64,000 nucleotides of DNA, taken from the NCBI RefSeq assembly GCF_030930995.1, contig NZ_CP133217.1, positions 3,524,001 to 3,588,000 on the forward strand. The letters run 5' to 3'. The position numbers and the translations under genes were made by a program. Below are positions 1-64,000 of the stretch, one piece after another (position 1 is the first letter of the stretch; each line of letters begins with the position of its first letter). The notes beneath the pieces are model-generated. The model ran no database searches. It had not been told where the DNA came from and saw only the letters and a program-made list of their open reading frames with translations. Source of the DNA: Thiothrix subterranea (GTDB lineage Bacteria > Pseudomonadota > Gammaproteobacteria > Thiotrichales > Thiotrichaceae).

Positions 1-1140
1 CGCATCCAAATTCAACGTTACACGGGTTTCACCCACCAATAATTCAGCGCTGCTGGCTCCGGCTTGCAGTACTAAGGCGGGGTGCAAATCGCCAAACGTG
101 GGGTAAGACGAGAGCTTGTCGCGCATCTCATCCTCATTTTTCAATTCACTCAAAGACAATTTGTCTTCAGCACCGCGATAACCGTGCCGCTGGTCATAGG
201 CGGACAAGGATTTGCGTAACGATTCGGCGGCTTCTTTTTGAGTAGCGGAATCCAAGGTGGTGTACACATGATAACCTTGGGTGTAAGCATTGGCTTCACC
301 AAAACGCTTTACAATATCTGCACGCACCATTTCGGCAAGGTACGGTGCATCCGCATCAATCTCGGTTTTATGGCGTTGCGCGGTATTGGGTTCGTTGATG
401 GCGATTTGGTAGTCATCGGGGGAAATATGACCAAGTTCCAACATGCGCTTGAGAATGTAGTTGCGGCGGATCATGGCGCGTTCAGCGTTAGCCAGCGGGT
501 TATAACGCGACGGCGCTTTGGGCAATCCGGCAATCATCGCACTCTGCGCCAAGGTCAGTTCCGCCAAGGTTTTGCCGTAGTAAATTTCCGCAGCGGACGC
601 AATGCCATACGCGCGATTGCCCAAATAAATTTTATTAAGGTAGAGTTCCAGAATCTGGGGCTTATCCAGCGTCTGTTCCATTTTAATGGCTAATAGGGTT
701 TCTTTAAGCTTACGCTCGAAATTTTTACCGGAATCCAGGAAGGAATTTCGCGCCAACTGCATGGTAATGGTGCTGGCACCTTGGCTGGCAGAACCCGTGG
801 AAATCACACTGCGCAATGCCCGCAACACCCCTTTTATATCAACCCCTTGGTGTTCATAAAAGCGAGCATCTTCAATGTCTAAAAATGCCTGTTGCAGATT
901 TTTAGGCACATCATCCAATTTCACCGGGCGACTGCGGTGTTCGCCGTATTCAGCCAACAATGCGCCATCGCGGGCATAGATACGCAGCGGCACTTGAATG
1001 TCGATTTTACGTAACTCTGCCGCATCAGGTAACTGGGGGGCATAGTGGGAATAAAGCGCAAACAATCCCAACGCCCCTAAAGTGAGGAGCGCGAAAAAAG
1101 CGCCTAAAACAAGCTGGAAGAATTTATAGATGAACCGCAT
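1..1140 (-). CDS. mrcA: Penicillin-binding protein 1A (bifunctional peptidoglycan synthase), 3' part outside window
   Basis: Class A penicillin-binding protein that polymerises and crosslinks peptidoglycan from the inner membrane. Translating the minus strand from the ATG at 1138-1140 gives 380 residues without a stop, so the gene runs off the left edge. There is an N-terminal membrane anchor (about residues 5-30). A GT51 transglycosylase domain follows, with the catalytic-Glu motif EDARFYEHQGVD, the STITMQLARN motif and the stretch LYLNKIYLGNRAYGIASAA. The start of the interdomain region typical of PBP1A comes after it. The transpeptidase domain lies outside the window. The gene is divergent from pilM with about 170 bp between them, the usual gammaproteobacterial arrangement. 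Confidence 0.93.
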   Translation of the reverse strand, partial: MRFIYKFFQLVLGAFFALLTLGALGLFALYSHYAPQLPDAAELRKIDIQVPLRIYARDGALLAEYGEHRSRPVKLDDVPKNLQQAFLDIEDARFYEHQGVDIKGVLRALRSVISTGSASQGASTITMQLARNSFLDSGKNFERKLKETLLAIKMEQTLDKPQILELYLNKIYLGNRAYGIASAAEIYYGKTLAELTLAQSAMIAGLPKAPSRYNPLANAERAMIRRNYILKRMLELGHISPDDYQIAINEPNTAQRHKTEIDADAPYLAEMVRADIVKRFGEANAYTQGYHVYTTLDSATQKEAAESLRKSLSAYDQRHGYRGAEDKLSLSELKNEDEMRDKLSSYPTFGDLHPALVLQAGASSAELLVGETRVTLNLDA

Positions 1141-1242
1141 GACTACATTGGACTTTTATTCATTTACGCACGGCTTCCGTTTATCTGAAAGCACGCCACC
1201 CAAGACGGGCAGAGTAGACTAATTTAGGATTCGACGCTACCA

Positions 1243-1271
1243 TTGACCTGAAAATAATTAAAAGATACGCC
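1243..1271 (+). promoter_or_regulatory. Possible sigma-70 promoter of the pil operon
   Basis: TTGACC at 1243-1248 is followed after 17 bp by TACGCC at 1266-1271, about 40 bp before the pilM start. The -35 hexamer is good and the -10 is poor, so this is only a candidate. It lies in the mrcA-pilM divergent gap, where a promoter is expected. Confidence 0.22.
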
Positions 1272-1310
1272 CCACAACGTTTAATAATAACAATAACCTC
1301 GGAATTGCCT

Positions 1311-2363
1311 GTGTTTTCAATATATCCTCGTAAAGAAAGCTTACTCGGTCTGGACATCAGCTCTTCCGCCATAAAACTGGTGGAAATGACCCGTAAGGGA
1401 CGCGACTACCGGATTGAAAGTTATGCCGTTGCCCCCCTACCGGAGGGCGTTGCCAATGAAAAAGACATCGTAGAGCCGGAACCCGTGGGCGAAGCCATCC
1501 GCAAAGCCTTGCGTGATAGCCGCTCTAAACTGAAGCATTGCGCCTTGGCGATTCCGACGTCGATGGCCATTAGCAAAATTATTCCCATGCCCGCTTCGAT
1601 CCCCCAAGCAGAGCTGGAAGCGCAAATGTCGATGGAGGCCGAGCAACACATCCCCTACCCCATGAACGAGGTCAATTACGACTTTGAAATTCTGGGGCCG
1701 TCCGCCAATTCGCCGGAAACCGTGGATGTATTACTGGCGGCTACACGTTCCGAAAATGTCGAAGTCCGGGTAGCCGCTGCTGAAATGGCCGGTTTAACCG
1801 TGGATATTGTCGATACCGAAACCCACGCGCTGGAAAAAGTCCTACGCCACCTGACCAACGAATTGGAACAACACGATTCACTGGCGATCGTCGACTTTGG
1901 CGCAACCATGACCGGCATTAGCGTGTTCGAGCGTAGTCGCCTCACGTTTTCCCGCGAACAAGCGTTCGGCGGGCGTCAACTCACCGAAGAAATCATGCAC
2001 CGCTACGGGCTGACTTGGCAGGAAGCAGGCTTAGCCAAAAAAGAAGGCAATTTACCGGAAAACTACGTGTCCGAAGTGCTGGAACCGTTTAAAGACAATA
2101 TGGTGCGCCAATTGCATCGTTTTCTTCAGTTTTATTACGCCTCCAGCCAGAAAGACAGCGTGGCACAAATCCTGATTTGTGGCGGTTGCGCCCGTATCCC
2201 CGGTGTGGACGAACAAATTCAATCCACCATCGGCATTCCGGTCAGGGTCATTAACCCCTTCACACGGGTAGCATTAGGGCCGCGCGTCAGCCCGGTACGT
2301 TTCACCAATGATATGCAAGCCTTGCTGATTGCAGCAGGTCTATCACTGCGAGGATTGGAATAA
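1311..2363 (+). CDS. pilM: Type IV pilus inner-membrane platform protein PilM
   Basis: Actin-like (FtsA/PilM fold) cytoplasmic protein that binds the N-terminal tail of PilN and links the pilus alignment complex to the cytoplasmic machinery. The N-terminus shows the nucleotide-fold signature LLGLDISSSAIKLVEM. A second phosphate-binding stretch is IVDFGATMTGISVF and the C-terminal one is ILICGGCARIPGVDEQI. I place the start at GTG 1311 because GGA lies 7 bases upstream. A TTG two codons earlier (1305) has no suitable ribosome site. The protein is about 350 residues, normal for the family. Its stop overlaps the pilN start by one base (TAATG), so the genes are translationally coupled. Confidence 0.93.
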   Translation: MFSIYPRKESLLGLDISSSAIKLVEMTRKGRDYRIESYAVAPLPEGVANEKDIVEPEPVGEAIRKALRDSRSKLKHCALAIPTSMAISKIIPMPASIPQAELEAQMSMEAEQHIPYPMNEVNYDFEILGPSANSPETVDVLLAATRSENVEVRVAAAEMAGLTVDIVDTETHALEKVLRHLTNELEQHDSLAIVDFGATMTGISVFERSRLTFSREQAFGGRQLTEEIMHRYGLTWQEAGLAKKEGNLPENYVSEVLEPFKDNMVRQLHRFLQFYYASSQKDSVAQILICGGCARIPGVDEQIQSTIGIPVRVINPFTRVALGPRVSPVRFTNDMQALLIAAGLSLRGLE

Positions 2364-3007
2364 TGGCTGGCCTAAACCTCCTGCCTTGGCGGGAAAAAGC
2401 ACGCGAGGAAAACAAAAAGCAATTCTTCGCCCTCGTGGGCGGCAGTGTCCTATTAGCGGCGGCCGCAGTGTTTGGTGCGCACCAATACATGCAATACGCC
2501 ATCGAACACCAAGAGCAGCGCAACCAATATTTAAGCACGCAAATTGCCGAGTTGGATAAGCAAATCAAAGAAATTGAGCAACTGGATGCCACGCGCCAAG
2601 CATTACTGGATCGGATGCAAGTCATCGAAGATTTGCAAAGTACCCGCCCCGCTATCGTGCATTTGTTTGATGAAATGGTGAACGCCCTGCCCAAAGGCAT
2701 GTACCTGCTGCACTTGAAACAAGATGGCACCAAAGTGGAACTCGAAGGCAAGGCCGAATCCTACGCACGGGTTTCCAGTTACATGAACCGGCTGGATGCT
2801 TCGCCTTGGTTGAGTTCATCCAACTTGAACATTATTTCCACTAAAAAAGAAGGCGATAACGGGGAATTGGTGCTCAGGGACTTCAAATTGGATGTGACCC
2901 AATTGCTGCGTCAAACGCAAGATGAGGCTAACGCGGCGCCAAGCAAACCCAAAACCGGCACACCTCCCGCTGCCAAAAAACCGAACAAAAAACAGGAGGG
3001 CGGTTGA
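2363..3007 (+). CDS. pilN: Type IV pilus assembly protein PilN
   Basis: Bitopic inner-membrane protein that pairs with PilO and bridges PilM to the lipoprotein PilP in type IV pilus assembly. The sequence begins MAGLNLLPWREK, containing the INLLPWRE-type motif that docks into PilM. A transmembrane segment follows (about residues 22-45), then a coiled coil (about 50-95) and a ferredoxin-like periplasmic domain. The tail (about 190-214) is rich in Pro and Lys. Length of 214 residues is slightly longer than usual because of this tail. It is the second gene of the operon and overlaps pilM by 1 base. Confidence 0.93.
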   Translation: MAGLNLLPWREKAREENKKQFFALVGGSVLLAAAAVFGAHQYMQYAIEHQEQRNQYLSTQIAELDKQIKEIEQLDATRQALLDRMQVIEDLQSTRPAIVHLFDEMVNALPKGMYLLHLKQDGTKVELEGKAESYARVSSYMNRLDASPWLSSSNLNIISTKKEGDNGELVLRDFKLDVTQLLRQTQDEANAAPSKPKTGTPPAAKKPNKKQEGG

Positions 3008-3651
3008 TGAAGCTGCACGAACTCAATAATCTGGCTGATGATCCCGGTAGCGTCTCTTGGTCAATCAAGGCGCTGGCGCTAGGGGTCATCATGATCGTTA
3101 TTTTAGTGCTGGGCTACCAACTCGTGATTGTGGATGAGCTGGAGGCACTCGCCAATGTCGAATCCAAAGAGCAACAATTGCGTACCGACTTGGAAACCAA
3201 ACAAAAACGCGCCAGCCAATTGCCACAATACCAAGCCCAAATGGAAGAAATGCAGCGCTCTTTCAGCGTCTTGTTGCGTCAGTTGCCTAGCGATACCGAG
3301 ATACCTGGCTTGATTCTGGATATTTCCGAAAAAGGCTTATCCAATGGCTTGGAATTGGAACTCTTTGAACCACAAAATGAAGTGCAGATGGAGTTTTACG
3401 CGGAAAAACCCATCAAAATTATTGCCAAAGGTTCATACCGCGAACTGGCGACCTTCGTCAGTGATATTTCCGGGTTGTCACGCATTGTGACCATCAACAA
3501 TATCGACCTAAAACCCGAAGAGCAAAGTGGACGCTTGCGTTTAGAAGCGACGTTAAAAACCTATCGTTATTTAGAAGACGGTGCCGAGGGTGATACGCCT
3601 GCTAAACCCAATAATAAAGTTGCCAGCAGCACCAAGGGGAATAAAGGATGA
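3007..3651 (+). CDS. pilO: Type IV pilus assembly protein PilO
   Basis: Partner of PilN in the inner-membrane alignment subcomplex. It has a single transmembrane helix (about residues 22-45), a coiled-coil stretch (about 50-85) and a periplasmic ferredoxin-like fold. It also has a charged, low-complexity C-terminal tail. The start is ATG 3007, overlapping the pilN stop (TGATG), with a strong AGGAGGG ribosome site ending at 3000. A TTG at 3004 in the same frame is a poorer choice. The stop overlaps the pilP start by four bases. Confidence 0.93.
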   Translation: MKLHELNNLADDPGSVSWSIKALALGVIMIVILVLGYQLVIVDELEALANVESKEQQLRTDLETKQKRASQLPQYQAQMEEMQRSFSVLLRQLPSDTEIPGLILDISEKGLSNGLELELFEPQNEVQMEFYAEKPIKIIAKGSYRELATFVSDISGLSRIVTINNIDLKPEEQSGRLRLEATLKTYRYLEDGAEGDTPAKPNNKVASSTKGNKG

Positions 3652-4205
3652 AAACACCAGCACCCACCCCATTCGTCGCGTCTATTAAGTTAATATCAAG
3701 TTTTAGCTTATTATTCTTATTGACGGCCTGTAATAGTGACATGAGTGATTTAGAACAATACGTGCAAAGTGTTAAGGCGAAACCAGCCGCGCCAATTGAC
3801 CCGATTCCCGAAATAAAACCTTATGTACGGTTTATTTACCCTGGACACGAATTAAATCCGTTTGATTCCAAGATTCTTGCACCCGATACCGTGGCAGACC
3901 CCGGTAGCGCCATTATGCCCGACGCGAATCGTGTCCCTGAATTTTTGGAAGGTTTTCCGTTGGACAGCCTGCGCATGGTTGGCACGCTCAACCAAAATGG
4001 CGCATTGTGGGCGCTTATCCGCATCCCGGATGGTGCTATTCACCGCGCTCACGCAGGCAATTACCTCGGTAAAAATCACGGCAAAATCAATAAAGTTGAA
4101 GAAACCAAAGTGATGGTTCAGGAAATTGTCGAAAACGGTTTTGGTGGTTTTAAAGAACGGGAAAATGCCATCGCCCTCTCTGACCTTAAAGATGTAAAAA
4201 AATAA
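3648..4205 (+). CDS. pilP: Type IV pilus lipoprotein PilP
   Basis: Inner-membrane lipoprotein that connects the PilN/PilO complex to the secretin PilQ. A signal peptide ends in the lipobox LTAC (Cys about residue 28). A flexible proline-rich segment follows, then the beta-sandwich HR domain that contacts the PilQ N0 domain (about residues 95-175, including the stretch LRMVGTLNQNGALWALI). The length of 185 residues is typical. It starts within the end of pilO (ATGA-type overlap) with AAAGG just upstream. Confidence 0.92.
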   Translation: MKTPAPTPFVASIKLISSFSLLFLLTACNSDMSDLEQYVQSVKAKPAAPIDPIPEIKPYVRFIYPGHELNPFDSKILAPDTVADPGSAIMPDANRVPEFLEGFPLDSLRMVGTLNQNGALWALIRIPDGAIHRAHAGNYLGKNHGKINKVEETKVMVQEIVENGFGGFKERENAIALSDLKDVKK

Positions 4206-4225
4206 TACACAGGACTAGCAACAAA

Positions 4226-6637
4226 ATGAAAACAATAAAGCAAAGTGTTGCGTTGGCAATTCTCGTGGCCTGCACCCCTGCCAGCAGCTTGGTGTTTGCA
4301 GCCGATAAGCAACTGCAAAATATCACGGCACAAGCAACAGGCAATAAAACCGAAGTTCAATTGCAATTCAGCTCCCCTGTGCAATTGCCCCAAGGTTTTC
4401 TCATGGAAAATCCTTCACGGCTAGTCTTTGATTTTCCTGCGACCGACGTTGCCCCCAATACCCGCAGCAAAGCGGTTAACTTGGGAAATGTGCAAACCAT
4501 TGATGCCGCCAATAACCAAGGCAAAGCACGGGTGGTGGTACACCTGAATGGCTTGGTCAACCACACGCTAGAATCCCGTGGCAACACCGTTGTCATGTTA
4601 TTCGACAATAACGGCAAACAACAAACAACGCCCAACGTCCAGCGCAGCGGCAAAGCCAGCGCCGATAATTTTGCCCCCGCACCCAAACCGTCCACCGTGG
4701 AGACGCAAAATCTTGCGTCTCTACCCCCAACCGTGACGCCAGCCAGCCAAACGTTGCCATTGCCGGAATTGCCCGTTCCCGCCGCGCTGCCGAAAGATTA
4801 CGCCTGGTATACGCCACCGGATGCTGTCGCTCCGCCAGCACCCGTGGTTATGCCTGCCCCCGTGGTCATGCCCCCCCCTAAAGCTGTAATCGCTCCTCCG
4901 ATGGCAGCAAAACCCGCACCGTTGGCAAGCGTCGCTACCCCAGCACCAATGCCAGTAGCCGCACCAGCCAACACTGTGTCGCAATTACAAAGCGTGGATT
5001 TCCGGCGTGAACCTGACGGTAGCGGGCGGATGATAATTAATTTACCTTCCGCTGACACCAATGTTAGCGATAGCAAAAGCGGTAACACCATTACCGTTAC
5101 CTTGGCGGACGTTGACGTGCCTGCGAATTTGCAAAAACGCATGGATGTGATGGACTTCGGCACGCCCGTGAGCAGCATCGACGTGGCGCAACGGAATGAC
5201 GGGGCGCGAATTCGCCTTTCCAGCCACGAAGGGTTTGAATACCGCACCAATCGCAACGGCAATGAATACACCGTTTACATCGACAAACTCAACGTATCGG
5301 CTGAAGAAAAACTCGCGAGTGAACAGAAAAAGAAAACCTTTACCGGCGAAAAACTCTCGCTCAATTTCCAAGACATTGAAGTGCGGGCGGTATTGCAATT
5401 GCTGGCTGACTTCACCGACAAAAATATCGTGGTCAGTGACACCGTAGCGGGCAATATTACCGTGCGCCTCAAAGATGTGCCGTGGGATCAAGCGCTCGAC
5501 ATCGTGCTCGAATCAAAAAATCTGGCCATGCGCGAAAACGGCAACGTCATCTGGGTCGCGCCTGCCGCCGAATTGACCGCGAAGGAACAGCAAGAGCTGC
5601 AATCCATCAAAGCCAAGCAAGAATTAGAACCGTTGGTGACAGAATACATTGCCATTAATTTCGCCAAAGCCAGCGAACTGTCGGCGTTGATTGAAAAATC
5701 CAAAGGCGAAGACAAACAATCCCTGCTTTCGCCGCGCGGCAAAGTATCGGTAGACGAACGCACCAATACCCTGTTGGTGCAAGACACGGCAACACAAGTC
5801 AAAGCCATCCGCGATCTCGTCAAAGCACTGGACGTGCCGGTCGAACAAGTGTTGATTGAATCGCGCATCGTCATTGCCAACGACACCTTCGGCAAAGAAC
5901 TCGGTGCACGCTTTGGCATTACACCAAACTGGATCAATCAAGACAGCATTGGCATTGGTACTGGGCATCTTGGCTCCGGCACTGACGATTACTGGGAAAG
6001 TGCCACCAAAGCACTGGCTGACCCAACGGGTAAAAGCACGGTCACTATTCCCGGTCTCAGTGACCGCCTCAGCGTCAACTTACCGGTTACTGGCGCGATT
6101 GGCAGCTACGGCTTCTCCATTTTGAGTAAGGACTTCTTGGTCGATCTCGAACTGTCTGCCTCACAAGCCGAAAGCAAGAGCGAGACCATTTCCAGCCCAC
6201 GGGTGATTACCTCCAACCAAACCAAAGCGTTGATTGAGCAAGGGGTGGAAATTCCTTACCTGCAAGCCTCTTCCAGCGGTGCGGCGAACGTGGCCTTCAA
6301 AAAAGCGGTGCTCAGTCTTGAAGTCACGCCACAAATCACCCCGGACGAACACATTTCCATGGATTTGAAAGTGAATCAGGACACCGTGGGGCAAATCTTC
6401 TCCGGCGTCCCTAGCATCAACACCCGTGAAGTGCAAACCAAAGTGCTGGTAGAAAACGGGCAAACGGTAGTGCTCGGTGGCGTGCATGAGGAAGAAAACC
6501 TGAGCGGCACGACCAAAGTTCCGGTGTTAGGCGATGTGCCGGTGTTAGGCCGACTGTTCCGCACCGACAACAACAGCAACAAGAATCGTGAGCTACTGAT
6601 TTTTGTTACCCCGAAAATTGTGGACAGTAAACGCTAA
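4226..6637 (+). CDS. pilQ: Type IV pilus secretin PilQ
   Basis: Outer-membrane secretin that forms the gated channel for the pilus fibre. Visible parts in order are a signal peptide (about 1-25), a first AMIN peptidoglycan-binding domain (about 30-125) and a long Pro/Ala linker (about 145-245). A second AMIN domain (about 252-350), an STN/N0 domain (about 375-440), an N1/KH domain (about 465-545) and the C-terminal secretin barrel follow. The secretin signature VPVLGDVPVLGRLF and the ending ELLIFVTPKIV are clear. At 803 residues it is long for PilQ because of the linker. The linker contains a small palindromic element (4697-4724) read in frame. AGGA at 4211 is the likely ribosome site. Confidence 0.95.
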   Translation: MKTIKQSVALAILVACTPASSLVFAADKQLQNITAQATGNKTEVQLQFSSPVQLPQGFLMENPSRLVFDFPATDVAPNTRSKAVNLGNVQTIDAANNQGKARVVVHLNGLVNHTLESRGNTVVMLFDNNGKQQTTPNVQRSGKASADNFAPAPKPSTVETQNLASLPPTVTPASQTLPLPELPVPAALPKDYAWYTPPDAVAPPAPVVMPAPVVMPPPKAVIAPPMAAKPAPLASVATPAPMPVAAPANTVSQLQSVDFRREPDGSGRMIINLPSADTNVSDSKSGNTITVTLADVDVPANLQKRMDVMDFGTPVSSIDVAQRNDGARIRLSSHEGFEYRTNRNGNEYTVYIDKLNVSAEEKLASEQKKKTFTGEKLSLNFQDIEVRAVLQLLADFTDKNIVVSDTVAGNITVRLKDVPWDQALDIVLESKNLAMRENGNVIWVAPAAELTAKEQQELQSIKAKQELEPLVTEYIAINFAKASELSALIEKSKGEDKQSLLSPRGKVSVDERTNTLLVQDTATQVKAIRDLVKALDVPVEQVLIESRIVIANDTFGKELGARFGITPNWINQDSIGIGTGHLGSGTDDYWESATKALADPTGKSTVTIPGLSDRLSVNLPVTGAIGSYGFSILSKDFLVDLELSASQAESKSETISSPRVITSNQTKALIEQGVEIPYLQASSSGAANVAFKKAVLSLEVTPQITPDEHISMDLKVNQDTVGQIFSGVPSINTREVQTKVLVENGQTVVLGGVHEEENLSGTTKVPVLGDVPVLGRLFRTDNNSNKNRELLIFVTPKIVDSKR
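4697..4724. repeat. Short palindromic element inside the pilQ coding region
   Basis: A near-perfect inverted repeat with arms GTGGAGACGCAA and TTGCGTCTCTAC (one G-T mismatch) and a 4-base loop AATC. It is read in frame in the PilQ proline-rich linker, encoding roughly residues 157-166 (VETQNLASL). The composition resembles small dispersed palindromic repeats of the GTAGAGACGC type that I recall from other bacterial genomes, especially cyanobacteria. That relation is from memory only. Confidence 0.55.
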
Positions 6638-6689
6638 AGCAGTCCACAAGCTGCTTGATTCCCGCGCCCAGTGCTGGCATAAATCCCCC

Positions 6690-7226
6690 ATGCAAAACAG
6701 TATCATTCTGGTGGGATTGATGGGCGCGGGAAAATCCACCATAGGCCGACAACTTGCGCGACGACTGAACCTAACCTTCTACGATTCCGACAGGGTGATC
6801 GAAGAGCGCACGGGTGTCAGCATCCCCACCATCTTTGAGCTTGAAGGAGAAGCTGGCTTTCGCGAGCGCGAAGAACAAGTCATCGCCGAACTCACCGCCC
6901 TTCCCGACATATTACTCGCCACCGGCGGCGGCAGTGTTTTGCGCGAAACCAACCGCCAACATCTCAAAACTGGAGGGTGTGTGATCTACTTACGGGCTTC
7001 CGCCGACCAACTGTTTCAGCGCATCAAACACGACCGCAGCCGCCCCTTGATGCAAACCGAAAACCCGTTGCAAACCTTACGCAACCTGCTAAAAACCCGC
7101 GAGCCGTATTATCTGGAAGTCGCTGATTTAGTCGTGCCAACGGGCAAACAAAAAGTGAACGTTATCCTGCGCGAAATCCACAACAAACTCAAACAATTAC
7201 AGGAAGTTACCCATGCAAACCCTTAA
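6690..7226 (+). CDS. aroK: Shikimate kinase
   Basis: Phosphorylates shikimate to shikimate 3-phosphate with ATP in the aromatic amino acid pathway. The P-loop GLMGAGKST is at residues 8-16. The shikimate-binding [11 protein letters not shown], the GGG motif in [11 protein letters not shown] and the lid HDRSRPLM are all present. I use ATG 6690 because it gives the normal length of 178 residues beginning [12 protein letters not shown]. The frame is open further upstream but that extension overlaps the pilQ end. The 3' end overlaps aroB by 14 bases. The pilQ-aroK-aroB order is conserved in many gammaproteobacteria. Confidence 0.94.
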
Positions 7227-8289
7227 TCTCGACCTTGGCGAGCGCAGCTACCCGATTCACATCGGGCAGAGCTTACTGCAACAGTCTGAATTGGTAACGC
7301 CGCACATTCGTGGCAAAAGCGCGGTGGTCGTTACCAATACCACCGTTGCGCCGCTGTATCTGGAAGCGACGCAACGCTTGCTGACGGGTTTGAAACACTC
7401 AGCCGTGATTTTGCCCGATGGCGAAGGCTACAAAAACCTCTATGTCCTCAACCAGATTTACACCCACTTGCTGGAAAACAAGGCTGACCGCAAAACCACG
7501 CTGATTGCACTCGGAGGCGGTGTGGTGGGTGATATGACCGGCTATGCAGCAGCCAGCTATCAACGCGGCATCAACTTCATCCAGATTCCCACCACCTTGC
7601 TGGCAATGGTCGATTCTTCCGTCGGCGGCAAAACCGGCGTGAATCACCCGCTCGGCAAGAACATGATCGGCGCATTCCACCAGCCACAATGCGTACTGAT
7701 CGACACCGACAGCTTGAATACGCTGGCTGACCGCGAACTGAGTGCAGGCATTGCTGAAATCGTGAAATACGGTTTGATTCGTGATCCCGCCTTCCTGCAA
7801 TGGCTGGATACCAACATGGATAAGCTGCTGGCGCGTGACCCCGAAGCGTTGACCTATGCGATTTTCCGCTCCTGCGAACACAAAGCCGAAGTCGTCGCGG
7901 CAGATGAACGTGAGTCTGGGCAACGCGCCTTGCTGAATCTGGGGCATACCTTCGGTCACGCGATCGAAGCCGCAATGGGTTACGGCAACTGGTTGCACGG
8001 CGAAGCGGTTGCAACCGGCATGGTGATGGCAGCAGAATTGTCGCAGCAAATGGGCTGGCTGGCGGCGGATGACGTGGCTTACACGCGCCACATTTTGCAA
8101 CGCGCTAACTTGCCGGTTGACCCGCCCGCGCAAATGACCGGCGAAGACTTCACCCGCTATATGTCGGTGGACAAAAAAGTGTTGGATGGCACATTGCGCC
8201 TTATCCTGATGAAATCGCTCGGTGAATCCATCGTGACGGCGGAGTTTGACCCCGCCGCCCTCAAGCGCGTGTTGAATCGGGAAATCTGA
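7213..8289 (+). CDS. aroB: 3-dehydroquinate synthase
   Basis: Converts DAHP to 3-dehydroquinate, the second step of the shikimate pathway, using NAD and a divalent metal. The NAD-binding [15 protein letters not shown], the [19 protein letters not shown] active-site stretch and the metal-ligand motif [16 protein letters not shown] are intact over 358 residues. The start lies inside the end of aroK. The stop codon (8287-8289) directly abuts the stop of the convergent DUF3131 gene with no base between them, so there is no room for a terminator. Confidence 0.95.
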
Positions 8290-9606
8290 TTATTTTCCCA
8301 ATTTCATCAATTTACCGCCCTGCTTATACGCCAACGCTTCCAAGATAATGCCGTTGGTGTTGGCGGTAAGCGCTTTATTCGGCTGACCACTGACTTCATA
8401 CACGCCGGAATACCAACCGCGTTCTGGGTCAGCCAAAGTCGCGGCTTTCTTCACCAGCTTTTGGGTGTAGTCGGTTTCATACAGTACGTGCCAACCGAAT
8501 GCCGCTTTGGTACTCAACGTTTTAAACTGGCTGGCATCTTCGCCCTTCTCCGTGATAGCGTTCCAGATTTTGCCATCGGTAAACACAGTGTTGTAAACGA
8601 AGTACGGCGGCTGGTCGATGTTGTCTTCGGATACAGCGGTGAGAATGCCCGTTTCAGCAAAACGCTTTTCCTGCGCCTTATACACGCGCCACGCCAATTC
8701 TTGCGACAGATGATCCCAACCGAATTCCACACCATCCAGAATGTACGGTTCACTCACCACGTAGTTGTGCGCCCCGTATTGCTGCGCACTGCGGCTATCG
8801 GTCGCTACCTGAATACCACCAATGTCCACAAACTTGAGGAAATCGGTGTAACGCAGTGAATTGGAGACATCTAGCCCCATCAAATTGAAGGATTTGGCAG
8901 CATATTCTTCATAGCCCAAACGCCCTTCCTGTAGGTATTCGGTTTTACCATCATCATTAACCGCCGCGCCATACAATACGCCCTGTACCAACATCGGCGC
9001 GGTATCCCACGTTTCCAGCACCCGCTTAACCGATGCAGTGTGTTGCGGGTAATGCCAAGTCAGCACGTTAAACGGCACGAGTACACGCCCGATGTCGATT
9101 GCCGACCAACCAATCCCTTGTTCTGACGGCTGATTGTTGTAATCCACCATTTGCAAGGAAATGGTGTTGTAGGATTTATTCGGCAACTTGCCTTCAAACA
9201 GCGGCATTTTCGTCAAAGAATCCAAGGCTTTGAAAATACGCGCATCGAATTCGGTTTGATCAATAATCCCTAAGCGTTGCGCCGCAATCACCGCCATCAA
9301 ATACGACGAAGTATCCCACAACGTGGAGGCGTTATACTTATCAACCGAATTCACCAGCCCCGTTTCAGGAATGGTATTGTTCTGGAAATATTTCCACGCC
9401 GTTTTTGCCCACGCCAATTCCTGCGCGGTTAAGGCACGCGTCGGCGCAATATTCACCTCCGTGCTGATTTCGATCATTGCCTCCGGGGTATTCGCATTGC
9501 CCACACTAAGCCCTTCCAACCAGCCCACCAAACCAAACGCGGTGACTAACCCTGTCAAAAAAATCAAATGGCTACGTGCACGCACCAAGCCCTGTTTAAA
9601 ACTCAT
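8290..9606 (-). CDS. DUF3131-domain protein 1 (secreted or anchored, predicted alpha-toroid)
   Basis: A 438-residue protein with an N-terminal hydrophobic segment (about residues 14-32) followed by a DUF3131 domain, a helical toroid related in shape to glucoamylase-like enzymes. Conserved stretches shared with two other proteins in this window are ETGLVNSVDKY, ASTLWDTSSYL, EGRLGYEEYAAKSF, AHNYVVSEPYILD, GILTAVSEDNIDQPPYFVYNT and ANTNGII near the C-terminus. No reaction is established for the family. Its position as the last gene of an operon with a GT2 synthase and a GH2 glycosidase suggests polysaccharide processing. Its ATG overlaps the synthase stop by four bases. Confidence 0.8.
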   Translation of the reverse strand: MSFKQGLVRARSHLIFLTGLVTAFGLVGWLEGLSVGNANTPEAMIEISTEVNIAPTRALTAQELAWAKTAWKYFQNNTIPETGLVNSVDKYNASTLWDTSSYLMAVIAAQRLGIIDQTEFDARIFKALDSLTKMPLFEGKLPNKSYNTISLQMVDYNNQPSEQGIGWSAIDIGRVLVPFNVLTWHYPQHTASVKRVLETWDTAPMLVQGVLYGAAVNDDGKTEYLQEGRLGYEEYAAKSFNLMGLDVSNSLRYTDFLKFVDIGGIQVATDSRSAQQYGAHNYVVSEPYILDGVEFGWDHLSQELAWRVYKAQEKRFAETGILTAVSEDNIDQPPYFVYNTVFTDGKIWNAITEKGEDASQFKTLSTKAAFGWHVLYETDYTQKLVKKAATLADPERGWYSGVYEVSGQPNKALTANTNGIILEALAYKQGGKLMKLGK

Positions 9607-11471
9607 ACTGTCACCTCGTTATTATTATACTGTTGGGGTTGAGCTACTTCCTCAACAACCTCGTCTGGCTCCGGCTGCCAAAACGCCGCCATCACAATCC
9701 CACTCAACGCCAAAATATTATTCAGCCCCCAAAACAGGTTGGTCAAAATCCCACCCAGCGAATAATCGTCATTACCCAACGCAAAAAACTGCACGCTGGC
9801 ATACGTAATCCCCAACACCGTCAACACAATCACCGCAAATTGCGGCAGCACCAGATGGAAAAAATTACCTTCTTGCCGATCTTTCGGTGTCACCGGAAAC
9901 TTAATCTGTTCACCCTTCAACACCGTCCAAATCGCCTGAAGATTCACCGGGAAAAACGACAAATAACTAGCCTTGGAACGGTAGCCCGCAATCCCCCACG
10001 TCCCCACCATAAACGCCAATTCCATCGCAATCAGGAACGGCAAAATGTGCAGGAAAAAATCCCCGGTATACGCGCTCACCGGCGCAATCCCGCTAAACAA
10101 ATAAATCAACGGCGCTGCCAAAAACAGCATATTCCAGATACCGCCAAGGTATGACCATGCTGTTGCGCCGTACATCAAGCGTTGCGCCCAACTCATGCCT
10201 TTGCGCGTCATCGGATTGTCGTGCATGACAATATCCAACGTGCCACCTGCATATTTGAAGCGTTGCACCGTCCAACTCAACAAGTCTTGCGGCGACAACA
10301 TTTTCGATTCAACTGCCGGATGCAGCACCGATTTCCAATGCCGATCTTCATCCGAATGCAGCACAATCGAGGTGTAAATATCTTCGGAAACGTGAAAACG
10401 GTACGGGGTAAATTCTTCTTCTCCCGCCACCTGATGGCGCATTTCCTGCACCAAATCGCTGTCGAGTGCTTCCCCGCCCATCAGCTTTTGCAATTGTTTG
10501 GACTGCTTGCCGACCTGCTTTTCGATGGTATCGGAATAGGTTTTGAGCGCCGCTTCCATCACCGCTTCACGCCGATGAATCGAGCCTGCCCCGCAACAAA
10601 ACGACGCATTCGCCCAGTTACGACGGCGTTGGATAATGTCGTAGAACATTTTTGGCTCATTTACGAACGGGTCTTCGCCGACGCGCATTTCACCGATCAC
10701 CGCTTCCACGCCTTTGCCCAACCAACGACCGGGGGTTTTCAGGTATTTACCCAACACATCGGGCAAACGTTTGCCTTCCGGTAAATCAAAAAACCATTGC
10801 GGGGTTTGCACCCACGCCACATCCGGGTCACGAAAATAGCCGAGCGTGTGTTCCAAAATCGTCGGGAATGGGCGCGTATCGGCATCGCAAATCACGATAA
10901 AATCACCGTGGGTTTGCTCCATTGCATTGCGCAAATTGCCAGCTTTGAACCCGATATTGCTGGTGCGGGTAATGTAACCCACACCCTCTTCTTCCGCCAC
11001 TTGGCGCATTTCCGCACGTTTACCATCATCCAGCACGAAAATTTTCAGCTCAATCGAATGCGGATACGTCACCTTTTTCGCATCACGGATACTCAAACGC
11101 ACCAGCTCCACGTCTTCGTTGTAGCTGGGGAAAAATACATCCACTTTCAACGGGCGTTCTTCACCATGATCGGGGCGCACCACTTCGCTCAATTTTTCAG
11201 GCGGCGGCAACTGTTCGTAATCCTGCACTTTCCACAAGTTGAACACGAACAACCCCAGCCCAAAATAGGAGGCGGTTTCAGCAAATGCCAGCGGAATCGC
11301 ATACCACAGCGCATCCGGGTTAAGCGATTCCGTCCACCGCCACCACAAATACCACGCCCCCAAGGTCAGGGCGATGACAGCGAGAAATTGCCAAATGCTT
11401 TCCGTTACCGCTGAATATTCCAACGGCGGTTCGGGTTTGCGGTCTTCAAACTTGTCGAAATAGAATCCCAT
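9603..11471 (-). CDS. Membrane glycosyltransferase family 2, cellulose-synthase-like
   Basis: Processive-type polysaccharide synthase of the inner membrane, 622 residues. Two N-terminal transmembrane helices (about residues 27-85) precede the GT-A domain. That domain has VDVFFPSYNED, the UDP-binding VLDDGKR, the DAD motif ICDADTRPF, the SED acid in HVSEDIYTS and the acceptor-gating motif QRFKYAGG, a variant of QxxRW. Four to six further transmembrane helices follow. There is no PilZ domain, so direct c-di-GMP control is not apparent. The polymer is unknown. The gene is coupled to the following DUF3131 gene and starts 12 bases after the GH2 gene. Confidence 0.85.
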   Translation of the reverse strand: MGFYFDKFEDRKPEPPLEYSAVTESIWQFLAVIALTLGAWYLWWRWTESLNPDALWYAIPLAFAETASYFGLGLFVFNLWKVQDYEQLPPPEKLSEVVRPDHGEERPLKVDVFFPSYNEDVELVRLSIRDAKKVTYPHSIELKIFVLDDGKRAEMRQVAEEEGVGYITRTSNIGFKAGNLRNAMEQTHGDFIVICDADTRPFPTILEHTLGYFRDPDVAWVQTPQWFFDLPEGKRLPDVLGKYLKTPGRWLGKGVEAVIGEMRVGEDPFVNEPKMFYDIIQRRRNWANASFCCGAGSIHRREAVMEAALKTYSDTIEKQVGKQSKQLQKLMGGEALDSDLVQEMRHQVAGEEEFTPYRFHVSEDIYTSIVLHSDEDRHWKSVLHPAVESKMLSPQDLLSWTVQRFKYAGGTLDIVMHDNPMTRKGMSWAQRLMYGATAWSYLGGIWNMLFLAAPLIYLFSGIAPVSAYTGDFFLHILPFLIAMELAFMVGTWGIAGYRSKASYLSFFPVNLQAIWTVLKGEQIKFPVTPKDRQEGNFFHLVLPQFAVIVLTVLGITYASVQFFALGNDDYSLGGILTNLFWGLNNILALSGIVMAAFWQPEPDEVVEEVAQPQQYNNNEVTV

Positions 11472-11483
11472 AACTGTGCATTC

Positions 11484-13679
11484 TTATTGTTGTGGTTGAA
11501 CGGTGAAACGGTATTCGTTGCTGCTTAACAGTTTGCCTTGCGCATCGTGGATAGTGGTTTCCAGAAGGTACTCGCCCGCATCCAACATAGGTGCGGTGTA
11601 ATCGCGTAAATATTGGTGCATATCAGCGGTCAGATTGAACGCCCATGTTTGCGTATCCAGCGTTTGCTTGTCCCGCAACAGCTTGATGTCATAACGTGCA
11701 TTCGGGTAGTTCGCGGTGCTGTCATTCAATGCCCATGCGCCAAACGTAATGGTTTCACCCGCTGCATAGTCCACCTTGCTCCACGCCAAACTCGGTAAAA
11801 TGGGCTGGTAAGCACGTTGCAATGCGTAATACCCCGGCTTGGGTTTACGCCAAAAATCTACCATGCCCCAATTCATCGAAGCCCAATCTTCCACCAGCAT
11901 GAACTGGAACAACGCTCCGACTGGACGGTACGCTTGGCGACGGTAGGATTCTGCTGCAAGCTGATTTAACCGCGCTTGATATTGCTGGGTATTATCAATG
12001 AATTCATCCAACGTTTTGCCTTGCGGAACTTTGGCAATCTCTAAGGTTTCTTTGCGCTGGAAGTTGTGGAACGCCCATTCGTCCCATGCCGCATCCGTGG
12101 TGGGCAATTCCGCTTCATGCCCCAGAATCTTGCGCAAGGTTGCTTTATCCGGCAAGGCTTGCGCACCGAATTCGGCTATGGTGGCGGTCTTGGTCGGCTT
12201 GGCGTAATCGAGCCAATGCCCCGAATACCAGCCCAACCACGGGTGTTCTTTGGTGGAAGAAATCATGCTGATCGGGCGAGTTTTTTCCAACGCCAACGCC
12301 GCACGATGCAGCTTGTTATCCAGCACTTTGTTTTGCTGCGGGTTGTAATCTTTGTACTTCCACTTCATCCAATCCGCATCCCACGGTGGCTCGTTGTGCA
12401 ACGTCCACTGGATGATGGAAGTGTATTGCCCGAATTGGCGGATCATATCGCCGACTTGTGACACCGCTTGCTGATGGAATTCGGGTGTGTCCTGATAGCC
12501 CCATTGCAATGGGAAATCTTGCCACACCATCAAACCCATTTCATCGCACAAACGGTAAAATTCAGGGGCAGTGACGTGGGCATGGACGCGCACGGTGTTG
12601 ATATTCGCATCCAGCATCAATTGAATATCGCGGCGAAAATCCGCCGATGTCATGTCACTGAGCCACTGGTTAGCGATGTAATTCGTGCCTTTAAGCTGGA
12701 TGCGCTGGTCGTTGATGCTCCAGATTTCTTGCGGTGAACGACGGATTTTGCGGAAGCCGATGGTGCGCTCGAAGGAGTCGAGTACTGTGCCGTTGTGTAC
12801 GGCGCTGACGGTTAGCTTGTAGAGGTTGGGATCGCCGTAGCCGTGCGGATTCCAGAGTTTGGGATTATGAATAAGAATAGTTGAAGAGGGCGTATGCAAT
12901 ACGCCCCTACGCGGGCATTGTAGGGGCGTATTGCATACGCCCTCTTCCACAAACCCCATCGGCTCTACAGACCATTGCAATTCTGCATCGGCTGGCAACG
13001 CTCCCAGCGTATCCAAATCGACCAACACCTGCCACTGCTCCAGCCCCTTCACTGGCTGCACCTGCACACGTTGCGGCGCAAGCTGTACCTGCTGAGATTG
13101 CTGCAAACGCACCTCACCCCAAATGCCGCCGGTATTCTGTTCCTGCCCCCGATCCGACCAAGCCCCACCGGGGCGTGTATCGTGGTGCGCAAAAATGCCT
13201 TTAATCAATCGCTTACGCAGCGAATAATCTTCCGCCTTTTCCTGCGGACTGTTCACCCTTACCAACAAAATATTTTCGTCAGCCTTCAAATGCTGCGAAA
13301 CATCAAAGGCAAAGGCTTGAAAATAACCTTCGTGTTCACCGAGCTTTTGCCCGTTCAACCACACAGCGGCAAAGTAATCCACCCCGCCAAAATGCAGGGT
13401 AGACACGGTTTCAGGGGACGTATTCGCGTTAAACTTGAGCCGATACCACGCCACGCCATGATGGTCATAGCCTTGCGTGTACCAATTACCGGGAACATTG
13501 ATGGTTTGCCATACGGCTTTGGCAGCGGGCATGGCCTCCGAACCGGAGGGCAGAAATTCCCACTGCCCCGCCAGCGAACCCGTTTTACTGACAGAATCAG
13601 GCTGACTGGACGGGATGCTGCTGCACCCCTGCAAGAGCAGTACCCACACCATGATGACTGCCCAAACCAGCCGCTTCAT
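11484..13679 (-). CDS. GH2-family glycoside hydrolase lipoprotein (beta-galactosidase/mannosidase type)
   Basis: Secreted retaining glycosidase of about 731 residues. The N-terminal signal ends in a lipobox (LLLQGCSS), so it is probably lipid-anchored. A jelly-roll sugar-binding domain follows (about 35-200), then an Ig-like domain and a TIM barrel. The barrel holds the acid/base Glu in LHNEPPW (about residue 428) and a nucleophile Glu candidate in IAEFGAQ (about 503). C-terminal beta domains follow. I use ATG 13679 rather than TTG 13685. A 65-base palindrome (12883-12947) is read through in frame and encodes about 22 unusual residues (about 246-267). Operon context suggests it trims the polymer made by the adjacent synthase. 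Confidence 0.85.
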   Translation of the reverse strand: MKRLVWAVIMVWVLLLQGCSSIPSSQPDSVSKTGSLAGQWEFLPSGSEAMPAAKAVWQTINVPGNWYTQGYDHHGVAWYRLKFNANTSPETVSTLHFGGVDYFAAVWLNGQKLGEHEGYFQAFAFDVSQHLKADENILLVRVNSPQEKAEDYSLRKRLIKGIFAHHDTRPGGAWSDRGQEQNTGGIWGEVRLQQSQQVQLAPQRVQVQPVKGLEQWQVLVDLDTLGALPADAELQWSVEPMGFVEEGVCNTPLQCPRRGVLHTPSSTILIHNPKLWNPHGYGDPNLYKLTVSAVHNGTVLDSFERTIGFRKIRRSPQEIWSINDQRIQLKGTNYIANQWLSDMTSADFRRDIQLMLDANINTVRVHAHVTAPEFYRLCDEMGLMVWQDFPLQWGYQDTPEFHQQAVSQVGDMIRQFGQYTSIIQWTLHNEPPWDADWMKWKYKDYNPQQNKVLDNKLHRAALALEKTRPISMISSTKEHPWLGWYSGHWLDYAKPTKTATIAEFGAQALPDKATLRKILGHEAELPTTDAAWDEWAFHNFQRKETLEIAKVPQGKTLDEFIDNTQQYQARLNQLAAESYRRQAYRPVGALFQFMLVEDWASMNWGMVDFWRKPKPGYYALQRAYQPILPSLAWSKVDYAAGETITFGAWALNDSTANYPNARYDIKLLRDKQTLDTQTWAFNLTADMHQYLRDYTAPMLDAGEYLLETTIHDAQGKLLSSNEYRFTVQPQQ
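12883..12947. repeat. Perfect 28-bp inverted repeat (palindromic element) inside the GH2 gene
   Basis: Arms at 12883-12910 and 12920-12947 are exact reverse complements over 28 bases, separated by a 9-base loop (GCGGGCATT). The core is GGGCGTATGCAATACGCCCC. The element is translated in the GH2 gene as a short peptide containing EEGVCNTPLQ and RRGVLHTPSS, between the jelly-roll and the Ig-like domain. Such a long perfect palindrome is not explained by coding constraint. It looks like an inserted mobile palindromic repeat. Confidence 0.85.
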
Positions 13680-13681
13680 AT

Positions 13682-14113
13682 TCAAGCCAACTGCTTACTG
13701 ACGTGCAGATGGTTGCCTTTGGCATCACGGATATAGCGAATGGAATCTGCCAGCAAGTGAATCAAACCCATGCCCCAACCGCCTTCTGGCAAGTCTTCCG
13801 GGTCAGGCATTTCATGCGTCTCGGCGTGTACCGCGTCTGGCATGGTGCGACCGCTGTCAGAAATGATCAGGTTCACCACGTCGGGGTTGTACTCCACCCG
13901 CACCCGCACATCGTTGCCACCCTGCATTTCGTAAGCGTGTTCGATCACATTGTTGACGGCTTCCACCATCATCAATTCGAGTTGCCCCAGCTTATCATCG
14001 GACAGTTCCAGCTCTTTGCCGATCCCGCGTAATGCGCCTGACAACACCCGTACTTGTTCCAAACGGCTGTCGATAGAGAGCCGAATGTCATAGTGTTTGT
14101 AAGTCGTTTCCAT
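13682..14113 (-). CDS. RsbW/SpoIIAB-like anti-sigma ATPase (serine kinase)
   Basis: A 143-residue HATPase_c protein of the anti-sigma/switch-kinase type. The N-box NNVIEHAYEM, the G1-box region IISDSGRTMPD and the glycine-rich lid EGGWGMGLIHLLAD are all visible. Family members bind a sigma factor or other target, and phosphorylate an STAS antagonist that releases the target when dephosphorylated. The matching STAS protein is two genes upstream and a PP2C phosphatase is encoded 4.5 kb away. Its start overlaps the nucleotidyltransferase stop by one base (TAATG), and its stop lies 2 bases before the GH2 ATG. No sigma factor is encoded nearby, so its target is unknown. Confidence 0.85.
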   Translation of the reverse strand: METTYKHYDIRLSIDSRLEQVRVLSGALRGIGKELELSDDKLGQLELMMVEAVNNVIEHAYEMQGGNDVRVRVEYNPDVVNLIISDSGRTMPDAVHAETHEMPDPEDLPEGGWGMGLIHLLADSIRYIRDAKGNHLHVSKQLA

Positions 14114-15303
14114 TAGGCCGCCTCCGTTTCCCGTGCCAATTCGCCATAGAAACTGTGCATATTATTGAACAGCAACATATCGTGAATGTCGCTAGGGTTG
14201 AGCGCCCGGCGTCTGTCATCCACTAACCAGCGAATTTGCGTTTCACCCACATTCAGCACACTGCCATCCGGTGCAATGCAGTCGCCGCCAAAGATCAGTT
14301 TGTGATCCAAGGTTGCCATGCCACCGATGCGGGTATAATCGCTAATCAGGCATTCGCTGATTTCTGCGCCAGACTCGATCAGGCAGTTAGCCCCAATCAT
14401 GCACGGGCCGGTAATCTTGCTGCCTGCTTCGATTTGCGTGCTGCTGCCAATGTAGACCGGCGGGATAATGTTGACCCGCTCCCAATTCACGCTGACATTA
14501 ATCCCTGCCCATACGCCGGGGCGCACTTGTTTGCCGGGCATTTGAAAGCCGTGAATATCCCCTTGCAGGGCTTTGCGCGTGGCTTCCCACACATCCGGCA
14601 CGGAACCAATATCCACCCACTGGAAATCCATTTTGATGCCGTAGAATTCCTCACCCGCCGCAACCAATGCCGGGAACAACTGACTGCCAATGTCGTATTC
14701 CACACCCGCTGGGATATAGTCGAAAATCTCCGGTTCAAACAAGTAGATGCCGGTATTGATCAAATTGGAAACCGCAGCTTCCGGCTTGGGCTTTTCCTGG
14801 AACTGCACAATGCGTTGATGCGCATCCAGTTTGACCACGCCGTATTTGTGTACTTCCTCACGGGGAACTTCCTGCAAGATAATGGTCGCCACCCCGCCTT
14901 TTTCGCGGTGTTGGCGCAAGGCTTCGGTCAGATCGAGATCAATCCAGGCATCGCCACACAGCACAATAAAGGTTTCATCGAAAAACCCGGAAAAGTTTTG
15001 AATGCGCTTCATGCCGCCTGCCGATCCTAGCGCCTTGCCTTCCAAGCCTTCTTCGGTCATGTAGCCTTCGTAGGAATACGCAATTTGTACCCCTAACTGA
15101 TTCCCGTCACGAAAATAGTTTTCGATCACGGGGGCAAGGTGGCTGGTATTCACCACAATGTCTTCGACACCGTGAGTGCGCAGCAATTCCACAATGGATT
15201 CCATCACCGGCTTGCGCAAGATCGGAATCATCGGTTTGGGCATTTCGTTGGTAATTGGGCGCACGCGCGTGCCTTTACCGGCTGCCAGAATCATCGCTTT
15301 CAT
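14113..15303 (-). CDS. Sugar-phosphate nucleotidyltransferase with left-handed beta-helix
   Basis: A 396-residue enzyme that most likely makes an NDP-sugar from a sugar 1-phosphate (mannose-1-phosphate guanylyltransferase or glucose-1-phosphate type). The Rossmann nucleotidyltransferase domain begins MKAMILAAGKGTRVRP and has the PKPMIPI motif; the metal-binding Asp is in LCGDAWIDLD. From about residue 245 a hexapeptide-repeat helix is visible (for example VYIGSSTQIEAGSKITGPC). The ribosome site GAGGAGGGG sits just before ATG 15303. It probably supplies the activated sugar for the synthase encoded downstream in the same operon. Nucleotide and sugar specificity cannot be read from the sequence. 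Confidence 0.82.
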   Translation of the reverse strand: MKAMILAAGKGTRVRPITNEMPKPMIPILRKPVMESIVELLRTHGVEDIVVNTSHLAPVIENYFRDGNQLGVQIAYSYEGYMTEEGLEGKALGSAGGMKRIQNFSGFFDETFIVLCGDAWIDLDLTEALRQHREKGGVATIILQEVPREEVHKYGVVKLDAHQRIVQFQEKPKPEAAVSNLINTGIYLFEPEIFDYIPAGVEYDIGSQLFPALVAAGEEFYGIKMDFQWVDIGSVPDVWEATRKALQGDIHGFQMPGKQVRPGVWAGINVSVNWERVNIIPPVYIGSSTQIEAGSKITGPCMIGANCLIESGAEISECLISDYTRIGGMATLDHKLIFGGDCIAPDGSVLNVGETQIRWLVDDRRRALNPSDIHDMLLFNNMHSFYGELARETEAA

Positions 15304-15338
15304 GAAAACCCCTCCTCAATTGGGTGATACGCGGTTAA

Positions 15339-15677
15339 CTAGGCAGCAACGGCACCTAATGCGGCTTCAACGCTATCAGCCATGCGGAATACGCGATCCA
15401 TGCGGGTCAACTTAAACAGATCCGCCACAATCCCTTTCGCACCGACAATGATCAAATCGCCACGATTGCCCACCATTTTCAACAGGCTGACCAATGCGCC
15501 GAGGCTGCTACTGTCCATGAACGTGACTTGGCTCAAATCCAACACAATTCGGGTCGCGCCATCGGTCAGTAATTGGCTAATTTGATGTTTGAGTTCGGGA
15601 GCAATGGCAGCATCCATGCGGATTTCGCCAATGGTTACGATGGTAAAGTCGCCTTGAACATGCGTAGAAAGTTTCAT
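15339..15677 (-). CDS. STAS-domain anti-anti-sigma factor
   Basis: A single STAS domain of 112 residues, the phosphorylatable antagonist of a partner-switching module. The conserved serine lies in TFMDSSSLGALVSLL, after the strand IVLDLSQV. I choose ATG 15677 because GAGGA lies eight bases upstream; an in-frame ATG at 15692 overlaps that ribosome site. It is the first gene of the operon containing the RsbW-like ATPase, so antagonist and switch kinase are made together. A good sigma-70-like promoter lies about 60 bp upstream. Confidence 0.9.
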   Translation of the reverse strand: MKLSTHVQGDFTIVTIGEIRMDAAIAPELKHQISQLLTDGATRIVLDLSQVTFMDSSSLGALVSLLKMVGNRGDLIIVGAKGIVADLFKLTRMDRVFRMADSVEAALGAVAA

Positions 15678-15735
15678 TCTTGTTGTCCTCATGATTAGGG
15701 AGATGGCTTCGGCTTATTATTTTTTATATTGAATT

Positions 15736-15765
15736 ATTGTATACACCAATCAGAAAAAACCGCAA
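15736..15765 (-). promoter_or_regulatory. Candidate sigma-70 promoter of the STAS-polysaccharide operon
   Basis: On the minus strand TTGCGG (15765-15760) is followed after 18 bp by TACAAT (15741-15736), about 60 bp upstream of the STAS start. The -10 matches five of six consensus bases and the region is A+T-rich. It faces the FIST gene promoter in the divergent intergenic region. Confidence 0.4.
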
Positions 15766-15834
15766 CAAAAGTTGCCTAAACGGTCATGCGCGATTCGTAC
15801 AAATATATAACTTTCTTATCTGATCATTGTTAAA

Positions 15835-15840
15835 TATAAT
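15835..15840 (+). promoter_or_regulatory. Candidate -10 element of the FIST/kinase operon
   Basis: A perfect TATAAT lies 50 bp before the FIST ATG in an A+T-rich stretch. The -35 region 17-18 bp upstream (TTTCTT) is poor, so an activator may be needed or the element may be fortuitous. Confidence 0.3.
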
Positions 15841-15890
15841 GACTGGCTAATCTTGTAAAAATAATAAACCAACGACAGGAACGCTTACCC

Positions 15891-17039
15891 ATGCACCTAA
15901 CGCCTGCCCAAATCTTTGTTGATCAGAGTGGAAGCTGCGAGGGCTTGCTGCAATCGCTGGATAAAGCTATCGCGGCGGGAGCGCAAAGTGTCTTGGTCTT
16001 CGCCGCTGATGCGAACGGCTTCACACCCGCGCAACTGGATACTTACCTACAAGCACTTCCCATCCCCATCTTTGGCGGTATTTTTCCTGAAATCATTGCC
16101 AATGGGCAAATCCTGCAACAAGGCAGTGTGGTTTGCGCCTTACCCATTGTCAGTGAGGTGTACCATATCGAACACTTATCTGACCCTGATGCGGATTATT
16201 TTTCCGCAATAGAAGCCCTATCCGCACTAACACCCGCCAATGCCACCTTGGTAACGTTAGTTGATGGCTTAAGCAAACGTATCGGCTCATTGTTAGAAAG
16301 CCTGTATGAAATCTTTGGCGGGCATTATCAGTATATCGGCGGCGGCGCTGGCTCACTCAGTTTCGAGCAAAAGCCCTGTCTGTTCAGCAACCAAGGCTTG
16401 CGGATGGATTGCGCTCAAATCACCTGCATCCAACTGCCGCTCAGTACCGGAATTGAGCACGGCTGGCGCAAATTCGCCGGGCCATTTTTTGTTACCGGCG
16501 CTTACAACAATACGATTACCACGCTCGATTACCAACCGGCTTTTGAGGTGTATCGCAAAGTCGTCGAAGCCGACAGCGGTAAACGCTTTGCAGATGGTAC
16601 ATTTTTCGACCTCGCCAAAGCTTACCCGTTTGGTTTGGAACGCTTAAGCAGTGATGTCGTGGTGCGTGATCCGCTGTTCGTCGACGGTAATAAATTAATC
16701 TGTGTGGGAGAAGTCCCCGCCAATCACATTATTTACATCCTCAAAGGCGAGGCGGATGACTTGCTGGCAGCATCACGCGCTTGCGCTACCACCGCCATCC
16801 GCGTGCCAACGCCCCCAGTATTGGGATTATTGTTCGATTGCATCAGCCGCACCTTGTTTTTACAAGACCGGTTTGCGGAAGAGATCGACAATATCCACGC
16901 GCATTTGCCTGCCGGAGTGCCGTTGATCGGGGCGTTATCCTTGGGCGAAATCGCCGATGCGGGCAACACCTGTTTGGAATTTTTTAACAAAACCATCGTC
17001 TTGGGCATCCTCGCTCAAACCAAGGAATCCGCTGCATGA
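15891..17039 (+). CDS. FIST-domain sensory protein
   Basis: A 382-residue soluble protein with FIST_N (about residues 25-210) and FIST_C (about 215-355) domains, a sensory module thought to bind small ligands such as amino acids. Recognisable features are the glycine-rich stretch YIGGGAGSLSF and the late stretch GALSLGEIADAG. There is no signal peptide or membrane helix. The next gene, a soluble hybrid kinase, starts within its stop codon (ATGA overlap). The FIST protein is therefore very likely the separate sensory subunit of that kinase. It is divergent from the STAS operon. Confidence 0.85.
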   Translation: MHLTPAQIFVDQSGSCEGLLQSLDKAIAAGAQSVLVFAADANGFTPAQLDTYLQALPIPIFGGIFPEIIANGQILQQGSVVCALPIVSEVYHIEHLSDPDADYFSAIEALSALTPANATLVTLVDGLSKRIGSLLESLYEIFGGHYQYIGGGAGSLSFEQKPCLFSNQGLRMDCAQITCIQLPLSTGIEHGWRKFAGPFFVTGAYNNTITTLDYQPAFEVYRKVVEADSGKRFADGTFFDLAKAYPFGLERLSSDVVVRDPLFVDGNKLICVGEVPANHIIYILKGEADDLLAASRACATTAIRVPTPPVLGLLFDCISRTLFLQDRFAEEIDNIHAHLPAGVPLIGALSLGEIADAGNTCLEFFNKTIVLGILAQTKESAA

Positions 17040-18703
17040 GTCCAACGCTGGAACTGGTTTCCATCCAATACGCACTGGCTTTATTGATTGGGCAAGATCT
17101 GGATTTGCGCACCATGTTACGCAAATTTTTGCCACCCGCCTTAAAGCTGCTGAATTGCCGGAGCGGTTACATTTGGTTGCACAAAGGCATCACGCTGGAT
17201 AACGCAACACAAGCCCCACTCCCTTGCTACAGCTACCCGACCCTGCGCGGCGCATTGGAAACGGATCAACCCCTGTTAGCCACACACATTCTGCGACTCG
17301 CCAACCAAGGCTGGTCAATCAAAAAGCCGGGCGAAACCATCCTCATAGAAGACATGCATTACCATTTCATGCCGCTCGGCGATAACGGTTTATTGGTGGT
17401 CGTGCGTGAGCCGCCATTGCCGGAAGCCCACATACTTGCTTTAGGTTTGGTGCTCAGGCGTTTAGAAACCGCGTGCCTGGCCTGTTTGCAGCACGCCTAT
17501 TTAGAAGATGCCCGCAAAGAAGCCTTGCAAGCCAAGGAAATGGCAGAACAAGCCAGCAAAGCCAAAAGCGAATTTCTGGCGATGATTAGCCACGAAATCC
17601 GCACCCCCATGAACGGCATTATCGGCTTAACCGATCTAATGTTGTACAGCGAGGTATCGGAATCGCAACGCGAACACTTGGGCATGATCAAATCCTCATC
17701 GAGTGCCTTGCTGGATATTATCAATGAAATTCTCGATTTCTCACGCATGGAAGCCGGAACGCTGACACTCAACACCGCTCCCTTCCAATTGCGGGCTTTA
17801 TTGCAAGACACGTTTGCACCACTGGCCTTACGCGCCCGCGCCAAGCACTTGCAGTTTCAGTGGGACATTCTGGCTGATGTGCCGGATGTTTTAGCCGGTG
17901 ACATCGGGCGCTTGCGTCAAGTGATGATCAATTTAGTCGGCAATGCCATTAAATTCACCGAACAAGGCGATGTCAGCGTCACTATCAGCCTGCAAAGCGG
18001 CGCTCCCACGGGGCAAGTGTTTGTCATGTTTGCCGTGCGTGATACCGGCATTGGCATTCCCCGCGACAAGCAAGCCAGCATTTTTCAGCCCTTTCAGCAA
18101 GCGGACAGCTCCATCACCCGACGCTATGGCGGTACGGGCTTGGGTTTAACGATTTCCTCGCAATTGATCACCATGATGGGTGGCACTTTGCGGGTAGACA
18201 GTGATGTGGGTGACGGCAGCATTTTCTATTTCAGCGTACCCTTCGCCATCGTCGCTCACGTCAAACCGACAGCACCCGTTGCACCGCAAGCGCTGCTGCG
18301 TGCCGAGCGGGTATTGTCGATTTTATTGGCGGAAGATAATGCCGTGAACCGAATGCTGGCCGTGCGCCTGTTAAACAAAGCCGGGCATCACGTCAAAGTC
18401 GCCGAAAATGGGCGCGATGCCGTGCAAGCTTGGGAAAACAATCACCCTGATGTGATCTTAATGGATGTGCAAATGCCCATTATGGATGGCTTGGAAGCCA
18501 CCACCCTGATTCGGGCGCAAGAGCACGCGCAACAATTGCCTCACACCCCGATTGTTGCACTCACGGCCAATGCCATGAGCAGTGACCGCGAACAGTGCCT
18601 CAACAGCGGCATGGATGATTTCCTCAGCAAACCGTTTAACGTGCAAGATTTACTGGATGTGTTGATGCGCGTTTGTCCCGTTAAAGAAATCAATGATGAG
18701 TAG
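17036..18703 (+). CDS. Soluble hybrid histidine kinase (HisKA-HATPase-REC)
   Basis: Cytoplasmic hybrid kinase of 555 residues. The first 155 residues have no recognised domain and no membrane helix. A coiled coil follows, then HisKA with phosphorylated His186 in [13 protein letters not shown]. The HATPase N box is NLVGNAIKF, with DTGIGIP and GGTGLGLTISS. The C-terminal receiver has the phosphoacceptor Asp in VILMDVQMPIMDG. No output domain is present, so phosphate must pass to an Hpt protein; one is encoded at 20043. Its partner sensor is probably the overlapping FIST protein. The last 54 bases overlap the convergent phosphatase gene. Confidence 0.9.
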   Translation: MSPTLELVSIQYALALLIGQDLDLRTMLRKFLPPALKLLNCRSGYIWLHKGITLDNATQAPLPCYSYPTLRGALETDQPLLATHILRLANQGWSIKKPGETILIEDMHYHFMPLGDNGLLVVVREPPLPEAHILALGLVLRRLETACLACLQHAYLEDARKEALQAKEMAEQASKAKSEFLAMISHEIRTPMNGIIGLTDLMLYSEVSESQREHLGMIKSSSSALLDIINEILDFSRMEAGTLTLNTAPFQLRALLQDTFAPLALRARAKHLQFQWDILADVPDVLAGDIGRLRQVMINLVGNAIKFTEQGDVSVTISLQSGAPTGQVFVMFAVRDTGIGIPRDKQASIFQPFQQADSSITRRYGGTGLGLTISSQLITMMGGTLRVDSDVGDGSIFYFSVPFAIVAHVKPTAPVAPQALLRAERVLSILLAEDNAVNRMLAVRLLNKAGHHVKVAENGRDAVQAWENNHPDVILMDVQMPIMDGLEATTLIRAQEHAQQLPHTPIVALTANAMSSDREQCLNSGMDDFLSKPFNVQDLLDVLMRVCPVKEINDE

Positions 18704-19879
18704 CGAAATATCATCCGGCTTTTCCTTGGCGTCATTATCCAACCCCAAGGTGATAGCTAATTGCTGAATGAGCTGCTGAGCGGGTTGCTGGCGCAAGGGC
18801 TGTAAGTAATTTTTCAAAGCAAGCTCGGTCATCATCGCACCATTCGCCTCATGCAACTCCAGCAAACCGTCCGAATACAAAATCAAGCGACTTCCGCTGG
18901 GAAATGGCAAGCGTATGGTGTCGTACTCCATATCCGGCAATAAGCCAATCGGAAAGCCGGTGCAATCCAGTTGCTCCCATTCATCACTAACGGGGCTGTA
19001 CAAAAACGGTTGCGGATGACCGGCTTGCACAAAATACAATTGCTCTTGGCGCGTATCCACCACCCCCATAATCAGCGTCAGGTAATGATCACCCGTGTCC
19101 AATTGATAATGCAGGTGATGATTCAAGCGTTCCGCTAAACGCGACGGCAAGGTTGAAACGGCTTGCGGCGACAAATCATCCAAACAATGCAATTCACTGG
19201 TAGCACTCAGTAAGGTTTGCAAACACATCGACAACAACGCCGACGCAATCCCGTGACCTGAGACATCAATCGAATAAAAGAACAATAAATCATCATTGAT
19301 TGGGAAATAATTAAAGGTATCCCCGCCGATGTATTGAGCAGGTTGGAAAAACCAATCCACTCGAATCTGCCCGAACATTTTCTGGCTAGGCAACACCCCT
19401 GCTTGCAAAACGGCGGCGCGTTGCAAATCGTTTTGGATCAATTGTTGAGCAGCCGAAAGCGAGCCATTCACACTTTCCAGATGGCGGTTTTTATCTTCCA
19501 AGGTGTGTTCCAGATTCAGCACACGTTGGGCAGCACGCAAGCGCACTTCCAACTCTTCGCGCACAATCGGTTTGGTCGCAAAATCATCCGCACCAGCTTC
19601 CATGCCTTGAATCAGGTTTTGTTTCCCCGACATTCCGGTTAGCAAAATAATGTAAACGTAATAAGGCAGCTCCGCTGCGCGTACCGTGCGACACAAGGTT
19701 GGGCCATCCATGACGGGCATTACCCAGTCACTGATCACCAGTTGAAAATGGTGCTGTTGGATTAACTCCCAGGCCACGCGACCGTCTTCCGCCAACATCA
19801 CCTGATGACCCATCAGGGTAAGAATACGGCGCAGAATTAATTGCATATCTCTGGCATCGTCAACGACTAGAATATTCAT
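18650..19879 (-). CDS. Response regulator with SpoIIE-type PP2C phosphatase output
   Basis: A 409-residue receiver-phosphatase. The receiver (about 1-120) has acidic residues in VVDDAR, phosphoacceptor Asp in VISDWVMPVMDG and Lys in ATKPI. A coiled coil (about 130-170) leads into a PPM/SpoIIE domain with the metal-binding motifs YIGGDTFNY, DVSGHGIASALL, LYSDGLLEL and PDDISLLII. All catalytic acids appear intact. Proteins of this build dephosphorylate STAS antagonists, so the likely substrate is the STAS protein at 15339-15677. It overlaps the 3' end of the convergent hybrid kinase by 54 bases. Confidence 0.9.
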   Translation of the reverse strand: MNILVVDDARDMQLILRRILTLMGHQVMLAEDGRVAWELIQQHHFQLVISDWVMPVMDGPTLCRTVRAAELPYYVYIILLTGMSGKQNLIQGMEAGADDFATKPIVREELEVRLRAAQRVLNLEHTLEDKNRHLESVNGSLSAAQQLIQNDLQRAAVLQAGVLPSQKMFGQIRVDWFFQPAQYIGGDTFNYFPINDDLLFFYSIDVSGHGIASALLSMCLQTLLSATSELHCLDDLSPQAVSTLPSRLAERLNHHLHYQLDTGDHYLTLIMGVVDTRQEQLYFVQAGHPQPFLYSPVSDEWEQLDCTGFPIGLLPDMEYDTIRLPFPSGSRLILYSDGLLELHEANGAMMTELALKNYLQPLRQQPAQQLIQQLAITLGLDNDAKEKPDDISLLIIDFFNGTNAHQHIQ

Positions 19880-20042
19880 TGGCTATATCTTATTTTTATG
19901 ATGTTATTAACACTCGGATGGAGATATGCTACCATCAAATTATAAATTGTCTATATAGATAAAAATGATAAAAATACAATTCCGGTAAGTGGCACATGCT
20001 GCGACTACCGGCTTAGCACAATCGAGCGGTTGAGGTACACAA

Positions 20043-20393
20043 ATGACTGCGCATAGCCCTATCGATGCAACAACCTACGCGGAACTTCAAGAAATCATGG
20101 CGGATGAATTCGCGGAAATCATTGATTTTTTCATCACTGACACCGAAAGTTCATTAGAGCTACTCCAGCACTGCGTTGACACCCAAGACAGTGCACAAGT
20201 TGGCACTATCTGCCACAAACTCAAATCCAGCAGTAAGATTATTGGTGCGTTCGCATTAGCCGACATCACCCACTTACTCGAAGGGTACAAAGATCATCAG
20301 GATCAACCCACTGCGTTTTTGCACATCACCCAAATGCGTGAGGAATTTGTCAGCGTCCTCGCATGGCTTAAGCAACAACCCGCCATCGCTTAA
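20043..20393 (+). CDS. Stand-alone Hpt phosphotransfer protein
   Basis: A 116-residue four-helix Hpt domain with the phosphohistidine in CHKLKSSSKIIGA (His58), a variant of the HxxKGSS motif in which Gly is Ser. It can relay phosphate from the receivers of the neighbouring hybrid kinases to a response regulator, the obvious candidate being the receiver-phosphatase encoded divergently at 18650-19879. It is followed 45 bp later by the H-NOX gene, probably in one operon. GAGGT upstream of ATG is the ribosome site. Confidence 0.87.
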   Translation: MTAHSPIDATTYAELQEIMADEFAEIIDFFITDTESSLELLQHCVDTQDSAQVGTICHKLKSSSKIIGAFALADITHLLEGYKDHQDQPTAFLHITQMREEFVSVLAWLKQQPAIA

Positions 20394-20438
20394 CGGTACG
20401 ACACCACCAAACCGCCCCAATAACAATAGGTATAACGC

Positions 20439-20987
20439 ATGAAAGGTTTAGTGTTTACAGAATTTCTGGATATGGTGGAACAACAATTTTCCGCTAACAT
20501 GGTAGACGACATCATCGAAGCATCTGACCTGCCTTCAGGTGGTGCATACACCGCTGTCGGCACTTACTCGCATTCTGAAATAGTGACCTTGGTGCAACAA
20601 CTTGCCATTAGAACAGGCATAGCCGTGCCTGAATTGATCAAAGCGTTCGGGCACTATTTCTTTGGACGCTTTGTGGCGTTGTATCCCAGTTTTTTTACTG
20701 CCGCACCGGATGTATTCGACTTTTTGGATTCCATTGAAAATCACGTTCACGTGGAAGTGCTCAAACTCTATCCTGATGCGCAATTACCGACCTTTGAAAC
20801 CCAGCGCGAAGGCAGCGATAAATTGATCATGATTTACCGCTCGAAACATCCATTTGCGACGTTAGCAGCAGGCTTAATTGAAGGCTGTCTGGCGCATTAC
20901 CAGGTTACCGCGCACACTGAAATGGTCGACTGTTCCGCTGGTAAAGGCACTCACGTTGAATTCCATATCACGCGGATGGCTGCCTAA
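20439..20987 (+). CDS. H-NOX haem nitric oxide/oxygen-binding protein
   Basis: A 182-residue haem sensor of the H-NOX family, which in facultative bacteria usually detects nitric oxide. The N-terminus [14 protein letters not shown] and the proximal-His helix [13 protein letters not shown] are typical; His102 aligns with the haem ligand. The haem-propionate motif YxSxR reads YRSKH, with His137 in place of the usual Arg. The stop codon overlaps the start of the next gene, a hybrid kinase, by one base (TAATG). This is the arrangement of H-NOX-regulated kinases. Ligand preference cannot be decided from sequence. Confidence 0.9.
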
Positions 20988-22732
20988 TGAGCGACGAAGT
21001 AGCCCGTTTACAACGTCGCTTAGCCCGTGAGCGTGCCGCACGCAAGCAGGCGGAACAATTGCTGGAAAGCAAAAGTTTGGAGCTGTATCAGGCTAATATA
21101 GAACTGCGGGCGCAAGCCGATTCCCTCGAACGCACCATGCTTGAGCGCACCCGCGAACTGGTAGAAGCACGCGATCAGGCACTTTCCGCCAGCCGCTCCA
21201 AAAGCGCATTTCTGGCGGCAATGAGCCATGAAATTCGCACGCCCATGAATGGCATTATTGGCATGACAACCTTGCTGCAAGACACCCATTTGGATCAAAA
21301 TCAGCGCCGCCAAGTCGAAATGACTTTGCATTCTGCGCAATCCCTGTTGGGGATTATTAATGACATTCTCGACATTTCCCGGCTCGACGCAGGCAAGCTG
21401 GAATTACTGGAAGAAGACTTCAAGCTCAGCGAAACGTTACCCAGTGTAATTGAAACATTGGGGGTTATCGCCAATCAGAAGCAGCTCGAACTGTTTAGCA
21501 TTGTCGACAAACGCATGAACAACTGTTTGCGCGGTGATGCCTTGCGCTTGCGGCAGATTTTGATGAATCTGTTGGGTAACGCGATTAAATTTACCGCGCA
21601 CGGGCAAATTGTGTTGCGCATCTTACCCACCACGCAAATAGCGGAAGGTATCCGCGTTGAAGTGCAGGATTCCGGCGTCGGTATTCCACCGGATAAACAA
21701 CACGCGCTGTTTCATGCCTTCAGTCAAATTAACCGTTACGACCAACACAACGGCAGCGGTACGGGTTTAGGCTTAGCGATCAGCCGCAAACTGGTACACC
21801 TGATGGACGGCGTTATCGGAGTCGACAGCCAACCGGGGGCAGGCAGTACGTTTTGGTTTGAAGTACCCTTCAAAACCACGAATGGGGGCAAAAGCTGCGC
21901 CACACACTTAAGCAGCCGGTGCTTAGTCGTGCACCACAATGCGTTACATGCACACTTAATTACCGAGCAATTAAGCAATCTTGGGGCGCAATGCTGGGTA
22001 CTCAGTGAGCTAAGCGAGGCCAATGATTTACCGGATGCGCAAACCTTTGACTGGTTAATTGTCGATTACAACAGCTACCCATTATCGCAACGCGCCGCAT
22101 TGGATCAATGGTTAAAACGTTTAAACGCCTTAACGCCGCCCGTGCACCTGTGCAATATTTCCTCGCAAACCAACAGTTGTTCGCAATGCAGCATCCCCAG
22201 TGCGTTGAATCATTGCAACTGCCTGTTGAAACCCGTGACGCAAAGCAAACTGCTGAATTTATTAGCTGCACCGCCACCATCAACCGAGACGGCACTGTTG
22301 CACAGTGAGTCAGCAGCCATCACACTGGCACGCCAAGCACAGGCCGATGTGCTACAAAGAGGCACGCACATACTGGTGGTAGAAGACCATAAGGTGAATC
22401 AACTGGTGGCGAAAGGGATGCTGGCAAAATTAGGCTACCGCGTCACCTTAGCCGAAGACGGCTTTCAGGCGCTGGATAAAGTGCGCACCCAAGCCTTTGA
22501 CTTGATTTTAATGGATATTCAAATGCCCGGCATGAGCGGCGTTGAAACCACCCGGCATATTCGCGCTGAATTTCCTGACAATACCATTCCTATCATTGCG
22601 CTCACCGCTAATGCCATGAAAGGCGATGAACTGGAATACCTGCAAGCCGGAATGAATGCCTGCCTAACCAAACCCATCCAGTTAGATGTGCTGGCCAACA
22701 CGCTCAAGGAATGGTGTCCAGTCACAGCCTAA
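20987..22732 (+). CDS. H-NOX-associated hybrid histidine kinase
   Basis: Cytoplasmic hybrid kinase of 581 residues without membrane segments. The N-terminal coiled coil (about 1-70, starting [20 protein letters not shown]) is followed by HisKA with His81 in [15 protein letters not shown]. HATPase motifs [16 protein letters not shown] and [10 protein letters not shown] come next. A degenerate receiver-like segment (about 305-430, [10 protein letters not shown]) precedes an intact C-terminal receiver with Asp in [13 protein letters not shown]. Coupling to the H-NOX gene indicates that H-NOX controls its autophosphorylation. Phosphate probably leaves through the Hpt protein encoded just upstream. 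Confidence 0.9.
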
Positions 22733-22773
22733 CACCCACAAATAATAAAAATCAGGGGGGGAAAATACCGCCG

Positions 22774-23301
22774 ATGAATACCATCTCACACATTTTACTC
22801 AGCATGTTACTGGTACTGGTGGCGTACTTAGTCGTTCAAAATCAACAATTACGGGCAGAACTTGATGTCATTAGCACCACGCAAAATAGTGCTGCCGCTG
22901 TCTTGGCAGAAACACTGACGCCCTTAGCCACCAAAATTGATGCCATCAATACCGTCACCAGCAAAATTGGCAAAGAAGCCGATGACGCCTCCAATCAAAA
23001 ACTGACTGCCCTGCAAAAGCGCCTCGACTTGTACAAACTAATCGGCACAGTCAACCAAGCCAATCAATTACGCGCCGAAGGCAAAGGTGCCGAAGCCGCT
23101 GAAAAACTCGTCAGCACCAAAAAACCCATCTGGCAAGCCGGTGAAACTTTCGCCGCTCACAAAACTAAATTGCAAGGGTTAATGGGTACGCTCGACAAGC
23201 TCAGCGCCGCATGGAAAAACGGTGACACCAGCACCGCACCGGATGCTGTGCGCAAAACACTGGAAGCCGTCCTAGGAGAGCTGAACAATGAACAAAAATA
23301 A
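22774..23301 (+). CDS. Small bitopic membrane protein, unknown function
   Basis: I do not recognise a family. With start ATG 22774 it has 175 residues: an N-terminal membrane helix (about 5-22) and then a mostly helical, Ala/Lys/Glu-rich region with coiled-coil character (for example KLTALQKRLDLYKLIG). A G-rich run (GGGGGG at 22754-22760) lies 12 bases or so upstream and may act as ribosome site. The frame is open further upstream into the kinase gene. Its end overlaps the following DUF3131 gene by 14 bases, so it belongs to that envelope cluster rather than to the kinase operon. Confidence 0.65.
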   Translation: MNTISHILLSMLLVLVAYLVVQNQQLRAELDVISTTQNSAAAVLAETLTPLATKIDAINTVTSKIGKEADDASNQKLTALQKRLDLYKLIGTVNQANQLRAEGKGAEAAEKLVSTKKPIWQAGETFAAHKTKLQGLMGTLDKLSAAWKNGDTSTAPDAVRKTLEAVLGELNNEQK

Positions 23302-24739
23302 CCTCAAAGTAGCACTCGCGTGGTTGGCTGGCTCCGTTTTGGCTGGTATTTTAATCTTCTTCATTACCCACAGCGCCCCCCCCGTAGCGAATCCGGCGGC
23401 AGTAACCGATTCCCCCAGCTTGTTGCAGATGTTAAAAAGCGGCTCCACTGCCGGGCGGAATGACACCTTTTGTGCCCTGACCACCGGCCCTGATAACAGT
23501 TGCTTAGGCTCACCGCAAGCCTTGTGCAGCACTGATCAGGAAATGGCACAAATTGCATGGCAATACTTTGAAAACAATTACAACCCTGAAACCGGGCTGT
23601 ACAACGCGGCTGACAAATACCCCTCCACCACCATGTGGGATACCGGCTCGGCACTCGCTGCCACGATTGCCGCCCACGATTTCGGCCTGATTGACGCCAA
23701 AGTGTTCGATGACCGCATTCGCAGCATGTTCAAAACCTTGAGCAATATGGAGCTGTTTAACAAAGAAGCCCCCAACAAGGTTTACCACACCGTCAGCGGC
23801 GCAATGGTGGATTACCGCAATCAACCCGCCCCGGAAGGCATCGGCGTTTCCGCACTGGATCTGGCGCGGATTATTTCGTGGCTAAACACCCTAAGTTGTA
23901 TGCACCCGCAATACGCTTATCCCGCGCAAAAAGTGATTGAACGTTGGGATCTAAAACGCCTGATCAAAGACGGGCAAATGTTCGGGCTATACCGCGACCC
24001 TACCTCGAAAAACATGGTGGTTGCGCAAGAAGGCCGTCTCGGATACGAGCAATACGGCGGCAAAATCTTCCGCGAACTCGGTTACGACCAACACGTTGCT
24101 GCCACCTATAACAACGAATTTCGCGAAACCATCAATATCTACGACGTACCCATTGCCTATGACCGCCGCGACCCGCGTGATTTGGGTGCTTACAATTACG
24201 TCGTCACCGAATCGTATGCGATGGATGCCATCGAAAACGGCATTGATGCAGAAAATCGCCCGCTGCTGGACAATATTTACTTGGTGCAAAAACGCCGTTG
24301 GGAACAAACCGGCATTCTCACCGCCGTATCCGAAGACAATATCGACCAAAAACCGTACTTCCTCTACAACACCATTTTCACCGCAGGCTTGCCCTGGAAC
24401 ACCACCACCGACAAAGGCGTGCGTTATGACAGCCTCAAAACCGTGTCGGTAAAAGCAGCGTTATCGCTGGCGATTCTCTACCCCGAAGACCCGTACAGCA
24501 AAGAACTCGCTTACAACGTCAGCTCCGCTTATAACCCGGAACGCGGCTGGTATTCCGGGATCTACGAAAGCGGCGGCGGCTACAATAAAGCGATTACCGC
24601 CAATACCAATGGCATTGTATTAAGCCTGTTGCTGTACAAGAAGTACGGTGAATTTTACCCCATTTGCAAACGCTGTGAACGCGGCCTCAAACCCAAACTG
24701 ATGGCGGCAAAAACGTGCGATGCCTGCACCACTGAATAA
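23288..24739 (+). CDS. DUF3131-domain protein 2
   Basis: A 483-residue protein with an N-terminal membrane anchor or uncleaved signal (about residues 9-28) and a large DUF3131 toroid domain (about 85-455). It shares with the other two copies the stretches ETGLYNAADKYPSTTMWDTG, EGRLGYEQYGGKIF, AYNYVVTESYAMD and GILTAVSEDNIDQKPYF. The short tail has a CKRC...CDAC pair of CxxC motifs, a possible small metal site. It overlaps both neighbours, 14 bases with the bitopic protein upstream and 20 bases with the beta-rich protein downstream. All three are probably co-translated and work in the envelope. Confidence 0.8.
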   Translation: MNKNNLKVALAWLAGSVLAGILIFFITHSAPPVANPAAVTDSPSLLQMLKSGSTAGRNDTFCALTTGPDNSCLGSPQALCSTDQEMAQIAWQYFENNYNPETGLYNAADKYPSTTMWDTGSALAATIAAHDFGLIDAKVFDDRIRSMFKTLSNMELFNKEAPNKVYHTVSGAMVDYRNQPAPEGIGVSALDLARIISWLNTLSCMHPQYAYPAQKVIERWDLKRLIKDGQMFGLYRDPTSKNMVVAQEGRLGYEQYGGKIFRELGYDQHVAATYNNEFRETINIYDVPIAYDRRDPRDLGAYNYVVTESYAMDAIENGIDAENRPLLDNIYLVQKRRWEQTGILTAVSEDNIDQKPYFLYNTIFTAGLPWNTTTDKGVRYDSLKTVSVKAALSLAILYPEDPYSKELAYNVSSAYNPERGWYSGIYESGGGYNKAITANTNGIVLSLLLYKKYGEFYPICKRCERGLKPKLMAAKTCDACTTE

Positions 24740-26438
24740 ATTTTTGCTGCTCTCTTTGGGTGGCGGGGTCTTAATCGCGCCGGTAATGGCGAACGAGCCG
24801 CCGCCCTTGCAGCAAAAATTGGAAGCCTTGCACTGTGCCACCGATGCCCACATTGCTAAAAAACTATTAGGCGAATTGCATCATATCAATGCCCCCGGTC
24901 AGCGCTGGCCGGATGAATGGTTAGGGCAAAAACCCGAAGCTTCCCTGCACGCCGGATTACTGGACATCGCCCTGCATACCTTGAAAATCACTGCCGAACG
25001 TTTCCCCGACTTGCGCGAAGAAGCCGAACGTATCGCGTTGCAATGGGATTATTGCGAGATTATGGAAAATCAGAATTTTCATGACCTTATCCTGCGCCAG
25101 AAGAAACTGTACAAAATGCTCAGCGGCGATGATGCGCCATTACAATGGCGTGGGTTTCGAGAATGGGGGTTTCTGACCCCTGATCCGGCGGCGCGTTTCG
25201 TGCCGAAATTGCTGGATGAAATTCGCTTAGCACCGAATGCGTACCATCTGGTATTGCATCAAGCCTACCGCGAACGCTGCTTTCCACACCCCGAAACCGG
25301 CTTAACGGTGCGCGAGGCAGAAACGCCCCCTGCCGCCGTTGCCAATCAAGCCCTGCCCTTTCAAATGGTTACGGAAGCCACCGCGCCACCTTATCCGTTT
25401 AAATGGAATCCGTCGTGTCAGATTAGCTACCAAGTTGCGGCAAAAGTGGCAGAAACACCTGCCACTATTCCCAAAACCACGCAGAAAGCCTCGAAAACCA
25501 AGCCTGCTACCGCGCAAAAAACCAGTAAGCCAGCGCCCACCAGCAACAAAACCGAGCGCAAAAAACAGCGCGAGTTACGCCAAACAGCGCGGCAACAACG
25601 CCAACAACAACGGACACTGGCCCCGCTGGTGCAAGGTGTTAGCGGAGCAGTCGGCAATAGCGCAACCAAGCCCCCACCACCCACAACCACGGTTTCTGCC
25701 AAAAAACCAACCGTTGCACAGCAAGTGTATACAACCGTTGAGGGCGAAACCATTCTGCCCACCATTGTCAGCACCAGCGCGGGCGGCGACATTCCCATTT
25801 ACTTTGAGGATGCACCTAGACCGCAAGCGCACAGCACCACCGGCATTATTGATAATCAGAAGAAAAAACGCCGCGTAGCCGTAACGGTATCAGATACCGT
25901 ATCACTCAAAGATGGCAGCAATAACGTCGCGGTCAGCGCCACTTGGTCGCCCAAAAAAGATTGGTTCGTCAACGGCAGCGCGTCAGTGAAAGACGGGGAA
26001 CCCGGTTACGCTTGGAATGTCGGCTATGCCAACCCCAAACCGGGCACAGTATCGGTACAAGTCGGGCATACCGGCCCTATCAAACCGGGGCAAGGCTTGG
26101 ACACGAAAAATGCCAGCGCCAGCATTGGCTACAAGGTGAAATCCACTGCGTTAACCAAGCGCAAACTCAGCGCCTCCGGCAGCGTCAATATTTCCGCACA
26201 AGGCAAAGCCAAGGCCAGCGCCACCGTGCAATGGAATCCCAAGCCGAATGTGAATGTACGTACCACCGCCACCGTCCCCGTTGACGGCGGCAGCCCCAGT
26301 TGGAGCTATTCCGCAGGTTATTCCAACCCCAAACCGGGCAAGTTGCGCGTGGAATATTCCAACTACGGCAACAACGCTTTCCCCGGCGATAATCTCAAAG
26401 ATGGCGCAATTACGGTGAGCAAGAGCTGGCAATTTTAA
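24720..26438 (+). CDS. Exported protein with C-terminal beta-rich (possible outer-membrane barrel) domain
   Basis: No named family recognised. A signal peptide (about 1-24, ending VMANEPPP) is followed by a helical domain (about 28-200) and a low-complexity Lys/Thr/Pro/Gln linker (about 240-330, with a run rich in RQQRQQQ). The last 200 residues are short alternating beta strands. Two copies of a unit are visible there: AWNVGYANPKPGTVSVQVGH and the later SAGYSNPKPGKLRVEYSN. The chain ends in Phe (SKSWQF), as outer-membrane barrels do. It overlaps the DUF3131 gene upstream by 20 bases and the convergent DUF3131 gene by 4. An export or display role for a polysaccharide-related complex is possible but unproven. 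Confidence 0.65.
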   Translation: MPAPLNKFLLLSLGGGVLIAPVMANEPPPLQQKLEALHCATDAHIAKKLLGELHHINAPGQRWPDEWLGQKPEASLHAGLLDIALHTLKITAERFPDLREEAERIALQWDYCEIMENQNFHDLILRQKKLYKMLSGDDAPLQWRGFREWGFLTPDPAARFVPKLLDEIRLAPNAYHLVLHQAYRERCFPHPETGLTVREAETPPAAVANQALPFQMVTEATAPPYPFKWNPSCQISYQVAAKVAETPATIPKTTQKASKTKPATAQKTSKPAPTSNKTERKKQRELRQTARQQRQQQRTLAPLVQGVSGAVGNSATKPPPPTTTVSAKKPTVAQQVYTTVEGETILPTIVSTSAGGDIPIYFEDAPRPQAHSTTGIIDNQKKKRRVAVTVSDTVSLKDGSNNVAVSATWSPKKDWFVNGSASVKDGEPGYAWNVGYANPKPGTVSVQVGHTGPIKPGQGLDTKNASASIGYKVKSTALTKRKLSASGSVNISAQGKAKASATVQWNPKPNVNVRTTATVPVDGGSPSWSYSAGYSNPKPGKLRVEYSNYGNNAFPGDNLKDGAITVSKSWQF

Positions 26439-27802
26439 TCAAACTTGCCATCCGCCAAACACTGGCGCTTATTCTGATTGGCACTCAGAAATTTTTCAGA
26501 CAATTGCACGCCCTTGTCGCACTGATCACATTGCTGATTCAGCGCCCCGTACAACTTGTATAACAGCACCGACAAAATCACCCCATTGGTGTTCGCAGTC
26601 CTGGCTTTGTTGAAACCTTTGGCCGAGTCTTCGTAAATGCCGGAATACCAACCACCTTTAGGGCTACGCGCCTCCTGCACCGTATCCAGCAACAGCTTGC
26701 TGTATTGGCGCTCAGGAAATAAATACGCCAGCGAAACTGCCGCTTTCACCGACACGCTTCTCAACGCCGACATGTCTTCACCCTTATCGGTGATTGCTGC
26801 CCAAGGAATGTCATCGCTGAAAATGGTGTTGTAAACGAAATACGGTTTGCGATCGAGGTTATCTTCCGACACGGCAGTGACAGTGCCGGTTTGTTCCCAA
26901 CGGCGTTGTTGCACCGTATAAATTGCATCGAGCAGCGCTTTATTTTCCTTGTCCAGACCGTGCTCCAACACATCCATCGCGTAGGATTCAGAGACCACGT
27001 AATTGTGTGCGCCGAGGGTGGATGCATCCCGCGAATCCACCAGCAATTCCACACCCGATACTGTTGTGGTGGTGGCGTATTGGTTGTGATAACGCGCCGA
27101 AAGGCTCATGTCAAACCCCAACTGTTGGAAAGCTTTACCCGCGTATTGCTCATACCCCAAACGCCCTTCCTGCTGCACTTCCACTTCGCCGGACTCGTCT
27201 TTGAAAGCCAGACCGTACATTTGATTGTGTTCCAACAAACGGCAAAAATTCCAGCTTTCCAGTATTTGTTGCGCCTTGGCTTGGTGCTGCGGATGCAGGC
27301 AAGACAAAATGTTTAACCAAGACACCAAGCGCCCCAAATCCAAGGTGGAAACGCCAATACCCTGTGCCGATGGCTGGTTGCGGTAATCGACTTTTTGCGC
27401 GGTCTTGGTGTTGTAGACCTTATTGGGGGCTTCGCCATTGAACAAATCCAAATGCCCTAAGGTATCCAGCATCTGGTTGGTCATGCGGTCAAAGCGTTCA
27501 CGCGGGATAATGCCTAGCTTTTCGGCGGCGATAAACGCGGCGAGTGATGAACCAACATCCCACAAGGTAGTGGATGGGTATTGATCAGCAGCATTCACTA
27601 AGCCGGTTTCGGCTTGAATATTGTTCTCAAAGTATTGCCAAGCGATTCGCGCCAGCGCTTTATCGCGCTCGTTTAACTCACCGGTACGAGCAGGACAATA
27701 CGTGGGTTTACTGGGTTGCGCAGCGTCGGCACTGGCAGGGTTCAGCCAGAGTCCGCCACACGCATTGATAATCAAGGCTAAGGTTAAGCTAAGGCGCAGC
27801 AT
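26435..27802 (-). CDS. DUF3131-domain protein 3
   Basis: A 455-residue exported protein. The N-terminal signal (about 1-25) contains INAC, a possible lipobox. The DUF3131 domain (about 45-420) has the same landmark stretches as the other copies: ETGLVNAADQYPSTTLWDVG, EGRLGYEQYAGKAFQQLG, AHNYVVSESYAMD and VTAVSEDNLDRKPYFVYNT. It is closer to protein 2 than to protein 1, and shares its Cys-rich C-terminal region (CDQCDKG). It is convergent with the beta-rich protein gene (4-base overlap) and divergent from the OmpA gene at 27929. Confidence 0.8.
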   Translation of the reverse strand: MLRLSLTLALIINACGGLWLNPASADAAQPSKPTYCPARTGELNERDKALARIAWQYFENNIQAETGLVNAADQYPSTTLWDVGSSLAAFIAAEKLGIIPRERFDRMTNQMLDTLGHLDLFNGEAPNKVYNTKTAQKVDYRNQPSAQGIGVSTLDLGRLVSWLNILSCLHPQHQAKAQQILESWNFCRLLEHNQMYGLAFKDESGEVEVQQEGRLGYEQYAGKAFQQLGFDMSLSARYHNQYATTTTVSGVELLVDSRDASTLGAHNYVVSESYAMDVLEHGLDKENKALLDAIYTVQQRRWEQTGTVTAVSEDNLDRKPYFVYNTIFSDDIPWAAITDKGEDMSALRSVSVKAAVSLAYLFPERQYSKLLLDTVQEARSPKGGWYSGIYEDSAKGFNKARTANTNGVILSVLLYKLYGALNQQCDQCDKGVQLSEKFLSANQNKRQCLADGKFD

Positions 27803-27928
27803 GGTTTTATGATTGTTCCTGCACTAGGGAACTTGATTTTTACCGTGCAGTCGTCGGAAGTCAATTGCCGTCAGACAAACGTAGCCCTATCATCGAATCC
27901 AGCAATCATAACAATAAAGGTGATGCCC

Positions 27929-29050
27929 ATGTTCCCGAAACGCCCGCTGCAAGTGGCAATATTGTGTGCGATGACAGGGTTAGCCGTGCCACACGCACAC
28001 GCCGATGCCCCCAAATCTGCTGCCCTTTACCCGGTCTGCGACACGCCAGCCGTACCCATAGGCAAAGAAGACTACCAACCCAGCAGCCTTGCGTTGCACG
28101 GTTTAACCGCGCTTTACATCAATATTGACGATGTAATCAGCAGCGCCAAACCCAAAAACGTCAAATTGCAAAAAGACCTTAAAGAAGCCGTCCAACAACG
28201 CTTAAGCGCCGCCGGAATGCGCTTATTGAGCAAGGAAGAAATGGAAACCACAGCGGGGCAACCCGAAATGAGCATGTTCCCCTCCTACCCCAAACACTTA
28301 GGTCCGTTCAAACCCGGCGAACCGCGCATCGAATACAACGCCGCCTGTTGCACCGCCGGTATCTGGACATCGTTCTCCCAAGGCGCCATGACCCTACGTG
28401 ACCCGCTGTTACACCATAAGCTGGCAACGTGGGGCGGAGGTCACAACACCACGGACTGCAACAATGTGGGCAAATGGCTCAGCGAAGTCGTGCTAAAAAC
28501 CGTCGATGACTTCATTACCGCCAAACAAAAAGCCGATAAAGATTACCAAGCTTGGCAGAAAAAACAGGGGCAGACGCCAGCAAAACCCAAGGCAGATACC
28601 CCGCCTGCGAGTGCTGACAAGCCCACAAAAGATGTTGCACCCGCCAGCACTGCCAAACCCGTAGAATTGCGCGAAACCAACGATGCTGAAGCCTTAGCCT
28701 GCGATACCGCCATTTTGTTGTATGCCGAAATCTTCCCAACCGCCGCCGTTGACATCAGTGATGCGAAGGGTGGGATTTTAGGCAAAATCGCCGACAATAT
28801 GAAAGCCTGCCCGCAATACCGGTATCGCATCGAAACGCACGCCGACCAACGTTCCAGCCATGAATACAATGATGTACTCTCAGCACGTCGGGCAGTCGCC
28901 ATCCGCAATTATTTGGTCGATAACGGGGTTGATGAAGAACAGTTTGACCTACGCTTTTACGGCAAACGTAAACCCTTGGTAGACGGTGATAATGAAACCG
29001 CATGGGCAGCTAATCGGCGCGTTATGATCACCCCGATTAAGCCCAAGTAA
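27929..29050 (+). CDS. OmpA-family peptidoglycan-associated protein
   Basis: A 373-residue exported protein. Signal peptide about 1-25 (MFPKRPLQVAILCAM...), a unique periplasmic domain with several Cys (about 30-185), a Lys/Pro/Ala linker (about 190-235) and a C-terminal OmpA peptidoglycan-binding domain. The last has IETHADQRSS, LSARRAVAIRNYLVDNGV and NRRVMI. I start at ATG 27929, which has AAGG eight bases upstream; the frame stays open further upstream without a better site. No N-terminal beta barrel is evident, so it may be periplasmic rather than outer-membrane embedded. Confidence 0.83.
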   Translation: MFPKRPLQVAILCAMTGLAVPHAHADAPKSAALYPVCDTPAVPIGKEDYQPSSLALHGLTALYINIDDVISSAKPKNVKLQKDLKEAVQQRLSAAGMRLLSKEEMETTAGQPEMSMFPSYPKHLGPFKPGEPRIEYNAACCTAGIWTSFSQGAMTLRDPLLHHKLATWGGGHNTTDCNNVGKWLSEVVLKTVDDFITAKQKADKDYQAWQKKQGQTPAKPKADTPPASADKPTKDVAPASTAKPVELRETNDAEALACDTAILLYAEIFPTAAVDISDAKGGILGKIADNMKACPQYRYRIETHADQRSSHEYNDVLSARRAVAIRNYLVDNGVDEEQFDLRFYGKRKPLVDGDNETAWAANRRVMITPIKPK

Positions 29051-29065
29051 CCCTCACGCATTTAT

Positions 29066-29096
29066 CGCTGGATTCGATTTAATGTGGAATCCAGCG
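29066..29096. terminator. Hairpin between convergent ompA-like and opgC-like genes
   Basis: Perfect 10-bp inverted repeat CGCTGGATTC / GAATCCAGCG with an 11-base loop containing the stop codon of the minus-strand gene. It sits 15 bases after the plus-strand stop. Neither side has a T run, so it may slow or end transcription weakly or protect mRNA ends rather than act as a classical terminator. Confidence 0.45.
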
Positions 29097-30308
29097 GAAT
29101 AAAAACTGCCGTTTCACCAGCACCCAGACCAACGCCAATAATCCAATATGGATGCCCGTATTAATCCAGAAATTCTCATAACTCGGCAACGGCGTATTGG
29201 CGATCAACAGCAATAAAAACACATGAATAAAAAACACATACAACGACGCTTGCCCTAATGGAATAAAGAACCAGCCCAACATGCGGTTAAGCGGCTGCCA
29301 GCAAAGTGTCATGAGCGTGTAAATAGCGATAAACAATACGACCACATTCACCAAGCGCCCAATACCCAAGGTATTTTTAGTAAAATACGTGTTATACCAA
29401 TGCAAAAATGTATCCGCTGGCACAAAATGCAAACGCGCCCACTCAGGAAACTGTTGCAAGGGGTGATTCCACGTAAACACGATAAAACCCAATGACAAGG
29501 CAATACACAGCGCCACTAAACGCTTCCCCCATGCCGTTGCCGAGAAAAATTGCACCACTTCCTGTTTATAATAACCGGCGACCATTCCGTGTACATAAAG
29601 CAACTGCCAAGAAAGAATAGGAAAAGCGTATTCAAACTGCGCATTCGTTGGGCGGAAAAACGGGTTGCTTCCCAAATTAATCAGGTATAACACCCAACTT
29701 GCCCCTAATAACAAACCTAGCTGCCGCTTAGCTAACATAAAAAATACCAGCGGCGTAAACAGGATAAACATCACCACATACATGCCGACAATTTGGAACT
29801 GGTGCGGCCCGATCTGAAGCAATAACGCTTTACTGATAACCTGAAAAATACTGGCGTCGATTGGTGGGTATAATTGGAAAGTTTTCCCACCGTAAGGGTC
29901 ATGAAACGTGGTAATAATGGTGGTATCCAGCCAAGGAATAAAACGCAGTGCCGCTATCGTTAATATCATCAAGACACTGATCCGGTATAGCGCCACCGAG
30001 CGACTAATTAACCCCGGCATGGCGGCGGCAACACCGGCTTGTTTGACTTTTTTGCCATACACCATCCCAACCACGATTCCCGATAAAATCACGAAAATCT
30101 CGGCGGTGGAAATCACCCCAATGCGTTCCCAACCGATGAACATTAAGGCTGAAAAGTATTCAAAATGCGACGCAAATAACAGCGGAATAACAAAGCCGCG
30201 CATAAAATCAAGGCGCAAATCACGGGTTGCCCCCGTGTCGGGGTACGCCCAACTCGCCGGAATCCAATCGGAAAAAGTGCGCGGAGCACGTAAGGTGTCT
30301 GTCGTCAT
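29079..30308 (-). CDS. OpgC-like membrane acyltransferase
   Basis: Polytopic inner-membrane protein of about 409 residues with roughly ten transmembrane helices. The N-terminus RDLRLDFMRGFVIPLL and the segment STAEIFVILSGIVVGMVYG match the OpgC family. Members transfer succinyl or related groups from the cytoplasm to periplasmic glucans or other polysaccharides. I use ATG 30308 (MTTDTLRAP); an in-frame ATG at 30350 would add 14 residues, and neither has a clear ribosome site. Its place beside DUF3131 genes suggests it decorates the same polymer. No OpgG/OpgH genes lie in the window. Confidence 0.75.
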   Translation of the reverse strand: MTTDTLRAPRTFSDWIPASWAYPDTGATRDLRLDFMRGFVIPLLFASHFEYFSALMFIGWERIGVISTAEIFVILSGIVVGMVYGKKVKQAGVAAAMPGLISRSVALYRISVLMILTIAALRFIPWLDTTIITTFHDPYGGKTFQLYPPIDASIFQVISKALLLQIGPHQFQIVGMYVVMFILFTPLVFFMLAKRQLGLLLGASWVLYLINLGSNPFFRPTNAQFEYAFPILSWQLLYVHGMVAGYYKQEVVQFFSATAWGKRLVALCIALSLGFIVFTWNHPLQQFPEWARLHFVPADTFLHWYNTYFTKNTLGIGRLVNVVVLFIAIYTLMTLCWQPLNRMLGWFFIPLGQASLYVFFIHVFLLLLIANTPLPSYENFWINTGIHIGLLALVWVLVKRQFLFRWIPH

Positions 30309-30411
30309 CTTGTACCGCCATTTATCGGTTTTTATATCGCGTTTATCCATGCTATGACTTAAAGCAATAGCATGGCAAGCACTAGCCGCTATACGGTAAT
30401 GTGATGATTTT

Positions 30412-30768
30412 TTAAATTCGTTTAATGCTGACTTCCATCTTTTTCAGCTCTAAACGCGCCAGCGCCAAATTCGCACGGCTACGTTCCAATGCGACGTACA
30501 AAAAGATTTCACGGTTTGAACTCAAGGGGCGAATCAAGTGGTACTGCGTCCCCAGACTGATGAGAATATCTTCAATATTATCATCACCCATGCCAATTGC
30601 ATCCATCGCTTTCAGCTTGGCACGCACCACTTCGGTATTGGCAGCAGCGGCAATTTCAATCGGGAAATTACTCACATTGATGGACTCCAACATCATACCA
30701 CTGCTGGCGTCGACTAACGCTGCGGCTAAAAAGCCATCTAATTTTTTTAAAGAATCCACCGTTGCCAT
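30412..30768 (-). CDS. Roadblock/LC7 domain protein
   Basis: A 118-residue roadblock/longin-type protein, similar in build to MglB-like regulators of small GTPases. Characteristic stretches are the opening helix with LDGFLAAALVDASSG and the central strand-helix around IEIAAAANTEVVRAK. ATG 30768 is favoured because AAGGA lies nine bases upstream. It lies 27 bases after the predicted GTPase gene. It probably binds that GTPase and stimulates or positions it. Confidence 0.85.
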   Translation of the reverse strand: MATVDSLKKLDGFLAAALVDASSGMMLESINVSNFPIEIAAAANTEVVRAKLKAMDAIGMGDDNIEDILISLGTQYHLIRPLSSNREIFLYVALERSRANLALARLELKKMEVSIKRI

Positions 30769-30795
30769 GCTGACCATCCTTGAAGGGTTAAAAAC

Positions 30796-31680
30796 CTAGC
30801 GAAGTCTAGCTGTCTCGATTAATAAGTCAACCAGCCCCTTCATCTCTAAGTGATTGCGGGCATCGACTTTGCGAACCGGCCAAGACTGCCCCCGCGCTTG
30901 AATAAAATCGGCGTACACCCGCAATGCCGGAGTTGGACTAATATCGTTGTGCGTCACCCCAATCACCGCCGGGTGGGTGCGCAAAAAATCGTGGTAAGCA
31001 TTCAAGTAGTAGTTCAATTCTGACAGGCAATCGCTGCGGTCATTGCCAATCAAAATAATAAGCCCCGCTGCTTTGTGCAGCAAAATATCGCCCATAAAAT
31101 CAAAGCGCCGTTGCCCCGGTGAACCGTACAGACGCACTTGTGTCGCATCATCCAAACGCAAAGTGCCGAAATCCATCGCCACCGTGGTGGTGCTTTTCTG
31201 CAATTGCGTTTGATCACTGGGTTTCGCCTCGGTGGAAATCGCACTGCTTCCACCTAGCGTTTTGACTGCGGTAGTTTTGCCAGAGCCAACGCTACCGACA
31301 ATCAATACTTTCAAACTCTCAGATTTGGCTGCTGTCTTTACGGGAATAACCGGCGCTGACTTCACCCGACTTTGCGTAATATTTTTCAATAACAGTGTGA
31401 AGTCTAAAGGGGATGGCGTTTGTGCATTCGCAGGGCGCAACAAGTGCCATTTCGCCTGCTGGCTTGGCTGATTCGCGTACAGAATAATGTTTTCCGGTGA
31501 AAAATGCGGCGGATAGTGTGTGGTTTCATCATCCGCCGCCAGCAACACAAATTCAGCATCCGCGACTTGCTCCACTACCTCCCATGGCTGTTGCCAATGA
31601 CGGGCATGGGTGAACAGAGCCGCTAAGCGGGCGGATTCCGCCGCGTCATTAAAACCTAGCATTGCGAGTCTAATCGTCAT
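30796..31680 (-). CDS. Predicted small GTPase (MglA/conservon-like) with N-terminal extension
   Basis: A 294-residue protein. The first 120 residues are unassigned. The rest is a Ras-like G domain: P-loop VGSVGSGKTTAVK, a switch-II equivalent RLYGSPGQRRFDFM (PGQ instead of DxxGQ) and the base-recognition stretch GVTHND, in place of NKxD. These features match the predicted GTPases found with roadblock proteins in bacterial conservons. The companion roadblock gene follows directly. The departures in switch II and the guanine motif may mean weak hydrolysis that depends on the partner. The target pathway is not shown by the context. Confidence 0.8.
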   Translation of the reverse strand: MTIRLAMLGFNDAAESARLAALFTHARHWQQPWEVVEQVADAEFVLLAADDETTHYPPHFSPENIILYANQPSQQAKWHLLRPANAQTPSPLDFTLLLKNITQSRVKSAPVIPVKTAAKSESLKVLIVGSVGSGKTTAVKTLGGSSAISTEAKPSDQTQLQKSTTTVAMDFGTLRLDDATQVRLYGSPGQRRFDFMGDILLHKAAGLIILIGNDRSDCLSELNYYLNAYHDFLRTHPAVIGVTHNDISPTPALRVYADFIQARGQSWPVRKVDARNHLEMKGLVDLLIETARLR

Positions 31681-31770
31681 AAAGCCCTATCCCGTAGTGC
31701 GCAGCGTGGTATCAAAGTACATTTAATCAACAGTTTGTATACTACCAGACTAACGGGCTAAATCCAGCGA

Positions 31771-34068
31771 CTAACGATCGACATTACCCCCTTTTATTCT
31801 TGCTGGGGAAGAATTGGGAATCGGCATTGTTTGCGCTTGTTTGAAATACTCCGCCGGAAAATCATCCACCCGCACCGCATTCGCCGTCGCCCGCCGCGCT
31901 GCCAGCAACTTTTCCACGCTGAACTTATCCAGCAAGCCTTTGCTCCCCGCCTCCAGAATCGCTTCCGTCACGGTATGCGCTACCAATTGCCCCGATTTCA
32001 TCAGCTTGCGTAACTGCTTTTCCAACTCGGCGACTGCCAGTGTTTTGTGCAACGCATCCTCAATCCGCCCCATCCGATCCGCCGGGTCGTTGGTGATGTA
32101 AATCCCCGCCGTCAAACGATCCCGCGTTGCAGAAGGTTCGAGTGCCAAACGTGCCACCTGATGAATCAAGTGGTCATCCGGCGGGCTAAACGGCTTGCCA
32201 TACGGGAACATCAAGGTACGCAACGTTTTCGCCAGCCAGGGGTGGGGTAAATTGTGGAATGCTGCCAACATCGCCTGTTGCGCCCGATGAATCGTCAGCT
32301 TGCAAGCGTATTCCATCAGCGGCACATCGGCTTCCGGTTCGCCCTGCTCCTCAAAATGCTTGAGGACTGCCGAACACAGGTACAAATTGGCAAGAATATC
32401 CGCCATGCGCCCCGATAAACGTTCGCGCCGTTTCAAATTACCGCCCAATGACAGCGCCGCGTAATCGGCTAATAACGCAAACTGGCTGCTCAAGCGGCTT
32501 AAATGCCGGTAATACTCGCGTGTCAACGGCGAACCTGTGGTCACAAAACGCGCATTGCTCAACCCATACCACACGCTGCGCCCCACATTGCTCACAATGT
32601 GCTTGATATGCCCCATGAAAGCGCTATCAAACGCCGCCAAATCATCCGCCTTGGCTGCCTGTATTTCTTTCAACAACCAAGGGTGGCAACGCATCGCCCC
32701 CTGCCCAAACACAATCAGCGAACGGGTGAGAATATTCGCGCCTTCCACGGTAATCCCAATCGGAATCGACTGATACGCCCGTGCTAAATAGTTGGAAGGC
32801 CCCATGCAAATCCCCGCCCCGCCAGAAATATCCATTGCATCATTGATCAGTCGCCGCATCCGTTCCGTCAACTGGTATTTCAACAGCGCGGTAATCACTG
32901 CCGGACGTTGCCCTTGGTCAATCGCGGTAGCGGTGAGAATGCGCCCCGCATCCATAATGTAAGTATTGCCGAGAATTCGCGCCAAGGGTTCTTCCACGCC
33001 TTCAAAATAGCCAATCGGCATTCCGAATTGCTGGCGCACCCGTGCATACGCGCCGGTATAACGCGCCGCCACTTTCGCCGCCCCCGTCGACAACGCAGGC
33101 AGGGAAATACCGCGCCCTTCGCCCAAACATTCCACCAACATCCGCCAACCCTTGCCCGCTTGCGCTTGCCCACCGATCAACCAATCCATGGGGATAAAGA
33201 CATCGCGCCCGTAATTCGGGCCATTTTGGAACGGAATATTCAGCGGGAAATGCCGTGTGCCGATTTCCACACCAGGGTGATTCGTCGGAATCAGCGCCAC
33301 ACTAATGCCCAGCTCCTCCTTATCCCCCAGCAAATGTTCCGGGTCATAAAGCTGGAACGCCAACCCCAGCAAGGTCGCGACCGGCGCTAAAGTGATGTAA
33401 CGCTTGTCCCAATTCAGGCGAATTCCCAACACCGCCGTTTCCCCGTTGAAATCCTGACGGCACACCACGCCGCTATCGGGAATCGAACTGGCATCGCTAC
33501 CCGCTTCGGGGCCAGTCAGCGCAAAGCACGGAATTTCGCGCCCATCCACCAAGCGTGGCAGGTAATAATCTTTTTGCGCTTGCGTGCCGTATTTCAGTAA
33601 CAATTCACCAGGGCCAAGCGAATTTGGCACCATCACCGTAACCGCAGCCGTCACGCTACGGCTGGAGATTTTCATCACCACTTGCGAATGCGCCAACGCC
33701 GAAAAGCCCAAGCCTCCGTATGCCTTGGGGATAATCATGCCGAAAAAGCGTTGTTGCTTGAGAAAATCCCAAATGTCGGGCGGCAAATCATGGAGTTCGT
33801 GGGTAATCTGCCAATCATCCAAACGGCGGCACAACTCTTCCACTGGGCCATCAAGAAACGCCTGTTCTTCCGCCGTCAGTTTGCTAATGGAGAGAGCGTG
33901 CAAACGTCTCCAATCCGGCTTGCCGGAAAAAAGCTCGGAATCCCACCAGACGTTGCCGCTGTCCAGTGCGTCCTGTTCCGTCTGCGAGATGGGCGGTAAC
34001 TGCTGTTTCATCAGGCGCATAACCGGGCGGCTCAGGTATTGCTGCCGGTATTGGGTTAACCAACTCAT
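31771..34068 (-). CDS. fadE: Acyl-CoA dehydrogenase, FadE type
   Basis: Large acyl-CoA dehydrogenase of 765 residues that performs the first, FAD-dependent oxidation of fatty acid beta-oxidation. The core has IIPKAYGGLGFSALAHSQ, FALTGPEAGSDASSIPD and DISGGAGICMG, followed by the FadE-specific C-terminal domain of about 300 residues. I start at ATG 34068 with an AGGAGG site six bases upstream; the upstream frame extension is not supported. The 5' end lies inside the 3' part of the YiiX-like gene (185-base overlap). A role in lipid breakdown is expected; no other beta-oxidation genes are nearby. Confidence 0.9.
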   Translation of the reverse strand: MSWLTQYRQQYLSRPVMRLMKQQLPPISQTEQDALDSGNVWWDSELFSGKPDWRRLHALSISKLTAEEQAFLDGPVEELCRRLDDWQITHELHDLPPDIWDFLKQQRFFGMIIPKAYGGLGFSALAHSQVVMKISSRSVTAAVTVMVPNSLGPGELLLKYGTQAQKDYYLPRLVDGREIPCFALTGPEAGSDASSIPDSGVVCRQDFNGETAVLGIRLNWDKRYITLAPVATLLGLAFQLYDPEHLLGDKEELGISVALIPTNHPGVEIGTRHFPLNIPFQNGPNYGRDVFIPMDWLIGGQAQAGKGWRMLVECLGEGRGISLPALSTGAAKVAARYTGAYARVRQQFGMPIGYFEGVEEPLARILGNTYIMDAGRILTATAIDQGQRPAVITALLKYQLTERMRRLINDAMDISGGAGICMGPSNYLARAYQSIPIGITVEGANILTRSLIVFGQGAMRCHPWLLKEIQAAKADDLAAFDSAFMGHIKHIVSNVGRSVWYGLSNARFVTTGSPLTREYYRHLSRLSSQFALLADYAALSLGGNLKRRERLSGRMADILANLYLCSAVLKHFEEQGEPEADVPLMEYACKLTIHRAQQAMLAAFHNLPHPWLAKTLRTLMFPYGKPFSPPDDHLIHQVARLALEPSATRDRLTAGIYITNDPADRMGRIEDALHKTLAVAELEKQLRKLMKSGQLVAHTVTEAILEAGSKGLLDKFSVEKLLAARRATANAVRVDDFPAEYFKQAQTMPIPNSSPARIKGGNVDR

Positions 34069-34858
34069 GGGAAGCCTCCTTATCTTGATGCCAAGGCAAA
34101 GTTCGGTACGCGGGTTCGCGCCCCGTGTTCCATGCCGGGTATTTAATGACCGAAAAGTAGGGTGAGTAATCAAAATCGCTGGGGGTAATCAGGCGGAAAT
34201 TGCGTTCGTAAAAGCGCACTTCATCCTGTTGCGCGTTATGGACAATCGGCAAAATCGGGTAATGCACTTGCTGAAAACACCGCGCAATCATGCTCGAACA
34301 CACAATGTGCGTGGGTTGCCCCGCGTTGTGTTGAAACAAACTGGAGCGCCAGCAACGCGGCAAAATCGCATAGGGGAAAATAAAGCGTGCTAAGTCCAAT
34401 AATTGGCGCACGTCATACCCCATGCCGAGATGTTCGATCCCGAAATTCACCACCTTATCCGCATCCGGCCAAGTCAGTGTGGCAGGGCGGCAAATGCGCA
34501 GGTGTTCTTTGCGGTACTGACGTAAGGGGGTGACAATCGTGCCTTTACCGAGCAGGGATTCGATCACCAATGGCTCACTCAAATCCCCATCGTAATAGGC
34601 AGCAAGGCGGGAACGCACTTTCGGGTCACGAATATCATTCAGTCGCCCGATATACAACGCCGCATGAGTCCAAGGCGATAACACCACGGTTTGGATGACT
34701 TTGCTGACACGGGATTGACCCGCAAACAAGATCACATCGGCAGGACGGATTTCGCGTTCAAGGAATTCAAAGTTACACAGGGCGCTGAAGTCGTCTGCGC
34801 GGGGGACGGTATTGAGCCATTCAATACCTTTATTCCATAACCAGTCGGTAATTTTCAT
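33884..34858 (-). CDS. YiiX/YebB-like permuted NlpC/P60 papain-fold protein
   Basis: A 324-residue protein with the circularly permuted papain fold. The motif RPADVILFAGQSRVSKVIQ precedes the catalytic His candidate in SPWTHAALYIGR; the Cys candidate is in THIVCSSMIARCFQ. The family is predicted to cleave amide or ester bonds, possibly on lipids. There is no signal peptide. The last 62 residues are read over the fadE start in another frame and look unlike the family, whose members tend to end near residues 250-265. A later stop shift or frameshift is possible. AGGAGTGAGGT precedes ATG 34858. Confidence 0.72.
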   Translation of the reverse strand: MKITDWLWNKGIEWLNTVPRADDFSALCNFEFLEREIRPADVILFAGQSRVSKVIQTVVLSPWTHAALYIGRLNDIRDPKVRSRLAAYYDGDLSEPLVIESLLGKGTIVTPLRQYRKEHLRICRPATLTWPDADKVVNFGIEHLGMGYDVRQLLDLARFIFPYAILPRCWRSSLFQHNAGQPTHIVCSSMIARCFQQVHYPILPIVHNAQQDEVRFYERNFRLITPSDFDYSPYFSVIKYPAWNTGREPAYRTLPWHQDKEASHELVNPIPAAIPEPPGYAPDETAVTAHLADGTGRTGQRQRLVGFRAFFRQAGLETFARSLH

Positions 34859-35001
34859 ACCTCACTCCTACGGTGTTCCGCAGGCACAGGCTAAGAAGAG
34901 TGCCTGCTAGAATACGCTGTTATTGACATATACTATAATTTCGTGTTCTCAGATGCTATTGACCCGCAAATTAGTGATTTAATTCCCGTTTAGCATACAA
35001 A

Positions 35002-35346
35002 TCAGCCAACAGTCGGCAACAGTGGTGCTAAACCGTAATTGGCGCGGGCGCGATCACAGGTAGGATTATGTTCACCGTGTTCCCACGAGGCAGTGAATTC
35101 GCGGCATGTGGAAGAGCGTAACGGGTAAATGTTGCAACTGACACCTTCACCCACTACGCCTTGCAGTGCAATACAGTGAGGTTTGGCTTGATTTGTGCCC
35201 AACATGGCAACGTGGTGCGGGGCAATTGCTTCGGTCAAGTGGGCGGGTACAAGGCCAGCGGGGGCTGCGTCGGTTTCGCCCCAGTAAAACGAGACGCGGA
35301 AACTGGCGCAACACGCGCCGCAAGTCATGCAAGGGTTAGGGTTCAC
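35002..35346 (-). CDS. YkgJ-family cysteine-cluster protein
   Basis: Small protein of 114 residues with the N-terminal cluster CMTCGACC and further Cys in [22 protein letters not shown] and NPTCDRA. This is the CxxCxxCC zinc- or iron-binding family of unknown function. I use GTG 35346 with AGGA upstream, giving [13 protein letters not shown], which matches the usual short N-terminus. The frame continues 24 codons further upstream without support. It stands alone between the YiiX-like and peroxidase genes. Confidence 0.85.
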
Positions 35347-35437
35347 GCGATTTCCTGAAATACCAACGAGTCGCGTATCATAGCAAATGCCCAGCGCCAC
35401 CACAGCGTTGGGCATCATTTACTCAGAAAGGCGCTAA

Positions 35438-36517
35438 TCAGGATTTCTTGTCAGCGTCGCCTGCTTTGGCAGTATCACCCTTGCCGAACGGATCAGGGCG
35501 TGGAGTTTCATTGGTAGACGGTGGCAAAATAGGCAACTTGATGTCGGGCTGCTTACCTGTTAAGGCTTTCAAGAAGGCTACAATGTCAGCGGTTTCAGCC
35601 TCAGTGTATTTCTTACCTAACTGAATTTGTCCCATGATATTAACCGCGTCTTCCAAAGTCTTGGCAGCGCCATCATGGAAATACGGGTACGTTAATTCAA
35701 CGTTGCGCAAGGTAGGCACTTTGAATTTGAAACGGTCAGCATCTTTGCCAGTAACAGCCGCTAAACCTTCGGCAGGGTTGTCGGTTTTATACGGTTCAAC
35801 CGCACCCATTTTCTGGAAGCTTGAACCACCAACGGCTGGACCATTGTGACAAGCCACGCAACCACTGTCCTTGAACAATTTATAACCGTTGAGTTCTTTG
35901 TCATTCATCGCGATTTCATCGCCTTTCAACCAACGGTCAAATTTGGAATCGGGCGTCACCAAAGTTTCTTCAAACGCGGCGATCGCATCTGTCACCATGT
36001 CGATGTCGATGGTGTCTTTACCAAACGCCATCTTAAACTCTTCTTTATACGCGGGAATGGAGTCAAGCACGTCAATGGCTAATTCGTGGGTAAACGCCAT
36101 TTCACCGGGGTTAGCAATCGGGCCTCCGGCTTGAGCTTTCAAATCTTTGGCACGACCGTCCCAGAATTGTGCGACGTTCATGCTGGAATTCAGCACAGTC
36201 GGCGAGTTGATCGGGCCTTGTTGCCAATGGTCGCCGATGGAAGTGGGGAGGTTGTCAGTCCCACCCATGCTCAAATTGTGGCAAGAGTTGCAGGAAATGA
36301 AACCGGATTTGGACAAACGTGGATCAAAATACAATTTTTTGCCCAGTTCCACAACGGCTTCTTTTGGCACATAAGTGGGAATGGGCTTGATCGGTTCGTC
36401 TTTAACAACGCTGGCTTCAACCGCTTTCGCTGGCTCGGTTTTTTCGGCTTTTTCTGCCCACACAGCGCTTGCAACGCTAAGTGCCAGCAATGAAATGATT
36501 AAGGCTTGTGCTTTCAT
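35438..36517 (-). CDS. Periplasmic dihaem cytochrome c peroxidase
   Basis: Reduces hydrogen peroxide with electrons from small c-type cytochromes. Signal peptide about 1-21 (ending AVWA), then two haem c motifs: CNSCH (76-80) in the N-terminal, peroxidatic domain and CVACH (220-224) in the electron-transfer domain. The stretches FDPRLSKSG, INSPTVLNSSMN and YFHDGAAKTLEDAV are typical of the CcpA/MauG family. A Pro-rich tail of about 35 residues follows. A single gene with an FNR-like palindrome 68 bp upstream, consistent with expression at low oxygen. Confidence 0.92.
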   Translation of the reverse strand: MKAQALIISLLALSVASAVWAEKAEKTEPAKAVEASVVKDEPIKPIPTYVPKEAVVELGKKLYFDPRLSKSGFISCNSCHNLSMGGTDNLPTSIGDHWQQGPINSPTVLNSSMNVAQFWDGRAKDLKAQAGGPIANPGEMAFTHELAIDVLDSIPAYKEEFKMAFGKDTIDIDMVTDAIAAFEETLVTPDSKFDRWLKGDEIAMNDKELNGYKLFKDSGCVACHNGPAVGGSSFQKMGAVEPYKTDNPAEGLAAVTGKDADRFKFKVPTLRNVELTYPYFHDGAAKTLEDAVNIMGQIQLGKKYTEAETADIVAFLKALTGKQPDIKLPILPPSTNETPRPDPFGKGDTAKAGDADKKS

Positions 36518-36584
36518 GAGTATCTCCTACCTTTATGAGTAAATCTTGTAGGGGTCATGTTAGCCTCATGCTGGTTCTGCTACT

Positions 36585-36598
36585 TGATACAGGTCAAG
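36585..36598 (-). promoter_or_regulatory. FNR/CRP-family binding site upstream of the cytochrome c peroxidase
   Basis: TTGATACAGGTCAA matches the TTGAT-N4-ATCAA consensus with one difference. It lies 68 bp before the peroxidase ATG, a normal activator distance. Anaerobic control of dihaem peroxidases by FNR-type regulators is known in several proteobacteria. Confidence 0.55.
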
Positions 36599-36673
36599 GA
36601 ATTCCCCGCAACATCATAGGGTTTTTAGGTCGTCATAATCGGTTTTTTAGAACAGTGCCACGCGAATAACGAC

Positions 36674-36697
36674 AATCTCCCGCAATAGCGGGAGATT
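36674..36697 (-). terminator. Hairpin downstream of the repeat-protein gene
   Basis: Perfect 10-bp stem AATCTCCCGC / GCGGGAGATT with an AATA loop, 30 bases after the stop of the minus-strand repeat-protein gene. The T tract on that strand is weak (ATTGTCGTTATT). It also insulates the peroxidase promoter region from read-through. Confidence 0.6.
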
Positions 36698-36727
36698 TAA
36701 CCAAGACGATTGAGACATTAACGCGCT

Positions 36728-38866
36728 TTAGTCAGTCACAACACGGATAAAATGATGAGTATCATCAGCGCCACGGCATACCACGATATTGCAATAATGG
36801 AACAGGATGCCACCACCTTGCTCGATATTGCCAACATCACCGCCCACCGCGACAAAGCCCGCCCTTGGCACACCGCAATGACTTGAACCGAGTTTGTCAT
36901 ACGTCGCGGGTTGCAAACTGATGGATTCGTAGTCATCGAGCGTAGAACAGTCATAGTGGCTATCGCTGCCCCATAAGCGGCTAACCGCACGCGGATTGCG
37001 CCCACGGTAAGCGGCTTTGGTTTGCTTTACCAGCAACGAAAGCCAATCAGAGGAAGTGTCGAGAGCAACTTTGGCGGTTAACCCTGCTCCCGCAGCAAGA
37101 ACAGCCACTTTCGCAGCATTCAGAAAATCACTACCCGTACCATCCGCTCCGACATCTGGCGTTTGCAGCGATACATTCGGCAAATCAACATCAATCTCTG
37201 GAAGGCTCATGTCCATATCTGGCGGATTCAGAATCGGCTTGTGTGGATCAATGCCGCTCCAATCCATGCGCGGCGCTTTCACATCAACCGTTGGCAAGTC
37301 AATATCAAATGACGGCACATCCAAGGAAACATCCGGCAAATCAACGTCCGGTACTTTCAGCGATACATCCGGCAAATCAACGTCTGATACTTTCAGCGAT
37401 ACATCCGGCAAATCAACTTCCGGTACTTTCAGCGACATATCCGGCAAATCAACACCGACCTCTGGAAGGTTCATGTCCATATCTGGCGGATTCAGAATCG
37501 GCTTGTGTGGGTCAATGCCGCTCCAATCCATACTCGGCACTTTGACATCAACCGTTGGCAAGTCAATATCAAACGACGGCACATCCAAGGACACATCCGG
37601 CAAATCAACTTCCGGTACTTTCAGCGATACATCCGGCAAATCAACGTCCGGTACTTTCAGCGACATATTCGGCAAATCAACGTCCTGTACTTTCAACAAC
37701 ATATCCGGCAAATCAACACCGACCTCTGGAAGGTTCATGTCCATATCTGGCGGATTCAGAATCGGCTTGTGTGGATCAATGCCGCTCCAATCCATACTCG
37801 GCACTTTGACATCAACCGTTGGCAAGTCAATATCAAACGACGGCACATCCAAGGACACATCAGGCAAATCAACGTCCGGCACATCCAAGGACACATCAGG
37901 CAAATCAACGTCCGGTACTTTCAACAACATATCCGGCAAATCAACACCGACCTCTGGAAGGCTCATGTCCATATCTGGCGGATTCAGAATCGGCTTGTGT
38001 GGATCAATGCCGCTCCAATACATGCGCGGCGCTTTCACATCAATCGTTGGCAAGTCAATATCAAACGACGGCACATCCAAGGACACCTCCGGCAAATCAA
38101 CTTCCGGTACTTTCAACAATACATCCGGCAAATCAACTTCCGGCATTTTCAGCGACATATCCGGCAAATCAACGTCTGGTACTTTCAGCGATACATCCGG
38201 CAAATCAACGTCCGGTACTTTCAGTGATACATTCGGCAAATCAACATCAATCTCTGGAAGGCTCATGTCCATATCTGGCGGATTCAGAATCGGCTTGTGT
38301 GGATCAATGCCGCTCCAATCCATGCGCGGCGCTCTCACATCAACCGTTGGCAAGTCAATATCAAATGACGGCACATCCAAGGAAACATCCGGCAAATCAA
38401 CGTCCGGTACTTTCAACGATACATCCGGCAAATCAACTTCCGGTACTTTCAGCGACATATTCGGCAAATCAACTTCTGGTACTTTCAGCGACATATCCGG
38501 CAGGTCAACATCAATCTCTGGAAGGCTAATATCCATATCTGGCGGATTCAGAATCGGCTTGTGTGGATCAATGCCGCTCCAATCCATGCGCGGCGCTTTT
38601 GGCATTTTCCATGACACATCAGGTACATCCACATTAGTATCTAACTTAGAACGAGCGGCGGCTACAGCACCCACGGCGGCGGCAGTACCACCCAACACTG
38701 TCGCCACCACCGGCACATTCACCCGTGCAGGAACATCTTCATAAAGTGGGATCGCCGCATTCTCAGCAGGACGGCAGAACAATGATTTCAGAAAACGGCC
38801 AATACCGTACCCCAGCAAAAAAGCAACCAGCAGCCAGAGCAATGCCTGTAACAAAAACATTGTCAT
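36728..38866 (-). CDS. Membrane-anchored protein of nested 12-residue repeats (AHNAK/periaxin-like pattern)
   Basis: A 712-residue protein, no family recognised. An N-terminal membrane helix (about 4-28) is followed by a short linker and then about 500 residues built from the 12-residue unit VDLPDVSLKVPD and close variants. Six longer blocks begin with DWSGIDPHKPILNPPDMD. A conserved non-repetitive C-terminal domain (about 575-712) contains four Cys and the stretch GRNPRAVSRLWG. Alternating hydrophobic and Asp/Pro positions suggest an extended or beta-solenoid-like rod. The nearest look-alikes I know are eukaryotic AHNAK and periaxin repeats, a resemblance of pattern only. It follows a microprotein and a BON-OmpA gene in one operon. 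Confidence 0.85.
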   Translation of the reverse strand: MTMFLLQALLWLLVAFLLGYGIGRFLKSLFCRPAENAAIPLYEDVPARVNVPVVATVLGGTAAAVGAVAAARSKLDTNVDVPDVSWKMPKAPRMDWSGIDPHKPILNPPDMDISLPEIDVDLPDMSLKVPEVDLPNMSLKVPEVDLPDVSLKVPDVDLPDVSLDVPSFDIDLPTVDVRAPRMDWSGIDPHKPILNPPDMDMSLPEIDVDLPNVSLKVPDVDLPDVSLKVPDVDLPDMSLKMPEVDLPDVLLKVPEVDLPEVSLDVPSFDIDLPTIDVKAPRMYWSGIDPHKPILNPPDMDMSLPEVGVDLPDMLLKVPDVDLPDVSLDVPDVDLPDVSLDVPSFDIDLPTVDVKVPSMDWSGIDPHKPILNPPDMDMNLPEVGVDLPDMLLKVQDVDLPNMSLKVPDVDLPDVSLKVPEVDLPDVSLDVPSFDIDLPTVDVKVPSMDWSGIDPHKPILNPPDMDMNLPEVGVDLPDMSLKVPEVDLPDVSLKVSDVDLPDVSLKVPDVDLPDVSLDVPSFDIDLPTVDVKAPRMDWSGIDPHKPILNPPDMDMSLPEIDVDLPNVSLQTPDVGADGTGSDFLNAAKVAVLAAGAGLTAKVALDTSSDWLSLLVKQTKAAYRGRNPRAVSRLWGSDSHYDCSTLDDYESISLQPATYDKLGSSHCGVPRAGFVAVGGDVGNIEQGGGILFHYCNIVVCRGADDTHHFIRVVTD
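37150..38610. repeat. Nested tandem repeat: 36-bp units inside 228/264/300-bp super-repeats
   Basis: The string GGCGGATTCAGAATCGGCTT occurs at 37221, 37485, 37749, 37977, 38277 and 38541. Spacings are 264, 264, 228, 300 and 264 bp, so each block differs from 264 bp by exactly one 36-bp unit. The 36-bp unit contains ACATCCGGCAAATCAACGTC and variants and encodes 12 residues. This is an in-frame array that grows and shrinks by whole units. Confidence 0.95.
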
Positions 38867-38869
38867 GAT

Positions 38870-38968
38870 TTAATCCTCTTTCCCTGAGCGTGAAAACCAA
38901 CCCATTACCAGACCGAAAACAAACGTCAGTAAGAGCCACATGAATAATTCTGAAAATAAATACATCAT
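38870..38968 (-). CDS. 32-residue single-pass membrane microprotein
   Basis: A short frame starting at ATG 38968 with a strong AAGGAG site and ending in TAA at 38870-38872. The product starts MMYLFSELFMWLLLTFVFGL, has one hydrophobic helix (about residues 5-24) and ends with the charged tail SRSGKED. It fits exactly between the BON-OmpA gene (11-base gap) and the repeat-protein gene (3-base gap). It is therefore almost certainly translated. It resembles the N-terminal anchor of the repeat protein in size and position, so it may be a helix partner of that anchor. Confidence 0.75.
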   Translation of the reverse strand: MMYLFSELFMWLLLTFVFGLVMGWFSRSGKED

Positions 38969-38979
38969 AACGATCTCCT

Positions 38980-39864
38980 TCACTCAGGGTTGATGTCAAA
39001 AGTAATTCGACGATTCTGGGAACGCCCCGCCTCACTATCGTTGGAGGCAATCGGCTTGCTTTCACCATATCCAGCGCTTTTGATTAAAGTACTATCAACA
39101 CCTTTTTTGACGAGATAATCTTTCACCGCATCGGCACGCTGTGTGCTCAGGTTCTGATTGTAAGCATCATTCCCAACGTTATCGGTATGCCCACTTACCT
39201 GAATGCCCCGACCGGCGATCACATCCTTACAATCAGCTATAATTCCGGTAAGGGAGTCCAGCAATGCCAAACTATCCCGCTTAATGGCAGACTTATTGGT
39301 TTCAAATAAAATGGTTTTGCCAGTCATGGCATCATTTAATTGCTGTTGACAATTCATGACAGCTTGTTGTTCCGGCGCAGGCGCAGCTTCAGCAGGAGGA
39401 ATCGCCTGCTCGATTGGGGCTTGCGCTGTTTGATCAGCAGGAGAAGCCGCTGGCTCGGCAGGGGCTTGTGCTGTTTGATCAGTAATACCCACATCTGGTT
39501 CTTGCAGCGGCGTAGAAGCCGTAGCAGGCGCGGTTTTCGGGGTTATTGCCACTTCCACCATATTCTGCACATCACGTACCCCGTACACACCTTGGACAAT
39601 TTTAAGAGCCGCGTCCTGATCCTGCTTTGATGCAGCCATGCCGTTAAGCTGTACGTCGCGTCCACGCTGATCAAGATTCACCGTTGCCCAATCCATACCA
39701 GCCGCATTTAATGCCGCTGTACTTCGCGTCGTTAAATCCGTTTCAACTGCTCCCTGACGCGCTCCCGTCATCAGGAAAAACAACAGGGGTAAACCCAGTA
39801 ATGTCAGCAACCACCACCACATTGCGGGCAGTGCACCGCAACAGCACGCGCTATTTTTGTCCAT
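38980..39864 (-). CDS. BON-OmpA domain protein
   Basis: A 294-residue inner-membrane-anchored protein: one transmembrane helix (about 17-33) after a Cys-rich start (SACCCGALP), a BON-like lipid- or PG-proximal domain (about 45-105) and a Pro/Ala/Gln linker (about 110-170). The C-terminal OmpA peptidoglycan-binding domain has VSGHTDNVGNDAYNQNLS, RADAVKDYLVKKGVD and NRRITFDI. I start at ATG 39864, with AAGGA seven bases upstream. First gene of the operon with the microprotein and the repeat protein. It may tether that assembly to the cell wall. Confidence 0.87.
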   Translation of the reverse strand: MDKNSACCCGALPAMWWWLLTLLGLPLLFFLMTGARQGAVETDLTTRSTAALNAAGMDWATVNLDQRGRDVQLNGMAASKQDQDAALKIVQGVYGVRDVQNMVEVAITPKTAPATASTPLQEPDVGITDQTAQAPAEPAASPADQTAQAPIEQAIPPAEAAPAPEQQAVMNCQQQLNDAMTGKTILFETNKSAIKRDSLALLDSLTGIIADCKDVIAGRGIQVSGHTDNVGNDAYNQNLSTQRADAVKDYLVKKGVDSTLIKSAGYGESKPIASNDSEAGRSQNRRITFDINPE

Positions 39865-39979
39865 CACACTATCCTTTGGTTATCATTAACAAAATATCCA
39901 GTATGTAGTGTAGTAGCATCAATTATAGAAAAATTTTAAAAATGCTTATCGGACGAATAATTTTCTCGTACAGCGAATA

Positions 39980-40003
39980 CCCCCCATGACGCAGCATGAG
40001 GGG
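39980..40003 (-). terminator. Hairpin downstream of small exported protein 1
   Basis: Stem CCCCTCATG / CATGGGGGG on the minus strand with one G-U pair, 25 bases after the stop at 40029. The same stem core follows the paralogous gene at 48002, where it is followed by a T run. Here the T run is missing, so termination may be weak. Confidence 0.45.
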
Positions 40004-40028
40004 CAGTAGCAAAGGGCTGTAAGGAAAA

Positions 40029-40631
40029 TTAACCGCCTAATTGCTCTTCAGCCGTGACGGTCAGCATGACTTCGCTGTTGTAGATGCCAGACTGATCAGA
40101 CGCATCTGCAATACCTTTGGAAAACAAACTGATAGTCGCCTTACCTGTCTTGTCGCCAGTCATAACACGCCCCATGGTTCCGTAAGGGGAAGTTGCATCA
40201 GAGGTGTCCGCTACCAGCGCCTTAGCTTCACCTACGGCGGCTTCGCCTTTGCCCCAAGTGTTACTATTCTGTACAGACTCATAGTCAGACAAGGCAACAC
40301 CAAAGCTAGTATCCAGCACGTCATAGTTTTTATCGACCAATTTGCCGTTGGCATCCACGTCCTGCTTAATAAACTGAGGGTATTTCAGGTCGGAGCCTGC
40401 ATCATCCTTGGATGTGCCGCTGAAGGAATATTTGAAAGCGTTGTTGCTATTAACAGTCCAAGCCACATTAATCGCTTCACCCGCTGCGGCGGTGGCTGGG
40501 TCAGCCGGGCTGTCCACACTAATCGTCTGGTCAACTTCAACAGATTGTTTAATGGTGTCGCTTTCAGCCGCGAAGCCGGTAGCAGAAACAGCGAACAGTG
40601 CGATAGTCAGAGCGATTTGTTGGAATTTCAT
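40029..40631 (-). CDS. Small exported protein 1 (pilin-like candidate subunit)
   Basis: A 200-residue exported protein of no family I recognise. Signal peptide 1-22 (ending GFAA). The mature part has no Cys and is rich in short beta strands, Asp, Ser, Thr and Gly. Landmarks are VAWTVNSNNAFKYSFSGTSK, SDYESVQ and YGTMGRVMTGDKTG, and the ending SGIYNSEVMLTVTAEEQ, which looks like a fimbrial-type edge strand. It is close to identical with the protein at 48002 and related to the one at 47202. AAGGAGA precedes the ATG. A sigma-54 promoter lies about 80 bp upstream. A structural fibre subunit is my inference. Confidence 0.8.
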   Translation of the reverse strand: MKFQQIALTIALFAVSATGFAAESDTIKQSVEVDQTISVDSPADPATAAAGEAINVAWTVNSNNAFKYSFSGTSKDDAGSDLKYPQFIKQDVDANGKLVDKNYDVLDTSFGVALSDYESVQNSNTWGKGEAAVGEAKALVADTSDATSPYGTMGRVMTGDKTGKATISLFSKGIADASDQSGIYNSEVMLTVTAEEQLGG

Positions 40632-40711
40632 GATGTAGTCTCCTTGTAGATTAATTTTAATATTGATTTCTATTATTGAGCAGACTGTGTTTGCTGCTCT
40701 TGTTGGGGATA

Positions 40712-40729
40712 TTGCAGGCACTGTGCCAA
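40712..40729 (-). promoter_or_regulatory. Sigma-54 promoter of small exported protein 1
   Basis: On the minus strand TTGGCACAGTGCCTGCAA fits the -24/-12 consensus TGGCAC-N5-TTGCA, with GG and GC correctly ten bases apart. The predicted transcript starts near 40702, about 70 bp before the ATG. A sigma-54 activator gene is divergent and adjacent. Confidence 0.85.
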
Positions 40730-40802
40730 CTGAATCAGTAATTTTAATTTAAAATAAAATCAATAACTTAATTATTTTATTGCTTGTAAGCGAGAGGCGG
40801 CT

Positions 40803-40818
40803 TTGTAGATTCCGAACA
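40803..40818. promoter_or_regulatory. Putative upstream activator site 1
   Basis: TTGTAGATTCCGAACA lies 75 bp upstream of the -24 element. A nearly matching sequence occurs 76 bp upstream of the -24 element of the paralogous gene (48777). The stretch between each pair is very A+T-rich, as expected for bending by IHF. It is a candidate site for the sigma-54 activator at 40952. Confidence 0.45.
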
Positions 40819-40951
40819 GTTTCAGGGTTGGATTTAACCAAAGCATGTTGGATTTCTCCAATCGCCGAATACAGCTTGTCGTAAAGCGGCTGTGCCTAGC
40901 CATGCTTTAAATTATGATGGGGAACAAGCGCTTAACAGGAATAACACCATA

Positions 40952-42358
40952 ATGGCTGAGCAAACTGCACTGATTGTTGATGGCGACCCCGCCTTCCGTG
41001 AACGGCTGGAATTAACGCTGTTACGCATGGGTTTGAATACCCTGAGCTGCGGTTATGTGCAGGAGGCACTCGGCAATATCAGCAAACACCAGCCAACATT
41101 CTGTTTAACAGAATGGGAATTGCCTGACGGCGGAGGGCTGGATGTCATTGGATTTGCCCGCGCACATTGCCCTGTCATGCCCGTCGTGGTAGTAACTGGC
41201 AAAGCCAGTGTTGAAGCTGCCGCCACCGCCTTCAAAGCCGGGGCAACCGATTTTGTTGCCAAACCGCTGGAATTGCCCAAATTACGCGAATTGCTCCAGA
41301 ATTTGACCCAACGTCAGAATGGGAAAGCCGCTTCAGCACCAACGCCGTCAACCGTTGCAGGCAATGCTGCCAATGATAAGATTCTGGGCAATTCCCCCGC
41401 GATGCAGCAGCTCAAAGCCACTATCGGCAAGTTGGCGCGTAGTCAGGCGCCGGTCTATATCCACGGCGAATCGGGCAGCGGTAAGGAATTGGTGGCACAT
41501 CAAATTCACCTGCAAGGCGCACGCGGCAAGAGAATGTTCGTACCGGTCAACTGCGGGGCGATTCCTGAAAATCTGATGGAAAGTGAATTTTTTGGTCACA
41601 AAAAAGGCAGCTTCACCGGGGCTGTCACCGACAAGCAGGGATTGTTCCAAGCGGCTCATCAAGGCACGTTGTTTCTGGATGAAGTCGCGGATTTGCCCCT
41701 GAACATGCAAGTCAAACTGTTGCGGGCTATTCAGGAAGGTGCCGTAAAGCCAGTCGGTGGGCTGGAAGAAATGCCGGTGGATGTGCGTATTCTCAGCGCC
41801 ACCCACAAGCCTCTGGAACAGGAAGTAGCCAGCGGGCGCTTCCGGCAAGATTTGTATTACCGCCTGAATGTGATCACATTGGACGTGCCGCCCTTACGCG
41901 AACGGCAAGGTGATCTGGAATTGCTGGTAGATTTTTTTCTGCAAAAAATAGCCAATCGCTGGCAAATGCCAGTGATAAAACTCGCGCCGGATGCATTCGC
42001 AACTTTGCAGGCATACCACTTCCCCGGCAATGTGCGTGAGCTGGAAAATATTCTGGAACGGGCTTGTACGTTGTGTGATGACAATCTCATTCGGCAGCGT
42101 GATTTGCACTTGCGACCTGCCCAGTTTGAAGCGGCGGTTACCATTAGCCAAACACCCGTCACGCAGCCGGTGCTGGTAGATGAAACTATCCCGGATGATG
42201 TCTGGAACCCTGAAGATGCCGATGCCGAAAAGGATCTGGTGCATCGGGCGCTGGAATATACGCGCTGGAATCGGACACGCGCCGCACATATTCTGGGCAT
42301 GACATTCCGGCAATTGACTTACCGAATTCAAAAATACGGGCTGGATGAAAACCAATAA
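40952..42358 (+). CDS. PilR-like sigma-54-dependent response regulator with Asp-to-Glu receiver
   Basis: Transcription activator of 468 residues: receiver (about 1-115), AAA+ domain (about 145-375) and Fis-type helix-turn-helix (about 425-468). The AAA+ domain has Walker A GESGSGKE, the sigma-54 loop GSFTGA, Walker B GTLFLDEVADLP and arginine-finger region FRQDLYYRLNV. The ending RAAHILGMTFRQLTYRIQKY is close to PilR. The receiver has CLTEWELPDGG where phosphoacceptor Asp54 should be, so residue 54 is Glu. ATG 40952 is preferred; a GTG at 40892 also fits the frame. It is convergent with the secretin operon (3 bases apart) and divergent from the sigma-54-controlled small gene. Confidence 0.92.
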   Translation: MAEQTALIVDGDPAFRERLELTLLRMGLNTLSCGYVQEALGNISKHQPTFCLTEWELPDGGGLDVIGFARAHCPVMPVVVVTGKASVEAAATAFKAGATDFVAKPLELPKLRELLQNLTQRQNGKAASAPTPSTVAGNAANDKILGNSPAMQQLKATIGKLARSQAPVYIHGESGSGKELVAHQIHLQGARGKRMFVPVNCGAIPENLMESEFFGHKKGSFTGAVTDKQGLFQAAHQGTLFLDEVADLPLNMQVKLLRAIQEGAVKPVGGLEEMPVDVRILSATHKPLEQEVASGRFRQDLYYRLNVITLDVPPLRERQGDLELLVDFFLQKIANRWQMPVIKLAPDAFATLQAYHFPGNVRELENILERACTLCDDNLIRQRDLHLRPAQFEAAVTISQTPVTQPVLVDETIPDDVWNPEDADAEKDLVHRALEYTRWNRTRAAHILGMTFRQLTYRIQKYGLDENQ

Positions 42359-42361
42359 GGC

Positions 42362-43516
42362 TTAGTGGATGGTGATCGCGTAAACATGCTTGCGCTGGTA
42401 TTTACCCGCGAGTGTCACGTAGATTTCTGCGGTCAGCGGTTGGTGTTGGTATTCGGCAAACCCCGGAAATTCCAAGCTAAACGTAGCCTCCTGCTGAGGC
42501 AAAATAACCGGCTGTGTCTTCAGCATTTTGCCGCGTATCACGGGCTTGTCTTTGCTGTTTCTGAGCTGCAAGTCGATGTCGGCAGCAAACGGTAATGCAT
42601 CCTGATTGCTGAGCGCCACATCCAACCACAGGGTATCATCTACCCGTCGAAACGTGGCAGCGGCTATCCGGTAATCGGGCAGAGTCTGGCTCTGGCGGGT
42701 AAAGACGAACACATCCGCACCGATCTGGGTGGAACGCTCCCCTTCCTGCTTGATTTGCTCCAAGCTCAGGACAAAATAACGGTGCTGCTTGCTTGGAATA
42801 ATGTGCAAATCGCTTTGCTCCCCCGCCGCCAAAGTTTTGGTATCAGTCTGAAACTCCTGGGTATTCAGCGGTTGGCGGTTGCGGAGGCTGCCGTCTTCAT
42901 CAAATTCAAGTTGGTAAAAGTTGTACTGGAGTTGTACCGGAAATTCATGCCGGTTGCATACCCGAATCGCGGGATAGCTGGCAAATTCAGACCAATACAA
43001 ACCGCCACTGGCATCTGCCATGTCCTGCCCGTTTGGATTCTGACAGACAGCAGTGGTTGTTTTTTCCTTCACTGATGCAACAGCCGCGTTGGTTTGCACT
43101 TTTAACAAGATCGGCGCTTGGTCACTATCGCCCCACAGACGAGCGCGTAATTCTTTGCCATCCATTGCCACGTCGGAATGGGCGCTAATACCCAGCACAA
43201 TCGGCTGCGCTTCATGAAAATTCAGGATTAAATAGGGTGTTTCGAGGGATAACGTAACTTTCTTGACCCGATCAATACTGACTTCCAGACGGATGGAATT
43301 GTCCCATACTTCGGCTGTGACGGGGCGCAGTTTGTAAACAACTTGTGCGGTATCCGCCTCTGGCAATAAGGTGATATTGATGGGTTGCCCATTCAGATCC
43401 AGCTTGGCAATATCCGGGGTGGCAGCAACTGCCGCCCACCCGCTGACGGGTAGCAGGGCTGTCAGCAGCCATAGCAGGTAAACGCACCATTTATTCAATT
43501 TTGGTAAATCCGCCAT
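42362..43516 (-). CDS. Exported protein of the secretin locus, unknown
   Basis: Last gene of the operon, about 384 residues. The hydrophobic segment WCVYLLWLLTALLPVSGWA is a signal peptide or anchor. The mature part looks all-beta, starting with an AMIN-like stretch around VWDNSIRLEVSIDRVKKVTL and continuing with Ig-like modules (LWLDVALSNQDALPF). Two Cys lie about 30 residues apart (AVCQNP, RVCNRH). The start is uncertain: ATG 43516 overlaps the upstream lipoprotein gene by 26 bases, while TTG 43498 would put the signal peptide at the N-terminus. No family recognised. A periplasmic adaptor or chaperone for the neighbouring secretin and subunits is a reasonable guess. Confidence 0.7.
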   Translation of the reverse strand: MADLPKLNKWCVYLLWLLTALLPVSGWAAVAATPDIAKLDLNGQPINITLLPEADTAQVVYKLRPVTAEVWDNSIRLEVSIDRVKKVTLSLETPYLILNFHEAQPIVLGISAHSDVAMDGKELRARLWGDSDQAPILLKVQTNAAVASVKEKTTTAVCQNPNGQDMADASGGLYWSEFASYPAIRVCNRHEFPVQLQYNFYQLEFDEDGSLRNRQPLNTQEFQTDTKTLAAGEQSDLHIIPSKQHRYFVLSLEQIKQEGERSTQIGADVFVFTRQSQTLPDYRIAAATFRRVDDTLWLDVALSNQDALPFAADIDLQLRNSKDKPVIRGKMLKTQPVILPQQEATFSLEFPGFAEYQHQPLTAEIYVTLAGKYQRKHVYAITIH

Positions 43517-43982
43517 TGTCATCCGCCGCCGGTTTATCAGCAGCTTTATCGGCTGCTTTATCGTTAGAGGTAGCACTTTCCGCGAAGCTGGCCTCAGGCG
43601 CGGCGGCTTTGGTGGAAGCGGGGCGGTCTTTGCTGGATGATGATAAGGCTTTTTTGGTTTTGCTTTCCAGATCATCCATATCCGCGATCAGTTTGTCGAG
43701 TTTCTTGCTGTTTTCTTTGGCTAAAGCCAAGGCTTCGCTGGCAATGTCACGACTGACGTTAGCGGTGCGCAAGGAGTCTGTCAGCCCTTTAACCAAAGCC
43801 TCTTCCAGCCCCTTCATGCTGCCATCCATCTGGCTGATGCGGTTCTGGTACTGTCGGTCGATCGACATTTCCTTTTGCATCATGATTTGGGTCATCGCGT
43901 TGTCCTGTTTGATATTGCCATCGCTGCAAGCGCCCAGCAGCAACAAAATCGGGATAAACAATAGGTGGCTTATTTTATTCAT
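43491..43982 (-). CDS. Small lipoprotein of the secretin locus
   Basis: A 163-residue lipoprotein with lipobox LLGAC (Cys about 19). The mature part is a helical coiled coil (about 28-115), followed by a disordered Ala/Lys/Asp-rich tail containing KAADKAADKPAADD. It starts 3 bases after the secretin gene ends. Size, lipidation and position resemble pilotins, small lipoproteins that target or stabilise secretins. That role is inferred from context and not from similarity. Confidence 0.72.
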   Translation of the reverse strand: MNKISHLLFIPILLLLGACSDGNIKQDNAMTQIMMQKEMSIDRQYQNRISQMDGSMKGLEEALVKGLTDSLRTANVSRDIASEALALAKENSKKLDKLIADMDDLESKTKKALSSSSKDRPASTKAAAPEASFAESATSNDKAADKAADKPAADDNGGFTKIE

Positions 43983-43985
43983 GGG

Positions 43986-45449
43986 TTATTCCAGCTTAAG
44001 GTTTTTATCTTTGATCACACGGGGGGAAATGAAAATCAACAGGTCGCGGGTTTCGCGCTTGGCTTGTTCGGTGCCGAAAATGTGGTTCATAACACCCGTG
44101 CCGAGACCGGGGATGCTTTTGTCATCTTCCGATGTTCTGACATCCAACAAACCGCCGATGACCAAGGTTTCATTATTTTGCATGGTGACATTGGTGCTGA
44201 TGGCGCGTGAGGTCAACACCGGCAAGCGCTCACCCGTGGTTTGGGCTTCACCCGCCATTTCAATGGTGGCAACTTGGGCATTTTCGATTACCAAATTGAT
44301 AGCGCCGTCGCTGGCGACTTTCGGGGTAATCATCATGCTAACCCCGGATTCAAAGTTTTTGGTTTCTACCTGTAAATATTGTTGAGGCCCGGAAACAATC
44401 GGGAAGGTTTCTATCGACTTGACGGAGATATTCGCTTTCTTGCCATTGGAAGTCAGCACTTTAGGGGCAGCCCAAATTTTGGCTTCGCCGATGTCAACCA
44501 AGGATTCAATCCGCAATGACAGCATATTCAGCGGGCTTAGCAGGTTAAAACTGCCCTCCGTGCCTTCAAACCCGATTGCTTTACGGTTCACGGGGCTGGC
44601 AAGAATGCCGCTGTTGCTCGACCACCAGTCAATCCCCATACGACTTTTGGCGGTCTTACTAATATCCACCACCAACACTTCTAGCATAATTTGTTCGGGT
44701 TGCTGGTCGATCTGGCGGATGTCAGCAACGATTCGTTGCAATACGACCGGATCAGCGGTGATAGCAAGGGTGCTGTTGTCGTCATTGGCTTTGACCAGCT
44801 TGGCATACTTTTCTGAGAGCAATGCCAGAATTTCGCTGGGTTTCAGGAAAGCTGGGGTCACGACCTCGGTTTGTTTATTGTCGTCAAAGACTGGATTGGC
44901 AGATTCGGCAGCACCTATCAGGATGTAGCCATCCATTTCCTTGTAACGGTAGCCACCTGCTGCCAGCATCATTTCCATGACTTTTTTCATTGGTGCTTTT
45001 TCTTGCTTTAGGGTAACAAAACCCTGCACGGCATCTTCCAGGATGAAGGGGATGCGCGTCTGGTTGCCCAGCTCATGAAATGCTTCTCGGATATTGGCTT
45101 CGATGAATTCAATGCTGACCACATGCCCGTCGGTCAAATGGCGCGTGCTGGCAAATGCCTGCTGGCTGGCGGGTATATTTTGTTCATCTAGCGCTTCATA
45201 CACGGAATCGAACACCCGGTTGAACTGCTGTTTGGCGGCGTTATTGTAGTCATAATCGGTGGGTGTACTGCTGGGTACTGGCGACGGGGCGACAGGAACG
45301 CTGGTTTGTGTTTGGGAAGGGGGTGGCGCTGGCAAGCTGATGTCGGGTAATTCCAAACGCTCACTTCTGACAAACTCTTGGGCGTGCAACGGCATTAAGC
45401 CTGACAGCAGCAGCCATGTCTGTAGGATTATTATTATTCTTGTGCGCAT
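43986..45449 (-). CDS. Secretin (second, non-PilQ)
   Basis: Outer-membrane channel protein of 487 residues. Signal peptide 1-23, a Pro/Ser-rich segment (about 35-65) and an N0/STN-type domain (about 105-180, FIEANIREAFHELGNQ). An N1-type domain (about 190-255, LKPSEILALLSEKY) leads into the secretin barrel (about 270-480). The barrel ends LVIGGLLDVRTSEDDKSIPG and ETRDLLIFISPRVI. The usual VPxLGxxPxLGxLF motif reads IPGLGTGVMNHIFG. It is shorter than PilQ, lacks AMIN domains and is nearer to MshL-type secretins. No ATPase, platform protein or prepilin peptidase lies in the same operon. Confidence 0.9.
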   Translation of the reverse strand: MRTRIIIILQTWLLLSGLMPLHAQEFVRSERLELPDISLPAPPPSQTQTSVPVAPSPVPSSTPTDYDYNNAAKQQFNRVFDSVYEALDEQNIPASQQAFASTRHLTDGHVVSIEFIEANIREAFHELGNQTRIPFILEDAVQGFVTLKQEKAPMKKVMEMMLAAGGYRYKEMDGYILIGAAESANPVFDDNKQTEVVTPAFLKPSEILALLSEKYAKLVKANDDNSTLAITADPVVLQRIVADIRQIDQQPEQIMLEVLVVDISKTAKSRMGIDWWSSNSGILASPVNRKAIGFEGTEGSFNLLSPLNMLSLRIESLVDIGEAKIWAAPKVLTSNGKKANISVKSIETFPIVSGPQQYLQVETKNFESGVSMMITPKVASDGAINLVIENAQVATIEMAGEAQTTGERLPVLTSRAISTNVTMQNNETLVIGGLLDVRTSEDDKSIPGLGTGVMNHIFGTEQAKRETRDLLIFISPRVIKDKNLKLE

Positions 45450-45559
45450 TCAGGATACCAGACGTGGGTAGAAGGCAGGTTTCGCCGGTTGCCCATTATC
45501 AGTGGCATTCTAGCGTAATTAGCTTAATCACGGATGAAATCGGGGTAGTGAATGGCTTG

Positions 45560-45579
45560 CGGGGTCTTCCCTGACCCCG
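45560..45579 (-). terminator. Intercistronic hairpin before the secretin gene
   Basis: Stem CGGGGTC / GACCCCG with a 6-base loop in the 151-base gap between the chaperone-like gene (stop at 45601) and the secretin gene. There is no T run. It may partially end or process the transcript so that secretin and downstream proteins are made in smaller amounts. Confidence 0.4.
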
Positions 45580-45600
45580 ACAAGTATTTGATATGACGGT

Positions 45601-47148
45601 TTAGTTGATGCTGGCGTCAACTTCCTGCTGGTAAGTCTTGCCAGCACGGTCACGCAGGCTGATGTCGAGTTTGTAAGACCCCGCTTCCAGCTTATCGGAA
45701 ACCCCGTATAGCAAGGTTTGTTCACCGGGTAACAGCGCGGTATCTTTGAAAGCGGGCTTCAGTTTATCCACGATCTGCCCAGTAAAAGTCTTCACCGTAA
45801 TGTCACCGCTAATCTCCGGGACAAAATCAGCACCCGTATTGCTCAGTTGCAGCTTGATGTGCTTGTACTTTTCATCCGCTTCGACCTTAATGCCTGTGAC
45901 CTTGATTTCGCTACTACCTTCCGTACCAGCGGCTTTAAGGGCAATCGGCAACTCGTAAGGCGCATAATCTTCCATCTCCGGCGCAGTCAGCAATAGATGA
46001 CCGTAGATGCTGGCAGTATCGGCGGCGGCATCCATTTTGACGGTCAGAATGGCGCTTTTGCCGCCTTCGATTTCCAGTGTTTCCGGTTCAAAGCTGGTTT
46101 TCACGTCAATGCCTTCCGCCAATTCAATGCTGGGTTCCAGTTGCAAGGTTTCGGTGGTCGGGTTGGTCACTTTGATCTTGAACGGTTTAACTTTGCCGCT
46201 GAACTGCTCTGTCAGTTCGGTCAGATCGGTAATCACCGGGGCTGGCAGGCCAGTATCCAGTTCAGACTGAAGCGATTGCGCCAATTCGGCGGATACTTGG
46301 AAATCCTTGCGCTGAGAAGTTTTCTCGCTGATTTCAGTATTGCGCACGTTCAGGTCGTAGTAATTCACCACTTCGTAGTTGCCGGTTGGCAGCACACCGG
46401 GGAAGAAACATTCGACGCGGCGGCGTTCGGTTGGCAACAGGGCAATTTTCTCTGGCATCCCTTTGGCGGATTTCAGTTTGGCTTTGTTTTCAGCGTTCAC
46501 CATGTCGCAACGGGTATCCACCAAGGTTTCATACATGCCCGTGTTCTCGATAACTTGGCTGGATTTGACACCCTTGATACCTTTAGTCAGTGCGTGCATT
46601 TCCATCGGGTCGTATTTAATGACGCTGCCAATCTTAATGCTCATCATGTCTTCGGAGGCTTTCCTGATGTAGATGGGAATGCCGACCCGCATCAGTGGCA
46701 GGATTTGTGCACCAACCTTCTGCCCGGTCTTGTTTTCGGTGGACAGTTTTTCACGCATTTTGTCCTGATCTTGTTCTAGCATCAGCGCAAGATTGAAATC
46801 GCCGACCATACCGGGTTTGATTTTGATGATAATCTTGAGATCACCCTTATCACCCGGTTTGATTTCCATCATGTCTTTGTCCAAGGCTGCCCAGTCAATC
46901 GCAGCTTTGTTTTTAGCGGTGGTCGCGTATACCCAATCACCGTCCTCGTTGCGGATATTGTTACTCAGATAGGTTTGCAAATAGCTCATTTCTTTGTCAG
47001 AAGTGTTCTTAACGGTCAGGGGAATTTCGTATTCACTGCCTTTGGCTTCGATCCTGACAATCGCAGGCGTGACTTGGATGCCCGCGAAGGCTTCGTTCAT
47101 CAATACCCAGAACAGGGTAAACATTAACAGACTTTTTTTAATATTCAT
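45601..47148 (-). CDS. Periplasmic multi-Ig-domain protein, chaperone/DUF916-like
   Basis: A 515-residue exported protein (signal about 1-22). The N-terminal module (about 23-150) begins GIQVTPAIVRIEAKGSEYEI and continues PLTVKNTSDKEMSYLQTYLS. This is the pattern of periplasmic pilus chaperones and of the DUF916-type proteins that accompany surface proteins. A Cys pair occurs near DTRCDMV and RVECFFPG. Two further NEW3/Fn3-like modules follow (about 310-400, KPFKIKVTNPTTETLQLEP; and 415-510). It lies between a small exported subunit gene and the secretin gene. A role in holding or guiding those subunits is inferred. Assignment to a known family is uncertain. Confidence 0.72.
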   Translation of the reverse strand: MNIKKSLLMFTLFWVLMNEAFAGIQVTPAIVRIEAKGSEYEIPLTVKNTSDKEMSYLQTYLSNNIRNEDGDWVYATTAKNKAAIDWAALDKDMMEIKPGDKGDLKIIIKIKPGMVGDFNLALMLEQDQDKMREKLSTENKTGQKVGAQILPLMRVGIPIYIRKASEDMMSIKIGSVIKYDPMEMHALTKGIKGVKSSQVIENTGMYETLVDTRCDMVNAENKAKLKSAKGMPEKIALLPTERRRVECFFPGVLPTGNYEVVNYYDLNVRNTEISEKTSQRKDFQVSAELAQSLQSELDTGLPAPVITDLTELTEQFSGKVKPFKIKVTNPTTETLQLEPSIELAEGIDVKTSFEPETLEIEGGKSAILTVKMDAAADTASIYGHLLLTAPEMEDYAPYELPIALKAAGTEGSSEIKVTGIKVEADEKYKHIKLQLSNTGADFVPEISGDITVKTFTGQIVDKLKPAFKDTALLPGEQTLLYGVSDKLEAGSYKLDISLRDRAGKTYQQEVDASIN

Positions 47149-47201
47149 GATGGAATGACCTCGACTTATTTTTATAAATGACTAAAAACGGATGTTATTC
47201 A

Positions 47202-47795
47202 TTATTGTTCTTCGGCGGTGATGGTCAGCTTGACCTCCGTATGGTAAAGACCCGACTGATCAGCCGCATCCGCCTTGCTGATGGCATACAGGGCAATGCG
47301 TGCTTCGTTGGTGGCATCTGCTGTCATAATACGTCCCATGCTGCCGGAGGGTGATAATGGATCGTGCGGCAATTTGACCAAATCAGGCGCATTGCCGCTT
47401 GCCATCTGGCCTTTTCCCCACTGATCCCGGTATTGGACGGAACCGTAATCCGACACCTCCACACCAAATTGCGTATCCAGCACTTCGTAACGATCAGCAA
47501 CCTGCTTGCCGCTGGCATCCACTTCCTTTTTGTACAGCGAGGGGTAAGCCAATTCATTGCCTGACTCATCCTTGGTTGTACCGGAAAACTGGTAGCGGAA
47601 CGCATTGTTGCTGTATACCCGCCAATGCAAGGCAAGGGTTTCACCCGCTGCGACTGGCGTTGGAATGGCTTCGGTATCGACACTGATGGCAACGGGAATG
47701 TTAATGGTGTAGTGAACATTATCTTGTGTCTTGGCGGATACTGCATCGACCATGCAGCAGGTAAGCAACACAATAATGGAAGCCACGCTTTTCAA
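47202..47795 (-). CDS. Small exported protein 2 (divergent paralogue)
   Basis: A paralogue of the proteins at 40029 and 48002, sharing YSNNAFRYQFSGTTKDESG, YEVLDTQFGVEVSDYGSVQ, GSMGRIMTAD and the ending DQSGLYHTEVKLTITAEEQ. The signal peptide is different. The start is uncertain: TTG 47795 (signal MKSVASIIVLLTCCMV, 197 residues, GAGG upstream) fits the length of the others, while GTG 47846 would add 17 residues. It is the first gene of the operon with the chaperone-like protein and the secretin. Unlike the other two it has no recognisable sigma-54 promoter. It could be a minor or base subunit. Confidence 0.78.
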   Translation of the reverse strand: MKSVASIIVLLTCCMVDAVSAKTQDNVHYTINIPVAISVDTEAIPTPVAAGETLALHWRVYSNNAFRYQFSGTTKDESGNELAYPSLYKKEVDASGKQVADRYEVLDTQFGVEVSDYGSVQYRDQWGKGQMASGNAPDLVKLPHDPLSPSGSMGRIMTADATNEARIALYAISKADAADQSGLYHTEVKLTITAEEQ

Positions 47796-47898
47796 GGGAG
47801 ACACCTCACGATACGGCGTATTGTTATGATTCGGGGTTGGTGACACTGATTCCTCATTAGTCTAGCAACAAGATTACATAAGAAATAGTAATTCATGC

Positions 47899-47912
47899 TT
47901 GACTTAGGTCAA
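47899..47912. promoter_or_regulatory. FNR/CRP-type palindrome upstream of the secretin operon
   Basis: TTGACTTAGGTCAA is a 5+5 inverted repeat with a 4-base spacer, the format of FNR/DNR-family sites, and resembles the site before the peroxidase gene. It lies about 105 bp before the TTG start at 47795. The match to TTGAT-N4-ATCAA is incomplete (TTGAC/GTCAA). Confidence 0.35.
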
Positions 47913-47948
47913 TTTCAACCATTATCCGATAAAGTCACAAGCGTGCCG

Positions 47949-47977
47949 TAAAAAAGCCCCTCATGGTTCATGAGGGA
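47949..47977 (-). terminator. Rho-independent terminator of small exported protein 3
   Basis: On the minus strand a perfect 8-bp stem CCCTCATG / CATGAGGG with a 3-base loop is followed by GGCTTTTTT, 25 bases after the stop at 48002. It separates this gene from the secretin operon, which therefore needs its own promoter. Confidence 0.85.
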
Positions 47978-48001
47978 CTCAAGCGAGGGTCACTCGAAAA
48001 C

Positions 48002-48604
48002 TTAGCCGCCGAGTTGCTCTTCAGCCGTGACGGTCAACATCACTTCACTGTTGTAGATGCCAGACTGGTCGGTTGCATCCGCGATGCCTTTGGAAAACAG
48101 GTTGATGGTGGCTTTGCCGGTCTTGTCGCCGGTCATGACACGCCCCATCGTTCCGTAAGGAGAGGTTACATCGGACGTATCGGCTACCAATGACTTAGCT
48201 TCACCGGCTGCTTCCTTACCGTTACCCCACATATCACCGCTTTGTACGGATTCATAATCAGACAATGCAACCCCGAAAGTCGTACCCAGTGAGTCGTAGT
48301 TGTTGGCAACCAAGTTGCCATTGGCATCCACGTCCTGCTTGATGAACTGTGGGTATTTCAAGTCAGCACCGGCATCATCCTTGGATGTACCGCTGAAGGC
48401 ATATTTGAAAGCGTTGTTGCTGTTGACTGTCCAAGCCACGTTGATCGCTTCACCTGCTGCGGCAATCGCTGGGTCAACCGGGCTATCCACGCTGATGGTC
48501 TGGTCAACGTCAACGGATTGTTTAATGGTATCGCTTTCAGCCGCAAAGCCAGTAGCAGAAACAGCGAACAGAGCGATAGTCAGGGCGATTTGTTGAAATT
48601 TCAT
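48002..48604 (-). CDS. Small exported protein 3 (pilin-like candidate subunit)
   Basis: A 200-residue exported protein, almost the same as the one at 40029: identical signal peptide (ending GFAA) and identical ending IYNSEVMLTVTAEEQLGG. Scattered changes occur mainly around residues 95-135. The mature part has no Cys and is predicted all-beta. It has its own sigma-54 promoter and strong terminator, so it forms a single-gene unit likely to be highly expressed. The duplication with 40029 includes the promoter and the terminator stem. No named family recognised; a major surface subunit is inferred. Confidence 0.8.
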   Translation of the reverse strand: MKFQQIALTIALFAVSATGFAAESDTIKQSVDVDQTISVDSPVDPAIAAAGEAINVAWTVNSNNAFKYAFSGTSKDDAGADLKYPQFIKQDVDANGNLVANNYDSLGTTFGVALSDYESVQSGDMWGNGKEAAGEAKSLVADTSDVTSPYGTMGRVMTGDKTGKATINLFSKGIADATDQSGIYNSEVMLTVTAEEQLGG

Positions 48605-48684
48605 GATGTAATATCCTTGTAGATTAATTTTAATATTGGTTTCTATTGTTGAGCAGCTTATGTTTGCTGTTTACATCGAGGATA

Positions 48685-48702
48685 TTGCAGAAGCTGTGCC
48701 AA
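48685..48702 (-). promoter_or_regulatory. Sigma-54 promoter of small exported protein 3
   Basis: On the minus strand TTGGCACAGCTTCTGCAA carries the -24 (TGGCAC) and -12 (TGCA) elements with correct spacing. It lies about 82 bp before the ATG, and matches the promoter at 40712-40729 at all key positions. Confidence 0.85.
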
Positions 48703-48776
48703 TTGAGCGAATTATATTTTATCTTTTATTTAACAGTAATTTATGAATTTTTAATCATTTCTAATTAGGAGTAAGA

Positions 48777-48793
48777 TTGTAGAATTCCAACAC
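48777..48793. promoter_or_regulatory. Putative upstream activator site 2
   Basis: TTGTAGAATTCCAACAC lies 76 bp upstream of the -24 element, matching the position and most bases of the site at 40803. A second TTGTAGA occurs 21 bp further on (48798), two helical turns away. Confidence 0.45.
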
Positions 48794-48827
48794 TTTTTTG
48801 TAGAAGCTCAACGTCGACTGGTAAGTT

Positions 48828-51499
<2,672 letters not shown>

Positions 51500-51539
51500 T
51501 TATTACATTGTTCGCTCACTCTTATAGTTGTAGTCCTTT

Positions 51540-51580
51540 CGTATCAATCTATCCAGATGATTAAAACGAACGTATCAATC
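51540..51580. promoter_or_regulatory. Direct repeats CGTATCAATC upstream of katG
   Basis: CGTATCAATC occurs at 51540-51549 and 51571-51580, 31 bp apart (about three helical turns), roughly 60-100 bp before the katG ATG. An overlapping weak hairpin AAAACGA / TCGTTTT at 51563-51585 could be the tonB terminator. Either use is a guess. Confidence 0.28.
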
Positions 51581-51604
51581 GTTTTTTCAAAAACAGAAGG
51601 CATT

Positions 51605-52360
51605 TCAACGGATTCTGAAATTGACTGGCACTTGGACGATGGATTCGATGTTTTGACCGCTACGGGTCGCGGGTACAAATGCCCAACCGCGTACCGCTTT
51701 GAGCGCTGCGGCATCCAGTGACGCATTCCCAGAAGATTTCTGGACTCTGGCGGCTATCACGCTACCGCTGGGGTTAACGTTGGCACGTACAATCACCGTG
51801 CCTTCCGTACCCGATTCCAGCGCACGGCGTGGGTAGTCGGGTGGACTAGGCGGACGGCGGTAACGCGGGTTGGTAATCACCGGCACAGCGTTTTGGGCTT
51901 GAGCAGCCGCACGCGCAGCAGTTTCCTGTTGCGCTCGTTGGCGTGCTTGACGCTCGGCGACCTCACGCTGTTGCTGTTTCTCACGCTCACGACGTTCTGC
52001 TTCACGGCGTTCGCGTTGCTCCTGCTCTTGGCGCAAATCCTTTTCTGGTTTAGGTTTTGGCAAGGGTTTTTCCATCTTTTTTTCCGGCTTGGGTTTTTCC
52101 GGTTTCGGCTTTTCCTTGGGTTTAGGCTTAGATTGCGGCAAGGGTGGGGGTGACAGCGTTGGTGGTTTCGGCGCTACCTGCGGCACGGGTTCGGGGGCAG
52201 GTTCGGGCGCTTTTGGTGCGAACATGCTCAATTCCACCGGCAGAATGGGGGGTTCTTCCGGCTTGGTTTCTGCGGCAAACAGGAGAGGCATCAGGAACAA
52301 TGCCAACCCAATATGCACAGCCGTGGAAATACCAAAGCCGCTGATATGATTGGTTTTCAT
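51605..52360 (-). CDS. tonB: TonB energy-transducing protein
   Basis: A 251-residue inner-membrane protein that passes proton-motive force to outer-membrane TonB-dependent receptors. N-terminal helix (about 10-30, starting HISGFGISTAVHIGLALFL), a long Pro/Lys region (about 45-100) and a Glu/Arg/Gln-rich helical stretch (about 105-150). The C-terminal domain has PDYPRRALESGTEGTVIVRA and RGWAFVPATRSGQ. Third gene of exbB-exbD-tonB, overlapping exbD by four bases. Confidence 0.93.
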   Translation of the reverse strand: MKTNHISGFGISTAVHIGLALFLMPLLFAAETKPEEPPILPVELSMFAPKAPEPAPEPVPQVAPKPPTLSPPPLPQSKPKPKEKPKPEKPKPEKKMEKPLPKPKPEKDLRQEQEQRERREAERREREKQQQREVAERQARQRAQQETAARAAAQAQNAVPVITNPRYRRPPSPPDYPRRALESGTEGTVIVRANVNPSGSVIAARVQKSSGNASLDAAALKAVRGWAFVPATRSGQNIESIVQVPVNFRIR

Positions 52361-52740
52361 GGCTCTTGCTGTGCCTGTATCGAAAGGTTATTGAGTTCCT
52401 GTGCTTTCAGCAAATCAATCAATTTGACGAAATGCTCAAACACAGCCGCTTTATCAATGCGCAATACAATCAACGTTTCTGGCTTGGCTTGCACTTTTAG
52501 CTTTTCAGCCATTTGTTCCAGCGTGACTTTTTCCTCACCAAGGAAAAACTCATTCTTCTCGTTAATAGCAATTTCCAACGGCTCTTCATCTTTCGATGGC
52601 TCGCTGACTTGTTCGGCGGTGGGCAGATTAACCGGAATCAGCCCTTGAGACACAAAACTTGCCGTGGTCAGCACGATCGCCAGCAACACCAGCATAATGT
52701 CGATGAAAGGAATCATATTGATCTGGTCGAAACGTTTCAT
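52357..52740 (-). CDS. exbD: ExbD proton-channel subunit
   Basis: A 127-residue single-pass protein of the TonB energising motor. Starts MKRFDQINMIPFIDIMLVLL, with the proton-carrying Asp in the membrane helix. The periplasmic domain (about 45-127) is typical. ATG 52740 overlaps the exbB stop (ATGA); nine codons of open frame further upstream lie within exbB and are not used. Partner of the ExbB encoded just before it. Confidence 0.93.
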   Translation of the reverse strand: MKRFDQINMIPFIDIMLVLLAIVLTTASFVSQGLIPVNLPTAEQVSEPSKDEEPLEIAINEKNEFFLGEEKVTLEQMAEKLKVQAKPETLIVLRIDKAAVFEHFVKLIDLLKAQELNNLSIQAQQEP

Positions 52741-53168
52741 GCAAAACCATCCTGCAAAGCAGTCCAACGTGATACCAGCACGTCCACTTTGCGCATCAAG
52801 CCGTTGTAAAACAGGATGGCGGGAATCGCAACCAACAGCCCGGCAGCGGTAGCTTTCAGCGCCATTGCCAGACCGAGCATAATGCTGTTCACATCCAGCT
52901 TGTTGCCTTGTCCCATTTCGTGGAAGGTAATCAAAATCCCCAATACTGTGCCTAACAGCCCCACATACGGCGCATTCGCGCCAACACTGGAAATCGTGGT
53001 CAGATTGCGGGTCAGCGCGACTTTCAGCAGCTCAATGTGCTTGAAGTCCACCAATTTAATGCGCCAGAAGTAGATATAACGCTCCACCGCGAACGCCAGC
53101 ATAATAAAGCTCATAAAGCCCAGCGTGCCTAGCACCATGTGATCCAGATACAGTTTGAGAAATTCCAT
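52737..53168 (-). CDS. exbB: ExbB-type proton-channel subunit
   Basis: A 143-residue MotA/TolQ/ExbB-family protein with three membrane helices. The conserved stretch APYVGLLGTVLGILITFHEMG and the following MALKATAAGLLVAIPA are clear. It is of the short type (about 145 residues), not the 240-residue E. coli type. First gene of the exbB-exbD-tonB operon, with a Fur-like box about 140 bp upstream of the start. Confidence 0.92.
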   Translation of the reverse strand: MEFLKLYLDHMVLGTLGFMSFIMLAFAVERYIYFWRIKLVDFKHIELLKVALTRNLTTISSVGANAPYVGLLGTVLGILITFHEMGQGNKLDVNSIMLGLAMALKATAAGLLVAIPAILFYNGLMRKVDVLVSRWTALQDGFA

Positions 53169-53308
53169 TGGGGGTTTGCCTCACATTCATAAAAATAGCC
53201 ACAGGCAAGGGGTATGCTCGTGGCTAAGGACTCGACTTAAGGAAATAACCCATTGGCTGGCTCACCGCAAATTTAAGGGCTGGCTGGCTAATGTTGTACA
53301 GATGCGAC

Positions 53309-53324
53309 GATAATAATGATTATC
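53309..53324 (-). promoter_or_regulatory. Fur box upstream of exbB-exbD-tonB
   Basis: GATAATAATGATTATC is close to the Fur consensus GATAATGATAATCATTATC and lies about 140 bp before exbB. It implies iron repression of the TonB system. The minus-strand reading is GATAATCATTATTATC. Confidence 0.7.
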
Positions 53325-53402
53325 AACCGCTAAAGTCAAACAAGAATTAATATCACTGAGGGAATAACGGCATATCCCAGCAAACCATAGGATGCAAAAT
53401 GC

Positions 53403-54464
53403 CTAAATCTGACCAGATAACAACCCAACTTCCTGCAAACGCTTATCCAGACGGCTGAAGACCTGTCGCACATTACCGGAAAACACCTTGCGCTTACCGG
53501 CATCGTCCAGCTTACAAGCGTCGATATAACGCTTGGTGTCATCGAAATAATGCCCCGTTTGTGGATCTATGCCACGCACAGCCCCCACCATTTCTGAAGC
53601 AAACAAAATGTTCTCGGTAGGAATAACATCGACCAACAAATCAATACCCTCCTGATGGTAGACACAAGTATCGAAATAAATATGATCCTTGATGAATTCA
53701 CTCAGGGGTTGCAGACCCAACATGTCGGACAGCCCCCGAAAACGCCCCCAGTGATAAGGCGCTGCGCCGCCGCCATGCGGGATAATGAATTTCAGCTCAG
53801 GAAAATCCTTAAATAGGGTTTTCGCCATCATCAGTTGTTGGAATGCGGTGGTATCTGCCCCCAGATAATGCGAGCCAGTGGTGTGAAAGCAACGGTGACA
53901 ACAGCCGCTGACGTGAATCATGGCTGGCACGTTCAGTTCCGACATCTTTTCATAAATCGGATACCAATAACGATCATCCAGCGGCGGCGCAGTCCAATAA
54001 CCACCGGAGGGGTCGGGGCTAAGGTTGTAACCCACAAAACCCAATTCGGTGACGCAGCGTTCCAGTTCTGCGGCACTGGCAGTCAAATCAGCCGCTGGGG
54101 ATTGCGGCAATTGTGCAGCACCAATGAAATTTTGCGGGTAAAGCTGGGTAATGCGGTAGATCAAATCGTTGCAGTGTTCAGTCCAGTATTTGCTAGTGGA
54201 TTGGTTGCCGACATGGTGTTCCATCCAGCTTGCACGCGGCGAAAAGATGGTCACATCAGAACCGCGAGCGTTTTGCAGTTTCAGTTGTGCGCCTTCCAAA
54301 CTGTCACGAATCTGGTCATCACTGATATTGATGATACCTTTGACATGCTCAAATAGCGGGTTAGCCGCCACATCCTTTTTTTGTTGTTCGCGGTATTCGC
54401 CTAATGCTGGCGGCGTGGTGGTGTAATGCCCGTGGCAGTCGATAATCAGGTTATCAGCACTCAT
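53403..54464 (-). CDS. ligJ: 4-oxalomesaconate hydratase, amidohydrolase type
   Basis: Hydrates 4-oxalomesaconate to 4-carboxy-4-hydroxy-2-oxoadipate in the gallate/protocatechuate 4,5-cleavage pathway. Amidohydrolase_2 fold of 353 residues: metal-binding [12 protein letters not shown] near the N-terminus, [13 protein letters not shown] with [11 protein letters not shown] in the middle and [16 protein letters not shown] later. This is the LigJ kind, unrelated to the PIG-L-type GalB of Pseudomonas. Last gene of the galD-ligI-ligK-ligJ unit; its ATG overlaps the ligK stop (ATGA). Confidence 0.88.
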
Positions 54465-55171
54465 TGCAGTTCCTCCAATGTATTCACGTAACGGAAGCCT
54501 GCGGATTCAAGTTGTGGGCGCATGTTATACATATCCAGTCCCAATACCCCGCTGGCTAATTTTTGACGTTTATCGGTTTCGTGGGCTTCACGTTTTTGCG
54601 CCGCCAACAACGTTTGTGTCGCCTTTAAACGCGGCACAACGCATACGCCATCATCATCTGCCACAATAATGTCACCGGGTACGATGTATTGCCCTGCACA
54701 CATAATGGGTACATTGACTGACCCCAGGGTGTTTTTCACCGTGCCTTTAATGGAGATGGCTTTTGACCACACCGGAAAATGCATCAGGGTCAAATCACGG
54801 ATGTCACGCACCCCAGCATCAATGATTAAACCGCGTACTCCGCGTGCTTGGGCGGATGTAGCAAGTAAATCGCCGAAATAACCATCCGTACACGGGGAGG
54901 TTGTGCCAATCACCAGAATATCCCCCGGTTGGCACAGCTCAATGGCAACATGCACCATCCAGTTATCCCCCGGTTGCGCCAGAATGGTGATAGCACTTCC
55001 TGCAATACGCGCCCCGGTGTAAATCGGGCGCATATAAGGGTCGAGGTTGCCGATACGTCCTTGCGCTTCATGTACTGTCGCCGCACCGCATTCGCCGAGT
55101 GCATCAATCACCGCACTATCAGCGCGTTGTATCTGTTTGACTGCCACACCCTGTACGGTATGAGTAATCAT
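54461..55171 (-). CDS. ligK: 4-carboxy-4-hydroxy-2-oxoadipate aldolase
   Basis: RraA/HMG-aldolase fold enzyme of 236 residues that splits 4-carboxy-4-hydroxy-2-oxoadipate into pyruvate and oxaloacetate, the last step of the pathway. Typical stretches are [29 protein letters not shown] with [17 protein letters not shown], the Asp-containing VRDIRDL and [22 protein letters not shown] precedes the ATG. Also called galC in gallate pathways. Lies between ligI (24-base gap) and ligJ (overlap). Confidence 0.9.
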
Positions 55172-55195
55172 GGTGGTCTCCTGTTTGGTTTTGTC

Positions 55196-56068
55196 TTAAT
55201 CATCAAACCCGTATAAACGCGCTGGGTTATCAACCAGAATTTGCTTCTGGATGGCTTCATCAGGGGCGAATAAGGGGAGTAAATCCAGTAAATCGGCATC
55301 GTTGGGCATGTATTGCTTAATGTTCGGGTGCGGGTAATCCGTACCCCACAGAATGCGGTCAGGGGCAACGGCAATCAGCCCTTGGGCATAGGGGATGGCA
55401 TCATGAAAAGGCGGGGCAATAGCAATGCGTTCTGCCCCAGAAATCTTTACCCACCAATGTTCACGTTGCATGAAATCCATCAATATCCGGTAAGCCTGTT
55501 GCTCAATACCAGCGGCGGTAGGAACTCTCCCCATGTGATCCACCACGATATTCATCTCCAACCGTTCAAAAAAGTCCGCATAACGGATCAAGTCGGCGGC
55601 ATTGACATGAATCACCAGATGCCAACCCAACGGCTTGATACGCTCCAGTACAGCGTTCATCATCACCAAATCGGGCGCACCACCCAAATGTGTGACGAAA
55701 TTGAAGCGAACGCCGCGCACACCACCCGCGTGCAAGTCCTCAAAATCACGCTCAGTGAAGCTGGCATTCGCCATGCAAACCCCACGGTACGCTCCTTTAC
55801 TGCTGCTAATGGCATCCAACAAAGCGCGATTATCCGTGCCGTGACAACTGGCTTGTACCAATACGGCGCGTTCAATACCGAGTGTCTGATGCACACGTTT
55901 CAGCGCATGTTTATCCGCATCCGGTGGCCAGTAGATTGCTTGTGCGGCATAAGGAAACAGCGTATGCGGCCCAAAGATATGGCAATGCGCATCGCAAGAC
56001 TTCGCGGGTGCTTGGTAGCGCGGGGTGCGGGTATGATTGTCAGGTGGCATACAGCCGAGTTTGTGCAT
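55196..56068 (-). CDS. ligI: 2-pyrone-4,6-dicarboxylate lactonase
   Basis: Amidohydrolase of 290 residues that opens 2-pyrone-4,6-dicarboxylate to 4-oxalomesaconate. The N-terminal SCDAHCHIFGPH, the middle VLVQASCHGTDN and GVRGVRFNFV, and the C-terminal LWGTDYPHPN with the catalytic Asp are family features. AAGGA lies 7 bases before ATG 56068. It salvages the pyrone formed from gallate or 3-O-methylgallate cleavage, or from protocatechuate by a dehydrogenase not found in this window. Confidence 0.9.
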   Translation of the reverse strand: MHKLGCMPPDNHTRTPRYQAPAKSCDAHCHIFGPHTLFPYAAQAIYWPPDADKHALKRVHQTLGIERAVLVQASCHGTDNRALLDAISSSKGAYRGVCMANASFTERDFEDLHAGGVRGVRFNFVTHLGGAPDLVMMNAVLERIKPLGWHLVIHVNAADLIRYADFFERLEMNIVVDHMGRVPTAAGIEQQAYRILMDFMQREHWWVKISGAERIAIAPPFHDAIPYAQGLIAVAPDRILWGTDYPHPNIKQYMPNDADLLDLLPLFAPDEAIQKQILVDNPARLYGFDD

Positions 56069-56086
56069 ACGTTAATCCTTGCGTGT

Positions 56087-57139
56087 CTAAATGTATAACT
56101 CACCCCGACTGAGCAAGCGGGCAGTACGCAGCAGCCCTGCTTTGATTACCGTTCCCTGCTCATTTAATGCCAGCTCGACGGCAAACTCCCCAGAGGGATG
56201 CTCCACCGTGATATTTTTGGGTGTGCCAGCCGGAATAACGACAATACCTTCAGCTACTGATCCCGGCAAAATACAGGCGGTTGCTACGGAAACTGCTCCC
56301 AATACCCCGATGGATGAATGGCAAGTGTGGGGAATAAACGTGCGGGTACTCACATGACCACCCGCCAATGGTGAGGCGATTAAACTCATTTTAGGAACGA
56401 CTTTTTTAGTCACATCCCCCAGATTCATCCTATACCCGGCTTGCAGGCGGATCGCTTCCAGCTTCTGACGAAACACCAGATCCTCATCCAGTTCCTGACA
56501 GGTTTCACGCCCCGTTTTGCCAAAGTCTGCGGCACGCAACACTACGACGGGCATACCGTTATCAATACAGGTGACAGATATCCCATCAATCACATCCTTG
56601 GCATTCCCCGTGGGTAGCAGTGCGCCGCAAGCCGAACCTGCCACATCAAGGTAATGGCAAACAATCGGTGCAGCCGTACCGGGAACACCGTCAATGCGGG
56701 TATCACCCGTGTACACAACCTTGCCACCCGGCGTTTGTATCACCAGTTCACACAAACTACCGCTATTGAGCATATGTACCCGCACCGTCGTTGTTTCACC
56801 GCTGGGAATCACCATACCGCTTTCAAGCGCAAAAGAACCGACACCCGCCAAAATATTGCCGCAATTAGGCGTGGTATCCACCCGATTTTCACCCACCACG
56901 ACCTGTACAAACAAATAATCCACATCGCTATCGGCACGATCCGAGAGGCTAACAATGCCCACTTTGCTGGTTAAAGGATGTGCGCCACCCAAGCCATCAA
57001 TCTGGCGGGCATCGCGCCCCATCGCCCTGAGCAAGACCTGATTGCGTGCTTCAGGGTCAGCGGGCAAATCATCCGCGCGGAAATACACGCCTTTAGAGCT
57101 GCCACCACGAATCTGCATATAGGGTATGGCTGTCTGCAT
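56087..57139 (-). CDS. galD: 4-oxalomesaconate tautomerase, PrpF/GalD family
   Basis: Isomerises the keto and enol forms of 4-oxalomesaconate after ring cleavage of gallate. A PrpF-type diaminopimelate-epimerase fold of 350 residues: MQIRGGSSKGVYFRADDLP, DGLGGAHPLTSKVGIV, DTTPNCGNILAGVGSFALE with the catalytic Cys, and the late HTCHSSIGVLGAVS. I use ATG 57139 with AGGTG upstream; the frame stays open 25 codons more. First gene of its transcription unit, 18 bases before ligI, with a shared palindromic motif upstream. Confidence 0.9.
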   Translation of the reverse strand: MQTAIPYMQIRGGSSKGVYFRADDLPADPEARNQVLLRAMGRDARQIDGLGGAHPLTSKVGIVSLSDRADSDVDYLFVQVVVGENRVDTTPNCGNILAGVGSFALESGMVIPSGETTTVRVHMLNSGSLCELVIQTPGGKVVYTGDTRIDGVPGTAAPIVCHYLDVAGSACGALLPTGNAKDVIDGISVTCIDNGMPVVVLRAADFGKTGRETCQELDEDLVFRQKLEAIRLQAGYRMNLGDVTKKVVPKMSLIASPLAGGHVSTRTFIPHTCHSSIGVLGAVSVATACILPGSVAEGIVVIPAGTPKNITVEHPSGEFAVELALNEQGTVIKAGLLRTARLLSRGELYI

Positions 57140-57206
57140 GAAAACACCTGTGTAACACGACCAATGAAAACCCAGTTTAATTGCACAAACCACCGCATCA
57201 AATGTC

Positions 57207-57232
57207 AAAAGCACGCATATTCTTGTACTTTT
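57207..57232 (-). promoter_or_regulatory. Shared gallate-cluster motif upstream of galD
   Basis: On the minus strand AAAAGTACAAG begins a 26-base imperfect palindrome ending TGCTTTT, about 70-93 bp before the galD ATG. The same 11 bases, with a matching CTTTT end, occur before dctP at 62745-62769. It is a likely operator or activator site of a common regulator. Confidence 0.5.
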
Positions 57233-57241
57233 AAGCCATGC

Positions 57242-58441
57242 CTAACGTGTTTGTGGAGGTTTGATACTACTCATTACCCAACCGCCCAACAGTGCAAAAA
57301 AACCATAAAATCCCAATGCCCAACGCCAATCCCCACCCGACGCATCAATAATGGCACTGAACAACACCGGGCCAATCACTTGACCAATCGCCGCCCCCTG
57401 AAAAATCAGCCCGACCAATAAACTGACCTGCGCCGGAGTGGTGGCGTAAGTCGGGGTAACAGCAAACAGCGTGCCGGGAACAATGCTGCCAATGAACACA
57501 AACAGCCCAATACAGGAGATTTGCAGCCACAAAGGAAAAATGTCCAGAAACGCCCAACTTGCCAAACAGGCGGGAATCACAAAACTGCTGACCAGAATGC
57601 GTGAGGTAGCAATCCCCTTACTAACCAGCCAACCACCGACCCCATTCCCCATCACACTGGATAAAATAATCAAAGCCATCCACCCAGACGATTGCGTAAT
57701 GGGAACACCTTTTTGCTTAAGCCACACGGTCGGCATAAAACTGATCGCAATAATGAATACGGCTGAAAAACACATGAAACTAGCCGCCAATTTAAGCGGA
57801 TCAGGTTTAAAGATGCCAACCAATAGAACGGGGTTTGTGTGAGTATTCGGCATAGCTCGATTGTGATGTGAAAAGAATGTCCCGCCTAAAATGAGCAGCC
57901 AAGCGAATGCAAAGAATGCCGTCAATAACCAGACTTCGCGCCAACTGTACGCTTGCAGCACCAAGGGAGCGGTGAGCAACATCAAGCTCACCCCAATAGG
58001 TATCCACGTTGACCACACCGTCATGCCAGTTGTGCGATGTTGCGGTTGGGCGACTTGTGAAATCAACGCCGGAGCTGACACCGCAATCAATACATACCCC
58101 ATACCTTCCAGCAGCCTGCACAACAGCAAGACAGCAAATTGTTCGGCATAAGCACCGCCCAATGCGCCCAGACCCAACATGGCTAACGCGGTCAAGGCCA
58201 TACGGTAAGCACCCAGCCGGACACTGAACAGTGCAGCGGGTAAGGCAAACAACATGGCAATCACACTAAAGCTGGACACGATCCAACTCATTTGGAACAA
58301 GCTCAACCCCAGTTCGGCTTGCAAAGCAGGCAAACTTGGTGCGATTTTTCCAACATTAAACGCCGCAGCGAACCCTGCCACGGTAGCGATAATAATCAGT
58401 GACCAATGCGTTTGTGGCGAGGTAGAGGTTGATATTGCCAA
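57242..58441 (-). CDS. Major facilitator superfamily transporter
   Basis: Inner-membrane carrier of 399 residues with about twelve helices. The first half has NVGKIAPSLPALQAELGLS and the loop VRLGAYRMALTALAMLG; the family resembles CynX/NimT-type importers. The start is TTG 58441 with GAGGG about nine bases upstream; no ATG is near. It follows the porin terminator and precedes galD by 102 bases. By position it carries gallate, a related aromatic acid or a pathway intermediate; specificity is not visible. Confidence 0.82.
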   Translation of the reverse strand: MAISTSTSPQTHWSLIIIATVAGFAAAFNVGKIAPSLPALQAELGLSLFQMSWIVSSFSVIAMLFALPAALFSVRLGAYRMALTALAMLGLGALGGAYAEQFAVLLLCRLLEGMGYVLIAVSAPALISQVAQPQHRTTGMTVWSTWIPIGVSLMLLTAPLVLQAYSWREVWLLTAFFAFAWLLILGGTFFSHHNRAMPNTHTNPVLLVGIFKPDPLKLAASFMCFSAVFIIAISFMPTVWLKQKGVPITQSSGWMALIILSSVMGNGVGGWLVSKGIATSRILVSSFVIPACLASWAFLDIFPLWLQISCIGLFVFIGSIVPGTLFAVTPTYATTPAQVSLLVGLIFQGAAIGQVIGPVLFSAIIDASGGDWRWALGFYGFFALLGGWVMSSIKPPQTR

Positions 58442-58471
58442 GGAATTAGCCCTCTATTGCATCGAGCAGAA

Positions 58472-58505
58472 TAAAAAAACGTCCCGCCACTGAGGCTGGC
58501 GGGAC
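58472..58505 (-). terminator. Rho-independent terminator after the porin gene
   Basis: Perfect 9-bp stem GTCCCGCCA / TGGCGGGAC with a 7-base loop, followed on the minus strand by GTTTTTTTATT. It ends the TRAP-porin transcript just before the MFS gene. Confidence 0.92.
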
Positions 58506-58557
58506 ATAAAATGGATGTTGCTTAAGGAGTCGACTAGAACACATCCACGGAGAGTGA

Positions 58558-59832
58558 TCAGAACTTGTAATTTAAATGCACACGAGCATAATCCATATCG
58601 CTGTCTTTGCTGGCATCAGGCAAATCATAATCGACTTTAGCCAAACCTATGCGGGTACTTAAACCTTTAACCGTGGGAATATCGTACTTCACATCCAGTG
58701 CCAATTCGGATGCACCATCCAGATTGGTAGCACTGTTACTAATACCTGCGGCACTTTGACTAAACTTCGCATAAGACAAATCGGTTTTCAGCCCTGCCAC
58801 TTTAAAGTCAGGACTAACTTTAACTGAGGTGATTTTTGTCCCAGCAAACATATCATCATTAATCAGCACATTATTGAATGTCTGGAAATTAGGGACATGA
58901 CCCAACGTTCCCGGATAATCATTATCATCATCAATCGTGGTGTAAGCGACATTCAAACCCACGCTTTTAACCTTAGTACCCACATTAATACCCGAAAGAC
59001 TGGTATCTTTCTCAGCAGCATTATCAAAGGCTGCGCCAGCGTGCATCACACCTATTTTAACGGGATGCGCGGTTGGCAATTTGTATTCAGCTTTGGTGTA
59101 GTACGTGCTGTAGCCGTCGATGGTTGACGTTCCTGGATCGCCATTGTTTCCCTTTTGCTTGGTCGACATATACTGGGCTTCCAGTGCTAGATCCTTGATG
59201 CTTTCATTTTTGACGTGGACGGAATAGAGTGGGTCGTCGTACTCTTTATCCTCTTGCACCACACTCCCATTGGAATCATTGCCATAACGCTTAACCCATT
59301 TGGTAATATAAGCAGCCTTGACCGTTGTATTGGGAATATCCTTATTAGTGACGGTCACGCCATCCCATGAGTCACGCATCGGGTACATGCCGCTATCCAT
59401 CAAGAGTGGCGATACAATGCTCTGCCGACCAACCCTGATTTGGGTTTTGGTTTTGCTCTCATCGAAATTATAATCAAGATGTCCTTTATAGAGCGTCGTA
59501 GCCGTGATTGTACCTCTGGAATCGTCTTCGCTGGCATTATCATGCAGCTCAAAGTCTTTACCCGCTTGTATGCCGACACTTGCCTTGAAACCATTAAAAT
59601 CGCCGCTGTCGTAATTCAATTGCACGGCAGCCGAGCCAATATTGTTATTATCCAGCGGCCCCGCTTGCGAATTGGCATCCGTATACGAGCTGTTAATAAA
59701 CAGTGTCTTAACTTCACCGCTGACTTTTCCACCCGTCAATGCTTCCGGCAAACCACCCGCATTCACCTGTGCACTAATACCTAATACACTGATAATGACC
59801 AATGCGGTCTTTGTTTTATTAAATCGTTTCAT
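58558..59832 (-). CDS. Outer-membrane porin, OprD-like
   Basis: A 424-residue beta-barrel protein: signal peptide about 1-25 (MKRFNKTKTALVIISVLG, cleaved after VNA), alternating amphipathic strands through the sequence and a terminal Phe (HLNYKF). Features such as GGKVSGEVKTLFINSSY, IRVGRQSIVSPLL and RDSWDGVTVTN resemble OprD-family substrate-specific porins. ATG 59832 has GAGGAG upstream. It follows the TRAP genes by 36 bases and ends in a strong terminator. It probably admits the aromatic acid across the outer membrane. Confidence 0.85.
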   Translation of the reverse strand: MKRFNKTKTALVIISVLGISAQVNAGGLPEALTGGKVSGEVKTLFINSSYTDANSQAGPLDNNNIGSAAVQLNYDSGDFNGFKASVGIQAGKDFELHDNASEDDSRGTITATTLYKGHLDYNFDESKTKTQIRVGRQSIVSPLLMDSGMYPMRDSWDGVTVTNKDIPNTTVKAAYITKWVKRYGNDSNGSVVQEDKEYDDPLYSVHVKNESIKDLALEAQYMSTKQKGNNGDPGTSTIDGYSTYYTKAEYKLPTAHPVKIGVMHAGAAFDNAAEKDTSLSGINVGTKVKSVGLNVAYTTIDDDNDYPGTLGHVPNFQTFNNVLINDDMFAGTKITSVKVSPDFKVAGLKTDLSYAKFSQSAAGISNSATNLDGASELALDVKYDIPTVKGLSTRIGLAKVDYDLPDASKDSDMDYARVHLNYKF

Positions 59833-59868
59833 TTTGCTCCTCCTCAAAAAGTAAATACGAATACGCAA

Positions 59869-61170
59869 TCAATTCATTTGCCCAGGCAGGAATAATGCCA
59901 GACTAGGGAATAAGGTTAGCAATAACAGGCAAACAGCCATTGCTAACCAGAATGGGAACACACCCTTGAAAATGGTCGACATTGGGACATCGGCAGCAAT
60001 GCCTTTAACCACGAAGACATTAATCCCCACAGGCGGGGTAATCAAACCCATTTCCACAACAATCACTGCGATCACACCAAACCAGATAGGGTCGAAACCC
60101 ACGCCGGTAATAATCGGGAATACCAGCGGCAGCGTAATCACCAACATCGCCAATCCATCAAAAAACATACCGAGAATGATGTAAGCAATCAGGATCAACA
60201 GCAGCGTACCGTACATACCCAACCCCAACCCCTTCAGCTCATCCGCCAAAGTTAAAGGAATATCCGTCAATGTCAGGAAAGGGCCAAATACGCTTGCACC
60301 AATAATAATCAGATACAGCATCGCGGTAGTTCTGACAGTCCCTAATAGAATGGGCTTCAAATCCCGAAAACGGATTTTGCGATTAACCAGCGCCAGCGCC
60401 ATGATCATAAAAGCCCCTACGCCAGCCGCTTCTTCAGGGGTAAACACACCGATGTAAATACCGCCAATTGAAGTCAGGATCACCGATAACAACGGTGCTG
60501 CTTGCACGGTAGCCAGCCACTTTTCCTTCCATGAACTCTTAGGGCCAGCAGAGCCTTGTTCGGGATGGATCAACGTCGTGACATAAATCACCGCGATAAA
60601 CAGCAAGGAAAGCAGCAATCCCGGAATAATGCCAGCCATAAACAATTTGCCGATGGATTCTTCGGTCAAAATGGCATACAGCACAAACCCCGTGGACGGC
60701 GGAATCAAAATCCCCAACGTCCCACCCGCTGCAACCGCCCCCGTTGCCAAGCTATCGGCATACCCGTAACGGCGCATTTCAGGCAATGCCACCTTGCCGA
60801 TGGTCACAGCCGTGGCTACCGATGAACCACTCACCGCCGCAAAACTGGCACAGCCGATGACGGTTGACGAGGCTAAACCACCCCGAAAACTCCCTACCCA
60901 CGCATGGGCACTGTCGTAAAGGCGCTGGCTGTAGCCCGCTTCCCCGGCAATATTTCCCATGAGAATGAACAAGGGAATAACCGCCAGCGAATACGAAGAT
61001 GTCGCCGAAAAAGTCTCTGCTGCCAATGAAGCAGTTGCCGCCTGAAAGTCATCCAATACCCAGATGCCCGCAAAACCCACACTCAGCAGCGACATACCGA
61101 CGGGTACACGCAAACCCAGTAATACAAACAGTGCGGCAATGCCCAGCAAACCGATAACACCTTCAGTCAT
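59869..61170 (-). CDS. dctM: TRAP transporter large permease (DctM)
   Basis: Inner-membrane permease of 433 residues with about twelve helices that moves a carboxylate using a sodium or proton gradient. DctM features include VAVSGSSVATAVTIGKVALP, TGAVAAGGTLGILIPPSTGF and FGVIAVIVVEMGLITPPVG. I start at ATG 61170 (GGGGGA six bases upstream), two codons after TTG 61176. It overlaps dctQ by 8 bases. Order P-Q-M is standard. Confidence 0.92.
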   Translation of the reverse strand: MTEGVIGLLGIAALFVLLGLRVPVGMSLLSVGFAGIWVLDDFQAATASLAAETFSATSSYSLAVIPLFILMGNIAGEAGYSQRLYDSAHAWVGSFRGGLASSTVIGCASFAAVSGSSVATAVTIGKVALPEMRRYGYADSLATGAVAAGGTLGILIPPSTGFVLYAILTEESIGKLFMAGIIPGLLLSLLFIAVIYVTTLIHPEQGSAGPKSSWKEKWLATVQAAPLLSVILTSIGGIYIGVFTPEEAAGVGAFMIMALALVNRKIRFRDLKPILLGTVRTTAMLYLIIIGASVFGPFLTLTDIPLTLADELKGLGLGMYGTLLLILIAYIILGMFFDGLAMLVITLPLVFPIITGVGFDPIWFGVIAVIVVEMGLITPPVGINVFVVKGIAADVPMSTIFKGVFPFWLAMAVCLLLLTLFPSLALFLPGQMN

Positions 61171-61678
61171 GGTCAATCCCCCATCCTGTTAATTGATAGG
61201 TCAGCTCAAACAGCAGGATAAGGACATACAACGCCATGCCAATCACGATGGCGCTGTATATTGGCCAGACAGGGATAGCCAACATATTCGTGGTATCTGC
61301 GTATTCAAAGGCATCCAAGGCTTTGATAGCTGACCGCCAAACCAGCAGGGATAGCACGACTATCCCCACGATTCGCCCAATCAGGTCAGCAAAAAAACGC
61401 CCGTGTTCCCCTAATGCTTTGTCCAAAATGTCGACCCGAATGTGCATATCACGATCGGCGGTGGAAGGCATAGCCAACATAACCACCACCACCATGCCCA
61501 TTTGGACAATTTCCTGTGACCCCAGAATGGGTTGATTGAACAGGTAACGAAACATGACCGAGACAGCCACCAGCAACATAATGCCTAGCAACAAGAAGCC
61601 CGATAGCGTTGCACCCCATTCCAGCGGGCGCTCCAGTTGTTTGATTAGGGCAGATTTATGGCGATTTTCCGCTGACAT
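61163..61678 (-). CDS. dctQ: TRAP transporter small permease (DctQ)
   Basis: A 171-residue membrane protein with four helices. The stretch VSVMFRYLFNQPILGSQEIVQ and the conserved RDMHIRVDILDKAL are characteristic of DctQ. It pairs with DctM. ATG 61678 has GAGG upstream and lies 9 bases after dctP ends. Confidence 0.92.
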   Translation of the reverse strand: MSAENRHKSALIKQLERPLEWGATLSGFLLLGIMLLVAVSVMFRYLFNQPILGSQEIVQMGMVVVVMLAMPSTADRDMHIRVDILDKALGEHGRFFADLIGRIVGIVVLSLLVWRSAIKALDAFEYADTTNMLAIPVWPIYSAIVIGMALYVLILLFELTYQLTGWGIDHD

Positions 61679-61687
61679 ACTACTGCC

Positions 61688-62683
61688 TCACTGCTTCAAG
61701 GCGGACACGAGATCACTCGCTTTAAGACCTTTACCATCCAGTTCGGCAACGGTAGCTTTCAGCAACTTAGCCGAGGCTTCGTTGAATTTGGCGGTCTCAG
61801 TGTCTGCCAAGGTAATCACTTCCTTAGCGCCGCCAGTAAAGGCTTTCAACGCACTGTCCGCATGATCGGCTTGGATTTTGCGACCTTTTTCAGAGATCTC
61901 AACACCCGTGATTTTGTCCAATGCGGCTTTTTCAGCATCACCCAAACCGTTCCATGCATCACGGTTCATAATGATAAACAGCGGTGACAAAGCGGAATCC
62001 ATGCCTTTGCTCACGTATTGGGTGACTTCCTCCAACTTGAAACTTTTGAGAACCGAAGCATCGGTATACACACCGTCAATGACGCCGGTTGACATGGCGT
62101 TGTAGACTTCGGTGATGGGCATGGAAACCGGTGTTGCTCCCCAAGCCGTCAACACATCGCCTACATTGCGGGATGACACGCGGATTTTTAAGCCTTTCAG
62201 GTCTTCAAACGTGCGGATGGGTTTAGCTTTGGTCATTAGCACGGATTCTGGGTTGTTCCAGATACCGAGCAATTTGACGCGCTTAAATTCACCATCAAGG
62301 CTGCTGATATTTTTCCAGAGGGCTTGCGTCCCGGTATCAGGTTTTAAAACGCCGGGTATTTCCGTCACCAAGGTCAAAGGGAATTGTGAAGCGGTATAAC
62401 CGGGCAAGCCGTAAACAATATCCGCCACGCCATCCACCACCCGATCGTATTGCTTGTCGGGGCCGGGGCCTAATTCACCCCCCGGATAAACACGAATGGT
62501 GAGTTTTCCAGCCGTGTCTTTGGCGATTTGCTCGCTCAATGGCACAAATAACCCACCGTGCAGCGGGTATTTAACCGGTGCAAAATGCGCAAATTTCAAT
62601 TCATCGGCCTGCACTAAAGTTGCAGATGTAAATAATGCAACGCCCAGCACCACGCCAGCGTTAATTTTCTTCATAAAAGACAT
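61688..62683 (-). CDS. dctP: TRAP transporter substrate-binding protein (DctP)
   Basis: Periplasmic solute receptor of 331 residues, signal peptide about 1-26 (ending VQADELKF). The TRAP helix region ELGPGPDKQYDRVVDGVADIV, the ligand Arg in LKGLKIRVSSRNVGDVL and the segment TEVYNAMSTGVIDGVYTDAS are typical. GGAGGAG lies before ATG 62683. Between galA and the porin, it likely binds gallate or a related aromatic carboxylate; the ligand is inferred from context only. Confidence 0.92.
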   Translation of the reverse strand: MSFMKKINAGVVLGVALFTSATLVQADELKFAHFAPVKYPLHGGLFVPLSEQIAKDTAGKLTIRVYPGGELGPGPDKQYDRVVDGVADIVYGLPGYTASQFPLTLVTEIPGVLKPDTGTQALWKNISSLDGEFKRVKLLGIWNNPESVLMTKAKPIRTFEDLKGLKIRVSSRNVGDVLTAWGATPVSMPITEVYNAMSTGVIDGVYTDASVLKSFKLEEVTQYVSKGMDSALSPLFIIMNRDAWNGLGDAEKAALDKITGVEISEKGRKIQADHADSALKAFTGGAKEVITLADTETAKFNEASAKLLKATVAELDGKGLKASDLVSALKQ

Positions 62684-62723
62684 AGTTTTCTCCTCCGTTA
62701 ACTATGAAAAATCGTACAGAGAT

Positions 62724-62781
62724 CAGCACGATAACAAAATGCAAAAAAGTAGAGATTACTTGTACTTTTGTTACCGTGCTG
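62724..62781 (-). promoter_or_regulatory. Nested inverted repeats between galA and dctP, including the shared motif
   Basis: An outer 16-bp inverted repeat (62724-62739 and 62766-62781, one mismatch, arms containing AACAAAA and CAGCACG) encloses a second palindrome, AAAAGTA-N11-TACTTTT at 62745-62769. The second shares AAAAGTACAAG with the galD upstream site. It could be an operator for dctP expression or an RNA hairpin that lowers read-through from galA. Confidence 0.5.
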
Positions 62782-62801
62782 TTTCAGGAGGTGTGACTTT
62801 T

Positions 62802-64000
62802 TTACTGTTTGTCCAACTCTTTGGCACGATTGCCGCCCGCGACGGAATACTGTAAAGGCACTTTGCGGGTTTTCAGGAAGGTAGCGAGGTCTTCACCGCG
62901 CATACTGGCGTAGATGTGTGGATTGGATACCCCCACGACTGCCGCCATTTTTTCAAGCATGAAGAAAATCACGCCGTAACGGATCATCTCAATCCACTGC
63001 TGTTCACGGATTAAGGTACGTTCTTCGTCCGTCAGCGCGAATTCTTCAAACAGGGCTTCCTGATCATTCATGAAGCGTTCCCGATGCGCAGGGTTGACCA
63101 GACGGTGCAGGAAATCATTGATACGGAAGGCTTTCAGGCTACGTTCTAGCGTGAAGGGGTAAGTACCTTCCAGCGTGTCTGCACCCGCCAGTTCATAACC
63201 CATGTGTTCACGATAAGCATCCATATCAGCCTGTGATGGCTCATCACCCAAATCTTCGTAAATGACCGTACCAATATTGGTCATGGAAGGTGCATAGGTC
63301 GATTTATGCACTTTTTTGACCTGATCCGACAATGCGCCACGCATGATCAGCCACATGATGACTTCCGCACCTTCCATACCGCCGCGTACCACATAGTCAG
63401 CCAAACGCAGATCGAGCAGTTGTTGCGGGTCTTTTTCCAGCAACTCAAGGAATTCATCGTCCCATGCCTCATTGATAAAACCACAGCGTTCGCCATGCAC
63501 TTGATGGGATAAGCCACCCGTTGCAACGATGGCAACCTTCAAATCTTCGGGGAAACTTTGCACGGCGTTGCGCAGTGATTTGCCCAGTTTGTAGCAGCGT
63601 TTTGCATTGGGAATCGGCAGTTGCAACACGCCGACCTGAAGCGGCACAACCGCCCCGTTCCAGCTACCGTCATCCGGTGTAATCATTGACAAGGGTGAGA
63701 ACATCCCATGATCCAGCGGCTTTTTCTGGAAAAACGACATATCAAATTCATCTGCAACCAAAGCATGAGCAATATGTCTCGCCAGCGCAGCATGGCCTTT
63801 TACCGCAGGGTAATCACGCGCACCGCCACCTTCATCGGCGGTGACATAGGTATCATCAACCCCCAAGACAAACGCCGAGTAATGGTCAAAGAAAAACGAA
63901 GTAATGTGGTCGTTAAAAATCATGAACAATACATCAATCTTTTGCTGTTCCACCCAGTGACGCACTTCGTTGAACCCCGTAAAAATCGGTGTCCAAGCCG
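62802..64000 (-). CDS. galA: Gallate dioxygenase, 5' end outside window
   Basis: Extradiol ring-cleaving enzyme that opens gallate to 4-oxalomesaconate. The frame is open to the right window edge, so about 20-30 N-terminal residues and the start are missing. The first part is a LigB-like catalytic domain (FNDHITSFFFDHYSAF with a metal His, VAIVATGGLSHQVHGERCGF). From about residue 280 of the visible part a LigA-like small domain is fused (INDFLHRLVNPAHRERFM). Fusion of both in one chain is typical of gallate dioxygenases GalA/DesB, whereas protocatechuate 4,5-dioxygenase has two chains. It heads the gallate cluster. Confidence 0.93.
   Translation of the reverse strand, partial: AWTPIFTGFNEVRHWVEQQKIDVLFMIFNDHITSFFFDHYSAFVLGVDDTYVTADEGGGARDYPAVKGHAALARHIAHALVADEFDMSFFQKKPLDHGMFSPLSMITPDDGSWNGAVVPLQVGVLQLPIPNAKRCYKLGKSLRNAVQSFPEDLKVAIVATGGLSHQVHGERCGFINEAWDDEFLELLEKDPQQLLDLRLADYVVRGGMEGAEVIMWLIMRGALSDQVKKVHKSTYAPSMTNIGTVIYEDLGDEPSQADMDAYREHMGYELAGADTLEGTYPFTLERSLKAFRINDFLHRLVNPAHRERFMNDQEALFEEFALTDEERTLIREQQWIEMIRYGVIFFMLEKMAAVVGVSNPHIYASMRGEDLATFLKTRKVPLQYSVAGGNRAKELDKQ

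Follow-up and report, generated by a model that had tools for sequence, protein, structure and literature searches.

What is a long, repetitive, membrane-anchored protein encoded beside an OmpA-family gene for, and on which side of the membrane does its repeat region lie? We addressed this question for a gene of Thiothrix subterranea, a filamentous sulfur bacterium, within a window, the whole stretch of 64,000 nucleotides that was analysed. The initial annotation of this DNA read the protein as an anchored rod of adjustable length next to a peptidoglycan-binding OmpA protein. We propose, with a probability of about one half, that the locus instead encodes a three-gene trans-envelope tether, linked to the cell wall and carrying a cytoplasmic, multivalent docking array. 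Beyond that annotation we found a gene for a 32-aa micropeptide, a conserved operon, a DPHKP motif restricted to two types of tether gene, and a paralogous operon (Table 1).

Table 1. Location of the features discussed in the text, in window coordinates unless a contig is named
Feature	Position	Strand	Basis
Gene 1, membrane-anchored OmpA-family protein with BON domain, 295 aa	38980..39867	minus	Pfam
Gene 2, 32-aa single-helix membrane micropeptide MMYLFSELFMWLLLTFVFGLVMGWFSRSGKED with GxxxG	38870..38968	minus	BLAST, profiles, alignment
Gene 3, tether protein, 712 aa	36728..38866	minus	ORF
Tether N-terminal membrane helix, residues 2-30, then K/R and Cys31	38777..38863	minus	AlphaFold2, charge bias, insertion scale
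Repeat array, six super-repeats, each an anchor block plus 12-residue VDLPDVSLKVPD-type units	37142..38599	minus
IDPHKPI copy 1 (protein order)	38552..38572	minus
IDPHKPI copy 2	38288..38308	minus
IDPHKPI copy 3	37988..38008	minus
IDPHKPI copy 4	37760..37780	minus
IDPHKPI copy 5	37496..37516	minus
IDPHKPI copy 6	37232..37252	minus
Peptide with DPHKP motif, IDPHKPILNPPD
C-terminal tip, residues 608-712, short basic helix and all-beta domain (YDKLGSSHCGVPRAGFVAVGGDV...)	36731..37045	minus	AlphaFold2, conservation
Paralogous operon, own genome, G000:C2	about 2554870-2558177 (L198 4871-8178)

The operon and its repeat protein

The first gene matches the Pfam families OmpA (PF00691, E 7e-22, 78 bits against a cut-off of 27.2) and BON (E 2e-7), which bears out the OmpA neighbour of the initial annotation. 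A CCC motif precedes its single membrane helix, and its sequence contains GHTD and NLSxxRA, which we take to have a role in peptidoglycan binding. The micropeptide ATG is preceded by GAAGGAG, and 3 bases separate its stop from the tether ATG. Micropeptide relatives found by BLAST are 50-100 % identical.

The gene order is conserved, with the OmpA/BON protein first, the 32-aa micropeptide second and the tether third. An OmpA gene lies upstream of the micropeptide at all 31 loci read (30 from the family and one from G426, a genome of another family), at a distance of 7-26 bp at 26 loci and 74-251 bp at five. Downstream, a tether-type anchor is found at 30 of the 31 with an offset of -3 to 13 bp, L146 being the exception; the sequences from which the profiles for both counts were made overlap with the test set. 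This adjacency count supersedes a cruder neighbour test, which gave 26 and 26 of 31. Outside the 31 loci, one further locus (L063, G046:C23) has the micropeptide with both neighbours. Profile searches placed the micropeptide, as a short ORF of at most 90 aa with E < 1e-10, in 31 of 63 family genomes, including 10 of 16 in the genus, and also in G426.

At G056 (L042 about 5054-7107 and 9112-10649), the OmpA and tether genes are both interrupted, by eye, with inserts containing transposase-like ORFs, and the operon appears decayed. Together with the absence of the micropeptide from 6 of the 16 genus genomes, this suggests that the unit is dispensable and can be lost. Elsewhere, an OmpA partner of 1108 aa has seven BON stretches (L049 4462-7788).

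The micropeptide aligns in register with the tether anchor, the GxxxG of both coinciding (hhalign 95.9 %, E 6e-9, without a control comparison of unrelated membrane helices). G19 and G23 are present in 33 and 33 of 34 micropeptides and in 33 and 30 of 34 tethers. A caution to this likeness is that membrane helices resemble one another by composition. In our own reading, the helix of the 32 same-family OmpA partners is directly preceded by one to three Cys, in many cases CCC, leaving aside six partners of other families and one fragment, and all 34 tethers have a Cys just after theirs. If both are cytoplasmic, a shared metal site, lipidation or a disulphide is possible.

The super-repeats of the tether are 88, 100, 76, 88 and 88 aa long in protein order, and the sixth is cut short where it passes into the C-terminal part. 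On the plus strand, the starts of the anchor block (the first six copies of its repeat family) are spaced 264, 264, 228, 300 and 264 bp, exactly as first noted, and the super-repeats differ in length by single 36-bp, or 12-residue, units. A seventh copy in the family is a 77 % match elsewhere, outside the six. The claim that six super-repeats share an identical starting block needs qualifying: five of the six have exactly DWSGIDPHKPILNPPDMD, the third reads YWSG... and the sixth super-repeat is the truncated one. Tandem Repeats Finder reports a 264-bp array of 5.4 copies (score 1766). Twenty 12-residue units match VDLP[DNE][VM][SL]L[KD][VM][PSQ][DES], and a slightly wider pattern gives 4, 5, 3, 4, 4 and 1 units per super-repeat.

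The alternation of hydrophobic residues described earlier for this unit is well above chance, with 112 hydrophobic-x-hydrophobic occurrences compared to 51.9 +/- 6.1 in 1000 shuffles (maximum 75). Within residues 75-600, Asp makes up 19 % and Pro 16 %, and the net charge is -79. An open frame of 575 aa runs antisense to the repeats (37017-38744, plus strand) and mirrors their codons; it is probably not a gene. The initial annotation named no characterised bacterial protein like the tether, and nothing in Pfam or NCBIfam matched it above the curated score. Matches to DUF748 (E 0.005, 15.3 bits against a curated 50) and FtsX (E 0.047) were dismissed as sub-threshold or compositional. Apolipoprotein B-100 (E 6e-4), the sole match among sequences of solved structures at E up to 1, was likewise read as compositional.

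The DPHKP motif and the variable linker

We searched the 16 genomes of the genus for a coding pattern of (I/V)(D/N)PHKPI and found 75 matches in 12 of them, while the reversed-pattern control gave 0 in all 16. By coordinates, every match falls within a window-type tether or a paralogous tether and no other gene of the 16 genomes has it. The motif-less genomes (G048, G050, G057 and G062) are also without the micropeptide, and the tethers of all ten micropeptide-bearing genus genomes, whole or partial, contain (I/V)(D/N)PHKP. The five paralogues that we examined all carry it too, provided that L may replace the last P; the six tethers examined from another genus lack it.

The paralogous operon in the same genome encodes, in order, an OmpA protein, a 43-aa membrane peptide, a 207-aa membrane-HHH protein and a 422-aa membrane-repeat-HHH tether with three IDPHKPI motifs. 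It is similar to the window operon in having OmpA first, a short membrane peptide second and a membrane-anchored IDPHKPI tether last, and differs from it by one extra gene and by an HHH tip where the window tether has a beta domain. A query of the paralogous tether type had matches in each of the 16 genus genomes. Outside the window-type tether, five of these genomes (G048, G054, G057, G058 and G062) match it solely through the membrane segment of a roughly 200-aa ORF.

Copies within the window are a poor guide to selection. The codon differences between copies, as raw pairwise sums, are 128 nonsynonymous versus 31 synonymous for the anchor blocks and 820 versus 416 for the 12-mers, and the six motif copies are one base apart; taken alone, the window thus reflects recent copying and not selection. 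Between genes the motif codons vary, and the three copies in the paralogue of the same genome are each written with a different DNA word. As read from these codons, selection on the motif is visible only between genes.

Length was compared using one genome per species. In the nearest relative found (G060), the last 112 residues are 99 % identical to the window tether and the protein is 560 aa long, with four motifs spaced 100, 100 and 88 aa. Judged from sequence, the ends are fixed between the two tethers and the length is altered by whole repeats, which agrees with the adjustable length proposed initially. Seven genus tethers counted range from 470 to 838 aa with 3 to 9 motifs. Tether relatives keep the membrane helix M..F..Q.LLWLL.AFLLGY.IGR.LK.LFC and a long acidic middle, and in Thiothrix and near genera they also keep the tip. 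Linkers longer than 150 aa, a set including fragments and broken, partial or interrupted genes, are net acidic in 31 of 31 cases (charge -6 to -180, the longest 1257 aa); six shorter ones have a net charge of -12 to +12. By eye, the linker sequence varies by genus, with VDLP- or VDLPK-type units in Thiothrix and Thiolinea-type genomes and Glu/Asp/Thr-rich low complexity in other genera. The linker at L058 4927-6987 has a long VTD tripeptide run, a very different low-complexity solution in the same place.

One explanation for such a linker is that it is a passive acidic spacer: the repeats would set a distance and hold the tip off the membrane, their sequence being irrelevant and changing by copying and slippage. 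This is the main rival to a docking array, and we consider it unlikely, though a serious candidate. The acidity shared by all the longer linkers despite sequences that differ between genera is what a spacer predicts, the repeat-copy differences within the window are mostly nonsynonymous, and operons occur in which the ORF downstream of the micropeptide has only 63, 100 or 107 aa (L144, L138 and L154). A spacer does not account for a motif found in the tethers of all ten micropeptide-bearing genomes and in all five paralogues with synonymous codons differing between genes, or for a coding pattern found in no other gene of 16 genomes. On sequence grounds, this restriction and conservation of the motif is the strongest sign that the repeats may do more than fill space, as the docking reading supposes.

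The tip and the side of the membrane

AlphaFold2 models the tip alone with confidence (pLDDT 93.4, pTM 0.86, alignment of 19 rows) as a helix, which contains K/R, followed by nine strands; the C-terminal domain expected by the initial annotation is thus a confident all-beta prediction. The full-length tether reaches a pLDDT of 37.8 from an alignment of 7 rows, with helix 2-30 as its best part. The stiffness implied by the word rod did not appear, as residues 29-190 and 192-606 stay below 50 with scattered short strands, which from so few rows is no proof of disorder.

The same domain was found conserved in relatives in other genomes, among them short stand-alone proteins such as those of L075-L078 (65-88 aa). 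The stand-alone proteins begin MSES... or MSDS..., and by eye, with no predictor, no signal peptide is evident. Close relatives of the tether conserve Cys residues in the tip. Neither the tip alone nor three short stand-alone relatives had a match above cut-off in Pfam or NCBIfam. A sequence profile of the tip against solved structures gave a best E of 0.056. Foldseek on the PDB returned 0 matches at E 1e-3 (best E 0.34), VIA-align against solved structures a best Z of 3.8 (rmsd 4.6, 83 aligned) and viral models a best E of 0.17, values that are compatible with a known fold.

The whole protein matched in 31 of 63 same-family genomes (E 1e-3 or better) and the tip profile in 26 of them. A scan of named-species genomes gave 13 loci, from Thiothrix, Thiolinea, Cocleimonas and MAGs, one of these labelled Chromatiales. 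At the level of the class, the tip matched in 18 of 369 genomes, including its own and one of its family. The loci L099-L114 have an ORF with a tip match in 15 of 16 cases. One of these ORFs has 448 aa; the other 14 are short, with 64-127 aa, and 13 of the short ones fall within 64-99 aa. When the tether anchor was used to search the phylum, 2 of 398 genomes matched at E 1e-4 in addition to its own. By eye, a gene resembling FimV/HubP follows a short way downstream of the stand-alone tip gene at L098 1507-1710 and of that at L166 about 10435-10638; we dropped this linkage, as no FimV-like gene was seen near the stand-alone tips of L164, L165 and L167.

Related tethers end in HHH domains, which match the HHH tails of NuoE, L21 and S2 models below the curated cut-offs. 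In two genomes of other classes (L199 and L200), genes for OmpA, a 42-46-aa membrane peptide and a protein with membrane, linker and HHH parts stand in a row. The window tether itself gave no HHH_5 or DUF4332 match at E up to 1. Searched across the phylum, the HHH profile matches 64 of 299 genomes and is unspecific for tethers; these matches are left out of our counts. The tethers at L057 9625-11847 and L062 2600-4756 end in Arg-rich tails, with no beta or HHH tip found.

These tips raise the idea of a nucleoid tether, in which the tip would fasten the chromosome to the wall by binding DNA, the beta domain and basic helix replacing HHH domains or Arg-rich tails. The HHH tips of relatives, the Arg-rich tails and the K/R-containing helix before the beta domain would all fit. 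We regard it as improbable: HHH domains of this type are also fused, going by model names, to ribosomal and NuoE proteins, so they do not imply DNA, and we saw no sign of DNA binding by the beta domain.

The docking reading requires the repeats to be cytoplasmic. An N-terminal helix was found, consistent with the membrane anchoring proposed for the rod. Around this helix, the mean number of K+R is 0.00 in the 6 residues before and 4.32 in the 20 after, and in each of the 34 tethers the K/R following the helix outnumber those preceding it; this bias predicts the N-terminus outside and the C-terminus inside. On a membrane-insertion scale, the first segment alone passes the threshold (<0.5) in all 25 proteins and the best second segment scores 2.0 or worse. 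Charge leaves the orientation of the other two proteins undecided: micropeptides average 1.71 K+R and 1.71 D+E after the helix, and in 27 of 34 the K/R following the helix are the more numerous, and the window OmpA protein has 1 K/R before its helix and 2 after. Because of the tether charge bias, the short tip relatives without an evident signal peptide and the HHH tips of related tethers, the repeat region very probably lies on the cytoplasmic side.

The same evidence bears on the placement given by the initial annotation, a periplasmic rod of adjustable length that is anchored in the inner membrane and stands beside the wall, which we now consider improbable too. In its favor, the OmpA/BON neighbour should be periplasmic, the conserved Cys residues of the tip could form disulphides and an Ala/Gly-rich stretch (residues 51-71), above 1.6 on the Kyte-Doolittle scale, could be a second helix, which would make the repeats periplasmic. 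That stretch fails the insertion scale, no second segment passes it in any of the 25 proteins, the charge bias holds in all 34 tethers, tip relatives look cytosolic and related tethers have HHH tips. Ala/Gly-rich segments (e.g. LLDxAKxAVVAAGAGLAAKA) recur within tethers, at residues 51-71 and 579-590 of the window tether and in L038, L040 and L057; possibly they are short membrane-touching helices.

Least probable, to our mind, is an array whose His/Asp motifs bind metal or each other and cluster tethers into submembrane patches or condensates, a reading that fits one His per motif, a multivalent array and an acidic chain and is countered by the six motif-less tethers of the other genus.

A candidate scaffold from wall to cytoplasm

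In the trans-envelope tether that we favor, the OmpA/BON protein would sit in the inner membrane by its one helix and grip peptidoglycan. The micropeptide and the tether helix, apparently related, may pack with it in the membrane, and the acidic Pro/Asp-rich chain of the tether would extend into the cytoplasm. At the end of this chain the small beta domain would bind a cytoplasmic partner. The (I/V)DPHKPI array may dock copies of a second partner, common to the paralogous tether. As 36-bp units or entire super-repeats are gained and lost, reach and valency would then change and both ends stay constant. Which partners these are is a guess, as is the suggestion, by analogy, that the system organises something at the envelope as HubP/FimV do.

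Passages of PMC12918733 describe HubP/FimV/TspA as having a periplasmic peptidoglycan-binding LysM, one membrane region, long acidic cytoplasmic repeats and a C-terminal client-binding TPR tip, and report that repeat number and length vary between close species. The window tether shares with them, in silico, a membrane helix and a long acidic repeat region that is predicted to be cytoplasmic and varies between close species. It differs in that the parts are split over three genes, with OmpA/BON in place of LysM, a membrane micropeptide, a helix at the very N-terminus and different repeats. No LysM was found in the tether or its OmpA neighbour (E up to 1) and no FimV/TPR domain in the tether, whose tip is modelled as all-beta. 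The window system is therefore not a HubP/FimV member, though it may work like one.

Two other comparisons are more partial. AHNAK and periaxin are eukaryotic proteins with a PDZ domain, and they may resemble the window tether in having short units in which hydrophobic residues alternate with Asp and Pro. No PDZ match was found in the window tether with Pfam, and we found no description of bacterial AHNAK-like repeats in the open-licence literature. The stand-alone beta-domain proteins of Gammaproteobacteria, mostly 64-99 aa, are homologous to the window tip and, unlike the tether, are without membrane helix or linker. We found no description of the operon or motif in the open-licence literature, where the term 'dphkp' appears only in mathematical-model papers. 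The available parts of PMC10580974 report Kelch-like tandem repeats in a Thiothrix protein, with 0 occurrences of OmpA, and those of PMC8570282 have 0 occurrences of OmpA and of tandem repeat.

Taken further, and as a tentative suggestion that may well not hold, the OmpA/micropeptide/tether triad found across Thiotrichaceae could represent an undescribed class of wall-to-cytoplasm scaffold. A genus-specific short linear motif would have been multiplied in it, and docking valency would evolve in steps of whole repeats, as it does in scaffold proteins of eukaryotes. Triads with HHH tips are found in one genome from a different gammaproteobacterial family and in two from other classes.

To our knowledge, few bacterial scaffolds joining the cell wall to the interior are known, HubP/FimV being the best described, and this operon looks like an independent, split-part answer to the same task. 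One of its parts is a 32-residue membrane peptide, a size that gene finders can miss. A motif that twelve genomes encode in two types of tether gene and nowhere else would offer a direct handle on the partner. The genus itself provides a natural series of tether lengths and motif counts for asking how reach and valency matter.
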